Assembly: GCA_029936875.1 (NCBI GenBank)
Contig: JAPYRS010000006.1
Coordinates: 1-42,230, forward strand
Direction: 5' to 3'
Length of the DNA stretch: 42,230 nucleotides
Source of the DNA: Alphaproteobacteria bacterium
Lineage (GTDB): Bacteria; Pseudomonadota; Alphaproteobacteria; SHVP01
Shown piece by piece: positions 1 to 42,230 of the stretch (positions are counted from its first letter, which is position 1; each line of letters opens with the position of its first letter). The translations under genes and the position numbers were made by a program. The notes below the pieces were generated by a model, which saw only the letters and a list, made by a program, of their open reading frames with translations, searched no databases and was not told the DNA's origin.

Positions 1-156
1 CCCCGACACATCGAGAACATGTGTCGTTTCCAACGGCCGACCGTAGCCGCGTTTCGTGCCGGCGCCCTGCACTTCCAGCGGTGTTTCTTCGGAAACCGCC
101 CAAGCGATGACCTCACGCAACTGATCCGCGTTTTCGGGGCGTAGGATTTCAGGCAT
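1..156 (-). CDS. glcE: Glycolate oxidase FAD-binding subunit GlcE, N-terminal fragment
   Basis: This is the first 52 codons of a gene that runs off the left edge. Its start ATG overlaps the glcD stop in a TGATG arrangement, which implies translational coupling. The visible protein begins MPEILRPENADQLREVIAWA and continues with a VQGAGTKRGYGRP segment. This is the N-terminal PCMH-type FAD-binding region of GlcE, which works with GlcD and GlcF to oxidise glycolate to glyoxylate at the membrane. The ORF track omits it because it is short and open at the edge. The identification rests on both the N-terminal sequence and the coupling to glcD; another FAD-linked oxidase subunit is less likely. Confidence 0.85.
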   Translation of the reverse strand, partial: MPEILRPENADQLREVIAWAVSEETPLEVQGAGTKRGYGRPLETTHVLDVSG

Positions 157-1643
157 CAGAATCGAGGCAGATCAGGGAACGGCATTTGGCCCCGGTGAAT
201 ATGCATCTTGCCAAGTTCGGCGCAGCGGTGAAGGGTCGGAAATACCTTGCCGGGATTGAGCCGGCCATCGGGATCAAACGCGCATTTCAACCGCTGCTGC
301 TGGTTGAGGTCATCCTCTGAAAACATTACCCCCATCAGATCGCGCTTCTCGACACCGACGCCGTGTTCACCGGTCAAAACGCCGCCGACCGCCACGCATA
401 GTTTCAGGATGTCGGCGCCAAATTCTTCTGCCGTTTCCAGCTGCCCCGGAATATTGACGTCATACATGATCATCGGATGCAAATTGCCGTCACCGGCATG
501 AAAAACATTTGCAACGCGAAGCCCGTGTTTCTTCGAGAGGTTGCTGATCTCGATAAGCATGTCCGCCAACTTGCCGCGCGGGATCGTGCCGTCCATCACA
601 ATGTAGTCGGGTGAAAGACGCCCAATCGCCGGGAACGCCGCTTTGCGACCGGCCCAAAAGGCGAGGCGCTCCGATTCGCTATGGCTGCGGCGAATTGTCG
701 TTGCACCAGAGTCGCGGGAAATGGTTTCGACCTTGTCCATCAGCGCGTCGATTTCGATTTGCGGGCCGTCGAGTTCAACAATCAGCAGCGCTTCGACATC
801 GAGCGGATAGCCTGCGTGGCAATAGTCTTCCGTCGCGTGAATGGCATCGTGATCCATCATCTCCATCCCGGCGGGGACAATGCCAGCCGAGATGATCTTT
901 GCGACGCATTCACCCGCGGACGCACTTGTTGGAAAGCCGAGCAGAAGCGCCTGCGCCGCCGCCGGTGTCCGCAGCAGACGGACGGTGACTTCGGTGATGA
1001 CACCGAGAAGACCTTCTGAGCCGGTCACCACGCCCATCAAATCGTAGCCGCCAGCATCGAAATGTTTGCCGCCGAGGCGCAGAACCTCGCCGGTCATCAA
1101 AACGATTTCAACACCGAGAAGATTGTTGGTGGTCAGGCCATATTTCAGGCAGTGCACGCCGCCCGAATTTTCAGCGACGTTACCGCCAATGGTGCAGGCG
1201 ATCTGACTGGAGGGGTCGGGCGCATAATAATATCCGTCGTCGGCAACGGCTTCCGAAATCGCGAGATTGGTAACGCCCGGCTGGACCACGGCGCAGCCAT
1301 TGGCGAAATCAATGTCCAATATCTTGTTGAATTTCGACAGCCCGAGAACGATCCCGTCTTCCAGCGGCAGCGCACCGCCAGATAGAGATGTGCCAGCGCC
1401 GCGCGGTACAACCTTGACGCCGTTCTTCTGACAAAATTGAAGGATGCGGGAAACCTGTTCGGTTTCCTCCGGCAGCACGACGGCCATTGGCGGTTGCCGG
1501 TAGGCCGTGAACGCGTCCGTCTCAAATACGCGAAGTGCGGCCGGCTCGGCGACCACGCCTTCCCCGGGCACAATCGCGCGTAACCCTTCAATGATTTCTT
1601 GCCGGGCTGAAAGTATCCGGGCTTCTGGTGTTGGCATTTTCAT
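156..1643 (-). CDS. glcD: Glycolate oxidase subunit GlcD (FAD-linked oxidase)
   Basis: GlcD is the catalytic FAD subunit of glycolate oxidase, which oxidises glycolate (or D-lactate) to the 2-oxoacid. The protein has a PCMH FAD-binding half with PRGAGTSLSGGALP, which contacts the FAD diphosphate, and a C-terminal FAD-oxidase half with HAGDGNLHPM and GEHGVGVEKRD. The track ORF starts upstream at 1724, but its first 27 residues are arginine-rich and unlike the family. I place the start at the MKMPTPEAR methionine, giving 495 residues, close to the usual length near 499. The gene is directly coupled to glcE downstream. D-lactate dehydrogenase is the main alternative; the GlcE neighbour favours glycolate. 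Confidence 0.9.
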   Translation of the reverse strand: MKMPTPEARILSARQEIIEGLRAIVPGEGVVAEPAALRVFETDAFTAYRQPPMAVVLPEETEQVSRILQFCQKNGVKVVPRGAGTSLSGGALPLEDGIVLGLSKFNKILDIDFANGCAVVQPGVTNLAISEAVADDGYYYAPDPSSQIACTIGGNVAENSGGVHCLKYGLTTNNLLGVEIVLMTGEVLRLGGKHFDAGGYDLMGVVTGSEGLLGVITEVTVRLLRTPAAAQALLLGFPTSASAGECVAKIISAGIVPAGMEMMDHDAIHATEDYCHAGYPLDVEALLIVELDGPQIEIDALMDKVETISRDSGATTIRRSHSESERLAFWAGRKAAFPAIGRLSPDYIVMDGTIPRGKLADMLIEISNLSKKHGLRVANVFHAGDGNLHPMIMYDVNIPGQLETAEEFGADILKLCVAVGGVLTGEHGVGVEKRDLMGVMFSEDDLNQQQRLKCAFDPDGRLNPGKVFPTLHRCAELGKMHIHRGQMPFPDLPRF

Positions 1644-1776
1644 TGAGAATTCCCGGCGCCATCTTATGGAAGGCCCTATGCGACGGCGAGCCAAAAGAAG
1701 CGCTGCGACACGGCGCGAAGGCAAACAAAAACCACGCTCAAAGGCGCGGCTTCGTCACAGAAATATTTGGCGCGCC

Positions 1777-1902
1777 TCAGCCTTGGCGGGCCTTAAAGCG
1801 CGGGTTCCGCTTGTTGATGACATAGACGCGGCCACGACGGCGCACGATGCGGCAATCGCGATGGCGCTTTTTGGCGGATTTCAGTGAACGAAGAACTTTC
1901 AT
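1777..1902 (-). CDS. rpmJ: 50S ribosomal protein L36, zinc-free form
   Basis: The last 41 residues of the track ORF are a complete L36: [20 protein letters not shown] through [10 protein letters not shown]36 sits in the large ribosomal subunit near the peptidyl transferase region. The upstream extension to 1965 is spurious, because the ATG at 1902 matches the family length and has a GGGAAAAG ribosome binding site. The classical zinc ribbon (CxxC, C, H) is missing and only one cysteine remains. This is therefore the C-minus type usual in alphaproteobacteria, which does not bind zinc. It has its own strong promoter 20-60 bases upstream and lies 133 bases before glcD. Confidence 0.95.
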
Positions 1903-1930
1903 CAATCTTTTCCCGGTTTCGAGACGGGTT

Positions 1931-1959
1931 TTAATACGGGGACGTGGCGCTGCTGTCAA
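1931..1959 (-). promoter_or_regulatory. Sigma-70 promoter of rpmJ
   Basis: On the minus strand, TTGACA is followed by exactly 17 bases and then TATTAA. The predicted transcription start lies near 1924, about 22 bases before the rpmJ ATG. The -35 hexamer matches the consensus perfectly, so this is one of the clearest promoters in the window. An 8-bp inverted repeat overlaps it (listed separately). Confidence 0.75.
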
Positions 1960-1967
1960 CGCCACGT
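1942..1967. repeat. 8-bp inverted repeat over the rpmJ -35 element
   Basis: The arms ACGTGGCG and CGCCACGT are perfect and separated by 10 bases that contain most of the -35 hexamer of the rpmJ promoter. As DNA it could be a repressor site. Because it lies mostly upstream of the predicted transcription start, it is unlikely to act as an RNA hairpin of rpmJ. The regulator is unknown. Confidence 0.5.
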
Positions 1968-2054
1968 AGCTTCAAATCGACAACCCAACCGCGCCTTTCC
2001 ACCATAATTCCTACTACCGGCTGAATTGTAATACATTTTTTTTATGTGATATAT

Positions 2055-2067
2055 ATGTGAAACACAT
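2055..2067. promoter_or_regulatory. Small palindrome in the AT-rich cysH upstream region
   Basis: ATGTG-AAA-CACAT is a perfect 5-bp inverted repeat about 65 bases before the cysH ATG. It sits in a markedly AT-rich stretch (about 2025-2110) with several TATATA-like elements that probably includes the cysH promoter. Its position would suit a regulator site, but short palindromes in AT-rich DNA also arise by chance. Confidence 0.3.
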
Positions 2068-2130
2068 TTAAATTTTGTATTTAGTGAATATATAGCGATA
2101 ATGTTTCGTGAAATCAAAGGACTGTAAAAC

Positions 2131-2862
2131 ATGACCGCGCCGCAAACCGAATCTAGAATTGCCAGTGCAGAAGATCTTGCTGCCTTCAATCAGTCCTTCG
2201 GGAAGGCGTCGAGTAGCGAAGTCATCGCCGGTGTGGCGCGGGCCTTTCCGGGGCGGATCGCCGTCGTCTCGTCATTCGGCACCCAATCAGCAGTGCTGCT
2301 TGATCTGGTCGCGCGAGTCGACCGAACCCTCCCGATCATCTTTCTCGACACCGGTTGGATATTTCCGGAGACGCTCGCCTATCGTGATGCGCTGATTGAC
2401 CGGCTAGGCCTCACCAATGTTTCTAGCGTGACGCCGGATATGGACGAACTTGAAACTGAAGACCCTGACGGACGCCTCTGGGCGACGGACGGCGGCCGCT
2501 GCTGCTACTTGCGGAAAGTGGCGCCTCTCGCGCGTGCCCTTGAGGGCCTTGACGCCTGGATAACCGGTCGCAAACGGTTCCAGACGGACAGCCGCGCAGC
2601 GTTACCTCTGTTCGAAATTGCCGAACAGCGTTTGAAAATCAACCCACTCGCGGGCTGGTCGAAGTACGATCTCGACACTTATTTCGGGTCCCGTAATCTG
2701 CCTCGGCATCCGCTGGAAGCAGAAGGCTTTGCCTCAATCGGCTGCATGCCCTGCACGGCCCGCACGCTTGAGGGTAAAGACGATCACAGTGGCCGTTGGC
2801 AGGAAAGCGACAAAACCGAATGCGGCATTCATCTTCCGGTCCCATCGATCGCAGCCGAATAA
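2131..2862 (+). CDS. cysH: Assimilatory adenylyl-sulfate (APS/PAPS) reductase
   Basis: CysH reduces activated sulfate (APS or PAPS) to sulfite with thioredoxin or glutaredoxin as donor, in cytosolic sulfur assimilation. The 243-residue protein has the PAPS-reductase fold, including a SSFGTQSAVLLDL loop near residue 47. It carries the cysteine pairs C124-C125 and C205xxC208, which ligate a [4Fe-4S] cluster in APS-type reductases. The catalytic cysteine is in the ECGIH motif (C231). The cluster cysteines argue for APS rather than PAPS as main substrate; E. coli CysH lacks them. An AAAGGA site precedes the ATG. The DUF2061 gene follows after 86 bases. No cysI or cysDN is visible in the window. 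Confidence 0.93.
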   Translation: MTAPQTESRIASAEDLAAFNQSFGKASSSEVIAGVARAFPGRIAVVSSFGTQSAVLLDLVARVDRTLPIIFLDTGWIFPETLAYRDALIDRLGLTNVSSVTPDMDELETEDPDGRLWATDGGRCCYLRKVAPLARALEGLDAWITGRKRFQTDSRAALPLFEIAEQRLKINPLAGWSKYDLDTYFGSRNLPRHPLEAEGFASIGCMPCTARTLEGKDDHSGRWQESDKTECGIHLPVPSIAAE

Positions 2863-2948
2863 CCGCCCGCCCGGACGACACCGCAGTTTAATCCCAACAT
2901 CTACAAACGCCCGCGCGCCTGCGCGAACCCAACAGGAAGGTACCTGCC

Positions 2949-3197
2949 ATGTTTTTGCGCAGCTCCCCAAGCGCAACCACCCGTTCGCGCTCTCTCATCA
3001 AAACCCTGACTTGGCGGGTTCTGGCTACCAGTGACACCTTTGCTATTGGCTATCTGGTCACCGGGAATGTGGCCTGGGCCGGTTCAATCGCCGGCATCGA
3101 AGTCGCGACAAAATTGGTGGCTTACTATTTCCACGAACGGGCCTGGTCGCGGGTGAAGTGGGGCCGAGCGGATACGACCGTCGAAGCCGCGGGATAA
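2949..3197 (+). CDS. DUF2061 small membrane protein
   Basis: This 82-residue protein fits the DUF2061 family. A basic N-terminus is followed by TLTWRVLATSDTFAIGYLVT and a second hydrophobic stretch (GSIAGIEVATKLVAYYF), ending in HERAWSRVKWG. Two short membrane segments are likely. The function of the family is unknown. From memory, DUF2061 proteins recur close to sulfate-assimilation genes, and the position just after cysH in the same direction fits that. An AGGAAGG ribosome binding site precedes the start. A role in sulfur metabolism is inference from position only. Confidence 0.8.
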   Translation: MFLRSSPSATTRSRSLIKTLTWRVLATSDTFAIGYLVTGNVAWAGSIAGIEVATKLVAYYFHERAWSRVKWGRADTTVEAAG

Positions 3198-3503
3198 CCC
3201 CAACGGCAGCAAGGGCTCAAACGGTTCGGCGGCTCGATGAAGGACATCACGTTTCGCGCCGTTCGCGAGTCTGGTAGAATGGGTCCGCTCGGGTCGAATT
3301 TTGATTGGCGCCAAAAAAACGGCGCTGCCAATCCACAGACAACGGGCACACACCGGGGGTGAACTGGCAGGCAAACAAATCGCAACATTGCTTGCGAAAT
3401 TGTTTTCCGGCCTTTGCCAGATGAGATCAGCCTTTAAGCCGAAGCAGACACGGTTGAACGCAGCGATCTCTCGGCCCCCATTGAATGCGGAGAGGTTGGA
3501 GAA
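3198..3503. other. Intergenic region before the cyclase, no gene seen
   Basis: About 306 bases have no convincing ORF; the 102-aa track ORF at 3301-3609 is out of frame with the cyclase and has no recognisable content. The only structure is an imperfect inverted repeat around 3304-3332 (ATTGGC-GCC, an A-rich loop, then GGC-GCTGCCAAT). No T-tract follows it, so it is not a clear terminator. The cyclase promoter should lie here, but I could not single it out. Confidence 0.5.
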
Positions 3504-5105
3504 ATGTCCGACGACGTTGAAACATCAGAATCGTCGAGTGAATTGCCGGAATACAGCATTTCTGCGGAGTTGCTGGATCGTAATGTTCGGATTGAATTTA
3601 ACGGCGTGACGATTGTCGATAGCAACCGCGCCATTCTCTACAAGGAATCCCGGCTTGAGCCGGTTTACTATTTTCCGCGTGAAGACGTTCGCATGGATTT
3701 GATGCAGCGAACGCGTCATCGCAGCCACTGCCCGTTCAAAGGAAATGCGTCCTACTGGAATCTTCAGGTCGGCGACAGGAAAATCGAAAATACCGTTTGG
3801 AGTTATGAAAACCCGCTGCCTGAAGCAAATGGCATTAAGGGCCATCTCGCCTTTTGGATTTCCAAACTCGGCATCAGTTACAACGAAGATGGGGAATACC
3901 AGAGCCAGACAACGGCTATAGAGACCCACGGCAGCGCCTTCATTGACTGGATTTTGCGCGAAGCCTGGGACACGGAAAATGCAACCGATCTAACGAAACG
4001 TCTTGGCAGTGTCCTGACCGGTGCCGGCATGGAAGTGCGCCGGATGTCGGTCTTCATTCGGACGCTTCACCCGCTGCTGATCGGTTCAGCCTATGTGTGG
4101 CGTTCCGATTCAGAAGAAATCAACAACTTCGTTCTCACCCACGACACGCTTTCGAGCCCGACATTCCTGGATAGCCCGCTCATTCCAATTTTCAACGGCG
4201 CCGGTGGTATACGGCGAAGGTTGGAAGGTGATAACCCGCTGCTCGACTACGGCATCATCAAACAGCTGCACGAAGAAGGCATGACCGATTATGCGGCAAT
4301 GCCGATGACATTTTCGGATGGCCAGCTCAACGCGCTAACGATCGCGACCGACCGCAAGGGCGGATTTTCGATGTCCGAGCTCGGAAGGCTGCATGAGATT
4401 ATTCCTGTTCTGAGCCGTATCTATGAAGTGTTTGCAACGAAGAGCGTCAGTAATTCGTTGCTGCAAACATATCTTGGCCGGCACACCGGTGAAAAAGTTT
4501 TAAAGGGTCTGGTCAAGCGCGGTGATTCTGAAGAACTCAACGCGGTGATCTGGTTCTGCGATCTTCGAAATTCGACACCGCTTGCCGACTCGATGCCGCG
4601 CGACGAATTCCTCGCCATCCTCAATCGCTTCTTCGAATGCATGGTGAAACCGGTTGTTGAATACGGCGGCGAAGTTTTGAATTTTATCGGCGACGCGGTT
4701 CTTGGTATCTTTCCGTTATTGGACGGGGGCTCCACCTACCAACGCGCCTGCGACGACGCCTTGTCCGCCGCTGCCGATGCAAAAGAGCGGATGAAAAAAT
4801 TCAACGTTGAACGCGCCGAAGAGGCTCTCGATCCTTTGGACTTCGGCATCGGCCTCCATCTTGGGAAACTGACCTACGGCAATATCGGCATTCCCGAACG
4901 GCTCCAATTTACGGTCATTGGCGCAGCCGCCAATGAAGCCTCGCGCATCGAAGGACTGACCAAGGAATTGGAGCACACGGTGGTCACGTCTTCCGCCTTT
5001 GCCGAGCGTTGCTCGTCCCCGCTGACACCAATTGGTGAGTTTGAATTGCGCGGCGTGCGCGACAAGCAAATGATCTTCGTTCCGGAAGACATGCCCGGAT
5101 TTTAG
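3504..5105 (+). CDS. DUF427 domain fused to a class III adenylate/guanylate cyclase
   Basis: The 533-residue protein has three parts. Residues about 28-120 are a DUF427 (NTP_transf_9) domain, with NGVTIVDSNRAILYKES and SHCPFKGNASYW. The middle (about 150-330) is a poorly recognised region, possibly GAF-like. The C-terminus (about 340-515) is a class III nucleotide cyclase domain. Both metal aspartates are present (D353 in WFCDLRNST, D397 in FIGDAVLGIF), as are the transition-state residues N477 and R481 (NEASR). The substrate-specifying lysine normally four residues before the second aspartate is asparagine (N393), while its partner T470 is kept. The protein probably makes cAMP or cGMP, but activity and substrate are uncertain. 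An AGAGG site lies 8 bases before the ATG. It appears monocistronic. Confidence 0.85.
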   Translation: MSDDVETSESSSELPEYSISAELLDRNVRIEFNGVTIVDSNRAILYKESRLEPVYYFPREDVRMDLMQRTRHRSHCPFKGNASYWNLQVGDRKIENTVWSYENPLPEANGIKGHLAFWISKLGISYNEDGEYQSQTTAIETHGSAFIDWILREAWDTENATDLTKRLGSVLTGAGMEVRRMSVFIRTLHPLLIGSAYVWRSDSEEINNFVLTHDTLSSPTFLDSPLIPIFNGAGGIRRRLEGDNPLLDYGIIKQLHEEGMTDYAAMPMTFSDGQLNALTIATDRKGGFSMSELGRLHEIIPVLSRIYEVFATKSVSNSLLQTYLGRHTGEKVLKGLVKRGDSEELNAVIWFCDLRNSTPLADSMPRDEFLAILNRFFECMVKPVVEYGGEVLNFIGDAVLGIFPLLDGGSTYQRACDDALSAAADAKERMKKFNVERAEEALDPLDFGIGLHLGKLTYGNIGIPERLQFTVIGAAANEASRIEGLTKELEHTVVTSSAFAERCSSPLTPIGEFELRGVRDKQMIFVPEDMPGF

Positions 5106-5165
5106 TCCGCCAGGTGTTGCGGCCAATCGCCTCTCGACGATCGCCTCCCGAACGGGCCGCCGGCG

Positions 5166-5510
5166 CTATCTTTTCTTCCTGGGTTTTTTTGGTGTCTTCG
5201 CCGCCCGTGCGCGCAGCGCTGCGTCGACCGCCCCTTTTGCCCACGGTTTCATTTTTCGCCAACCGTCCGCACATTCCGGCGGTGCGGCGAAATAGGGCAT
5301 CCGGCCAAAGGGCTTCAGGTCCCGTTTTTCATAGTCTGGGCGGTTGATATCGTCGGCCCTGAAAAACAGGTCGTTTTTTCGAGTGACCAGCGCAAACATT
5401 GATCCCTCAAAAAATAACCCGTGGCCGCCGAACATATTCCGCGCGCTGACATCCCCGAGCGGGACCATCACCCGCGGCAGGGTGGTGACATATTCGTTGG
5501 ATTTTGCCAT
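5166..5510 (-). CDS. TfoX N-terminal domain protein
   Basis: This 114-residue protein consists of a TfoX_N domain (VSARNMFGGHGLFFEGSMFA, then LFFRADD and PFGRMPYF) and a lysine/arginine-rich tail. In gammaproteobacteria, TfoX/Sxy proteins activate competence genes. Stand-alone TfoX_N proteins like this one are widespread in alphaproteobacteria and have no assigned role, so competence should not be assumed. A GGAGG site lies 13 bases before the ATG. The gene lies directly downstream of tRNA-Val in the same direction and could share its transcript. It converges with the cyclase gene, with a 60-base gap. Confidence 0.82.
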   Translation of the reverse strand: MAKSNEYVTTLPRVMVPLGDVSARNMFGGHGLFFEGSMFALVTRKNDLFFRADDINRPDYEKRDLKPFGRMPYFAAPPECADGWRKMKPWAKGAVDAALRARAAKTPKKPRKKR

Positions 5511-5572
5511 CGCTGGTTATGGACCTCCGGCAAACGGCCAAATGCGACAGACCCAGAGTCTGGTCCTGAGAA

Positions 5573-5647
5573 TGGTGGGCGCGGCTGGGATTGAACCAGC
5601 GACCCCTACGATGTCAACGTAGTGCTCTCCCACTGAGCTACGCGCCC
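5573..5647 (-). tRNA. tRNA-Val, anticodon GAC
   Basis: The minus strand folds into a complete cloverleaf. A GGGCGCG acceptor pairs with CGCGCCC. The D-arm contains GCTCAGTGGGAGAGC. The anticodon stem is CTACG/CGTAG around the loop TTGACAT, giving anticodon GAC, and the T-arm contains GGTTCAATCC. The discriminator base is A and the 3' CCA is encoded. Total length is 75 bases including CCA. Confidence 0.97.
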
Positions 5648-5704
5648 GCCTCTCAGCCCGAACCGGAATTTTCACCGGCGGCGGGGCCGCGAAGGAAGCG
5701 GTGA

Positions 5705-5733
5705 GTCATATCTTTTGCAGCCAGGCCTTTCAA
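5705..5733 (-). promoter_or_regulatory. Promoter of tRNA-Val
   Basis: The minus strand shows TTGAAA, a 17-base spacer and TATGAC. The predicted start is near 5698, leaving a leader of about 50 bases before the mature tRNA 5' end. The spacing is ideal and the hexamers are good sigma-70 matches. TfoX downstream may be read from the same promoter. Confidence 0.6.
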
Positions 5734-5814
5734 GCCCGTATTCAACACGCGCTGGAGAGAGCAGCGGCCAAGTTTTATGTCGCCTAGGCGCTTCGATTAC
5801 GGCAATGTGAGGCT

Positions 5815-6735
5815 ATGCGCGCTCTTACAGAGTCGGTTGCGACTGAGGCACCCCCTGCATTCGAAGTCGATAGGCCCGATTCACAGACCGCCCCCTACAT
5901 ATTTGCCTCGCCTCACAGCGGCGATTATTACGACCCCAAATTCGTCTCCAGCACGAACTTAGACCCGTTAACGCTGCGGCGGTCCGAGGACAGTTTTGTC
6001 GACCGTATTTTTTCCTGTGCGACAAAACACGGCGCACCGCTTTTGAATACCCGGCATCCCCGTGTCTTCGTTGACGTCAATCGAGAGCCTTTCGAGCTCG
6101 ACCCCAGCATGTTCGATAGTGATTTGCCGGAATATGTAAATACCAATTCGCCGCGGGTCGCCGTGGGGCTTGGCACCATTCCCAGTATTGTCGCCAGCGG
6201 TGCAAAAATTTATCAGCGCAAACTAACTTTCGCCGAGGCGAGGGCGCGCATCGACAATTATTACGTGCCCTATCATTCGGCCTTGAAAAATCTTGTTAAG
6301 GCAACGCGCAAACGTTTTGGCGCGGCAGTCGTGATTGACTGCCACTCGATGCCGTCGGCGGTTGGCGCCGCCTATTCGGAATCAGAACGGGGCCGGCCGG
6401 ATTTTATTTTAGGAGATCGTTACGGCGTCAGTTGCCATGGCCTGATCATCGACTGCGCCGAACAATATCTGACCGACCTTGGTTATACCGTTGTGCGCAA
6501 CGACCCCTACGCCGGCGGCTTCGTCACCCAACACTACGGCCGGCCGGGGAACGGTATTCACGCGCTGCAGATTGAGATCAATCGGGCGATCTATATGGAT
6601 GAGGCACTGTTCCAACCGAGCAGCAACATGACGCGCCTGATGGGTCATATTGATGGTCTGGTCGGCAATTTGGTGCGGATCGACCCGGCCCGAATCGCAG
6701 CAGTTTCAAGCGCGGGCCGTGCGGTCCAAGCCTGA
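5815..6735 (+). CDS. N-formylglutamate amidohydrolase family protein
   Basis: The 306-residue protein belongs to the N-formylglutamate amidohydrolase family, which hydrolyses N-formyl-L-glutamate (last step of one histidine degradation route) or related N-formyl amino acids. Visible motifs are ASPHSGDYY near residue 30, the RVFVDVNREPFELDP segment, and VIDCHSMPS, which carries putative metal ligands. No other hut genes are nearby, so a role in histidine use is not supported by context. The ribosome binding site is weak; the ATG at 5815 is the first start that gives a family-like N-terminus. Confidence 0.88.
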   Translation: MRALTESVATEAPPAFEVDRPDSQTAPYIFASPHSGDYYDPKFVSSTNLDPLTLRRSEDSFVDRIFSCATKHGAPLLNTRHPRVFVDVNREPFELDPSMFDSDLPEYVNTNSPRVAVGLGTIPSIVASGAKIYQRKLTFAEARARIDNYYVPYHSALKNLVKATRKRFGAAVVIDCHSMPSAVGAAYSESERGRPDFILGDRYGVSCHGLIIDCAEQYLTDLGYTVVRNDPYAGGFVTQHYGRPGNGIHALQIEINRAIYMDEALFQPSSNMTRLMGHIDGLVGNLVRIDPARIAAVSSAGRAVQA

Positions 6736-6755
6736 AGTTTTGACGGCATTTACAT

Positions 6756-6795
6756 CAAAAAGAGGCCCGCCTACTTTTTGAGGGTAGGCAGGGCC
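6756..6795 (-). terminator. Rho-independent terminator of the candidate sRNA
   Basis: On the minus strand GGCCC-(T)-GCCTAC pairs with GTAGGC-GGGCC around a CCCTCAAAAA-type loop, giving 11 base pairs with one bulge. It is followed by TCTTTTTG. No T-run follows the hairpin on the plus strand, so it works only for minus-strand transcription. No minus-strand protein gene lies upstream of it, which is part of the case for an sRNA. Confidence 0.75.
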
Positions 6796-6863
6796 CGAGT
6801 TTAGGGAGGAAATACCCAGAAAGGGTACTCAGCATCGTATGCATGGAGAATGCCGATGCTGTG
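6756..6863 (-). ncRNA. Candidate sRNA with anti-Shine-Dalgarno-like stretch
   Basis: Between two plus-strand genes, the minus strand carries a full small-RNA layout of about 108 nt. A promoter lies at 6870-6898. A 5' hairpin at 6860-6831 has an outer stem AGCATCG/CGATGCT, an inner stem GCAT/ATGC and the loop UCUCC. A second hairpin at 6827-6813 (UACCC-UUUCU-GGGUA) follows. Next comes an unpaired UUUCCUCCCUAAAC with a UCCUCCC motif complementary to ribosome binding sites. An 11-bp terminator stem with a U-tract ends it. Alphaproteobacterial sRNAs with exposed CUCC motifs are known to block translation of many mRNAs, and this looks like one of that kind. The family is not identified, and expression is unproven. 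Confidence 0.7.
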
Positions 6864-6869
6864 ACACAA

Positions 6870-6898
6870 GATATAGTAGTTAGTTGAGCATCGTCCAA
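6870..6898 (-). promoter_or_regulatory. Promoter of the candidate sRNA
   Basis: The minus strand has TTGGAC, a 17-base spacer and TATATC. The expected start is near 6863, just before the first base of the 5' hairpin at 6860. The -35 box is only a partial match, but the spacing and the register with the RNA structure support it. Confidence 0.5.
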
Positions 6899-7103
6899 CC
6901 ATTTCCCGGATGAAGTCGACCTATTCTGCGGCTGTAGCCAATATACAACACTCGCAAATATTTAAAAATTTGAACAATTGGGCGCGTTATTCGTACCTGC
7001 CAAGGCCAGGCCGCGGCCAATTTTGCCGGGCATATTTGGGCGATGGCACGGGTATTGCGAAGTATTGAGCGGATATTCCAAGCGAGAGTACGGAGAAACC
7101 GCG

Positions 7104-7661
7104 ATGTCGCTGCTTATCAAACTGATTTTCGGAATTGCGGCGGGCGCAATTCTCGGCGGAATCATGAGCCCGGCCAATGCTGGCACCAGAAAATCCGCGT
7201 TTTCCGCTGAAATTGCTGCGCTTTGCCGGCCGCCAATTGCGAAAATGGAATCCCAGTATCAGTTTCCGCGCATGCTTCTGTCTGCGATATCACTGGCCGA
7301 ATCGGGACGATGGCACGCGGGCCGGCGAGAAAGTTTTGCCTGGCCGTGGACCATCACGTCCGCAAGTGACACCTGGTATTTTGATAGCAAAGTCGAAGCC
7401 GTTGCCTTCTCCGTCACCGACGAGGAAGATCTGTTGCGAACGCTCCGCCCTGGAATTGACGGCCTCATTCTCTCGGACGGGAAAAGACGCGCGACTTTTC
7501 TTCCCCAAGTGTGGGAGCAATTGAAAACACCAGAAGTCTTCGTCCGGCAACTGAAACGAAAAGCCGGCCTTGCCGACGATTTTTGGTCTGATCAGATGAC
7601 GTTTTTGCGCTATACCACCTTCAGCTTTGGCCGCCCGTTCGCGCCGTTTTCTGCAAAATAG
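7104..7661 (+). pseudogene. Chimeric ORF: lytic transglycosylase N-terminus joined to AMMECR1 C-terminus
   Basis: The 185-residue ORF starts at the ATG at 7104 (GGAGA ribosome binding site), not at 6978. Residues 1-27 are a signal peptide ending ANA. Residues about 28-101 match the start of a lytic transglycosylase (LLSAISLAESGRWHAGRRES, then WPWTITSASDTWYFDSK). From about residue 103 the sequence is the C-terminal part of AmmeMemoRadiSam protein A (AMMECR1): DEEDLLRTLRPGIDGLILSD, TFLPQVWEQL and LKRKAGLADDFWSDQM. Neither domain is complete, and AMMECR1 is normally cytosolic. The simplest reading is a deletion that joined two unrelated genes in frame near 7405-7420, removing what lay between. 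An assembly misjoin is possible. I see no way for the product to keep either activity. Confidence 0.8.
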
Positions 7662-7779
7662 TCCAATCTCGCGGGGAGTTCGGTGGCGAATTAGGGGCAA
7701 TTACATCCCGCTATCCGATTTTCCTGCCCATTATTATAAGAAATTGCGGTAAGCCTTTTGATTCATGATGTTTTTTGTC

Positions 7780-7809
7780 TTGACACCCTCCCCTCTCTAT
7801 TTGCATTAT
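7780..7809 (+). promoter_or_regulatory. Promoter of the M23 peptidase gene
   Basis: TTGACA at 7780-7785 is followed by an 18-base pyrimidine-rich spacer and CATTAT at 7804-7809. The start codon lies about 55 bases beyond the expected transcription start. The -35 is a perfect match and the -10 is fair. Confidence 0.55.
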
Positions 7810-7871
7810 CTCCTCCTCGATTGGGCGTTTGACCCAGTCTTGAGCGTCTAAGCGCGTCGGGGATTTTATTC

Positions 7872-9308
7872 ATGGCCGAAATAGAAACAGGTTCGGGCCG
7901 CCCGGAAGCACCACAAATCCTTGCCGGGGATCGACTGACGCCTGCTCTCGGCCCGGAAAATTCGGGCCGCATGTTTGCCGCCGCCGTTGGCGTCGCGGCG
8001 ATCTTGGTATTTCTGACCATCGCTTTCATCAGACCAACGAGTCCCGATGCAAAATCGCTGGGGCCGGAAATTAGCCAACAGGCGGTCAGCATCGATGATC
8101 CTGCGACGACGCAAAATCAGGAACTGGCGTTGGTGGAGTCGGAACAACAGCTCGAAAAAGTTATCAGCCAAACCCCGGCAATCTTTTTTCAATCCATCAC
8201 CGTGAAGAACGGCAGCAACCTGATGGATACGCTGCTCAAAGCGGGAACCGATCGCCTCGATGCGCACAACGCGATTACCGCAATTGGTGAAGTTTTCAAT
8301 CTGCGGCGATTGCGCGCCGGGCAGACCATTGAAGTAGCCCTTCGGCCCGCGGATGAAAATGAAGGCAACACAAAACCGGATTTGATCTCCGTGATCATTC
8401 CGGTTAGTCCCGAACGCCAGGTCGCGGCAATTCGGAACGACGATGGGAAATTTGATTCAGACGACATTGCCATAGCGCTCGAACGTAAACTTGTTCATGC
8501 CGCTGGAATAATTGACGACAGTCTGTTTTTGGCAACTGACCGCGCCGGCGTACCTGCCCGATTAATCATGGACCTCATCCGAGTGTTTAGTTGGGACGTC
8601 GATTTTCAACGCGATATTCGCACAGGCGACAAATTCGAAGTCCTGTTCGAACGCTTTCGCGATGAGGCCGGCGTCGATGTCAAAGACGGAGAAGTAGTGA
8701 TCGCCTCTCTGACCCTTAGTGGCAAAGAGATCCGCCTGTACCGGCACACGCTGGAGGACGGCACCGTCGATTATTTTGATGCAGAGGGGCAGAGCGTGCG
8801 AAAGGCCCTGCTGAGAACACCGGTCGACGGCGCACGTCTCAGTTCCGGTTATGGCCGCCGCAAACACCCGATTCTCGGCTACACGAAAATGCATCGCGGC
8901 ATCGATTTTGCTGCGCCAAGAGGCACGCCGATCATGGCCGCAGGCGACGGTATGGTCGAGAAAGCCGGACGGAACGGCGCCTACGGGAACTACATTCGCA
9001 TCCGCCATAACTCGACCTACAAATCGGCCTATGCGCATCTGAAAAGCTTCGCCCGTGGTGTCCGCACCGGAAGCCGCGTGAAACAGGGACAGATCATCGG
9101 ATATGTCGGCTCGACGGGGCGATCAACGGGGCCGCACCTTCATTATGAAGTTCTGCAAAATGGGTCCCAAACCAATCCGATGAAAGTCAAATTGCCGACC
9201 GGTAAAAAACTTGCCGGTACCGAACTCGCGCAGCTCGAGACGCACCGTGATAATCTTGAAACGGCACTGAGGCTGACCGCCGGCACGACTGAAACTGCGG
9301 CCAATTAG
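7872..9308 (+). CDS. M23 family peptidoglycan endopeptidase, membrane anchored
   Basis: The 478-residue protein has a single membrane anchor at about 34-51 (MFAAAVGVAAILVFLTIAFI). A periplasmic LysM/OapA-like region around 115-165 follows, then a linker with an accessory domain, and a LytM/M23 metallopeptidase domain at about 315-435. The zinc site looks intact: HRGID (H341, D345) and GPHLHYEV (H422, H424). Such enzymes cut peptide crosslinks in peptidoglycan or activate amidases during growth and division. A GGGGA site precedes the ATG. It has its own promoter and no clear operon partner. Whether it is a true hydrolase or a regulator cannot be told, but the ligands favour activity. Confidence 0.92.
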   Translation: MAEIETGSGRPEAPQILAGDRLTPALGPENSGRMFAAAVGVAAILVFLTIAFIRPTSPDAKSLGPEISQQAVSIDDPATTQNQELALVESEQQLEKVISQTPAIFFQSITVKNGSNLMDTLLKAGTDRLDAHNAITAIGEVFNLRRLRAGQTIEVALRPADENEGNTKPDLISVIIPVSPERQVAAIRNDDGKFDSDDIAIALERKLVHAAGIIDDSLFLATDRAGVPARLIMDLIRVFSWDVDFQRDIRTGDKFEVLFERFRDEAGVDVKDGEVVIASLTLSGKEIRLYRHTLEDGTVDYFDAEGQSVRKALLRTPVDGARLSSGYGRRKHPILGYTKMHRGIDFAAPRGTPIMAAGDGMVEKAGRNGAYGNYIRIRHNSTYKSAYAHLKSFARGVRTGSRVKQGQIIGYVGSTGRSTGPHLHYEVLQNGSQTNPMKVKLPTGKKLAGTELAQLETHRDNLETALRLTAGTTETAAN

Positions 9309-9410
9309 TTTTTTCGGCAGCGACAATTTATTTCGCAGGGATTGCGGGCGGCATTACTGACTTCTAGTCTTGACGCGCGAAAGTGACGAAAAACGGGACG
9401 CCCTGAATTT

Positions 9411-9983
9411 ATGAGTGATGATGAAGGCCTCGACCGCCGCGCCCTTTTACGCGGGAGCTGGCTAAAACCGAAGTCGCAACCGAAGACGGCAACGGAGACT
9501 AAATCCTATGATCGGATGAAGGTCACCCGGCCGCCGGGTGCCGTCACAGAGGATCAGTTTCTTGAACTTTGCACCGGCTGCGGCGACTGCATAACCGCCT
9601 GCCCCCATGACGTGATTTACAAAACCGGGGTTCAAACGGCCAACGGTGAGGCGAGCCCGGTCCTTTTCATCACAGTTTCGGCGTGTCATCTGTGTGAGGA
9701 CACGCCCTGCATTGCGGCCTGCGAGACCGGCGCGTTAGTCCCAACCGACCGTGTTCTCATTCGGTTGAGTGAAGCAACGGTGGTACCGGACAATTGCTGG
9801 TCCGCCAACGGACATGATCCCGAATGCAATTTTTGCGCGGACGCCTGCCCGCTAAATGAAATTGCGATCAGCCACGAATCTGGTTCCGCGCCGAACATTC
9901 ATGAAGACGGATGCACCGGCTGCGGGCTTTGTTTTCACGCCTGCCCGGCACCGGGCAAACCAATTCAGATAAACGCTGTCTAA
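9411..9983 (+). CDS. napF: Ferredoxin-type protein NapF-like
   Basis: The 190-residue cytosolic iron-sulfur protein has the NapF N-terminal pattern (RRALLRGSW) followed by cysteine clusters: CTGCGDCITACP, CHLCEDTPCIAAC, CNFCADACP and CTGCGLCFHACP. NapF helps mature the periplasmic nitrate reductase NapA by supplying or assembling its Fe-S centre. No napA, napB, napD or nap membrane subunits are present nearby, so this is an orphan copy and its partner is unknown. A different ferredoxin-like maturation role is possible. Its end is 15 bases from the clpB stop, in convergent orientation. Confidence 0.82.
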   Translation: MSDDEGLDRRALLRGSWLKPKSQPKTATETKSYDRMKVTRPPGAVTEDQFLELCTGCGDCITACPHDVIYKTGVQTANGEASPVLFITVSACHLCEDTPCIAACETGALVPTDRVLIRLSEATVVPDNCWSANGHDPECNFCADACPLNEIAISHESGSAPNIHEDGCTGCGLCFHACPAPGKPIQINAV

Positions 9984-9997
9984 GGTTCAACCTGACT

Positions 9998-12592
9998 TCA
10001 GGCGGCGACCTTGATTAACTGCCCGTTAATGACCAGACCCTGATCATTGGCGGAGACTTCAACTTTGTCGCCCTCACCGACCTGACCATCGAGCAGCAGG
10101 TTCGCGAGTTGATTTTGCAAGTGGCGTTGAATGACCCGCTTCAACGGCCGCGCGCCGTAAACCGGATCGTAACCGGCGTTCGCCAGCCACGCAGATGCCG
10201 CCTCATCAAGAATTAGATCCACTTTCCGATCCGCCAATAAGGCGCGCAATGCGCCCAGCTGGATATCGACGATATCCTTCATGTGTTCGCGACTAAGGCG
10301 ATGGAACAGCAATGTTTCATCGAGCCGGTTAAGGAACTCCGGCCGGAAGGCCTGGCGCACAACTTCCATCACCGAATCCCGCACCGCGGTTGAATCCTCC
10401 CCGGCCGGCTGGTTGGCGAGAAAATCAGATCCAAGATTGGAAGTCAGGACAATTAGCGTGTGCCGGAAGTCGACGGTGCGGCCATGACCATCTGTCAGGC
10501 GGCCGTCATCCAGCACCTGCAAAAGCACATTGAAAATATCGCTGTGTGCTTTTTCGATCTCATCAAAAAGAATGACCTGATAGGGGCGGCGACGGACGGC
10601 CTCGGTAAGCGCACCCCCTTCGTCGTAACCGACATAGCCGGGCGGTGCGCCGATCAAACGCGCGACCGAATGTTTTTCCATATATTCGGACATATCGATG
10701 CGAAGCAGCGCCGCTTCATCGTCGAACAGAAATTCGGCAAGCGCTTTGGTCAGCTCGGTTTTACCAACGCCGGTCGGGCCGAGAAACAGGAACGACCCCA
10801 TCGGCCTTTGCGGGTCCTGCAACCCTGCGCGCGTACGCCGGACAGCATTGGATATGGCGGCCACAGCCTCTTCCTGGCCGACGACGCGGTTGCCGAGTTC
10901 CACTTCCATCTGCAGCAATTTGTCCCGTTCACCGGCGAGCATCTTGTCGACCGGAATGCCGGTCCAGCGGGAGACGACATGGGCGATGTCTTCTTCCGTG
11001 ACCGCCTCGCTGATCAGGTGCGGTTGATCCGGATCGTTACCGTTTGAAAGTTTTGCCTCCAAATCGGGAATGATTCCGTAACGCAACTCCCCAGCGCGGG
11101 CGAGGTTGCCGTCCCGTTGCGCCGCCTCAAGATCAGCGCGCGCGACATCAAGTTTTTCCTGAACTTTTTGAACGCCGGAAAGTTTTTCCTTTTCCGCGTT
11201 CCACGCGGTTGTCAGTTCACCTGACTGCTGTTCAAGTCCGGTGAGCTCGTACTCAAGCGCTTCGAGCCGCTCGCGGGACGGGGCATCCGATTCTTTCTTC
11301 AGGGCTTCGCGCTCGATCTTTAACTGAATGATGCGGCGGTCGAGTTCGTCAAGTTCCTCCGGTTTCGAATCAGCTTCCATGCGCAGCCGGCTTGCCGCTT
11401 CATCAACCAGATCGATCGCCTTGTCAGGCAGAAACCGGTCCGTGATGTAACGGTCAGACATGGTGGCGGCAGCGACGATCGCCGAATCAGTAATGCGAAT
11501 ACCGTGATGAAGTTCGTACTTTTCCTTGAGGCCGCGCAATATTGAGACCGTGTCTTCGACGGTCGGCTGCGAAACAAACACCGACTGAAAACGCCGCGCG
11601 AGGGCTGCGTCTTTTTCGATGTGCTTGCGGTATTCATCAAGCGTTGTTGCGCCGACACAATGGAGATCACCGCGCGCGAGTGCCGGCTTCAACAGGTTGG
11701 AAGCGTCCATCGCGCCTTCGGCGGCGCCCGCGCCAACCACGGTGTGAAGTTCGTCAATGAACAAAATAACTTCGCCGTTGGACGCTGCGACTTCGGAGAG
11801 TATGCCTTTCAGGCGTTCTTCAAATTCTCCGCGGAATTTTGTCCCGGCGATAAGCAGCCCGAGGTCGAGCGACATCAGGCGCCGTTCACGCAGCGATTCC
11901 GGCACGTCGCCGTTGACGATTCGTAGCGCGAGACCTTCGACGATGGCGGTTTTACCGACACCGGGTTCGCCGATCAGCACCGGATTGTTTTTTATCCGGC
12001 GCGACAATACCTGGATTGTCCTGCGAATTTCTTCGTCGCGGCCGATGACCGGGTCGAGTTTCCCATCGCGTGCCGCCTCGGTGAGATCGCGGGCAAATCT
12101 CTTCAACGCATCGAAGCTGTCTTCGGCCGACGCCGTATCGGCGGTGCGGCCTTTGCGAATTTGATTGATGGTCGTGTTCAGCGCCTGTGGCGTGACGTGT
12201 GCGGATTTGAGCGCATCGGCGGCAGCGGTTCCGGTCGCGAGTGCCAGCGCCAGTAACAGGCGTTCTGCGGTGACAAATGTATCGCCGGCTTTGTCAGCAT
12301 CCTGTTCTGCCGATTCGAAAAGCCTGTTGGTTTCCGGCGCAAGGTAAACTTGGCCAGCACCTGAGCCTTCGACCTTGGGCAGTTTGGCAAGGGCCGCCTC
12401 GGTCGCGGTCAGCGCTACTTTCGGATCACCACCGGCAGCAGAAATCAGATTGGCGGCAAGACCTTCGCGATCATCGATCAGAATTTTGAGCAGGTGTTCC
12501 GGTGTGAAACGCCGATGGCCCGACCGGAGGGCCAAGGTCTGAGCGGCCTGGATAAAACCTCGGCTACGCTCCGTGTAATTCTCGAATTCCAT
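9998..12592 (-). CDS. clpB: ATP-dependent disaggregase ClpB
   Basis: ClpB is the Hsp104-type hexameric chaperone that, with DnaK, pulls proteins out of aggregates. At 864 residues the length is normal. The order is: N-terminal Clp_N repeats ([17 protein letters not shown]), AAA1 with Walker [14 protein letters not shown] near residue 205 and Walker [13 protein letters not shown], the coiled-coil middle domain (about 405-525), and AAA2 with [27 protein letters not shown] and the YGARPLKR C-terminal sensor. No IGL/IGF ClpP-binding loop stands out, which fits ClpB rather than ClpA. A heat-shock-type promoter candidate lies upstream. The gene ends the long minus-strand block. Confidence 0.97.
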
Positions 12593-12932
12593 ATCGGACC
12601 CCTATTGCGGCAGTCTCAACAATCGGCCCCCAGACCTGGCAGGCCGTAGTCGAAGCGGCTGGTCGAGCGCCCGCCGCGGCTCCATAAATATGGTGTGGCG
12701 GAGAAGCCGCACAATGGTTGCTTTTGCAAAACGAAGCCGATTTTGCGCTATTTTCAAGCGTTTTGACCCAAAAGCGACCCCGTTGCCGAGAAATTCTAAA
12801 TCGAGTCGAGGCAGGATTAGGCCGCAGGCGGCAAATTGCAGACGGGAATGAACGCGCCATCAGGACGAAGCCGGAGAAAGGGGCTGGTCGGTAGCTGCAG
12901 GTCGTTTGCAGGGTAGCCAAGGGCCGGTGAGG
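12593..12932. other. clpB leader / DUF4167 downstream region, no gene seen
   Basis: About 340 bases lie between DUF4167 and clpB. Track ORFs here are shadows with arginine-, serine- and proline-rich composition and no family features. The region holds a possible heat-shock promoter for clpB (12727-12758) and a small GCCGC/GCGGC hairpin near 12822. No T-tract terminator for DUF4167 is seen. Confidence 0.5.
12727..12758 (-). promoter_or_regulatory. Possible RpoH-type promoter for clpB
   Basis: On the minus strand CTTGAA is followed, 18 bases after the CTTG core, by CTTCGTTTTG. This partly resembles the alphaproteobacterial sigma-32 pattern (CTTG, a 17-18 base spacer, CYTATNTNNG), with two mismatches in the -10. 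clpB is a classical heat-shock gene, so such a promoter is expected. It would leave a leader of about 130 bases. The match is only moderate. Confidence 0.3.
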
Positions 12933-13466
12933 CTAGTTGGCAGCAGCGTCCGTTTCAACGTCAGGCTTTACAACTTTCGCCTCGTTGGGATTATCGCCTT
13001 CTTTGACCTCGGTCGCTTCGCCGGCATCGGCCGCCTCAGCTTCAGCCTCTTTGGAAGCTTCCGCTGGCGCCTCGTCCTTGCCACGGCGTGAACGTCGGCC
13101 ATCGCCATTTCCGGAATTTCCGGAATTGGCAGAATTACCGGCGTTTCCAGCATTGGCATTGCTCGAATTCTGATTGTTCTGATTGTTCTGGTTATTTGCA
13201 GCGGCCGCTACAGCGTTGGCGTTCATCACCCGAAAATAATGTTCGGCGTGCTGTAGATAACTTTCATAGGCGATGCGGTCGCCGGACGTATTGGCATCCC
13301 GCGCGAGCGTCAGATATTTGTCGTAAACCTGAACTGCGGTGCCACGCAATTTCACGTTCGGGCCGTTGCTCTCAATCGAGCGATTGGGACCATGCCCGCC
13401 GCCGTATCCGCGCTTTCCCGAAGAACGCGAGGCGCGGCCTCGCCTTGAACCGGTGCTTTGTCTCAT
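12933..13466 (-). CDS. DUF4167 domain protein with Asn/Gly/Glu-rich tail
   Basis: Starting at the ATG at 13466 (AGAGGTT site), the 177-residue protein begins MRQSTGSRRGRASRSSGKRG. The DUF4167 domain follows (about 25-85): VKLRGTAVQVYDKYLTLARD and YESYLQHAEHYFRVMNA. The upstream 33 residues of the track ORF are not family-like. The rest is low complexity: NNQ repeats encoded by a 9-base tandem, then GN/SGN repeats, a short basic patch (RRSRRGK), and an acidic alanine-rich tail. The basic N-terminus and disordered tail suggest nucleic-acid binding, but no function is established. Its position between prmC and clpB is a conserved alphaproteobacterial arrangement. Confidence 0.88.
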   Translation of the reverse strand: MRQSTGSRRGRASRSSGKRGYGGGHGPNRSIESNGPNVKLRGTAVQVYDKYLTLARDANTSGDRIAYESYLQHAEHYFRVMNANAVAAAANNQNNQNNQNSSNANAGNAGNSANSGNSGNGDGRRSRRGKDEAPAEASKEAEAEAADAGEATEVKEGDNPNEAKVVKPDVETDAAAN

Positions 13467-13694
13467 AACCTCTGTATGGGTCGCGGTGCGCTTGGCCCCA
13501 TCATTCCAGACATGCCGACACATGCCTGCCCCTTTGACAGAACCGCAGCCCTCCGGGCCGCGCACCTAATATCATCACTGTCGGTGGACCTTCCGCCTGC
13601 CGATTAAGCCCCTTGGCCCTCGGCCCTCTATAGCGGGTTCCGGCCCAGACCGTAGTCAAAGGGCCGCAGAAATCCAAGCTATTTCTAAGGTTAA

Positions 13695-13713
13695 GGCCCT
13701 AACGCTGAGGGCC
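13695..13713 (-). terminator. Hairpin over the prmC stop codon, weak terminator candidate
   Basis: GGCCCT and AGGGCC pair around a 7-base loop at the end of prmC. On the minus strand it is followed by TTAACCTTAG rather than a solid T-tract, so termination would be inefficient at best. It may instead serve as an mRNA 3' stabilising hairpin. Confidence 0.3.
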
Positions 13714-14616
13714 GGTGGCAATAATGCAACGCTCAATCCCGGAGAGGTCCGATTTCGACGCAATATGGCCGAATTCTGCGCTTTTCAAGAGCGATTTGAC
13801 GGCGTCTGCCTGCCCTTCCCCGACCTCAATCAAGGCGATTCCGCCCGGTTCCAGGCAAGAAAAAATCATCGGAGCAAGCCGCCGATAGGCGTCCAACCCG
13901 TCTTCGCCGCCGTCGAGTGCAGCCTTTGGTTCGTAATCCGATACTTCTGGAGCGAGCCCGTCGATGTCGGCACGGGCAATGTAGGGCGGATTGGTGAGCA
14001 CAATATCGAACTGGCCGGTCACGCCTTTGGTCCAATTGCTACACAGGAATTGTGCGCGGGACGCGAGCCCGAGCGCGGCTGCATTTGCAGATGCGGTATC
14101 GAGCGCGCGCCGTGAAATATCAACACCGACACCGGAAGCTTTCGGAAGACTGGCCAGCGCGGCGAGAAGAAGACAACCACTGCCGGTGCCGAGATCAAGC
14201 AGGCGAAGACCGCGCCGGTTTCCCTGGCTGTGCAAGTCTCCGGCAAATTCAATGGCCGCCTCGATCAGGCATTCGCTGTCGGGACGCGGGTCGAGGGTCG
14301 CCGGTGACAGGGCAAAGTCGAGGGACCAGAATTCACGCCGGCCCAATATACGACTGACCGGTTCGCGGGCGGTGCGGCGGGCGACATATTCCTGAAACTT
14401 CACCACGGCCTCTGGCGCGACGGCACTTTCCGGCCGCGCGAATATTTTCTCGGTGCTGATTTGGGCTGCGGCCGCCAGCAGAAGTCTCGCGTCGCGTCGC
14501 GGATCCGGGACATCGGCGGCGCGGAGCCGAACGGCGGCATCCGACATTAATGCGGCGGCGGTATTTCCGGTGCCGGGTGTGTCGTCGGACATATCAATAT
14601 CTTCCGCGGTGCCCAT
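13699..14616 (-). CDS. prmC: Release factor glutamine methyltransferase PrmC (HemK)
   Basis: PrmC methylates the glutamine of the GGQ motif in release factors RF1 and RF2, raising termination efficiency. The 305-residue protein has the helical N-domain (about 20-100), the REFWSLDF/DPRPDSE boundary, SAM motif I LLDLGTGSGCLLLA, and the catalytic NPPY motif in IVLTNPPYIAR. It lies 63 bases after prfA, whose product is its substrate. Two in-frame starts exist: 14616 with an AAGGAA directly adjacent, and the methionine at residue 9 with GGAAGAT. The first is kept, but the second is plausible. A short GGCCCT/AGGGCC hairpin overlaps the stop codon. Confidence 0.94.
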   Translation of the reverse strand: MGTAEDIDMSDDTPGTGNTAAALMSDAAVRLRAADVPDPRRDARLLLAAAAQISTEKIFARPESAVAPEAVVKFQEYVARRTAREPVSRILGRREFWSLDFALSPATLDPRPDSECLIEAAIEFAGDLHSQGNRRGLRLLDLGTGSGCLLLAALASLPKASGVGVDISRRALDTASANAAALGLASRAQFLCSNWTKGVTGQFDIVLTNPPYIARADIDGLAPEVSDYEPKAALDGGEDGLDAYRRLAPMIFSCLEPGGIALIEVGEGQADAVKSLLKSAEFGHIASKSDLSGIERCIIATGPQR

Positions 14617-14679
14617 TTCCTTGAATTCCCTCGGGAAGCCTAAGCAAGCGTGTGAATCATCATGCGCCGCCGATCCCGC

Positions 14680-15759
14680 TCAATCGCCGACTTGCGCAAG
14701 CCGCGTAGCCTGATCGGCTTCGACCAGTGCGTCGACAACCTCATCAAGTGCCTCCCCCGCCAGAATCCGTTCGAGCTTGTGCGAGGTGAGATTGATGCGG
14801 TGGTCGGTGACGCGGTTCTGCGGAAAGTTGTAAGTGCGAATGCGTTCCGACCGATCGCCCGTGCCGATCTGATCGCGGCGTTGCGCTGAGCGTTCTGCGT
14901 CCCGTTCCTGGCGTTCCCGCTCGTACAGCCGTGCGCGCAACACCTTCATGCCCTTGGCGCGATTCTTGTGTTGTGATTTTTCATCCTGCTGCGAGACCAC
15001 AAGGCCAGTTGGGATATGGGTGATGCGGACGGCGCTGTCGGTAGTGTTGACCGACTGGCCGCCGGGGCCCGACGCGCGAAACACATCAACCCGCAAATCT
15101 TTTTCTTCGATCTGAATGTCGACTTCTTCGGCTTCCGGCAGAACCGCGACAGTTGCTGCCGAAGTGTGAATGCGACCGCTTGATTCGGTGGTCGGCACGC
15201 GCTGCACCCGGTGGACGCCCGATTCAAATTTCAGACGGGCGAAAACATTTTTGCCGGAGATTGTCGCCTGCGCTTCCTTGTAGCCGCCAACACCAGTTTC
15301 ACTGAGGTGCATGATTTCAAATTTCCAATCGTGGAAATCGGCGTAGCGCTGATACATGCGGAAGAGATCCCCGGCGAACAATCCAGCTTCGTCGCCGCCG
15401 GTACCAGCGCGGACTTCCAATATCGCGTTCCGTTCATCGGCCTCGTCTTTCGGCAGCAGCAAGACCTTCAGGGCAAGTTCGCGCGCCGGGATCGATTCGT
15501 TCAGTTCCTTGAATTCTTCTTCCGCCATCGCCCGCATTTCTGCGTCGCCGTCTTTATCGGCGATAATTTCGGCGAGATCGGCGATTTCGTGGGTCAGTTT
15601 TTTCCAGACCAAGATCTCTTCAACAACCGGCCCCATTTCGGAATATTCCTTGGAGACCTGAACGAACTTATCGGTTCCGGCAAGCGCGGGGTCGGCCAAG
15701 GAACTTTCGAGGTCGGCGTGATGACCGAGGATTTTTTTGATCTGGGAATCAGAAATCAT
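14680..15759 (-). CDS. prfA: Peptide chain release factor 1
   Basis: RF1 recognises UAA and UAG stop codons and triggers peptide release. The 359-residue protein has the expected domain order. The stop-codon-reading tripeptide is of the PxT type (VPTTES, near residue 187), not SPF, so this is RF1 and not RF2. The GGQ motif is in [18 protein letters not shown] (about residue 235). It lies 25 bases downstream of hisS and upstream of prmC. Confidence 0.97.
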
Positions 15760-15784
15760 GGCGTTACAATTTGACCGGCGCGGA

Positions 15785-17026
15785 TCAGGAAAATCTCAAT
15801 AAGTCGGCGGCGAGTTTATCGAGCGCAACAGTTTGCTGATCGCCAGAATCAAGATCGCGGACCGTCGCTTCACCGCGCGCGAGTTCGTCCTCGCCGATCA
15901 ATACAGCAACGCTCGCGTTGTCGCGGCTTGCCCGAATTAAACGTTTTTTCAAATTGCCGCGGAGATCGAGTTTGATGTTGAGCCCGGCGCGGCGGAGCGA
16001 TTCGGCGAGTTTTATGGCTTCGCGCATTTGTGCAGCGCTGACCGGCACGACCGCAATGGGGCGCGACGACACCGGGTCTTCGTCCAGCAAAAGCGCCATT
16101 CTTTCGATGCCACCGGCAAATCCGACGCCGGGCGTGGCCGGGCCGCCCATAACCTCGACGAGACCGTCGTAGCGTCCCCCGGCGATGACGGCGCCCTGTG
16201 CGCCCAGCTGATCGGTGACGAATTCGAATGCCGTGAGGCAGTAATAATCAAAGCCCCGGACGAGACGCGGGTTGAGGGTGTAGGCGACATCAATGTCGTC
16301 TAGGCCTTCGCAGACGGCGGCGAAAAAGTCTTTCGCCTCCGCCGTGAACGAATCGCTGAACACCGGAGCGTTTGCAACAATCTTGCGGTCGCCCTCGTCT
16401 TTCGAATCGAGAATTCGCAAGGGGTTTTTGCGCAGGCGGGTTTGGCTGTCCTCGGACAAGTCACCTTTGTGATCCCCGAAATAATCGACCAGAACCTGCC
16501 GGTACGAAGACCGGCTTTCGGTGTCGCCGAGGCTGTTGATCTCCAATTTAATTTTATCTTTGAGGCCAAGCATCTCGAGAATGCGTGCGCCAACGGCGAT
16601 GACTTCCACGTCGGCCGCGGGACCGGGTTCGCCTAAAAGCTCGATGCCGATTTGATGAAATTGCCGGTAGCGTCCTTTTTGCGGACGCTCGCGGCGGAAC
16701 ATCGGCCCGTCGTAGTAATATCGAAGCGGCAGGTGCTGACTGAGGCCCCCCGATATCAGCGCGCGGGCGACACCGGCGGTGCCTTCCGGGCGCAACGTGA
16801 CGCTGCCGCCGCTGCGATCCTCGAACGTGTACATTTCTTTTGTCACGACATCGGTGGTATCGCCGAGCGTGCGCTTAAATACTTCGGTCACTTCCATGAT
16901 CGGCGTCGACATTTCCGCATAGCCATATCGTGCCGAGATATTTCGCGCCGTCTCGGTGACAAGGCGATGGCGTCGCGATTCATCGGGCAGGATGTCGCGC
17001 GTACCGCGTATCGGCTGAAGGGCCAT
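15785..17026 (-). CDS. hisS: Histidyl-tRNA synthetase
   Basis: HisRS charges tRNA-His. The class II motifs are visible: [12 protein letters not shown] at the N-terminus, motif 2 in [20 protein letters not shown], the histidine-specific LVRGFDYY, motif 3 ([10 protein letters not shown]), and a C-terminal anticodon-binding domain. The track start at 17050 would overlap ispG. The internal ATG at 17026 gives the usual [13 protein letters not shown]-terminus, 413 residues and a two-base gap after the ispG stop, so I use it. The operon reads rodZ-ispG-hisS-prfA. Confidence 0.96.
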
Positions 17027-17028
17027 CG

Positions 17029-18204
17029 TCAAATTCCGGAGCGCCGCCAAAACGCGGCTTTGAAGGTTTCTGGTCGGGCGGCGGAGTCGTTTTCGGACTC
17101 GGTTTGAGCTTGGGTCTCGAGTTCGTGGGCGCGGGCTTCGACCAATTCAACGATGTGATCGACCAAGTCCGCGTCTTCAACTTTGTGATCCTGATTGCCG
17201 TTCACATAAACCATATGGTTGCCGCGACCGCCACCGGTTAATCCGATTTCTGTTTCGCGGGCTTCGCCCGGCCCGTTGACGACGCAGCCGATGATCGAAA
17301 GTGTGATCGGCACGGTGATGTGGGCAAGGCGCTGCTCCAACTCGGCGACGGTATCAATCACCGGGAAGGCCTGACGCGCGCAACTGGGGCAGGAAATGAT
17401 ACTGACGCCGCGGTGGCGAAGGCCAAGCGATTTCAGAATTTCATAACCGGCGTAAACTTCTTCGACCGGATGGGCCGAGAGCGATACGCGAATGGTGTCG
17501 CCGATACCCTCGGCGAGCAGCATGCCAATGCCGACCGCCGATTTAATTGAGCCCGTGCGAAGGCCGCCCGCTTCGGTGACGCCGAGGTGAAGCGGCGCAT
17601 CTGTGACAGCGGCGAGTTGCCGGTAGGCAGCAACGGCAAGAAAAACATCGCTCGCCTTCACACTGATTTTGAATTCGTGGAAATCCTCGTCCTGAAGCAC
17701 GCGGGCATGATTGAGCGCGCTTTCGACCATCGCCTCGGGGCAGGGTTCGGCAAACTTCTCAAGTATGTCCCGTTCCAGCGATCCGGCGTTGACGCCGATG
17801 CGCATTGAACAATTGTGATCACGTGCGGCCTTGACGACTTCGCGGACCCGGTCGCGGGAGCCAATATTGCCGGGGTTGATGCGCAAACAGGCGGCGCCGG
17901 CTTCGGCGGCTTCAATTGCGCGGCGGTAATGAAAATGAATGTCGGCAACAATGGGGACGTTCGATTCGGCGACGATGGATTTGAGCGCCGCGGTCGAGTC
18001 CTCGTCGGGGCAAGAAATGCGAACGATATCGGCGCCAGCTTCTTCGAGCGCCCGCACCTGTGCCAATGTCGCCGCAACATCCGAGGTGATCGTATTGGTC
18101 ATCGATTGCACCGTGATCGGCGCGTCGCCGCCAACGGCCACGTCGCCAACATGAATCTGGCGGGCCGGGCGGCGGGCGATATCGCGGTAAGGACGGAGGC
18201 TCAT
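17029..18204 (-). CDS. ispG: 4-hydroxy-3-methylbut-2-en-1-yl diphosphate synthase (IspG/GcpE)
   Basis: IspG is the [4Fe-4S] enzyme of the MEP isoprenoid pathway that converts MEcPP to HMBPP. The 391-residue protein shows the TIM-barrel part ([41 protein letters not shown]) and the C-terminal cluster domain with SCPSCARQ and GCVVNGPGE, which supply the cysteine and glutamate ligands. The C-terminus has an extra charged tail (about residues 355-391) beyond the core. The rodZ-ispG-hisS order is typical of alphaproteobacteria. The gene is 194 bases downstream of rodZ. Confidence 0.97.
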
Positions 18205-18398
18205 GGTGGGCCTAACGGGCGCTCAAATTTGAATGGCCGAATCATCCAATGGGCTGATTCGGGGCCTTTATCGGCGATTTCCCATGTTCCGTCAAAGCTT
18301 GCGTCAAAGGGTGTTGCGTCAAAGTTCGGGTTAGGTCCCGACGTCGAATAAATGGCTAAATCAGGTGGCCTTTGCGCGGCCAAGGCTCGAGCCGGAAT

Positions 18399-19889
18399 TT
18401 ATTCGCCGGCGGTTCCCGCGATCAACCGGCTTGGCACAAGCTCCACGTTCCGCCGCACGGCACCCAAGGGACCAACCGCAGGTGTTGCCTCGCCGTCGAC
18501 CATTACGCGAATGGCGCCCGCATTACCCATCATCATGACGAGGCCAGGACGGTCGGGAACGAGGTAGCGGTCGCCGGGGCGGAGCACGCGGGTGAGCAGT
18601 ATTTCGCCGCCCCTGCTCCGTACTTGAATCCAGCTTTCGAGTTCCGACACCAGCACGATGCGGGCATCGGTATTGGCAGCGCCAAACGTTTCACCCTCGC
18701 GGGTCGTGCGGGGGCCGACCTGCGTCACCAACGGCGGCGGCAGTGCAGCAACGGTGCGGGCCGGTGCAGCTGTTGCTGTCGGTGCAAGTGGTGGTGACGC
18801 GGCGGCAGGCGCGGCGGCCACGACTTCACCAGAACCTGTCAGACGGGTCGTACGGTCAGCGGCGGATTGTTCGCCAGAAGCTGTTTCAGAAGACGCCGTT
18901 TCGGTCGATGCAGTGTCGGTCGCAGCTGCGGTCGCTGTGGTTGTGGATGTGGATGACGTTGCTGCGGAACGCGGCGTTGCGGGACCTGACGTTTCGGGGC
19001 GGGTGTTTGTCCGTGTCTCAACCACAGCAACTTCAGTCGATGATTGAACTGATTGCTCCGAAGGTGCCGGCGCGGCAGGAGATGCGGGCGCGGCTGCGGC
19101 GACTTGGTTTGTTACGGGCGTTGACGCGATTCGGTTTGGCGCCGCGCTCTCATCCGTCGCAGCGGGATCGGCAGTTGCAACCTCAGTGGTGACAACTTCC
19201 GTCGTAGCAACAGGAGTTGATGTATTTTCGTTGCGGCGGGGCGTGGTCGTGACCGCATCAGAAGTGGCAACGGGCGCAATCACGCGGGTCGCAGGCTCAT
19301 CCGACGCAGCCGGCGGCGTGATGGTTTGGATAACCGGCGTTCGCGGTCGGGTCGACGCGCGCGCTTCGGTTACCGGTGCGAGACGTTCCGGAACGGCGGC
19401 AACGATTTCGCTGGTCCTGCGTTCATCACGCGTGACCATGAACCAACCGGTATAGGCAACCGCTGCAACGATCAGCGATATCAATAAGATCCGGCCGGTC
19501 GGCAAACGGCCAGCTTCCATCGGTTCGGGAAAATCGAGTTTTGTTTCCGGTCTCGGTTCGCTGTCTTCTTCCTTGAACTGGCTGATGACGCGGGCCGGAT
19601 CGAGTTCCAGATATTCGGCGTAGCTACGCAGGAAGCCAAGCGTATAAACGTGTCCTGGCAATCCCTGAAATTGTCCGCCCTCAATCGCCTGCAAATATTC
19701 AAGATTGATGCGAAGTGCGTCCGCGACCGAACTGAGCTTGATGTTAAGTCTCTCGCGCGTCGCCCGAAGTTCTGCGCCGATGCCGGAATAATCCGATTCC
19801 GGAACCGCGACCACTTCGCGAAAATACAATCCCCCGCGACGTTCCTGTCGCGACCTAGAATTTTGGTTATTCAAATCCCCACTAGCCAT
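18399..19889 (-). CDS. rodZ: RodZ-like cytoskeletal anchor with DUF4115 domain
   Basis: RodZ links the MreB cytoskeleton to the cell wall elongation machinery. From the ATG at 19889 the protein has 496 residues. A cytoplasmic HTH_25 domain (about 35-105) contains IGAELRATRERLNIKLSSVA and YLQAIEGGQFQGLPGHVYTLGFLRSYA. A membrane segment (ILLISLIVAAVAYTGWFMV) follows, then a very long Thr/Ala/Pro/Val-rich periplasmic linker (about 170-390) and a C-terminal DUF4115 beta domain (VLVSELESWIQVRSRGGEIL and YLVPDRPGLVMMMGNAG). The linker is the only unusual part and is probably disordered. Start choice is uncertain: the track start adds 19 residues that do not look like the family. Confidence 0.88.
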   Translation of the reverse strand: MASGDLNNQNSRSRQERRGGLYFREVVAVPESDYSGIGAELRATRERLNIKLSSVADALRINLEYLQAIEGGQFQGLPGHVYTLGFLRSYAEYLELDPARVISQFKEEDSEPRPETKLDFPEPMEAGRLPTGRILLISLIVAAVAYTGWFMVTRDERRTSEIVAAVPERLAPVTEARASTRPRTPVIQTITPPAASDEPATRVIAPVATSDAVTTTPRRNENTSTPVATTEVVTTEVATADPAATDESAAPNRIASTPVTNQVAAAAPASPAAPAPSEQSVQSSTEVAVVETRTNTRPETSGPATPRSAATSSTSTTTATAAATDTASTETASSETASGEQSAADRTTRLTGSGEVVAAAPAAASPPLAPTATAAPARTVAALPPPLVTQVGPRTTREGETFGAANTDARIVLVSELESWIQVRSRGGEILLTRVLRPGDRYLVPDRPGLVMMMGNAGAIRVMVDGEATPAVGPLGAVRRNVELVPSRLIAGTAGE

Positions 19890-19970
19890 ATCGATGTCCG
19901 AATCGGCGGCCCGCCTACACCCCAAGGCTGCAACGTGAGATTGCAATGCCTGTATTGGGATCTAGGTCGA

Positions 19971-19989
19971 GGCCACATGCCTCGTGGCC
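19971..19989. repeat. Inverted repeat upstream of rodZ
   Basis: GGCCAC and GTGGCC are perfect 6-base arms around a 7-base loop, directly followed on the plus strand by seven A residues. It lies between the ptsP remnant and rodZ. The homopolymer is on the wrong side for a minus-strand terminator formed by this hairpin itself. Confidence 0.4.
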
Positions 19990-20022
19990 AAAAAAACCTG
20001 TGGCAAACCGGGAAAGTTCGCC
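19990..20022 (-). terminator. Possible terminator after the ptsP remnant
   Basis: On the minus strand GGCGAAC pairs with GTTTGCC (one G-U pair) around TTTCCCG, then ACAGG and seven T residues. The five-base gap between stem and T-tract is not ideal, so efficiency is doubtful. The position, about 75 bases after the ptsP stop and before rodZ, is right for a terminator. Confidence 0.4.
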
Positions 20023-20098
20023 GGAACTAAACGGAGCCCATTTACGCTCGTACCGGAACGAATAAACTAGACCAGATTTATACTGCAATGGCCACGGT

Positions 20099-22050
20099 TT
20101 AGACAACAAAACCGTGATCTAAGGCGAAGTCTTTTAACTTTTCACGGACGGAATGATCTGCCGAATCGTAGAGATTTTCCATGTAAGCACTGAGTTCCCC
20201 GACATCGAGCCGCCGAATCATCAGTTTTATTGGCCCGACCGCGCTCGGTGCGACCGACAGCGACCGAAAGCCAATTCCGATCAAGGCCATGGCGTCGAGC
20301 GGCTTTCCCGCCATTTCGCCGCACAGCGAAACCCGCACACCGGCTTCGTTAAAGCGTTCAACCAACGAATGGAGCAGGCGAAGAAAGCCAGGCGCCAGCA
20401 CATCGTAGCGTTCCGACAGCCGCGGACTAGCCCGGTCGGCGGCAAACAGAAACTGCGCGAGATCGTTAGAGCCAATTGCGACGAAATCGATCAACGGCAT
20501 CAGTTGCTCGAGCTGCCATATGAGCGCCGGCACCTCGAACATGACGCCGACCTCGAGTTTTGATGGCGCCGGCACGTTTCGCCGCGCGAGCCGTGTGAGC
20601 TCGAGATCCAGAATTCTGCGGGCGACGATAAATTCAGACACTTCCGCGACCATCGGAAACATCACCGCAAGGTGACGCCCAGCAGCGGCATGAAGGAGTG
20701 CCCGAAGTTGCGTTCGCAGCAGCGCCGGGCGATCGAGTCCGACGCGAATTGCGCGCCACCCCATCGCCGGGTTTTCGTCCGGCGTCCGGCTGCCATCCTG
20801 ATAGGGAAGGATTTTGTCACCGCCGATATAGAGGGTCCGGAACATGACCGGCTTGTCGGCCGCCTCGTCAAGAATGCGGGTATAGATTTCGGTCTGTTCC
20901 TTCACGCCGGGAAGGCCGGGCTGGACTATGAACTGAAGTTCGGTGCGAAAGAGACCGATGCCCTCTGCACCGGAATCTTCAAGGTGCGGCAAATCCAACA
21001 AGAGCCCCGCATTCATGTCGAGCCGATGGTACGGGCAACAAGGACGGCATTGTCCGGCAACGCCATTGCGCTCGCCGCCGTCGCGCCGGTCAAATGGCGA
21101 AGCAAACGGTTGGAAAGATCGTCGAGATCTTGCAGGCGTTCGCGAAAAAATGGATCGGTCTTGCCGGACATGCGCTCGCGCGTATTAACCTGCACCCGTT
21201 GCACGGCAGCCTCTGCCGTCAGGCCCCCTCGGATCGCTTCGTCGATGCGGTCCCGCCAGCCGCGATCGCGCGAAAACATCCAGTATGTTTCTAGGATCAC
21301 GCTGTCTTCGCCGCCGCCGCGCGCCATCGCCCCTTCAACCAGATCATCAATTGCATCGGCGAGGCCGGACAGTGCCTGATCGAGGCGGATTTTTTCGTTG
21401 TCCGGATCGTCGGCGACCAGTTGGCTCACTTCAATTGGCGGGTCGTGAAACACCACCTGCCCATCTGCAAGACCAACGGCCAAGGGAACCCCTTCAAGCC
21501 GTTGCGGCAGTGTCACGTTTCCGGATGTTTCGAGAAGTTCGTCGGGCGAAACAAGTTGACCGCCGCCAACAATTTCGGCCAGCACTATCGCAATAATTTG
21601 CAACGCCTCGACTTCGTCTTCGCCGTAACCGCGTGCCGTTCGGTTTTGCACGGCAAGAACCCCGACGACTTGCCCCGCGTGCAAAATCGGTACGCCGAGA
21701 AATGAACGAAACGATTACTCGCCGGTTTCTGGGCGATAGGCGAACAGGGAATGGGACCGGGCGTCCGAAAGATTGAGCGGTCGCGCGTGCGCGGCGATGT
21801 CGCCAACCAGCCCCTCGCCGATCCGAAGGCGGGTCGAATGGACAGCCTCCGGATTGAGGCCAAATGTCGCGAAGAGCTCGAGGATTTCACCGGCGCGGCG
21901 AAGATAGATCGAGCAAACCTCGGCAACCAGATTGTCTGCGATTGCCGCGGTCAGGTTATCGAGGCGGGATTGCGCCGCCCCTTCGGCTGCCATGATCGCC
22001 CGCAACTGGCGCAGCAGCGTCCGGGGGCCTATCGATTCGATCACCGTCAT
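20099..22050 (-). pseudogene. ptsP: Broken ptsP (PEP-protein phosphotransferase, nitrogen PTS EI)
   Basis: PtsP (EI-Ntr) takes phosphate from PEP onto an active-site histidine and passes it to NPr. Three ORFs here are pieces of one gene. The first (22050-21715) is the GAF domain, from MTVIESIGPRTLLRQ to YRPETGE. An in-frame TAA then interrupts it, and the same frame resumes at once with SFRSFLGVPILHAGQVVG, so this is a nonsense change, not a frameshift. The second piece (to 21013) covers the rest of GAF and the EI N-domain, to LVARTIG. The third (21016-20099), in another frame, is the C-terminal PEP-binding domain (MNAGLLLDLPHLEDSGAEGI, then SLCGEMAGKP). About 100 residues with the phosphohistidine motif (GGxxSHxAI) are missing at the 21013-21025 junction. 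The gene cannot make active enzyme. Confidence 0.9.
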
Positions 22051-22157
22051 CGGCCAATTATAGCGCAATCATTGAGGCCACATGACGCGCGGCAAATGCG
22101 CGCAGACTTGCGGATTAGTCTTTTTGAAGACTCAGGTGAGCTGCGTCAAAACGCTTA

Positions 22158-23252
22158 TTAGACGGCGGCTTTTTCCTGATTGGCAGCGTCCAAACCCAGT
22201 TCAGCGCCCAAAAACTGTCCCGCCAGCGATTCGACCGCCTGGTCGATAAGTTCGCTGAGGATCTCGGCGACCGGCTGTTCAGTTTTGACAAGTCCGATGC
22301 TTTGCCCGGCCATCACCGACCCGCCCTTCACGTCACCATCAATGGCGGCGCGGCGGAGTGCGCCGGCCCAGAATCGTTCGATTTCGAGCTGCGCCTCAAT
22401 GAGCGTCAGTTCGCCGGAATTGTGACGGGCGATAACCGTCCGCTGCGTTTCCATGAACGTCACCGTCGCCTCATTGGCGAGCGCGCGGACCGGGATCACC
22501 GGAAAACGCGGATCGAGCTGGACCGACAAAACAGCGTCGCGCGCATTGGCACGATAAAATGCCTTCTTGAAATTGGGGTGGGCGATTGATTCAGTGGCGC
22601 AGACAAACCGCGTTCCCATCTGCACGCCACTGCCACCGCTTTCGAGATACATGGCAATGGCTTCGCCACGGCCGATGCCGCCAGCCACAAATATCGGCAC
22701 GTCATCGACGCTGGGCAGAATCTCCTGGGCGAGCACGCCAGTCGCGACCGGGCCGATATGACCGCCGGCCTCCATCCCTTCGATGACAATTGCGTCCGCA
22801 CCGTTCCGGACAAGACGTTTTGCAATCGCCAAGGCCGGCGCAAAGGCAATGACCTTCGCACCGCCTTGTTTGATGTGTTTGATGGATGCGGCTGAGGCGA
22901 GGCCACCGGCCAAAGCAATGTGCGTCGCGTTCGCCTTATGGCAGACATCAATCAAGGCTTCGAGATCGGGATGCATGGTGATCAGGTTGACGCCGAACGG
23001 ACGGTCGGTAAGCGCCGCGGTCGCCGCAATTTCCTCGGCCAACTGTTCGGGGTTCATCGAGCCACAGGCGATGACGCCAAATCCACCGGCGTTGGAAATC
23101 GCCGATACCAAATTCCGTTCCGACAACCACGACATCGCGCCGCCGAGTATTGCGTATTCGGAGCCAAGAAATTCAGTGCCGCGACGCCACAAGGAATCGA
23201 GGCGGGCGCGGGCGGAAGCGTAAACAGCAGAATCAGTTTGCATCGAGACCAT
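22158..23252 (-). CDS. Nitronate monooxygenase / FabK-like FMN oxidoreductase
   Basis: The protein of about 364 residues is an FMN-dependent TIM-barrel enzyme of the nitronate monooxygenase (2-nitropropane dioxygenase) family. Visible features are PF-type early residues AILGGAMSWLS, AISNAGGFGVIACGSM, IVIEGMEAGGHIGPV (with the histidine typical of the family), and the phosphate-binding FVAGGIGRGEAIAMYLESG. NMOs oxidise alkyl nitronates such as propionate-3-nitronate. FabK enoyl-ACP reductases share the GGHIG motif, so that alternative stays open. It sits between lysC and ptsP and its start overlaps the lysC end. Starts at 23252 and 23243 are both possible; the track start at 23288 extends deeper into lysC. 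Confidence 0.85.
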   Translation of the reverse strand: MVSMQTDSAVYASARARLDSLWRRGTEFLGSEYAILGGAMSWLSERNLVSAISNAGGFGVIACGSMNPEQLAEEIAATAALTDRPFGVNLITMHPDLEALIDVCHKANATHIALAGGLASAASIKHIKQGGAKVIAFAPALAIAKRLVRNGADAIVIEGMEAGGHIGPVATGVLAQEILPSVDDVPIFVAGGIGRGEAIAMYLESGGSGVQMGTRFVCATESIAHPNFKKAFYRANARDAVLSVQLDPRFPVIPVRALANEATVTFMETQRTVIARHNSGELTLIEAQLEIERFWAGALRRAAIDGDVKGGSVMAGQSIGLVKTEQPVAEILSELIDQAVESLAGQFLGAELGLDAANQEKAAV

Positions 23253-24477
23253 AGGCGGTATGAAGGGATGTGAGTGCGCGTTCAACAAATTCCTCGGCGA
23301 CCAAAACGCTCACTTTGATTTCGGAGGTTGAGATCACCTGGATGTTGATGCCCTGTTCGGCGAGAACGGAAAACATTGTTTTGGCGACACCGGCATGGCT
23401 GCGCATGCCAACACCGATAACGGAAATCTTTGCGACCTCAGCGTCGGTGTAGACGTTTTCAATATCGAGCGAGGCGCGAATTTTTTCGATGACCGCCGTT
23501 GCTTTATTCAGATCAGCGCGGCTCACCGTGAACGTGATGTCGGCTCTCTCGCCATTCGGTGACGCACTTTGAACGATCATGTCGACGTTGATGTCTGCGT
23601 CGGCGAGCGGGCCAAACACGGCTGCCGCAACGCCCGGCTGATCGGAGACGCCTTGCAGCGCGATTTTTGCTTCGTCGCGGGTATGCGCGAGGCCGCTGAC
23701 GACGCCCTGTTCTGCGATCTGATCTTCTGCCACGACCATCGTTCCTGCTGTTCTGTTGAAGCTGGACAAAACCTGCAGCGTGACGCCGCCGTTCATCGCC
23801 GCCTCGACCGAACGTGTCTGCAAAACACGCGCGCCGACGGAGGCCATCTCCAGCATTTCTTCGTAGGTAATCTTATCAAGTTTGTGGGCCTTGGGGACGA
23901 TCCGCGGATCGGCCGTGTAGACGCCGTCGACATCGGTGAAGATATCGCAGCGATCCGCCTTGATAGCCGCCGCCAGCGCAACTGCACTGGTATCGGTTCC
24001 GCCCCGGCCGAGTGTGGTTATGCGGCCGTCGGGGCCGACACCCTGAAAACCGGCAAGCACCGGAATGACGCCGTTCTGAAGTTCTTTCTCGAGCGCCGCT
24101 GCATCGATCGCCTTGATCCGGGCGCGGCCATGCACGCCGTCGGTCATCACGCCCGCCTGCCAACCGGTGAACGACCGCGCTTTCAGGCCGAGATCCTGTA
24201 ATGCGAGCGCGGTCAAACCGGCCGAGACTTGCTCTCCGGCAGAAACCACGGTGTCATATTCATGCGGGTCGGCGCTCACGCCGATGTCGCGGTCGGTCTT
24301 GATAGTGATGCCTTCGACATAGCCGACCAGACGATCAGTGGTGCCGGCCATCGCCGAGACCACGACCGCGAGTTGGTGGCCTTCCGCTGCCATTTCGGCG
24401 ACTCGCGCAGCAACGGCACGAATCCGGTCGAGATCACCAACCGAGGTGCCGCCGAATTTTGCTACGATTCTCGCCAT
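23233..24477 (-). CDS. lysC: Aspartate kinase
   Basis: LysC phosphorylates L-aspartate, the first step to lysine, threonine, methionine and diaminopimelate. The start at 24477 gives the standard [21 protein letters not shown]-terminus and 414 residues; the extra 49 residues of the track ORF are not family-like. The kinase domain spans about 1-235 (with [16 protein letters not shown] and [11 protein letters not shown]). Two ACT domains (about 265-405) are the usual site of feedback control by lysine and/or threonine. It is divergent from ubiG across 158 bases and heads the lysC-NMO-ptsP segment. Confidence 0.96.
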
Positions 24478-24635
24478 TGTCCCGTCCGTGTTCGGTGCGG
24501 AAGGCCAATATTTGGCGACCGCGCGTGCACAAATTCCAACTCTGCCCCGGAAAAGGCGCTTATATACGTGTTCGGACGGTGCCGCGCAACAAATCGGCGC
24601 TGCCCGGACATTGAGTGCGCGCAACAGGAGAACCA

Positions 24636-25397
24636 GTGATCGAGACGACCAATAATAGCCTCGATGCCAGCGTCGATTCGGTAGAAGTCGCGCGCTTTGC
24701 CGAGGCCGCCGACGACTGGTGGGATGAGGATGGCCCGTTTCGGCCGTTGCATCAGCTGAATCCGGTGCGGCTCGATTACATCTGTGAGCGCCTTTGTGCC
24801 CATTTTGGCCGCAACCCGCGCCACCTAGATTCCCTGAAAGGCCTGCGCATTCTCGATATTGGCTGCGGCGGCGGACTGCTGACTGAACCGATGACCCGGC
24901 TTGGCGCCGAAACAGTTGGCGCGGACGCAGGCGAAGAAAATATCGAAGCGGCCAAAAGGCACGCCGAATTGGTTGGGCTCGACATCGACTACGTTGCCGC
25001 CACCGCTGAAGACCTCGCCGAATGGGGCGAAACGTTCGACGCGGTTCTCAACATGGAAGTGATCGAACATGTCGCCGACGTAAACGCCTATATGACCGCC
25101 TGCGGCAGCCTGATCCGCCCCGGCGGCGGCATGGTGTTTGCGACCCTAAACCGGACGCTGAAAGCCTATGCACTTGCGGTGTTGGGCGCGGAATATGTGC
25201 TGCGCTGGATGCCCAGAGGCACCCACGACTGGAACCGGTTCTTGAAACCGTCCGAGTTCGCCGCGCATTTGCGCGCCGCCGGTCTAAACGTTGACGATCT
25301 GGAAGGCGTCAAATTCGATGTGGTTGAGCACAACTGGGCCCGCACCAAATCTCTCGATGTGAACTATATGGGCTTTGCAACAAAAGGCGCCGAGTAG
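24636..25397 (+). CDS. ubiG: Ubiquinone biosynthesis O-methyltransferase UbiG
   Basis: UbiG carries out both O-methylations in ubiquinone synthesis, using SAM. The GTG at 24636 has an AGGAG site at an ideal distance, so I prefer it over the track GTG at 24615, giving 253 residues. Motifs: the UbiG N-terminus [25 protein letters not shown] motif [23 protein letters not shown], acidic [14 protein letters not shown], and [15 protein letters not shown]. The C-terminus has [16 protein letters not shown] and the NYMGFATK ending usual for UbiG. The UbiG-lysC divergent pair is common in alphaproteobacteria. Confidence 0.96.
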
Positions 25398-25417
25398 GGG
25401 CTGCGAACTGACGACGG

Positions 25418-26113
25418 TTATTCGCCGCCGCGTTCGATCAAATCGAACAGTCTTTCATTCTCCGTTGCCGCAAGTTCGCGGATGAAATTAATCGCGCCCG
25501 CCACAATTTCAAAATGGACATCGCCGCCAAAGCTCTTGAGTTCGTTCGCCGCCTTCTCCATCGGCGGAATCCAGCGCGTATCCAATTCCCCAACAAACAT
25601 TGTCACCTTCAAACCAACCAGTTTCTCAAGCCCCGCCTGATGCGGAAAGCCCGGAATTGCTGTCAGACTTTGAAAGCGGTCGGGAAAGTCGAGCGCGACC
25701 CGGAAGGCGCTGATGCCGCCGTTCGAAATGCCGGCAACATGATGTTTCGGGCCAACGTTAAATTCGTTTTCGATCGCATCCAGGAACAGGGGAATTAAGA
25801 TCGCCCCGCCGCGAAAATACAATTCGCCTTCGGGCGCGACCGGACTGACGACGATCATGCCCCGCTTTTTTGCCTGCGCCTCAAAAAAAGAAATACCGGC
25901 ATTGACCATGTCCCGCGTCTGCGGATCAGGCGGCAGAGCGAGCAACAGCGGGTAGGATTTATCGGCTTGATATCCATCCGGCAGGACAAGGGCGTATTCG
26001 ATGACCACGCCGCTCGGAAGCGTAATATTTCTGTATTCCGCAGCCTGCGCAGGAACCGATCCAAGGGCGACCATGCCGAGCAGAATAGCAAATAACCTGA
26101 AGAACTTGTTCAT
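25418..26113 (-). CDS. Secreted alpha/beta hydrolase, catalytic His apparently lost
   Basis: The 231-residue protein has a signal peptide (about 1-24, ending AQA) and a PHB-depolymerase/esterase-type alpha/beta hydrolase core. The nucleophile elbow is GISNGG (S130) and the acid is in FVGELDTRW (D178). The region where the family carries its catalytic histidine (pattern GxGHxIR) reads AGAINFIREL, with N209 in that place; the codon is AAT. The enzyme would therefore lack a standard triad unless another histidine (H200, for instance) takes over. Substrate is unknown. It lies after DUF1178 in the same direction (95-base gap) and converges with ubiG. Confidence 0.8.
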   Translation of the reverse strand: MNKFFRLFAILLGMVALGSVPAQAAEYRNITLPSGVVIEYALVLPDGYQADKSYPLLLALPPDPQTRDMVNAGISFFEAQAKKRGMIVVSPVAPEGELYFRGGAILIPLFLDAIENEFNVGPKHHVAGISNGGISAFRVALDFPDRFQSLTAIPGFPHQAGLEKLVGLKVTMFVGELDTRWIPPMEKAANELKSFGGDVHFEIVAGAINFIRELAATENERLFDLIERGGE

Positions 26114-26208
26114 TTCAGTGCGCCTCGCATTAAACCAATTCAGACATTGGTGCCGCGAAGATCAGCTTGGCCGTGACATACCTGTACCGGCCCGAAAAAA
26201 GAAATGAT

Positions 26209-26739
26209 TTAGGCGTCTTTGGCCTTCGGCCACGGCAGCACGCCAAAATCGACACCCTCTTCGTGCAAGCTTGCCGCTTCATCAGGCGTGGTTTCACCGT
26301 AAATATTGTGATGTTCCACTTCGCCGTAATGAATTTTGCGCGCTTCCTCGGCAAAACTGGGGCCGACGTAATCGCAATTGTCCTCGACCTGCGTCCGCAT
26401 GGTTTGCAGCATCTGAACCATTTTTGCGGCGCGTTCAAAATCGCCTTTGGTGGCCAGCGCAGGCGGGCCGTCACCAGAATCCGCAACGGCGGGCGTGTTG
26501 GCGGTCATGTCGGGCGATGCGAAATCAGCATTTGACTCGGAGGCGTCGGGCAAGTGGCGTGGCGCTGGCGATTTCCGGGTGGCGACGCTCGGCGCCATTA
26601 ACGCCTTATGGACATCGTCGCTGCCGCATACCGGGCATGAAATTTTAGCTGCCTTCACCTGTTGGTCGAAGGCGGCGGAGCCCGGAAACCACGCTTCAAA
26701 AGCATGGCTGTTTCCGCATTTCAAATCAAAGACGATCAT
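26209..26739 (-). CDS. DUF1178 family protein
   Basis: This 176-residue protein matches DUF1178: the N-terminal MIVFDLKCGNSHAFEAWF, a CPVCGS zinc-ribbon-like pair near residue 35 (with the earlier cysteine C8), a low-complexity linker, and a conserved C-terminal helix region (KMVQMLQTMRTQVEDNCDYV, then EARKIHYGEVE and IYGETTPDEAASL). The function is not known. The zinc ribbon suggests a nucleic-acid or protein interaction. In alphaproteobacteria it usually follows the nitrilase-grxC genes; here a plus-strand methyltransferase has come between. Confidence 0.9.
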   Translation of the reverse strand: MIVFDLKCGNSHAFEAWFPGSAAFDQQVKAAKISCPVCGSDDVHKALMAPSVATRKSPAPRHLPDASESNADFASPDMTANTPAVADSGDGPPALATKGDFERAAKMVQMLQTMRTQVEDNCDYVGPSFAEEARKIHYGEVEHHNIYGETTPDEAASLHEEGVDFGVLPWPKAKDA

Positions 26740-26872
26740 TCAATAAAGCCAGCGTGACAATTAAGAGAGCTTCGCTTCTTTTTGCGCGTCCGGATCGCGG
26801 GCCGGGCCGAACGCTAATACTGTAACATGAGAGGGGACGCAACCGTGCCAAGGGCGGCGCTTCGCCAAAGCC

Positions 26873-27439
26873 ATGAACCAATCAAAAAGTCCCAATGAAT
26901 CAAGCCTTTCCGCGCCATCGGAGTGGGTAACGAATTTCGCTCCCCGGATCGAGGCAGGTGCACTCGTGCTCGATCTCGCCTGTGGGAGCGGCCGCCACAC
27001 CGCCTATTTCCGGTCACGCGGCCACCCGGTGACGGCAATCGACCGCGATATTTCGCGATTGGACGCGTTCAAAAATGAGTCCCGCTCAAATGACCCAGAG
27101 GTCAAAGCGATTGAAGCTGACCTCGAGACCGATGCCGGCCTGCCAAAGTTCCCGGATAAGTTTGGCGGCATCATTGTCACCAATTATCTGCATCGGCCTT
27201 TGTTCCCGGCAATCATTGAAGCGCTGGCACCAAACGGGGTGCTGATTTACGAGACGTTTGCAGTTGGCAATGAGGCTTACGGCAAACCGCGCAACTCTGA
27301 TCATCTTTTGCAGCCAAATGAATTGCTGAATTTATGCAGCAAATGTTTGTCGGTCGTCGCTTATAAGCACGGGTTTGTTGATCGCCCGCGCGAATCTGTT
27401 CTGCAACGAATCTGCGCGATCAATATTTCGACGGATTAG
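26873..27439 (+). CDS. Class I SAM-dependent methyltransferase
   Basis: The 188-residue protein has a Rossmann methyltransferase core: motif I ALVLDLACGSGRHTAYFRSR, acidic ITAIDRDISRLDAF, GIIVTNYLHRPLFPAI as motif IV region, and GVLIYETFAVGNEAYGKP, as in the TehB/SAM methyltransferase group. The substrate cannot be predicted. The gene stands alone on the plus strand between DUF1178 and the nitrilase, breaking up an otherwise conserved minus-strand cluster. The ATG at 26873 has no strong ribosome binding site. Confidence 0.82.
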   Translation: MNQSKSPNESSLSAPSEWVTNFAPRIEAGALVLDLACGSGRHTAYFRSRGHPVTAIDRDISRLDAFKNESRSNDPEVKAIEADLETDAGLPKFPDKFGGIIVTNYLHRPLFPAIIEALAPNGVLIYETFAVGNEAYGKPRNSDHLLQPNELLNLCSKCLSVVAYKHGFVDRPRESVLQRICAINISTD

Positions 27440-27468
27440 GCTGCGCCTTGTTGAGATTCGGGCGCAGG

Positions 27469-28326
27469 TTAGGCTGCGCCTTTAACATCGGTCACAAGCT
27501 TTGGCGGCACGGTAATTTCGCGGTCATGGTCGAGCGCGGGAATTTGGCTGCGCGCCTTACCAACTTCGGCTATATCGAGATCGGCGGTAATGATGCCGGG
27601 CGATTCGCCGCCGTCAGCAAGCACCTCACCCCACGGCGATACAACTAGAGAATGACCGTAGGTTTGCCGCTTGCCGGGATGGCTGCCGGTTTGTGCAGGC
27701 GCGATTACATAACATCCGGTCTCAATTGCTCGCGCGCGCAGCAGCACATGCCAGTGCGCCTCGCCGGTGACTTTGGTAAACGCCGACGGCACCGTCAGGA
27801 TGCGGGCGCCGCCGTGGGCAAGGGCGCGGTAGAGATGAGGAAAGCGGAGATCGTAACAAACCGTGACGCCGATCTGCCCGAATGGGGACTCGGCTAGCAC
27901 GGCCTCGCTGCCGGGCTCGAACCTTGCCGATTCGCGGTAGGTCTCGCCGTTTGGCAGCTCAACATCAAACATGTGAATTTTGTCGTAGCGGGCGACCACT
28001 TTTCCCGCCGCCGAAATCAAAAATGAACGGTTGGCGATCATGCCCGAATCAAGTGCGATGCCGAGCGAACCAACGAGAACCCACAAACCGCATTCACGGG
28101 CGACGTCGGAAAACGCCTTGAGCGCCGGATGATCATCTTCGGGCCGGGCCATCGCGAGGGTTTCCCGACCGCTCGCGCCCATCATCACAACATTTTCCGG
28201 AGTTGTGACAAATTCGGCGCCGGCCGCATGGGCCGCCCGAATACCAACCAGGGCCGCGTCAATGTTCGCCGCCATATCGTTTTGGGTGTTCGTCTGAATA
28301 CAGGCGACCCTAAAGGTCGAAGACAT
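27469..28326 (-). CDS. Carbon-nitrogen hydrolase, probable deaminated glutathione amidase (Nit1 type)
   Basis: The 285-residue nitrilase-superfamily enzyme has the complete Glu-Lys-Cys triad: E44 in TTPENVV, K116 in RYDKIHMFD and C157 in VTVCYDLRFPHLY. The sequence is closest to Nit1-type amidases, which repair deaminated glutathione made by transaminase side reactions. Its start overlaps the grxC stop by one base (coupled translation). The link to a glutaredoxin gene supports a glutathione-related role. Omega-amidase (Nit2) is the alternative. Confidence 0.9.
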   Translation of the reverse strand: MSSTFRVACIQTNTQNDMAANIDAALVGIRAAHAAGAEFVTTPENVVMMGASGRETLAMARPEDDHPALKAFSDVARECGLWVLVGSLGIALDSGMIANRSFLISAAGKVVARYDKIHMFDVELPNGETYRESARFEPGSEAVLAESPFGQIGVTVCYDLRFPHLYRALAHGGARILTVPSAFTKVTGEAHWHVLLRARAIETGCYVIAPAQTGSHPGKRQTYGHSLVVSPWGEVLADGGESPGIITADLDIAEVGKARSQIPALDHDREITVPPKLVTDVKGAA

Positions 28327-28586
28327 CAGGCTCCTGCGAGTAGTGGGTCCAGTTCCCCATTACGTTCCAGCTCGATTAATTCGTCGCATCCCCCAATGCC
28401 GTTGCCGTCGATGAATATCTGCGGAACCGTGTAACGGCCATCGGCAAGGTCCGTCATCTGCTGCCTTTTCTTGTTGGAAAAGGTGACGTCGATTTCGTCG
28501 TAGGCCACGCCTTTTTTCTTCAGCAGGCTGATTGCCCGCGCGCAAAACGGGCACATCATCGTGGTGTAGATTTGGACTGGAGGCAT
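28326..28586 (-). CDS. grxC: Glutaredoxin 3
   Basis: GrxC is a small dithiol glutaredoxin that reduces disulfides with glutathione. From the ATG at 28586 it has 86 residues (the track start at 28592 is a TTG two codons earlier). The active site is CPFC instead of the more common CPYC. Other contacts are the cis-proline TVPQIFIDG and the GGCDEL glutathione-binding loop. It overlaps the nitrilase gene by one base and lies 138 bases after comF. Confidence 0.95.
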   Translation of the reverse strand: MPPVQIYTTMMCPFCARAISLLKKKGVAYDEIDVTFSNKKRQQMTDLADGRYTVPQIFIDGNGIGGCDELIELERNGELDPLLAGA

Positions 28587-28724
28587 GGCCAAAGTTTCTC
28601 AAATTTGAACGTCACCAAATAATATAGTGCGCGCTTTGAGGATTTCCAAAGGCAGGCCCCGATCGCCGTCGCAACATTCGACAAATTTTGGTGATTTTCG
28701 GTGGCCGCAGCGCCTCAACGCGGC

Positions 28725-29432
28725 TTAATCCGCGCCTTTCGGCGATAGCACATGGGCAAAGGTCAGCACGCCGACTTCCGCCGCCCCTGCGGCCAATAGG
28801 GCACTGGAACAGGCCTCTGCGGTCGCCCCCGAGGTGAGAACATCGTCGATCAGGACGATCCGCTGGTCCTGAAGGGCTGGTGACCGGGTGGCCCCCACGG
28901 AGAAGGCGCCGGCGACGTTTCTACGTCTTTCGACACGGCCAAGGCCGCCTTGCGGCGCTGTCCGGCGAACACGAACCAAGGCATCGGGTATCACCGGTAT
29001 ATCGGCAACTTTGGAAATCGCGAGCGCCAGCATCGCCGCCTGATTGTATTGCCGCGCCCAGAGACGACGCCGGTGCAGTGGCACCGGAACCAGGCAATCG
29101 GCGCCGTTGAGAACCTCAGCACCGGCGCGTGCCATCCATTCGGCCAAGGGGTTTGCGCGTTCAGTGCGGTCGCTGTGTTTGAAGCCGAGAATTATGTCTC
29201 GCGCCCGGTCGTTGTAGCGCACCACCGCGCGCGCACTTGAATAAAGCGGACGCCCGCAAGCGCCGCAGACCGGGTCGGTGATAAACTCGAGCTCCGACCA
29301 GCAATCTGAACAAAGATGGGCGTGACGATCAATTGCGGCGCGGCAGGAAAGACATTGCGGCGGTAAAATCGAATCGATGATCGCCTCGCTGGTCCGCGTG
29401 AAAAGTCTTTGTGTTATTCCCAATTCACTCAT
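28725..29432 (-). CDS. ComF family amidophosphoribosyltransferase-like protein
   Basis: From the ATG at 29432 the protein has 235 residues. The N-terminal double zinc finger is CLSC...CSDC and CGACGRPL, followed by a phosphoribosyltransferase fold with the PRPP-binding motif IVLIDDVLTSGATAEA and VPVPLHRRRLWARQYNQA. ComF is needed for DNA uptake in naturally competent species, probably with PriA and DprA. In most proteobacteria its role is unproven. The track start at 29474 would overlap the upstream GNAT gene by 37 bases, so I use the internal ATG. Confidence 0.92.
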   Translation of the reverse strand: MSELGITQRLFTRTSEAIIDSILPPQCLSCRAAIDRHAHLCSDCWSELEFITDPVCGACGRPLYSSARAVVRYNDRARDIILGFKHSDRTERANPLAEWMARAGAEVLNGADCLVPVPLHRRRLWARQYNQAAMLALAISKVADIPVIPDALVRVRRTAPQGGLGRVERRRNVAGAFSVGATRSPALQDQRIVLIDDVLTSGATAEACSSALLAAGAAEVGVLTFAHVLSPKGAD

Positions 29433-29437
29433 CGCGA

Positions 29438-29977
29438 TTACGGCAAAACCCGTTCCATCCACAGCGTGTCCCAATAACGATCAAACTTCCGCCCGACTTC
29501 GGTCAGCGTGGCGAGATCGTGAAAGCGGAATTTCCGGTGAAGCGCAATCGAGGCATCATTCGGTAACGTGATGATGGCGTAGGCGCGGTGAAGGTCTTCA
29601 GTGGCGAGTGCCGCGAACAACGCCTCATAAAGATCGACGCCGAGGCCCCGGCCTTGAAATCCCGGGCGCAGATAGACCGTCGTTTCCACCGTGGTGTCAT
29701 AAGCCGGTTTCGGTCGAAACGGAGTTGAGCAGGCGTAACCAACGATTTCGGATTCACACGCCGCAACCAGCAGCCGGTGCCGGGCGCCATCTGAAAATCG
29801 CACAAACCAGGGCGCGCGAGCCTCGATCGTGAAAGGCGTGGTATCGAAGGTGCAGGGCGAGCTTTCAATAAAGTGGTTGTAAATATCGAGGACCGAAGCG
29901 TGATCGGCTGCGGTCGCCTCCCGAATAATGCAGTCGGCCGCGCCCGCCTGGGTGCCAGAATTCGGTTGCTCAGACAT
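29438..29977 (-). CDS. GNAT acetyltransferase, phosphinothricin acetyltransferase-like
   Basis: This 179-residue single-domain GNAT protein has IIREATAADHASVLDIYNHF at the start, TTVYLRPGFQGRGLGVDLYEAL as acetyl-CoA-binding motif A, and ITLPNDASIALHRKFRF near the end. These are the features of the phosphinothricin/methionine sulfoximine N-acetyltransferase group. The natural substrate is unknown and resistance should not be inferred. It lies immediately before comF (5-base gap) and is probably cotranscribed with it. Confidence 0.85.
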   Translation of the reverse strand: MSEQPNSGTQAGAADCIIREATAADHASVLDIYNHFIESSPCTFDTTPFTIEARAPWFVRFSDGARHRLLVAACESEIVGYACSTPFRPKPAYDTTVETTVYLRPGFQGRGLGVDLYEALFAALATEDLHRAYAIITLPNDASIALHRKFRFHDLATLTEVGRKFDRYWDTLWMERVLP

Positions 29978-30044
29978 CTGCGCACGATGCCTGAATGCAG
30001 CAGCGGAGGCGAGCCCGTTCGGCGTTGAACCCGTCGTGAGGCGT

Positions 30045-30806
30045 TTAGCCCGCCAATCTGAGTTCCTCGCCGGTTTCCAGCACCGTCTTTAACCCGCTCA
30101 ATATTATTGCCCAGCCGGAGCGAACGTGTTCGAAGGTGAGCGGTGCATTGGTGCATTCATGAATGACGGTCAGCTTGCAGATGTCGCCGTTCTCAACAAT
30201 TTCGAACGTGACACGGGTTGGGCCTTCCTTCAGCAGTTCTTCGTCGTATTCGACGTTCCAGTCGAGTACGAGTTTTTTGAATGGTACGGCCTCGACGACA
30301 ATTCCAGAGACGTTGAGTTTGCCGTCGGTCTCGAGATATTCAAATCGTGCGCCCTCGGAAAAAACTGAGTGGATCTCGGTGCCAAAAAAATAACGCCGTG
30401 TCATTTCCGGCGTGGTAATCCCCTGCCACAATTTTTCCGGCGTGGTCTGAATAAAGGTCTCGAATACATGTGTCGGTTTCGGCATTTGATTCTCCAGTTC
30501 ATTCTTCAGGTCGGCGAGCGGCGCGGCCCAGCGGGTCGCATATTTCGAAATCCAGCGATCGCGGATCGCAAGAATGGGAAACGGATTGAGGTAGTGGAGT
30601 TTTTCGCGGCCAACTTTACGGGCAACCACGAGGCTGGCGCGTTCCAGCACGCCGAGATGTTTCATGACGCCGAACCGCGTCATATCGAGGCGGACGGAAA
30701 GGGCGCTGAGGCTTTGCCCGTCCTGGTCAAACAGGCGGTCGAGCAGGACCCGCCGGGTGGGATCGCCGAGCGCTTTGAAGACAGATTCCATACCTGATGG
30801 TTCCAT
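30045..30806 (-). CDS. ArsR-type HTH regulator fused to an SRPBCC/AHSA1 domain
   Basis: The 253-residue protein joins an ArsR winged helix (about 5-95: VFKALGDPTRRVLLDRLFDQ, then MTRFGVMKHLGVLERASLV) to an SRPBCC (AHSA1) ligand-binding domain (about 110-245, with FIQTTPEKLWQGITTPEMTR). No metal-binding cysteine motif is present in the HTH part, so a metal sensor is unlikely. A hydrophobic ligand in the SRPBCC cavity is the likely signal. A 20-base palindrome 11 bases before the start points to self-regulation. An alternative start at residue 6 (30791) is equally possible. Confidence 0.9.
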   Translation of the reverse strand: MEPSGMESVFKALGDPTRRVLLDRLFDQDGQSLSALSVRLDMTRFGVMKHLGVLERASLVVARKVGREKLHYLNPFPILAIRDRWISKYATRWAAPLADLKNELENQMPKPTHVFETFIQTTPEKLWQGITTPEMTRRYFFGTEIHSVFSEGARFEYLETDGKLNVSGIVVEAVPFKKLVLDWNVEYDEELLKEGPTRVTFEIVENGDICKLTVIHECTNAPLTFEHVRSGWAIILSGLKTVLETGEELRLAG

Positions 30807-30816
30807 TCCTCATTTT

Positions 30817-30836
30817 AGGTGACTATTTAGTCACCT
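30817..30836. promoter_or_regulatory. Palindromic operator of the ArsR-SRPBCC gene
   Basis: AGGTGACTA-TT-TAGTCACCT has perfect 9-base arms. It lies 11 bases upstream of the regulator start codon, inside the expected promoter, and is the most exact operator-like palindrome in the window. Its form (AGGTnAC...GTnACCT) resembles sites known before genes of this ArsR-AHSA1 type. The divergent gene at 30952 is 115 bases away and could also be affected. Confidence 0.75.
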
Positions 30837-30951
30837 ATCAAAAATATAAGGAAATATTGGTGAAACCGCGGCTTTTGCGGCAGGACGGGGCGACAAATGT
30901 GGCCTTTGCTTATGCCAAAATACGCTTCGCCTGTGGCAAAGTGGCGCCGAT

Positions 30952-31863
30952 ATGAACGACACCGCAAACGGCCCAATTCAGATTTTTGACCGCGCGAGCG
31001 TCCGCCGCCACCGCGCGCGGGCGGACCTCAGCGGCGAACACGGCTTCCTGTTTCGGGAGCTGGCCGAAAGGCTGGCCGAACGCCTCGGCGAATTTGACCG
31101 CAACTTTGCCAACGCGGCCCTGTTCGGTGACCGGGCAGGACTTCTGCAAGTGGCGCTCGATTCAACCGGCGTGAAGACCTTACGCGGCGTCCACTCCCTG
31201 TTCACGGTGGCCGATGAAATTTCCGAAAGCGTCGCCGGTTATGATGACGACGCGCTCAATCTCGGTGTGGCGAAACTCGATCTGGTGATGTCGCACCTGA
31301 CCCTTCATTGGATCAACGATTTGCCGGGGGTGTTGTTGCAGATCAATAAGGCGTTGCGGCCGGACGGGCTATTTCTCTCCTCGATGTTCGGCGGTGAAAC
31401 GCTGACGGAGTTGCGTCAGGCGCTCTCCATCGCCGAAGAAGAAATTGAAGGCGGCGTCAGTCCGCGCGTTTCGCCGTTTATCGATATTCGGGATGCCGGT
31501 GCGCTGTTGCAGCGGGCGGGCTTTGCTTTGCCGCTCGCCGATATCGACACCATCGTTGTCACCTACGAAGATATTTTTTCGCTGATGCAGGACCTTCGCG
31601 GCATGGGCGAAACCAACGCCGTCCATCAGCGCCGAAAAACTTTTGTACGACAGGAAACCTTGATGCGGGCCGGCGAAATATACGCCCAAGAATTTTCTGA
31701 TTCGGACGGGCGCTTGCGCGCGACCTTTCAAACCGTTTTTCTCACCGGATGGGCACCAGACGAATCGCAACCCAAACCGCTTCGCCCTGGCAGCGCGAAA
31801 GCGCGCCTTGCCGACGCCCTTGGCACCGAAGAAATTCCGACCGGCGAAAAGCCGGGGCACTAA
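30952..31863 (+). CDS. NDUFAF5/BioC-like methyltransferase-fold protein with altered SAM motif I
   Basis: The 303-residue protein follows the alphaproteobacterial NDUFAF5-like pattern throughout: FDRASVRRHRARA near residue 12, LDLVMSHLTLHWINDLPGVL (about 105), GLFLSSMFGGETLTELRQAL, GGVSPRVSPFIDIRDAGALL, DLRGMGETNAV and PLRPGSAKARLADALGT. In mitochondria NDUFAF5 hydroxylates an arginine of complex I. Where relatives carry the SAM loop (LDLGxxxG), this protein reads NAALFGDRAGLLQVAL, without the aspartate-glycine pattern. SAM binding is therefore uncertain. The gene is divergent from the ArsR regulator. No strong ribosome binding site is seen. Confidence 0.8.
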   Translation: MNDTANGPIQIFDRASVRRHRARADLSGEHGFLFRELAERLAERLGEFDRNFANAALFGDRAGLLQVALDSTGVKTLRGVHSLFTVADEISESVAGYDDDALNLGVAKLDLVMSHLTLHWINDLPGVLLQINKALRPDGLFLSSMFGGETLTELRQALSIAEEEIEGGVSPRVSPFIDIRDAGALLQRAGFALPLADIDTIVVTYEDIFSLMQDLRGMGETNAVHQRRKTFVRQETLMRAGEIYAQEFSDSDGRLRATFQTVFLTGWAPDESQPKPLRPGSAKARLADALGTEEIPTGEKPGH

Positions 31864-31892
31864 GTTTGGTGCGAGGCCCGGAACGAAACGGA

Positions 31893-32834
31893 TCAGACGA
31901 AATCCCGCAACAGCGCGACCAAAGACACGTCAGCAGGCGGCATCGCGAGGTCGCGCATGTCGATCGGTCGCATCCATTTGAGCGCCTGGCGGTCCCGCGG
32001 CGTCATCAACCCCTCCCATACCCGGCAGACGTATAAATACATCAGCAGGTGAAAGTCATCGTAGGCATGGCTCGCAAACGTAAACGGCGCGAGGCAGCTT
32101 TCGGTGACGTCGATGTCGAGCTCTTCTTTTAGCTCGCGGATCAACGCCGTCTCAGGCGTTTCGCCGGGCTCGATTTTGCCGCCGGGAAATTCCCAGAGGC
32201 CCGCCATCGATTTTTCCTCAGGCCGTTGTGCGACCAGAACCCGCCCTTCGACATCGACCAGCGCGACCGCGGAGACAAACACCTGCGGCAATATTTGGCT
32301 CGACAACCATTCGGCGCGGGTGAGGCAAAAGGACAAGGTCGGCAAGTTGGTATTGCGGGCAACCAAATGGGAAAGCACTTCGCCAGTGATCCGGAACCCG
32401 GCCTTTGCCAGTACGCGCTGTGACGGCGGATTATCAATCGCAACTTCCGCCCATAACATTGGGATGCGGAGCGTACTGAACGCATAATCAACAACGGCGA
32501 CAACGGCCTCGCTGATCAATCCCTGACCCCAATAGGGTTTGCCGAGCCAATAGCCGACTTCCGCGCCTTCTAAGCCGGGGACGGAATCGTCAGCTTCATG
32601 AAGCCCAATGCCGCCAATGAAAGCGCCGTCGGATTTCCGTTCCATTGCGAAAATGTGGCCCGGATCTTTTTGCGCGCGGGCAATAAACTCAGCCGCGTCC
32701 TGTTCACTGTAGGGATAGGGGACGCGCGCCAAGTATCGAACTGTGTCGGTGTCGTTGAAAAGCGCAACCATCGCGCCCGCGTCTTCGTCTTTGAAGGCGC
32801 GCATTCGAATCCGGTCGCACTCGGGGCCGGTCAT
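31893..32834 (-). CDS. Fused GNAT acetyltransferase and MutT-type NUDIX hydrolase
   Basis: The 313-residue ORF has two complete domains. Residues about 1-178 are a RimJ/RimL-type GNAT (RMRAFKDEDAGAMVALFN, then EVGYWLGKPYWGQGLISEAV). Residues about 183-313 are a MutT-type NUDIX hydrolase with an intact box (GGKIEPGETPETALIRELKE, then ELDI) and the usual VLVAQRPEEKSMAGLWEFPG lead-in. MutT enzymes remove oxidised nucleotides such as 8-oxo-dGTP. In related genomes I would expect two adjacent genes; here only about four residues separate the domains. The start overlaps the next GNAT gene by four bases (ATGA). Confidence 0.88.
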   Translation of the reverse strand: MTGPECDRIRMRAFKDEDAGAMVALFNDTDTVRYLARVPYPYSEQDAAEFIARAQKDPGHIFAMERKSDGAFIGGIGLHEADDSVPGLEGAEVGYWLGKPYWGQGLISEAVVAVVDYAFSTLRIPMLWAEVAIDNPPSQRVLAKAGFRITGEVLSHLVARNTNLPTLSFCLTRAEWLSSQILPQVFVSAVALVDVEGRVLVAQRPEEKSMAGLWEFPGGKIEPGETPETALIRELKEELDIDVTESCLAPFTFASHAYDDFHLLMYLYVCRVWEGLMTPRDRQALKWMRPIDMRDLAMPPADVSLVALLRDFV

Positions 32835-33508
32835 GATATTGGGTTGGGCGCGTCCAACGGTGTCCGGATTTGTTCCAGCGCATCAGGCGCCTGCCAGCGA
32901 TAGGCGGTAACCGCGAGCGGATGGCCAAAACCGGCAACGGTGCCTTCGGCCTCAAAGCCGCATTTCAGCAACGTCCGCACAGACGCCGCGTTGTCACCGA
33001 GGACTTCGGCCGCGACCGAGCGCACGCCGTGCACGCGGACGACATAATCGAGCACCGCAATTGCCGCCTCTGTCGCATAACCGCTGCCCCAATAATCCCG
33101 ACCAATCCAGAAGCCGAGTTCACAGCCGAGCGCACCGGGGCCGATTTCAATACCGCCAGCGAGAAGCCCGGTCGCCCGGTCTTCAATTGCAAAGCGGACG
33201 CCGGTTCGGGGTCCACGTTTCAGGTTGGGGCGGGCGGAAATCCACGTCTCGGCGTGTTCCAGCGTGTAGGGAAAGGCATCCGGTGAAAGCGGCCGTACAA
33301 CTTCCGAATCGCCAAGCAGACGTGCGAGCGCCAGCTTATCGGCCCCGCTGAAGGGGCGAAGGTTGAGGCGTGCCGTCAATATCGACGGTGCCTCATCAGG
33401 GGCAACTGGCGTGCCGCAGGATGCCGGATTGATATCCGGTCCATGGTCAAGCGCTGGCGCGAATTGGGGCGCAGCTGTGCGCACGGCGTTAGGTTCGGTA
33501 ATCGGCAT
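32831..33508 (-). CDS. GNAT acetyltransferase, RimJ/RimL type
   Basis: This is a second GNAT protein: ILTARLNLRPFSGADKLALA, then CELGFWIGRDYWGSGYATEA as the acetyl-CoA motif, and SVRTLLKCGFEAEGTV. The track ORF begins at 33598, inside argJ. I take the methionine at 33508 (225 residues), which still overlaps argJ by 20 bases and leaves an N-terminal extension of about 40 non-conserved residues. An even later start is possible. It is coupled to argJ upstream and to the GNAT-MutT gene downstream. The substrate is unknown; ribosomal protein or small-molecule acetylation are options. Confidence 0.83.
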   Translation of the reverse strand: MPITEPNAVRTAAPQFAPALDHGPDINPASCGTPVAPDEAPSILTARLNLRPFSGADKLALARLLGDSEVVRPLSPDAFPYTLEHAETWISARPNLKRGPRTGVRFAIEDRATGLLAGGIEIGPGALGCELGFWIGRDYWGSGYATEAAIAVLDYVVRVHGVRSVAAEVLGDNAASVRTLLKCGFEAEGTVAGFGHPLAVTAYRWQAPDALEQIRTPLDAPNPIS

Positions 33509-34754
33509 TGATTCTGATGTATTCGGCAGTGAGGTCGCAGGTCCAGACGGTGAAACGACTCCGTCCGACTCCGACATCAATGGTAATTTCGATCTCATTC
33601 CGCTTCATATGCTCCGCAGCATCGGCTTCGACATAACCCGGCGCAACCACACCTTGTTCCGCAACCACCACCGAACCGAACTTGATCGAAAGTTTGTCAC
33701 GATCCGCACGCTCACCCGCCTTGCCGACGGCCATGACGATGCGGCCCCAATTCGGGTCTTCACCAGCGATCGCCGTTTTCACCAAAGGCGATTCAGCGAC
33801 CGACAATGCGATCCGGCGGGCCGCCTTTTTTGAAGCCGCACCGGTGACCGTGACAGCCACGAACTTCGATGCGCCCTCGCCGTCCCGCACAATCTGATGG
33901 GCAAGGTCTGTCATCACCGTACCAAGCGCCTTCTTAAAACCTCGTAAACGGGAATCAGATGCATTCTCAATGGGGCCATGCTCAATGGGGCCATGTTTCG
34001 CACCCCCGCTTAATTCGGTCGCACCGGTGGCGAACAAAAGCACGGTGTCGGAGGTCGAGGTGTCGCTATCGACGGTGATCGCATTAAACGACGTTTGATT
34101 GGCGCGAACGAGGCAGGCCTGAAGTATTGGCGCCGGAAGGGTTGCGTCCGTGAACAGAAATCCGAGCATCGTCGCCATGTCCGGCGCGATCATGCCGCTG
34201 CCCTTGGCAATTCCATTGAGGACATAGGGCTTCCCGTCCAACTGAAACGTGGTGCCAGCACCTTTTGCATAGGTGTCGGTTGTGCGAATGGCCTCCGCGG
34301 CGGCCTGCCAATTCCCCGGCGAAAGCGTGGCCTTGAGGTCCGGTACGACGTCGATCAGACGGTCGACCGGCATTTCTTCGCCGATCACGCCGGTGGAGGC
34401 GACATAGATTTCGTCGGCCCGGCACCCAATCGCCTGACCAACGGCAGCAGTCGCTGTCGCGACCGCGCGAACGCCGGCATAACCGGTGAAGGCATTGGCA
34501 TTGCCGGAATTCACGATCAGCGCGCGCGCAACGCCATTTGGCAATATTGCCCGGCACCAATCGACCGGGGCGGCAGCAGTCTGCGATTTTGTCAGAACAC
34601 CGGCGACCGTTGTGCCGGCATCCAATTCGACCAGCATCACGTCCGTCCGGCGATAGCGGATGTTGGCCTCGGCCGCCGCCAGGCGCACGCCCGCGACCGG
34701 TCTTAGATCCGGGAAATTCGCGGGCGCAAGCGGCGAGCGGGTGAGTTCCGTCAT
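33489..34754 (-). CDS. argJ: Bifunctional ornithine acetyltransferase / N-acetylglutamate synthase
   Basis: ArgJ recycles the acetyl group from N-acetylornithine to glutamate and, in bifunctional forms, also makes N-acetylglutamate from acetyl-CoA. The 421-residue precursor contains the self-cleavage site KGSGMIAPDMATMLGF; the threonine in ATML becomes the N-terminal nucleophile of the beta chain. Other conserved parts are LIVNSGNANAFTGYAG and IAGEDPNWGRIVMAVG. A 15-base tandem duplication adds an HGPIE repeat in the beta chain (33966-33995). The gene follows the parvulin gene after 60 bases and leads into the two GNAT genes. Confidence 0.96.
   Translation of the reverse strand: MTELTRSPLAPANFPDLRPVAGVRLAAAEANIRYRRTDVMLVELDAGTTVAGVLTKSQTAAAPVDWCRAILPNGVARALIVNSGNANAFTGYAGVRAVATATAAVGQAIGCRADEIYVASTGVIGEEMPVDRLIDVVPDLKATLSPGNWQAAAEAIRTTDTYAKGAGTTFQLDGKPYVLNGIAKGSGMIAPDMATMLGFLFTDATLPAPILQACLVRANQTSFNAITVDSDTSTSDTVLLFATGATELSGGAKHGPIEHGPIENASDSRLRGFKKALGTVMTDLAHQIVRDGEGASKFVAVTVTGAASKKAARRIALSVAESPLVKTAIAGEDPNWGRIVMAVGKAGERADRDKLSIKFGSVVVAEQGVVAPGYVEADAAEHMKRNEIEITIDVGVGRSRFTVWTCDLTAEYIRINADYRT
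33966..33995. repeat. 15-base tandem duplication inside argJ
   Basis: CTCAATGGGGCCATG occurs twice, head to tail and exact. It is in frame and doubles the five residues HGPIE in a loop between the TELSGG segment and the ASDSRLRGFKKALG helix. It probably arose by slippage and should be tolerated because it is outside conserved motifs. Confidence 0.85.
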
Positions 34755-34814
34755 TTCAGTTTGATCGCATCAAAATGAGGACTTCAAAATGATTGGCGAT
34801 GTCCTGGAAAATTC

Positions 34815-35672
34815 TTATTGGTCGAGAATATTACCGTCGGCATCATAGAGAATAATTTCGGATTTCCTGCGCTGAAGCTCGAGAACTTCGGTGATGGCGG
34901 CGCGAAACAGTTCCTGGCTGATCTGATCGTAAACTTCGATCAACGGCGGCGGCGCGGTTTCGCGGCGATCTTCCACCATGATCAGATGCCACCCGAATTT
35001 GGTTTTGACCGGTGCGGAGAATCCGCCAATTTCCATAGACCAGGCCACATCGGCAAATTCCTTCACCAGACCGCTGTGTTTGTAATAACCAAGATCGCCG
35101 CCGGCCGGTGCGGACGGCCCGGTTGAGCGTTCCCGGGCAAGAGTCTGGAAATCGCCGCCTTCTTCGAGCAATTCGTAAATCTCTTCGGCCTCTTCCTGGC
35201 TATCGACCAGAATGTGCCGGGCGCGAACTTCGATCTCGCCGCCCTTTTCGGCAAAATTGATCTGGTAATAGGCGACGATGGCCTCATCGGTGATCGCCCC
35301 GTCACCCACCTTCTGGATGATCTCGTCTCGCAGGATTTGGTTGACGGCCGAATCGATGCGTCGTTTTACCGCCGGATCCTGATCGAGGCCGTCGCTACGG
35401 GCAAGCGTCGACAGAAGCGCGGTATTGACCATTTCCCGGATCGCCAGCGGAAACAACTGGGCTTGCGGGATCTGCTGAACCTGCGGCGGCAGGGTGGCGA
35501 TAAAGTCGGCCACGTCCGACGCCAGAATCTCGACGCCGTCCACCCTGGCCAAAACTGCATCCGGCGGCGGGCCGTCTTCCTGGGCCTGAAGCGCTGCACC
35601 ACCAAAAAGAAGCGGCGCGACAAGCGCCGAAACAGCGGCATACCGCGCCGTACGGGAGATCAGGGAATTCAT
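34815..35672 (-). CDS. Periplasmic parvulin-type peptidyl-prolyl isomerase
   Basis: From the ATG at 35672 (AGAGGCG site) the protein has 285 residues. A signal peptide (about 1-31, ending ALQA) precedes a SurA-like N-terminal helical region. The PpiC rotamase domain is at about 140-235 (RARHILVDSQEEAEEIYELL, GDLGYYKHSGLVKEFADVAW and TKFGWHLIMVEDRRE), with a C-terminal helix. Such proteins assist folding of exported proteins. It sits upstream of argJ and divergent from secA, a common alphaproteobacterial arrangement, here interrupted by the GFA-family gene. Confidence 0.93.
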   Translation of the reverse strand: MNSLISRTARYAAVSALVAPLLFGGAALQAQEDGPPPDAVLARVDGVEILASDVADFIATLPPQVQQIPQAQLFPLAIREMVNTALLSTLARSDGLDQDPAVKRRIDSAVNQILRDEIIQKVGDGAITDEAIVAYYQINFAEKGGEIEVRARHILVDSQEEAEEIYELLEEGGDFQTLARERSTGPSAPAGGDLGYYKHSGLVKEFADVAWSMEIGGFSAPVKTKFGWHLIMVEDRRETAPPPLIEVYDQISQELFRAAITEVLELQRRKSEIILYDADGNILDQ

Positions 35673-35753
35673 GGGACGCCTCTTAGAAGGGGATGCCAGC
35701 GGTTGTAATACGTTGAGAATCAAGGGCCCTAACGCCCGAGCCGCGTCTTATAA

Positions 35754-35819
35754 CATGACCGGGGGCCCCTTTGACCACGGGAAAGGGCACTATTGCCGCT
35801 CTTCACCGAGCCTTGATGG
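35754..35819 (+). repeat. Direct repeat, copy 1, flanking the GFA gene
   Basis: Starting with CATGACC and containing TTTGACCACGGGAAAGGGC, this segment aligns without gaps to 36342-36407. The first 35 bases are nearly identical, the next 22 about half identical, and CCTTGATGG is exact again. It lies between the ppiC start and the GFA-family gene. CCCTTT and AAAGGG can pair around a 9-base loop. The nature of the element is unknown; decay outward from a conserved core suggests an old dispersed repeat. Confidence 0.75.
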
Positions 35820-35868
35820 GTCTCTGAAGGCCGTTTTTTCCCAGCGTTTCGGTTTGAAATCCGCCGCC

Positions 35869-36234
35869 TCATGGCAAACGGCTCCCATAGATATACTTGA
35901 TTGGAATCGAATCAAGATCGACATCTTCAAGGCAACGGACGTTGATTCCCCAATCGTCTGGCGCAGTGCGTGGCCGCCGGAATGTCAGAACGCCACAATT
36001 CTTGCAAAAATAATCCCTGGCGACGTGGGTGTGGAATGAGTAGGAGCTGAGGTCCTCAAGCGGGGTGAGCAATCTAAAGCAGTCAGATTCAACGCGATGA
36101 ATTAGAGCTCCCCGACGTCTGCAAATGGAACAGTCGCAACTGCGCACATGATCGAGGACGGCATCGATCTCGAATTGGACGCGGCCGCAATGGCAAGAGC
36201 CGCGATATGTCTTGCTCAAACAGTGCCCCTTCAT
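35869..36234 (-). CDS. GFA/CENP-V family zinc protein
   Basis: From the ATG at 36234 the protein has 121 residues, the usual size for the GFA family (glutathione-dependent formaldehyde-activating enzyme type). Zinc ligands are in YRGSCHCGRVQFEI, CDCSICRRRGAL and YFCKNCGVLTF. Most family members have no proven substrate, so formaldehyde activation should not be assumed. The 44 extra residues of the track ORF are not family-like. The gene lies between two direct repeats in the ppiC-secA divergent interval, which suggests it is a later arrival there. Confidence 0.85.
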   Translation of the reverse strand: MKGHCLSKTYRGSCHCGRVQFEIDAVLDHVRSCDCSICRRRGALIHRVESDCFRLLTPLEDLSSYSFHTHVARDYFCKNCGVLTFRRPRTAPDDWGINVRCLEDVDLDSIPIKYIYGSRLP

Positions 36235-36341
36235 CGCTATGAATACGCGATCTCCCCTTTGTCTGGCATTTCTACCATATCCATCGTCGCCCTTCGCTTG
36301 TCGATGACGCCTACCGTCCTGGACTTGCCGGGTCTCGCAGG

Positions 36342-36407
36342 CATGACCGGACCCCCCTTTGACCACGGGAAAGGGCGTCTGGGCTGCCGATCACCCAGCC
36401 TTGATGG
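36342..36407 (+). repeat. Direct repeat, copy 2, flanking the GFA gene
   Basis: This is the second copy of the element at 35754-35819, in the same orientation and offset by 588 bases. It lies just upstream of the secA promoter. The plus-strand reading of both copies gives similar peptides (PFDHGKG, then SPSLDGS), but neither is in a credible gene, so the similarity is taken as DNA-level repetition. Confidence 0.75.
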
Positions 36408-36438
36408 ATCGCGAGCGGCTTTGTTTCACCGGGTCTCG

Positions 36439-36467
36439 TTGACAGAGCGGTATCGGCTGCTTATGTC
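36439..36467 (+). promoter_or_regulatory. Sigma-70 promoter of secA
   Basis: TTGACA is followed by exactly 17 bases and TATGTC. The expected transcription start is near 36474, giving a leader of about 75 bases before the secA ATG. The -35 is perfect and the -10 is good. Confidence 0.65.
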
Positions 36468-36475
36468 TCATTTCG

Positions 36476-36529
36476 CCCCCAAGCGCACTGGGGTTTCCCC
36501 CAAAGCGTATGGGGGTTTGTCTTTTTATT
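36476..36529 (+). terminator. Tandem hairpins with U-tract in the secA leader (possible attenuator)
   Basis: The leader contains CCCCC (36476-36480), GGGG (36490-36493), CCCCC (36497-36501) and GGGGG (36511-36515), followed by TTTGTCTTTTTATT. The first and second pair, as do the third and fourth, which together with the T-rich run forms a terminator. The second and third can pair instead (GGGG-TTT-CCCC), which would disrupt it. The two hairpins resemble each other (CCCCCAAGCG and CCCCCAAAGCG starts), as if duplicated. Only about 20 bases separate the U-tract from the secA ATG. Alternative: a simple terminator for readthrough from upstream. Confidence 0.55.
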
Positions 36530-36548
36530 CTCAGCCCTTAGGACACCC

Positions 36549-39302
36549 ATGATTGGCGCGATTGCCAGGCGATTACTCGGCTCAGCCAACGAGCGCATCA
36601 TCAAAGGTCTACAAAAGTCTGTCGACGCGACCAACGCCCTTGAAGATCAAACCAAGGCGCTATCCGACGACGAGTTGCGCGCCCAGACCGACAAATTCCG
36701 GTTCCGCGTCACCGGCGGCGAAAGCCTTGAATCGCTGCTGCCGGAGGCCTTTGCCGTCGTTCGGGAAGCCGCCCGCCGGGCGCTGGGTGAGCGCCATTAC
36801 GACGTCCAATTAATCGGCGGCATGGTTCTACATAGCGGCGAGATTGCCGAGATGAAGACCGGAGAGGGTAAAACCCTGGTCGCGACCCTGGCCGTTTATC
36901 TGAACGCACTTGGCGGCAAGGGCGTCCACGTCGTTACCGTCAACGACTATCTGGCGACCCGCGATTCGGAATGGATGGGGCGCGTCTACAAATTTCTTGA
37001 CCTCAGCGTCGGCTGCATTGTTCACGGCCTCGACGACGACCAGCGCCGCAGCGCCTACGGATCGGACGTGACCTACGGCACCAATAACGAATTCGGCTTT
37101 GATTATCTCCGCGACAACATGAAGTTTGAGCGCGAATCGATGGTCCAGCGCGAGTTTAACTTCGCCATCGTCGATGAGGTCGATTCGATCCTGATCGATG
37201 AAGCACGGACACCGTTGATTATTTCCGGCCCGACCGAACAGAGTTCGGAATTGTATGTCTCCCTCGATCTGCAAATTCCAAAACTGACGGCGGCGGAATT
37301 TGAAGTCGATGAAAAGGCGCGTACCGCCGTCCTGACCGACGCCGGTGTCGAGCATATCGAGGCCCTGCTTACCAGCGACGAGTTGCTGAAGGGCGCCAGC
37401 CTTTACGATCTCGAGAATGTCGCCCTGGTGCACCACGTCAATCAGGCCTTGCGCGCACACAAACTATTTTCCCGCGATACCGATTACATCGTGAAAGACG
37501 ACAAGGTCGTCATCATTGATGAATTTACCGGTCGCGCGATGGAAGGCCGGCGTTATTCAGAGGGTCTCCACCAGGCGTTGGAAGCGAAAGAGCGTGTATC
37601 GATCCAGCAGGAAAACCAGACGCTTGCCTCGATTACGTTTCAGAATTTCTTCCGCCTCTATCCCAAACTCGCCGGCATGACCGGCACGGCGTTGACCGAA
37701 GCGGCGGAATTTGGCGACATCTACGATCTCGAAGTGGTTTCCATTCCGACCCATTTGCCGATGATCCGCAGTGATGAGGACGACGAGGTTTACCGGTCGA
37801 CGGTTGAAAAGGACAAATCAATCGTCGCGTTGATCGGTGAATGCCAGACCCGCGGCCAGCCGACACTGGTCGGCACCGTTTCGATTGAAAAATCGGAAGC
37901 CTTTGCCGAACTTCTGGAGAAGGCGAAGATTCCCTACAAGGTTTTGAACGCGCGCTTCCACGATCAGGAGGCGGCCATCATTGCCCAAGCCGGTCGGGTC
38001 GGCTCAGTCACGATTGCTACCAACATGGCCGGTCGCGGCACCGACATTCAGCTTGGCGGCAATCTCGATATGCGGATCGCGGTCGAACTTGGCGATCTGA
38101 AAGAAGGTCCCGCCCGCGACGAGGCAATCAAGAAGATCCAAGCCGAAGTCGCGGAAGAAAAAGCCAAGGTGCTGGAACTCGGCGGCCTTTGCGTCATCGG
38201 TACCGAGCGCCACGAAAGCCGCCGCATCGACAATCAGTTGCGGGGCCGTTCCGGTCGCCAGGGCGACCCCGGAAAATCACATTTCTTTTTGTCCCTCGAA
38301 GACGACCTGATGCGGATTTTCGGCACCGAACGCATGAGCGGTATGCTGCAAAAACTTGGCCTCAAAGAATCCGAAGCGATTATTCATCCGTGGATCAACA
38401 AGGCGCTTGAAAAAGCGCAGCAGAAAGTTGAAGCGCGCAACTACGACATTCGAAAAAATCTGCTGAAATTCGACGATGTCATGAATGACCAACGGAAAGT
38501 CATTTATCAGCAGCGCGTCGAATTGATGGAGACGCTCGACGTGTCGGAAACGGTCGCCGACATGCGCGACGAAAACATCACCAACATGGTCGCCGAACAC
38601 ATTCCCGAAAAGGCGATGGCCGAACAATGGGATGTGAAAGGGTTGCAGCATGAAGTGAAGCGCGTGCTGGGCCTCGACCTGCCGATCATCGAATGGGCCG
38701 ACGAAGAAGGCATCGCCGACGAGGAAATCAAGGATCGGCTGACCGATGCGGTGGCCAAAAAGATGGCCGAGAAGGTCGCCCGCTATTCGCCCGAAGTCTG
38801 GCGGATGGTAGAAAAAAGCCTTCTGTTACAGTTACTTGACCAACACTGGAAAGAGCATTTGCTGGGCCTCGATCATCTCCGGCAGGGCATTGGGCTGCGC
38901 GCCTACGGGCAGAAAGATCCGCTTAATGAGTACAAGCGGGAATCCTTCGATCTGTTTGAAGAAATGCTTTCGACGCTTCGCGGCGCGATCACTTTATCCT
39001 TGTCCCATCTCGAAATTCGCTTTGAAGACCCGACCACGGTTGCCGGTATGGGCGGACCGGGCGTGCCGCCTGATCAGCAGGCGCAACATAACGACCCGGG
39101 CACCGGGGAAAACGAAATGGCCGGCAATAACCGCCCAGGGGGCCAGGCAGGTACGGCAGTCGGCACGGCGACGTTGACGCGGCCGCCAAAGGCAGAATTC
39201 CATCCTGATATTCCGGCGACATGGGGCAAGGTTCGAAGGAACGCACCGTGCCCGTGTGGGTCCGGCAAAAAATACAAACAGTGCCACGGTAAGGTGACTT
39301 AA
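36549..39302 (+). CDS. secA: Preprotein translocase ATPase SecA
   Basis: SecA drives export of unfolded proteins through SecYEG by ATP hydrolysis. The 917-residue protein has all parts: the DEAD-like motor with Walker [21 protein letters not shown], Walker [21 protein letters not shown], the preprotein crosslinking domain, NBD2 with [14 protein letters not shown] and [13 protein letters not shown], the helical scaffold and wing, and the C-terminal zinc/SecB-binding tail [14 protein letters not shown]. An AGGA site precedes the ATG. It has its own promoter and a structured leader. Confidence 0.98.
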
Positions 39303-39361
39303 AGCCCGACCCGACTGCGAAACGCGGCATCCGATTCCCAAAACAGAGCGAGGCAAATCGC

Positions 39362-40381
39362 ATGATCGCAGGAATACTCTCCGCGGTCGCGATTGCCCTC
39401 TATCTGATCATTGCACTGCCGGTGCCAGCTGCCGCGGCGGACGCCATCACCGTGATCGAAAATGCGGAATGCCGGCAGCCGAAATGGGACTACCGGACAA
39501 GGACGAAATGCGCCGGCATCCTGGTCGATGAGCGCATCCGGACCTTTCGGCATTACATTCCAAAGTCTGATCGGCTAAATTCTGATCGGCCAAAGTCAGA
39601 TGCGGCAATGCCTCTGGTCATTGTCCTGCACGGCGGCGGCGGCATGGCGGCTGGGGTCGAAGCATCGACCCGCTTTCAACTGACCCAATTGGCGCGCGAA
39701 GAAAAATTTGCCGTCGTCTATCCGGACGCCTTTGAAAAACACTGGAACGACGGTCGCGACGCTATCATCTCGATTGCCCATATCGAAAAGATTGACGATG
39801 TGAAATTTATTGAAGCCCTGATCGATGACATGGCGGGGCGGACCAATGTCGACCTGCACCGCGTGTTCGTCACCGGCATTTCAAACGGCGGCATGATGTC
39901 ATTGCGCCTCGCCTGCGAGTTGTCGCACCGTGTGCGCGCCGTCGCCGCTGTTGTTGGAAATCTTGCCGACGTCACTGCCGCGAGCTGCGCACCGGCAAAC
40001 CCGGTGTCGGTACTGGTGGTGAACGGCACGCTTGATCCGCTGGTTCCCTACCAGGGCGGCTTCGTTACCGATTATGCGCGCAGGCGCGGCAAAGTCATTT
40101 CCACCGATGCGACGATGGAGATATTTCGCACTGCCGGTCATTGCGCGGGGACAGCCGAAGTTTTACCGCTGCCCGACCGCGACCGGAACGATGCCTCCAC
40201 CATCACCCAATACACTTGGGGAAATTGCGACGACGGCGCGCGCGTAAGGCTTCTGAAAATTTCAGGCGGTGGCCACACTTGGCCCGGCACCGATCACGTG
40301 CTACGGCGGCTCACCGGCGTGATGAACAACGACATCAAGGGCAGCGAAGTGATCTGGGCGTTTTTTAATGAGGCCGAGTAG
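39362..40381 (+). CDS. Secreted PHB-depolymerase-family esterase (LpqC type)
   Basis: The 339-residue protein has a signal peptide (about 1-26, ending AAA) and an esterase core of the PHB depolymerase / feruloyl esterase type. The triad is complete: S174 in VTGISNGGMMS, D225 in NGTLDPLVPYQGG and H305 in SGGGHTWPG. VIVLHGGGG is the oxyanion-hole segment. The substrate could be a polyester, an acetylated sugar or a feruloyl ester. A small tandem repeat (three 15-base units) lies in a loop at residues 67-81. The gene follows secA after 59 bases; a shared transcript is possible but not shown. Confidence 0.9.
   Translation: MIAGILSAVAIALYLIIALPVPAAAADAITVIENAECRQPKWDYRTRTKCAGILVDERIRTFRHYIPKSDRLNSDRPKSDAAMPLVIVLHGGGGMAAGVEASTRFQLTQLAREEKFAVVYPDAFEKHWNDGRDAIISIAHIEKIDDVKFIEALIDDMAGRTNVDLHRVFVTGISNGGMMSLRLACELSHRVRAVAAVVGNLADVTAASCAPANPVSVLVVNGTLDPLVPYQGGFVTDYARRRGKVISTDATMEIFRTAGHCAGTAEVLPLPDRDRNDASTITQYTWGNCDDGARVRLLKISGGGHTWPGTDHVLRRLTGVMNNDIKGSEVIWAFFNEAE
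39562..39606. repeat. Three 15-base tandem units inside the esterase gene
   Basis: The units AAAGTCTGATCGGCT, AAATTCTGATCGGCC and AAAGTCAGATGCGGC are head to tail and in frame. They encode KSDRL-NSDRP-KSDAA just before the first core strand. The third unit is the most diverged. It is a slippage-type expansion in a surface loop. Confidence 0.75.
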
Positions 40382-40416
40382 TTGGTGATGCAGCAGCACG
40401 CCGCGACGTTGGTTGA

Positions 40417-41379
40417 TTATTGAACGCCGGGGCGGCCCATATCGAGGAACTTGTCGCGGCGTTGTGCAGCCAACTGTTGCGGCGTGAGGTCATTCAAGTC
40501 CTTCAGCGTTTCTGCAATCGCGTCACCGAGTGAGGACATGGCGATTTCCGGGTCGCGGTGGGCACCGCCGAGCGGTTCTTCAACAATCCGGTCGATGACT
40601 TTGTATCCCAGCAGATCCTGTGCCGTCAGTTTGAGCGCTTCGGCCGCATCGCGGGCGCGGGCCGCGTCCCGCCATAGGATGGAAGCGCAGCCTTCCGGCG
40701 AGATCACCGAATAAACGGAATGCTCGAGCATGAGAACTTTGTTGCCGGCCGCAATCGCCATCGCGCCACCGGAGCCACCCTCGCCGACAATTGAGACGAC
40801 AAAGGGCACTTTCACCTTGAGGCAGCATTCGATTGAGCGCGCGATGGCTTCCGACTGCCCGCGTTCTTCGGCCTCGACGCCGGGATGGGCGCCGGGGGTA
40901 TCGACGAAAGTCAGGATCGGGACATTGAACCGGGCCGCGAGTTCCATCAGGCGCACCGCCTTGCGGTAGCCCTCGGGATGGGCCATGCCGAAATTATGTT
41001 CGACCCGGCCTGCGGTGCCGGTGCCCTTTTCGTGGCCAATCACCATCACTGGTGTGCCGCGAAAACGGCCTAAGCCTCCGATCAGCGCTTTATCGTCGCC
41101 GAACGCGCGATCGCCGTGCAGCGGCGTGAATTCGTCGATCAGGCCGGAGACATAATCGAGAAAGTGCGGCCGGTCGGGATGACGCGCGACCTGCATTTTC
41201 TGCCACGGCGTCAGCTTGTCGTAAACCTGATGGAGAGCCGTATCGACCTTGGCTTCGAGGCGGGTGACTTCGCTGGCGATATTGTCGTCGCTATCGTCGG
41301 TGAGGTGGCGAAGTTCCTTGATCTTGCCTTCGAGCTCGGCAATCGGTTTTTCAAAGTCGAGAAATGTATTTGATTCCAT
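40417..41379 (-). CDS. accA: Acetyl-CoA carboxylase carboxyltransferase subunit alpha
   Basis: AccA, with AccD, transfers the carboxyl group from biotin to acetyl-CoA to make malonyl-CoA for fatty acid synthesis. The 320-residue protein has the N-terminal helix LDFEKPIAELEGKIKELRHL and the carboxyltransferase core: ARHPDRPHFLDYVSGLIDEF, TPGAHPGVEAEERGQSEAIA, VGEGGSGGAMAIAAGNKVLM and SVISPEGCASILWRD. The length is standard. Its end converges with the esterase gene (35-base gap). The malyl-CoA lyase gene is 56 bases upstream in the same direction. Confidence 0.97.
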   Translation of the reverse strand: MESNTFLDFEKPIAELEGKIKELRHLTDDSDDNIASEVTRLEAKVDTALHQVYDKLTPWQKMQVARHPDRPHFLDYVSGLIDEFTPLHGDRAFGDDKALIGGLGRFRGTPVMVIGHEKGTGTAGRVEHNFGMAHPEGYRKAVRLMELAARFNVPILTFVDTPGAHPGVEAEERGQSEAIARSIECCLKVKVPFVVSIVGEGGSGGAMAIAAGNKVLMLEHSVYSVISPEGCASILWRDAARARDAAEALKLTAQDLLGYKVIDRIVEEPLGGAHRDPEIAMSSLGDAIAETLKDLNDLTPQQLAAQRRDKFLDMGRPGVQ

Positions 41380-41435
41380 AGTCTTATCTAGGCGCAGTTC
41401 GGTCTAATCGCAAGCAGGACGATCAGTGCCAAGTC

Positions 41436-42230
41436 CTATTTGTCTTCGAGGCTGGCGGCAGTATCAACAATCACCTGCGCCTGTTTCATCGACGCGTTGT
41501 CGATCAGGCGGCCATCAAGTGCCACCGCACCTTCACCGCGCGCCTGCGCCTCTTCCATCGCCACCAGCACGCGTTTTGCCTGCGCCACTTCTTCATCGGA
41601 CGGCGAAAAGACTTCGTTCGCAAGCGCGGTCTGGCTCGGGTGGATCGCCCATTTGCCGACGCAGCCGAGAACGGCAGCGCGACTGGCCTGGGCGCGGTAT
41701 CCGGCCTCGTCCTTGAAATTTCCGAACGGGCCGTCGATCGGGCGAAGCCCATTGGCGCGGGCCGCGATCACCATTTGCACAATCGGGTAGTGCCACATAT
41801 CAGCCCAGTGCGTGTCGCGGTTGCCGTCGGCGTCCGGGTCGGTGAGGACGACATAGTACGGATTGGGGCCGCCGATGTTGGTGGTTTTAACGCCGGTGGA
41901 GGCGGAATAGTCAGCCACCCCGAAATGCAGCGATTCAATGCGCGGGCTTGCCGCCGCGATCGCACCGATGTTCTGCATGCCGAGCGCTGATTCGATAATC
42001 AGTTCGAGGCCGATCGGTGTCTTGATTCCCTTGGCCGCTTCGATTTGCGTCAGTAGCACATCGATCGTGTAAACGTCTTCGGGCGTGCCGACCTTCGGGA
42101 TCATCATCAGGTCGAGATTGTTTCCGGCGCCTTCGACCACATCGATGATGTCGCGGTACATCCAGTGAGTGTCGAACCCGTTGACTCGAACCGACATGGT
42201 TTTCCCCTGCCACTCAATCGTGTTCAGCGC
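41436..42230 (-). CDS. Malyl-CoA lyase (HpcH/HpaI/CitE family), N-terminus cut by window edge
   Basis: The track lists an ATG at 42197, but the same frame is open to the window edge and reads ALNTIEWQGKTMSVRVNGFD. This continues the conserved sequence of malyl-CoA lyases, so the gene starts outside. Visible core: LDLMMIPKVGTPEDVYTIDV, IGLELIIESALGMQNIGAIA, LHFGVADYSAS (magnesium and CoA region) and GKWAIHPSQTALANEVFSPS. The family cleaves malyl-CoA to acetyl-CoA and glyoxylate, or beta-methylmalyl-CoA to propionyl-CoA and glyoxylate, in glyoxylate, serine-cycle or ethylmalonyl-CoA metabolism. Which substrate is used cannot be told. Glycolate oxidase at the other end of the window also produces glyoxylate. 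Confidence 0.9.
   Translation of the reverse strand, partial: ALNTIEWQGKTMSVRVNGFDTHWMYRDIIDVVEGAGNNLDLMMIPKVGTPEDVYTIDVLLTQIEAAKGIKTPIGLELIIESALGMQNIGAIAAASPRIESLHFGVADYSASTGVKTTNIGGPNPYYVVLTDPDADGNRDTHWADMWHYPIVQMVIAARANGLRPIDGPFGNFKDEAGYRAQASRAAVLGCVGKWAIHPSQTALANEVFSPSDEEVAQAKRVLVAMEEAQARGEGAVALDGRLIDNASMKQAQVIVDTAASLEDK

Follow-up and report, generated by a model that had tools for sequence, protein, structure and literature searches.

We have identified a small RNA (sRNA) gene on the minus strand between the gene for N-formylglutamate amidohydrolase (FGase) and a chimeric open reading frame (ORF) of an alphaproteobacterial contig. The sRNA is real, and it belongs to a known, widespread and partly characterized alphaproteobacterial family, Rfam RF00519, whose members have been called αR8, MmgR, SisA or "suhB"; it is not a new kind of RNA. 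Almost certainly, the feature is the single-copy, FGase-linked orthologue of the trans-encoded αR8/MmgR RNAs, and it very probably acts in the manner proposed below. A preliminary description of this locus had presented the sRNA as new and as not assignable to any named family. Neither view holds, since the entire RF00519 model aligns to the RNA with a score above the gathering threshold, and since its characteristic 10-nucleotide motif and its linkage to FGase are already published hallmarks of αR8 (PMC12559287). The family's RNA, 10-mer and FGase linkage are thereby extended to this alphaproteobacterial lineage, and a short list of predicted transporter and metabolic targets is obtained, while the general picture of the family is unchanged. 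In this report, "the window" is the whole stretch of 42,230 nucleotides that was analyzed.

Table 1. Positions in the window of the αR8-family sRNA, its parts and its neighboring genes
Feature	Positions	Strand	Evidence
αR8/MmgR-family sRNA, predicted, ~107 nt	6757..6863	-	RF00519 match, fold z, model R1
Promoter: TTGGAC (6898-6893), 17-nt spacer, TATATC (6875-6870); CTATAT at 6876-6871	6870..6898	-	Sequence, conservation
SL1, 5' hairpin CAGCAUCG...CGAUGCUG	6828..6861	-	Covariation, pairing
SL2, hairpin AGUACCC-UUUCU-GGGUAUU	6811..6829	-	Fold, invariant core
10-mer UUUCCUCCCU, predicted anti-Shine-Dalgarno seed, mostly unpaired	6803..6812	-	Fold, conservation, seed of SisA (PMC12559287)
Intrinsic terminator hairpin and U run	6757..6798	-	Fold; GGGCC stem and U run conserved
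FGase gene, convergent with sRNA	5815..6735	+	PF05013, 245 bits, E 1e-72
Divergent promoter-side gene: conserved-protein N-terminal part and AMMECR1 C-terminus	7104..7661	+	AMMECR1 PF01871

Assignment to the αR8 family

The definition of the family was taken from a published study (PMC12559287), in which the hallmarks of αR8 RNAs are a Rho-independent terminator and an internal, single-stranded 10-nucleotide sequence, 5'-UUUCCUCCCU-3', located downstream of a weak hairpin. In most species with a single copy, the gene is also linked to FGase (PMC12559287). A covariance-model search against Rfam, one of the checks proposed with the preliminary description, aligned RF00519 (suhB, "Makes More Granules Regulator RNA (mmgR)") to the minus strand at 6749-6833, covering model positions 1-77 of 77. 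The score of 42.7 bits (E 1.3e-5 for the 42-kb window) exceeds the gathering score of 41 by a margin of only 1.7 bits. The same RNA has the 10-mer, a Rho-independent terminator, an adjacent FGase gene and compensatory changes in its stem.

A genome-wide search with RF00519 found one copy. We also constructed a model (R1) from nine sequences of the window's taxonomic family, the window's own copy among them. This model places the sRNA at 6754-6863, that is, over the whole predicted transcript, and likewise recognizes a sole copy in the genome. With either model, no further paralogues were found in the genome at E values up to 10. A match to the SAM-Chlorobi riboswitch at 6789-6861 on the minus strand (24 bits, below the cut-off of 35; E 0.017 for the 351 bases searched) was rejected as a chance overlap with SL1 and SL2.

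Structure and signals of the predicted transcript

Given the position of the promoter, transcription is expected to begin at about 6863. The minimum free energy (MFE) structure calculated with RNAfold (-44.2 kcal/mol) recovers exactly SL1, SL2, the 10-mer and the terminator; the two hairpins, unpaired stretch and terminator described previously on this strand agree with it to one or two bases. The fold has a z score of -6.0, and none of 200 dinucleotide shuffles folded equally well or better. SL1 has an 8-bp stem and forms the 5' end of the predicted RNA. The 3' bases of SL2 overlap the first bases of the 10-mer, of which 8 of 10 bases are unpaired in the MFE structure. The terminator stem comprises 6+6 bp with one bulge, closes a 9-nt loop and is followed by CUUUUU (6762-6757).

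The promoter proposed earlier, TTGGAC-N17-TATATC, is exact as to sequence, and all nine sequences compared in the taxonomic family share its CTATAT. It is nevertheless weak when compared with the E. coli sigma-70 consensus (3/6 and 4/6 matches). CTATAT agrees with the -10 consensus of alphaproteobacterial sigma-70, which would explain why a scan for E. coli-type promoters was empty. That scan, which also sought terminators, covered both strands from 6400 to 7200 and gave no hits; it is uninformative here, given a promoter of the CTATAT form and a terminator loop of 9 nt. The loop limit of the simple terminator scan was 8 nt, which is probably why the terminator was missed.

Conservation and covariation

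RF00519 matches occur in 111 of the 191 genomes of the class that were sampled, and an αR8 copy is present in 9 of the 10 genomes of the window's taxonomic family. Covariation among relatives, another of the proposed checks, is pronounced in SL1: across the nine aligned sequences of the taxonomic family, both partners in each of its 8 pairs have changed while pairing was preserved, and 98.6% of cells are paired. When the 3' partners in the nine-sequence alignment were shifted by one to three columns, pairing over the whole structure dropped from 91% to 37-49%. The five core pairs of SL2 are invariant in the same nine sequences, and its CCC/GGG pairing is invariant in a 16-sequence sample of the class. 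In the taxonomic family, the GGGCCC of the terminator is invariant or nearly so, and the 10-mer is near-invariant, one leading base differing in one genus. Judged by these comparisons, the RNA structure is under selection.

Apart from its last bases, SL1 lies upstream of the start of the RF00519 model. Hairpins resembling SL1 were observed 5' of the 10-mer in most of the loci of the class that were folded (L001-L067), and SL1 is therefore ordinary for αR8 rather than an addition. The Rfam model appears to stop short at the 5' end: the RNA has a covarying stem there that the model leaves out, and RF00519 could be extended to include it.

Genomic context

Assignment of the downstream neighbor as FGase, made previously from the ORF translation, is borne out by its Pfam match (Table 1). 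To examine this linkage more broadly, we collected 53 loci carrying the 10-mer exactly or with one mismatch and sought FGase within the ~1.5 kb examined. A homologue (37-59% identity, the window's own copy excluded) lies beside 40 of the 53, always convergent with the sRNA, and FGase linkage is found in all nine aligned loci of the window's taxonomic family. The N-terminal part of the gene on the promoter side is also conserved beside αR8 in many relatives; on inspection, it is like a lytic transglycosylase (SLT-like). From these comparisons, both position and sequence mark the window's RNA as an orthologue.

The promoter-side ORF is itself unusual. Its first ~100 residues are transglycosylase-like and are followed, in the same frame, by the last ~80 residues of AMMECR1. 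The two parts are ~3 kb apart in each of three relatives (L158, L159 and L160), so the window looks as if it has lost ~3 kb at this ORF, either through a genuine deletion or through a join made in assembly. In L158, the transglycosylase-like gene is separated from an M23 peptidase gene by genes for a radical-SAM (AmrS-like) protein and for MEMO1-AMMECR1.

Alternative explanations

The related AbcR (αr15) sRNAs are the most pertinent alternative assignment, given that they resemble the suhB model in part and that ABC transporters are among their targets too (PMC7143759). However, AbcR1 and AbcR2 are tandem copies adjoining lsrB (PMC7143759), whereas the window has one RF00519-like copy, located between FGase and the SLT-like gene in the position of single-copy αR8 RNAs and containing the exact αR8 10-mer. 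The RF00519 match moreover spans the full model, and when hits to families of one clan overlap, cmscan reports the best of these families alone. We consider membership in AbcR very improbable.

Two more radical readings merit even less credence. One is that the RNA represents a new family whose resemblance to αR8 is convergent, as might be supposed from the narrow margin over the Rfam cut-off and from the position of SL1 outside the model. Yet comparable 5' hairpins precede the 10-mer in most loci folded, the best RF00519 copies in relatives of the same taxonomic family score 49-53 bits, and the FGase and SLT-like neighbors are shared; this synteny together with the common 10-mer refutes convergence, to which we attach a negligible probability. 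The other is that no gene exists, and that a terminator and chance hairpins happen to occupy a convergent intergenic region, where the FGase mRNA could indeed be expected to terminate. The U run, however, follows the hairpin on the minus strand only, SL1 has compensatory changes, and the 10-mer is invariant in most loci. Conservation of elements that have no role in termination refutes this explanation, and its chances are likewise minute.

Proposed mechanism and predicted targets

The preliminary description proposed a ~108-nt trans-acting repressor that pairs with Shine-Dalgarno sequences. This proposal is well supported by the family match, the compensatory changes, the conserved promoter, terminator and neighborhood, and the existence of a characterized homologue, by analogy with which the RNA very probably functions in this way. 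The mechanism we envisage takes transcription, Hfq binding, repression and the identity of targets from homologues. The sRNA would probably have its own promoter, from which a ~107-nt transcript would extend to the intrinsic terminator, and the U tail of this transcript would bind Hfq; an hfq gene is present in the genome (E 1e-31). The exposed UUUCCUCCCU would then likely pair, with the assistance of Hfq, with Shine-Dalgarno regions of the GGGAGGAA type. Such pairing would block translation of a nutrient-uptake regulon that includes ABC-transporter binding proteins, acetyl-CoA synthetase and others.

Target prediction, also suggested earlier, began from the 38 GGGAGGAA sites in the genome, of which ~13 are just upstream of plausible start codons. 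Among the predicted targets are genes for five ABC solute-binding proteins (three SBP_bac_5, one Peripla_BP_6 and one NMT1-type) and for acetyl-CoA synthetase, a hydantoinase and an EF-G-like protein; duplex energies for the eight target sites computed are -16 to -20 kcal/mol. SBP_bac_5 is over-represented, with 3 of the ~13 start sites against 19 matches genome-wide (hypergeometric p ~1e-4, assuming roughly 2600 genes). This enrichment is suggestive only, as the control Shine-Dalgarno motifs AAGGAGGA and GGAGGTGA have too few start-codon sites to calibrate it. It is also confounded, because GGGAGGAA is a strong Shine-Dalgarno sequence, of the kind that genes for abundant binding proteins may carry whether or not the sRNA acts on them.

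More tentatively, and with the balance of probability somewhat against it, this single αR8 RNA might be a direct master repressor of binding proteins of peptide and amino-acid ABC transporters and of acetate activation by acetyl-CoA synthetase. If so, it would switch nutrient uptake as SisA does, possibly with a sponge RNA acting against it. By analogy, a putative sponge would possibly be a structured, intergenic, CrfA-like RNA with an A/G-rich loop containing AGGGAGGAA.

Comparison with characterized RNAs

SisA, an αR8 RNA of Caulobacter crescentus, pairs through the 10-mer with the 5' UTR of a TonB-receptor mRNA; repression is abolished by a point mutation and regained with a complementary mutation (PMC12559287). 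Hfq is involved, and under carbon starvation the sponge CrfA antagonizes SisA (PMC12559287). The window's RNA has the same 10-mer seed and FGase linkage, and its predicted targets, like the targets of SisA, are rich in membrane transporters. In contrast to Caulobacter, which has four siblings and CrfA, this genome has a single copy.

MmgR of Sinorhizobium meliloti responds to nitrogen status and keeps polyhydroxybutyrate granules in check (PMC7143759). Shared with it are the UUUCCUCCCU motif, three stem-loops, a Rho-independent terminator and the full-length covariance-model match, along with the FGase neighbor published for most single-copy members of the family. MmgR is 77 nt, whereas ~107 nt are predicted here, and its phenotype concerns polyhydroxybutyrate granules, whereas the targets predicted here are transporters. 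AbcR1 and AbcR2 resemble the window's RNA in their anti-Shine-Dalgarno-type pairing with ABC-transporter mRNAs, which for our RNA is a prediction, and differ from it in family and locus.

Other copies were observed among relatives in the class. One locus (L040, genome G007) has the 10-mer and flanking UAAACUUGGGCC; in the stretch examined, no T run was found downstream and no FGase gene, and this copy is perhaps degenerate or paralogous. In several genomes (G059, G042 and G163), RF00519 matches number from four to seven and some of them lie in tandem, including three within 600 bp on one contig (G042:C7:54432-55030). These multiple copies represent sibling expansion as in SisA-D of Caulobacter.

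Follow-up and report, generated by a model that had tools for sequence, protein, structure and literature searches.

A probable recent pseudogene of ptsP (EI-Ntr) in an alphaproteobacterial genome that retains the partner genes of the nitrogen phosphotransferase system

The regulatory nitrogen phosphotransferase system (PTS-Ntr) begins with EI-Ntr, an enzyme that depends on PEP. Work on R. leguminosarum has found that (i) EI-Ntr must have its catalytic His for ABC transport to be activated, (ii) autophosphorylation does not need the GAF domain and (iii) kdp expression is driven by unphosphorylated EIIA-Ntr (PMC3665714). In Caulobacter, the SpoT hydrolase is inhibited by phosphorylated EIIA-Ntr and deletion of ptsP releases it (PMC4848567), and in Brucella P-His-NPr requires EI-Ntr (PMC2937029). 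The EI-Ntr (PtsP) of Rhizobium, Brucella and Caulobacter has the domain order GAF, PEP-utilisers_N and PEP-utilizers_C, and its partners are HprK, EIIA-Man, HPr and EIIA-Ntr (PMC2937029, PMC13104625). The gene analysed here shares this domain order and this set of partners but differs in being interrupted twice and in having lost its phosphohistidine domain.

The window is a stretch of 42,230 nucleotides of contig C31 from an alphaproteobacterial MAG (2.70 Mb, 223 contigs, 94.5% complete), whose class is assigned from its relatives; the assembly may lack about 5% of the genome. The EI-Ntr gene, ptsP, lies on the minus strand at 20099–22050 between two intact minus-strand genes that serve as synteny anchors, a nitronate monooxygenase-like gene upstream (nmo, 22161–23225; Pfam NMO) and a rodZ-like gene downstream (18402–19826; Pfam HTH_25 and RodZ_C). 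The nmo anchor holds in five relatives (G003, G004, G006, G007 and G009), and the order ubiG-lysC-nmo-ptsP-rodZ-ispG-hisS-prfA-prmC is kept in two members of the same family (G003 and G006). Both homology and gene order thus link the locus to intact orthologues: the 3' fragment of ptsP is 67% identical to its counterpart in G001, the closest relative, and the neighbouring genes are common to family members. Pfam matches occur in the expected order, i.e. GAF (in two pieces), PEP-utilisers_N and PEP-utilizers_C. Judged from these matches, a chance origin of the ptsP-like sequence is excluded, because all the flanking parts match their own Pfam families. Elsewhere in the window, a single plus-strand frame (3438–5102) joins a DUF427 domain (residues 50–140) to an adenylate/guanylate cyclase catalytic domain (residues 369–547), and a GNAT acetyltransferase-NUDIX fusion (31896–32864, minus strand) adjoins a second GNAT gene.

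The first lesion is a nonsense codon inside the GAF domain. The frame that opens at the ATG at 22050 encodes 111 codons of a 5' fragment (21718–22050, minus strand) that aligns to the relatives and contains the first part of the GAF domain (E 1.5e-05, profile positions 3–76 of 133), and it closes at an in-frame TAA at 21715–21717. The same frame, unshifted, then resumes into SFRSFLGVPIL and forms a middle fragment (21013–21714, minus strand) with the remainder of the GAF domain (profile positions 87–130 of 133) and a complete PEP-utilisers_N, the HPr-binding helical domain (1–121 of 121, E 1.7e-19). In an alignment of 80 relatives, the column of the TAA holds Glu in 67, Asp in 12 and a gap in one, i.e. 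an acidic residue in 79 of 79 aligned sequences. Read against this column, a single substitution is enough to account for the stop. The first-pass annotation had described this in-frame stop, the continuation of the frame to FLGVPIL and the one-base explanation, and the sequence and the alignment agree with it on all three.

The second lesion is a deletion of 319 nt with its junction at 21022/21023 (minus strand), which, by alignment to G001 and 80 relatives, removes the swivelling phosphohistidine domain (PF00391) and shifts the frame. Past LVARTIG, the middle fragment closes at a TGA at 21015–21013, while LDMNAGLLLDLPHL goes on from the junction in a different frame, just as had been noted at first pass. 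The residues equivalent to ART and LDM are separated by 108 residues in 78 of the 80 relatives and by 107 in the remaining two. Of the 324 nt in this interval the window retains 5, so that 319 nt (1 modulo 3) and 106 of the 108 phosphohistidine-domain codons are missing. The earlier estimate of about 100 skipped residues was therefore right about the loss of the domain and slightly low about its size, which the alignment puts at about 106 codons. Likewise, the active-site His had been reported as lost together with a GGxxSHxAI motif: the His motif is indeed deleted, but in the relatives it reads EEG(S/T)..SH..IVAR, and the catalytic His of this EEGxxxSH motif is present at the same place in them. 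Beyond the junction, the 3' fragment (20099–21016, minus strand) is open from an ATG and contains the PEP-binding C-terminal domain (PEP-utilizers_C, E 3.8e-78); its ATG overlaps the TGA of the middle fragment (ATGA), an overlap that is coincidental. No direct repeats of at least 10 nt were found in the window for the deletion junction. A CATCG-like microhomology at the junction, imaginable from G001, was rejected, since it depends on assumed ancestral bases and would not yield the observed frame.

The GAF, PF05524 and PF02896 domains are thus found in the ptsP remains, PF00391 is absent and the frame is broken twice; GAF, EI N-terminal, phosphohistidine and PEP-binding domains do not occur together in one frame. 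The two lesions, each of which would break the frame by itself, bear out the earlier description of two inactivating hits. Since catalysis does not depend on the GAF domain, re-initiation might have made the nonsense codon alone survivable; it is the deletion that removes catalysis. Separate production of the fragments, by re-initiation at a TTG (21684) and a coupled start at the ATG (21016), with a non-catalytic role for the trimmed protein, is conceivable in that both downstream fragments remain open, the ATGA overlap links the second and third fragments, and the PEP-binding motifs are kept apart from one Asp change. However, the phosphohistidine domain required for any phosphotransfer is missing, R. 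leguminosarum needs the catalytic His and not the GAF domain (PMC3665714), and such an arrangement occurs in none of the relatives, so that we regard this reading as very improbable. Reassignment of TAA or programmed frameshifting to restore a product is less probable still: the unchanged frame past the TAA would fit it, but the deleted residues are not restorable in this way, which refutes it for the catalytic domain, and the other sampled genes have no in-frame stops.

A third change is a missense codon at 20828–20830 (minus strand) that turns FRTLDIGGDK into FRTLYIGGDK; all 80 relatives have Asp at this position, where the window has Tyr. All 80 relatives fetched carry one long open ptsP frame, and the disabling lesions are absent from these orthologues. 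In two of them the gene is shorter, at 527 and 722 residues, probably because it runs off the contig. We then compared divergence with that of the neighbouring genes, counting departures from the consensus at sites with the same residue in 60% or more of the relatives. The window and G001 depart at 68 (of 402) and 52 sites in ptsP, 34 and 27 in ispG, 60 and 43 in hisS, and 54 and 54 in prfA, respectively; relative to G001, the ptsP remains diverge no faster than these three neighbours. At the ptsP sites that are 97% conserved, the window has 4 changes, one of them the Asp to Tyr replacement; the relatives average 2.0 (s.d. 2.5). Because the remains are not accelerated relative to the neighbouring genes, the inactivation should be recent, or the lesions artefacts. 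This supports the first-pass view of a well-preserved remainder and a recent loss.

Our searches revealed no second EI in the genome. The broken ptsP is the sole genome-wide match to PF05524, tblastn with the C domain matched only ptsP itself and pyruvate phosphate dikinase, and a search for a displaced PF00391 led only to pyruvate phosphate dikinase, on contig C42. Within the 94.5% complete assembly, there is thus no functional second copy. The partner genes are all in place, including those that the first-pass annotation had suggested looking for (ptsN, ptsO and hprK), with HPr, HprK and EIIA-Man grouped on contig C2 and EIIA-Ntr farther along the same contig. Their active-site motifs are kept: GLHARA (His) and RSVMGLL (Ser) in HPr, IPHGK (His) in EIIA-Ntr, VTHGD (His) in EIIA-Man and the P-loop GPSGSGKS in HprK. 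As far as the partner genes alone are compared, the set matches the known alphaproteobacterial arrangement without a PTS permease (PMC2937029, PMC13104625).

In a panel of 60 relatives, EI (by PF05524) is present in 46, HPr in 44 and EIIA-Ntr in 44. All 14 EI-negative relatives also lack HPr, and none of the 44 HPr-positive relatives lacks EI. Two relatives (G002 and G033) are EI-positive with no HPr detected, possibly owing to genome incompleteness. The combination seen here, HPr kept and EI broken, is therefore unusual and is found in no other genome of the panel. EIIA-Ntr is kept in six of the 14 EI-negative relatives, which suggests that the orphan protein has a role independent of phosphorylation.

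Are the lesions real? At the level of the assembled contig, we consider that the locus is probably a recent ptsP (EI-Ntr) pseudogene with two real lesions. An intact ptsP in the organism, misrepresented by a contig with one wrong join, at which 319 nt were dropped, and one wrong base, is a less likely explanation that nevertheless carries real weight. It would be in keeping with an assembly of 223 contigs, with the absence of HPr without EI from all 60 relatives and with a residual ptsP that appears constrained and shows little extra decay; moreover, the same contig contains a second deletion of more than 1 kb with a clean in-frame junction at ∼7397, 14 kb away. On the other hand, for an artefact two errors, unlike in kind and independent of each other, would have to fall in the same gene. 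The contig is also long, contains no N and runs collinear with G001 for ∼20 kb, and fragments of the missing domain were not found elsewhere in the genome. The G+C content of the window (57.8%) is inside the range of the sampled contigs, which likewise speaks against an artefact and led contamination to be rejected as a cause. A background survey of lesions compared 374 kb of this genome with 376 kb of G001, with genes called by coding potential. Among the 58 gene pairs, ptsP is the sole gene with an internal stop or frame change, and the other 57 show neither. Other flagged stops were rejected as lesions, all being at most 4 residues from the end of the alignment, and a truncated-looking DUF1178 gene (26212–26511) is intact and was shortened only by the gene caller. 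Because two unlike lesions occur in ptsP and none in the other sampled pairs, a pseudogene is favoured over random assembly error. The second hit would have come under relaxed selection.

The junction at ∼7397 lies in a plus-strand frame (7104–7661) that starts as the N-terminal part of a lytic transglycosylase-like protein and whose last 79 residues, joined on in frame, are the C terminus of a Memo/AMMECR1 protein. In G001, the two points that meet at this junction are ∼3 kb apart, and no Memo domain remains anywhere in the genome studied here. The fusion could be a real deletion or erosion, or a misassembly; it could reflect an assembly problem specific to this contig.

If the pseudogene reading holds, no ptsP product could pass phosphate from PEP to HPr. 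By analogy with the ptsP mutants of Rhizobium and Caulobacter (PMC3665714, PMC4848567), we infer that HPr (on His), EIIA-Ntr and EIIA-Man would be left permanently without His phosphorylation, as the first-pass annotation had proposed for NPr and EIIA-Ntr, that HPr would be modifiable only by HprK, on Ser, and that the EIIA proteins, always unphosphorylated, would act constitutively. That such a PEP-free relay of HPr, HprK and two EIIAs, with HPr controlled through Ser only and the EIIAs locked unphosphorylated, is itself adaptive and stable seems doubtful to us. The kind of event would be ordinary gene loss; its stage is unusual and informative, as stepwise loss of the nitrogen PTS would here be caught just past its first step, with EI broken and the partners intact, while the relatives show only EI-containing systems or ones that lack EI and HPr alike. 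The locus would also provide a natural null state for asking which regulatory roles the cell tolerates from HPr, EIIA-Ntr and EIIA-Man in their unphosphorylated state. It would further caution that partner genes alone do not imply a working PTS-Ntr.

Two comparisons place this state among known ones. In the sister genus g5 of the same family (G004, G007 and G009), nmo directly adjoins rodZ with no ptsP remnant, across a gap of ∼160 nt in G004 (positions 5320–5481 of locus L226, G004 C6:150000–162000; the other clean-excision locus is L227). This genus resembles the present genome in lacking a working EI and retaining ptsN, but there the excision of ptsP is clean and is accompanied by the loss of HPr, HprK and EIIA-Man, which leaves EIIA-Ntr without EI or HPr. 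At least one complete loss of the system has therefore taken place in the family, and g5 would represent the finished state of the loss proposed here. The other comparison is with the laboratory nulls R. leguminosarum PtsP107, Caulobacter delta-ptsP and Brucella delta-ptsP; ptsP nulls are reported to show less ABC transport, higher kdp expression and an unlocked SpoT hydrolase (PMC3665714, PMC4848567, PMC2937029). These are engineered strains, whereas the state described here is a natural one in an uncultured lineage known from sequence, and what they share with it is that HPr and EIIA-Ntr are expected to be without PEP-derived phosphate.
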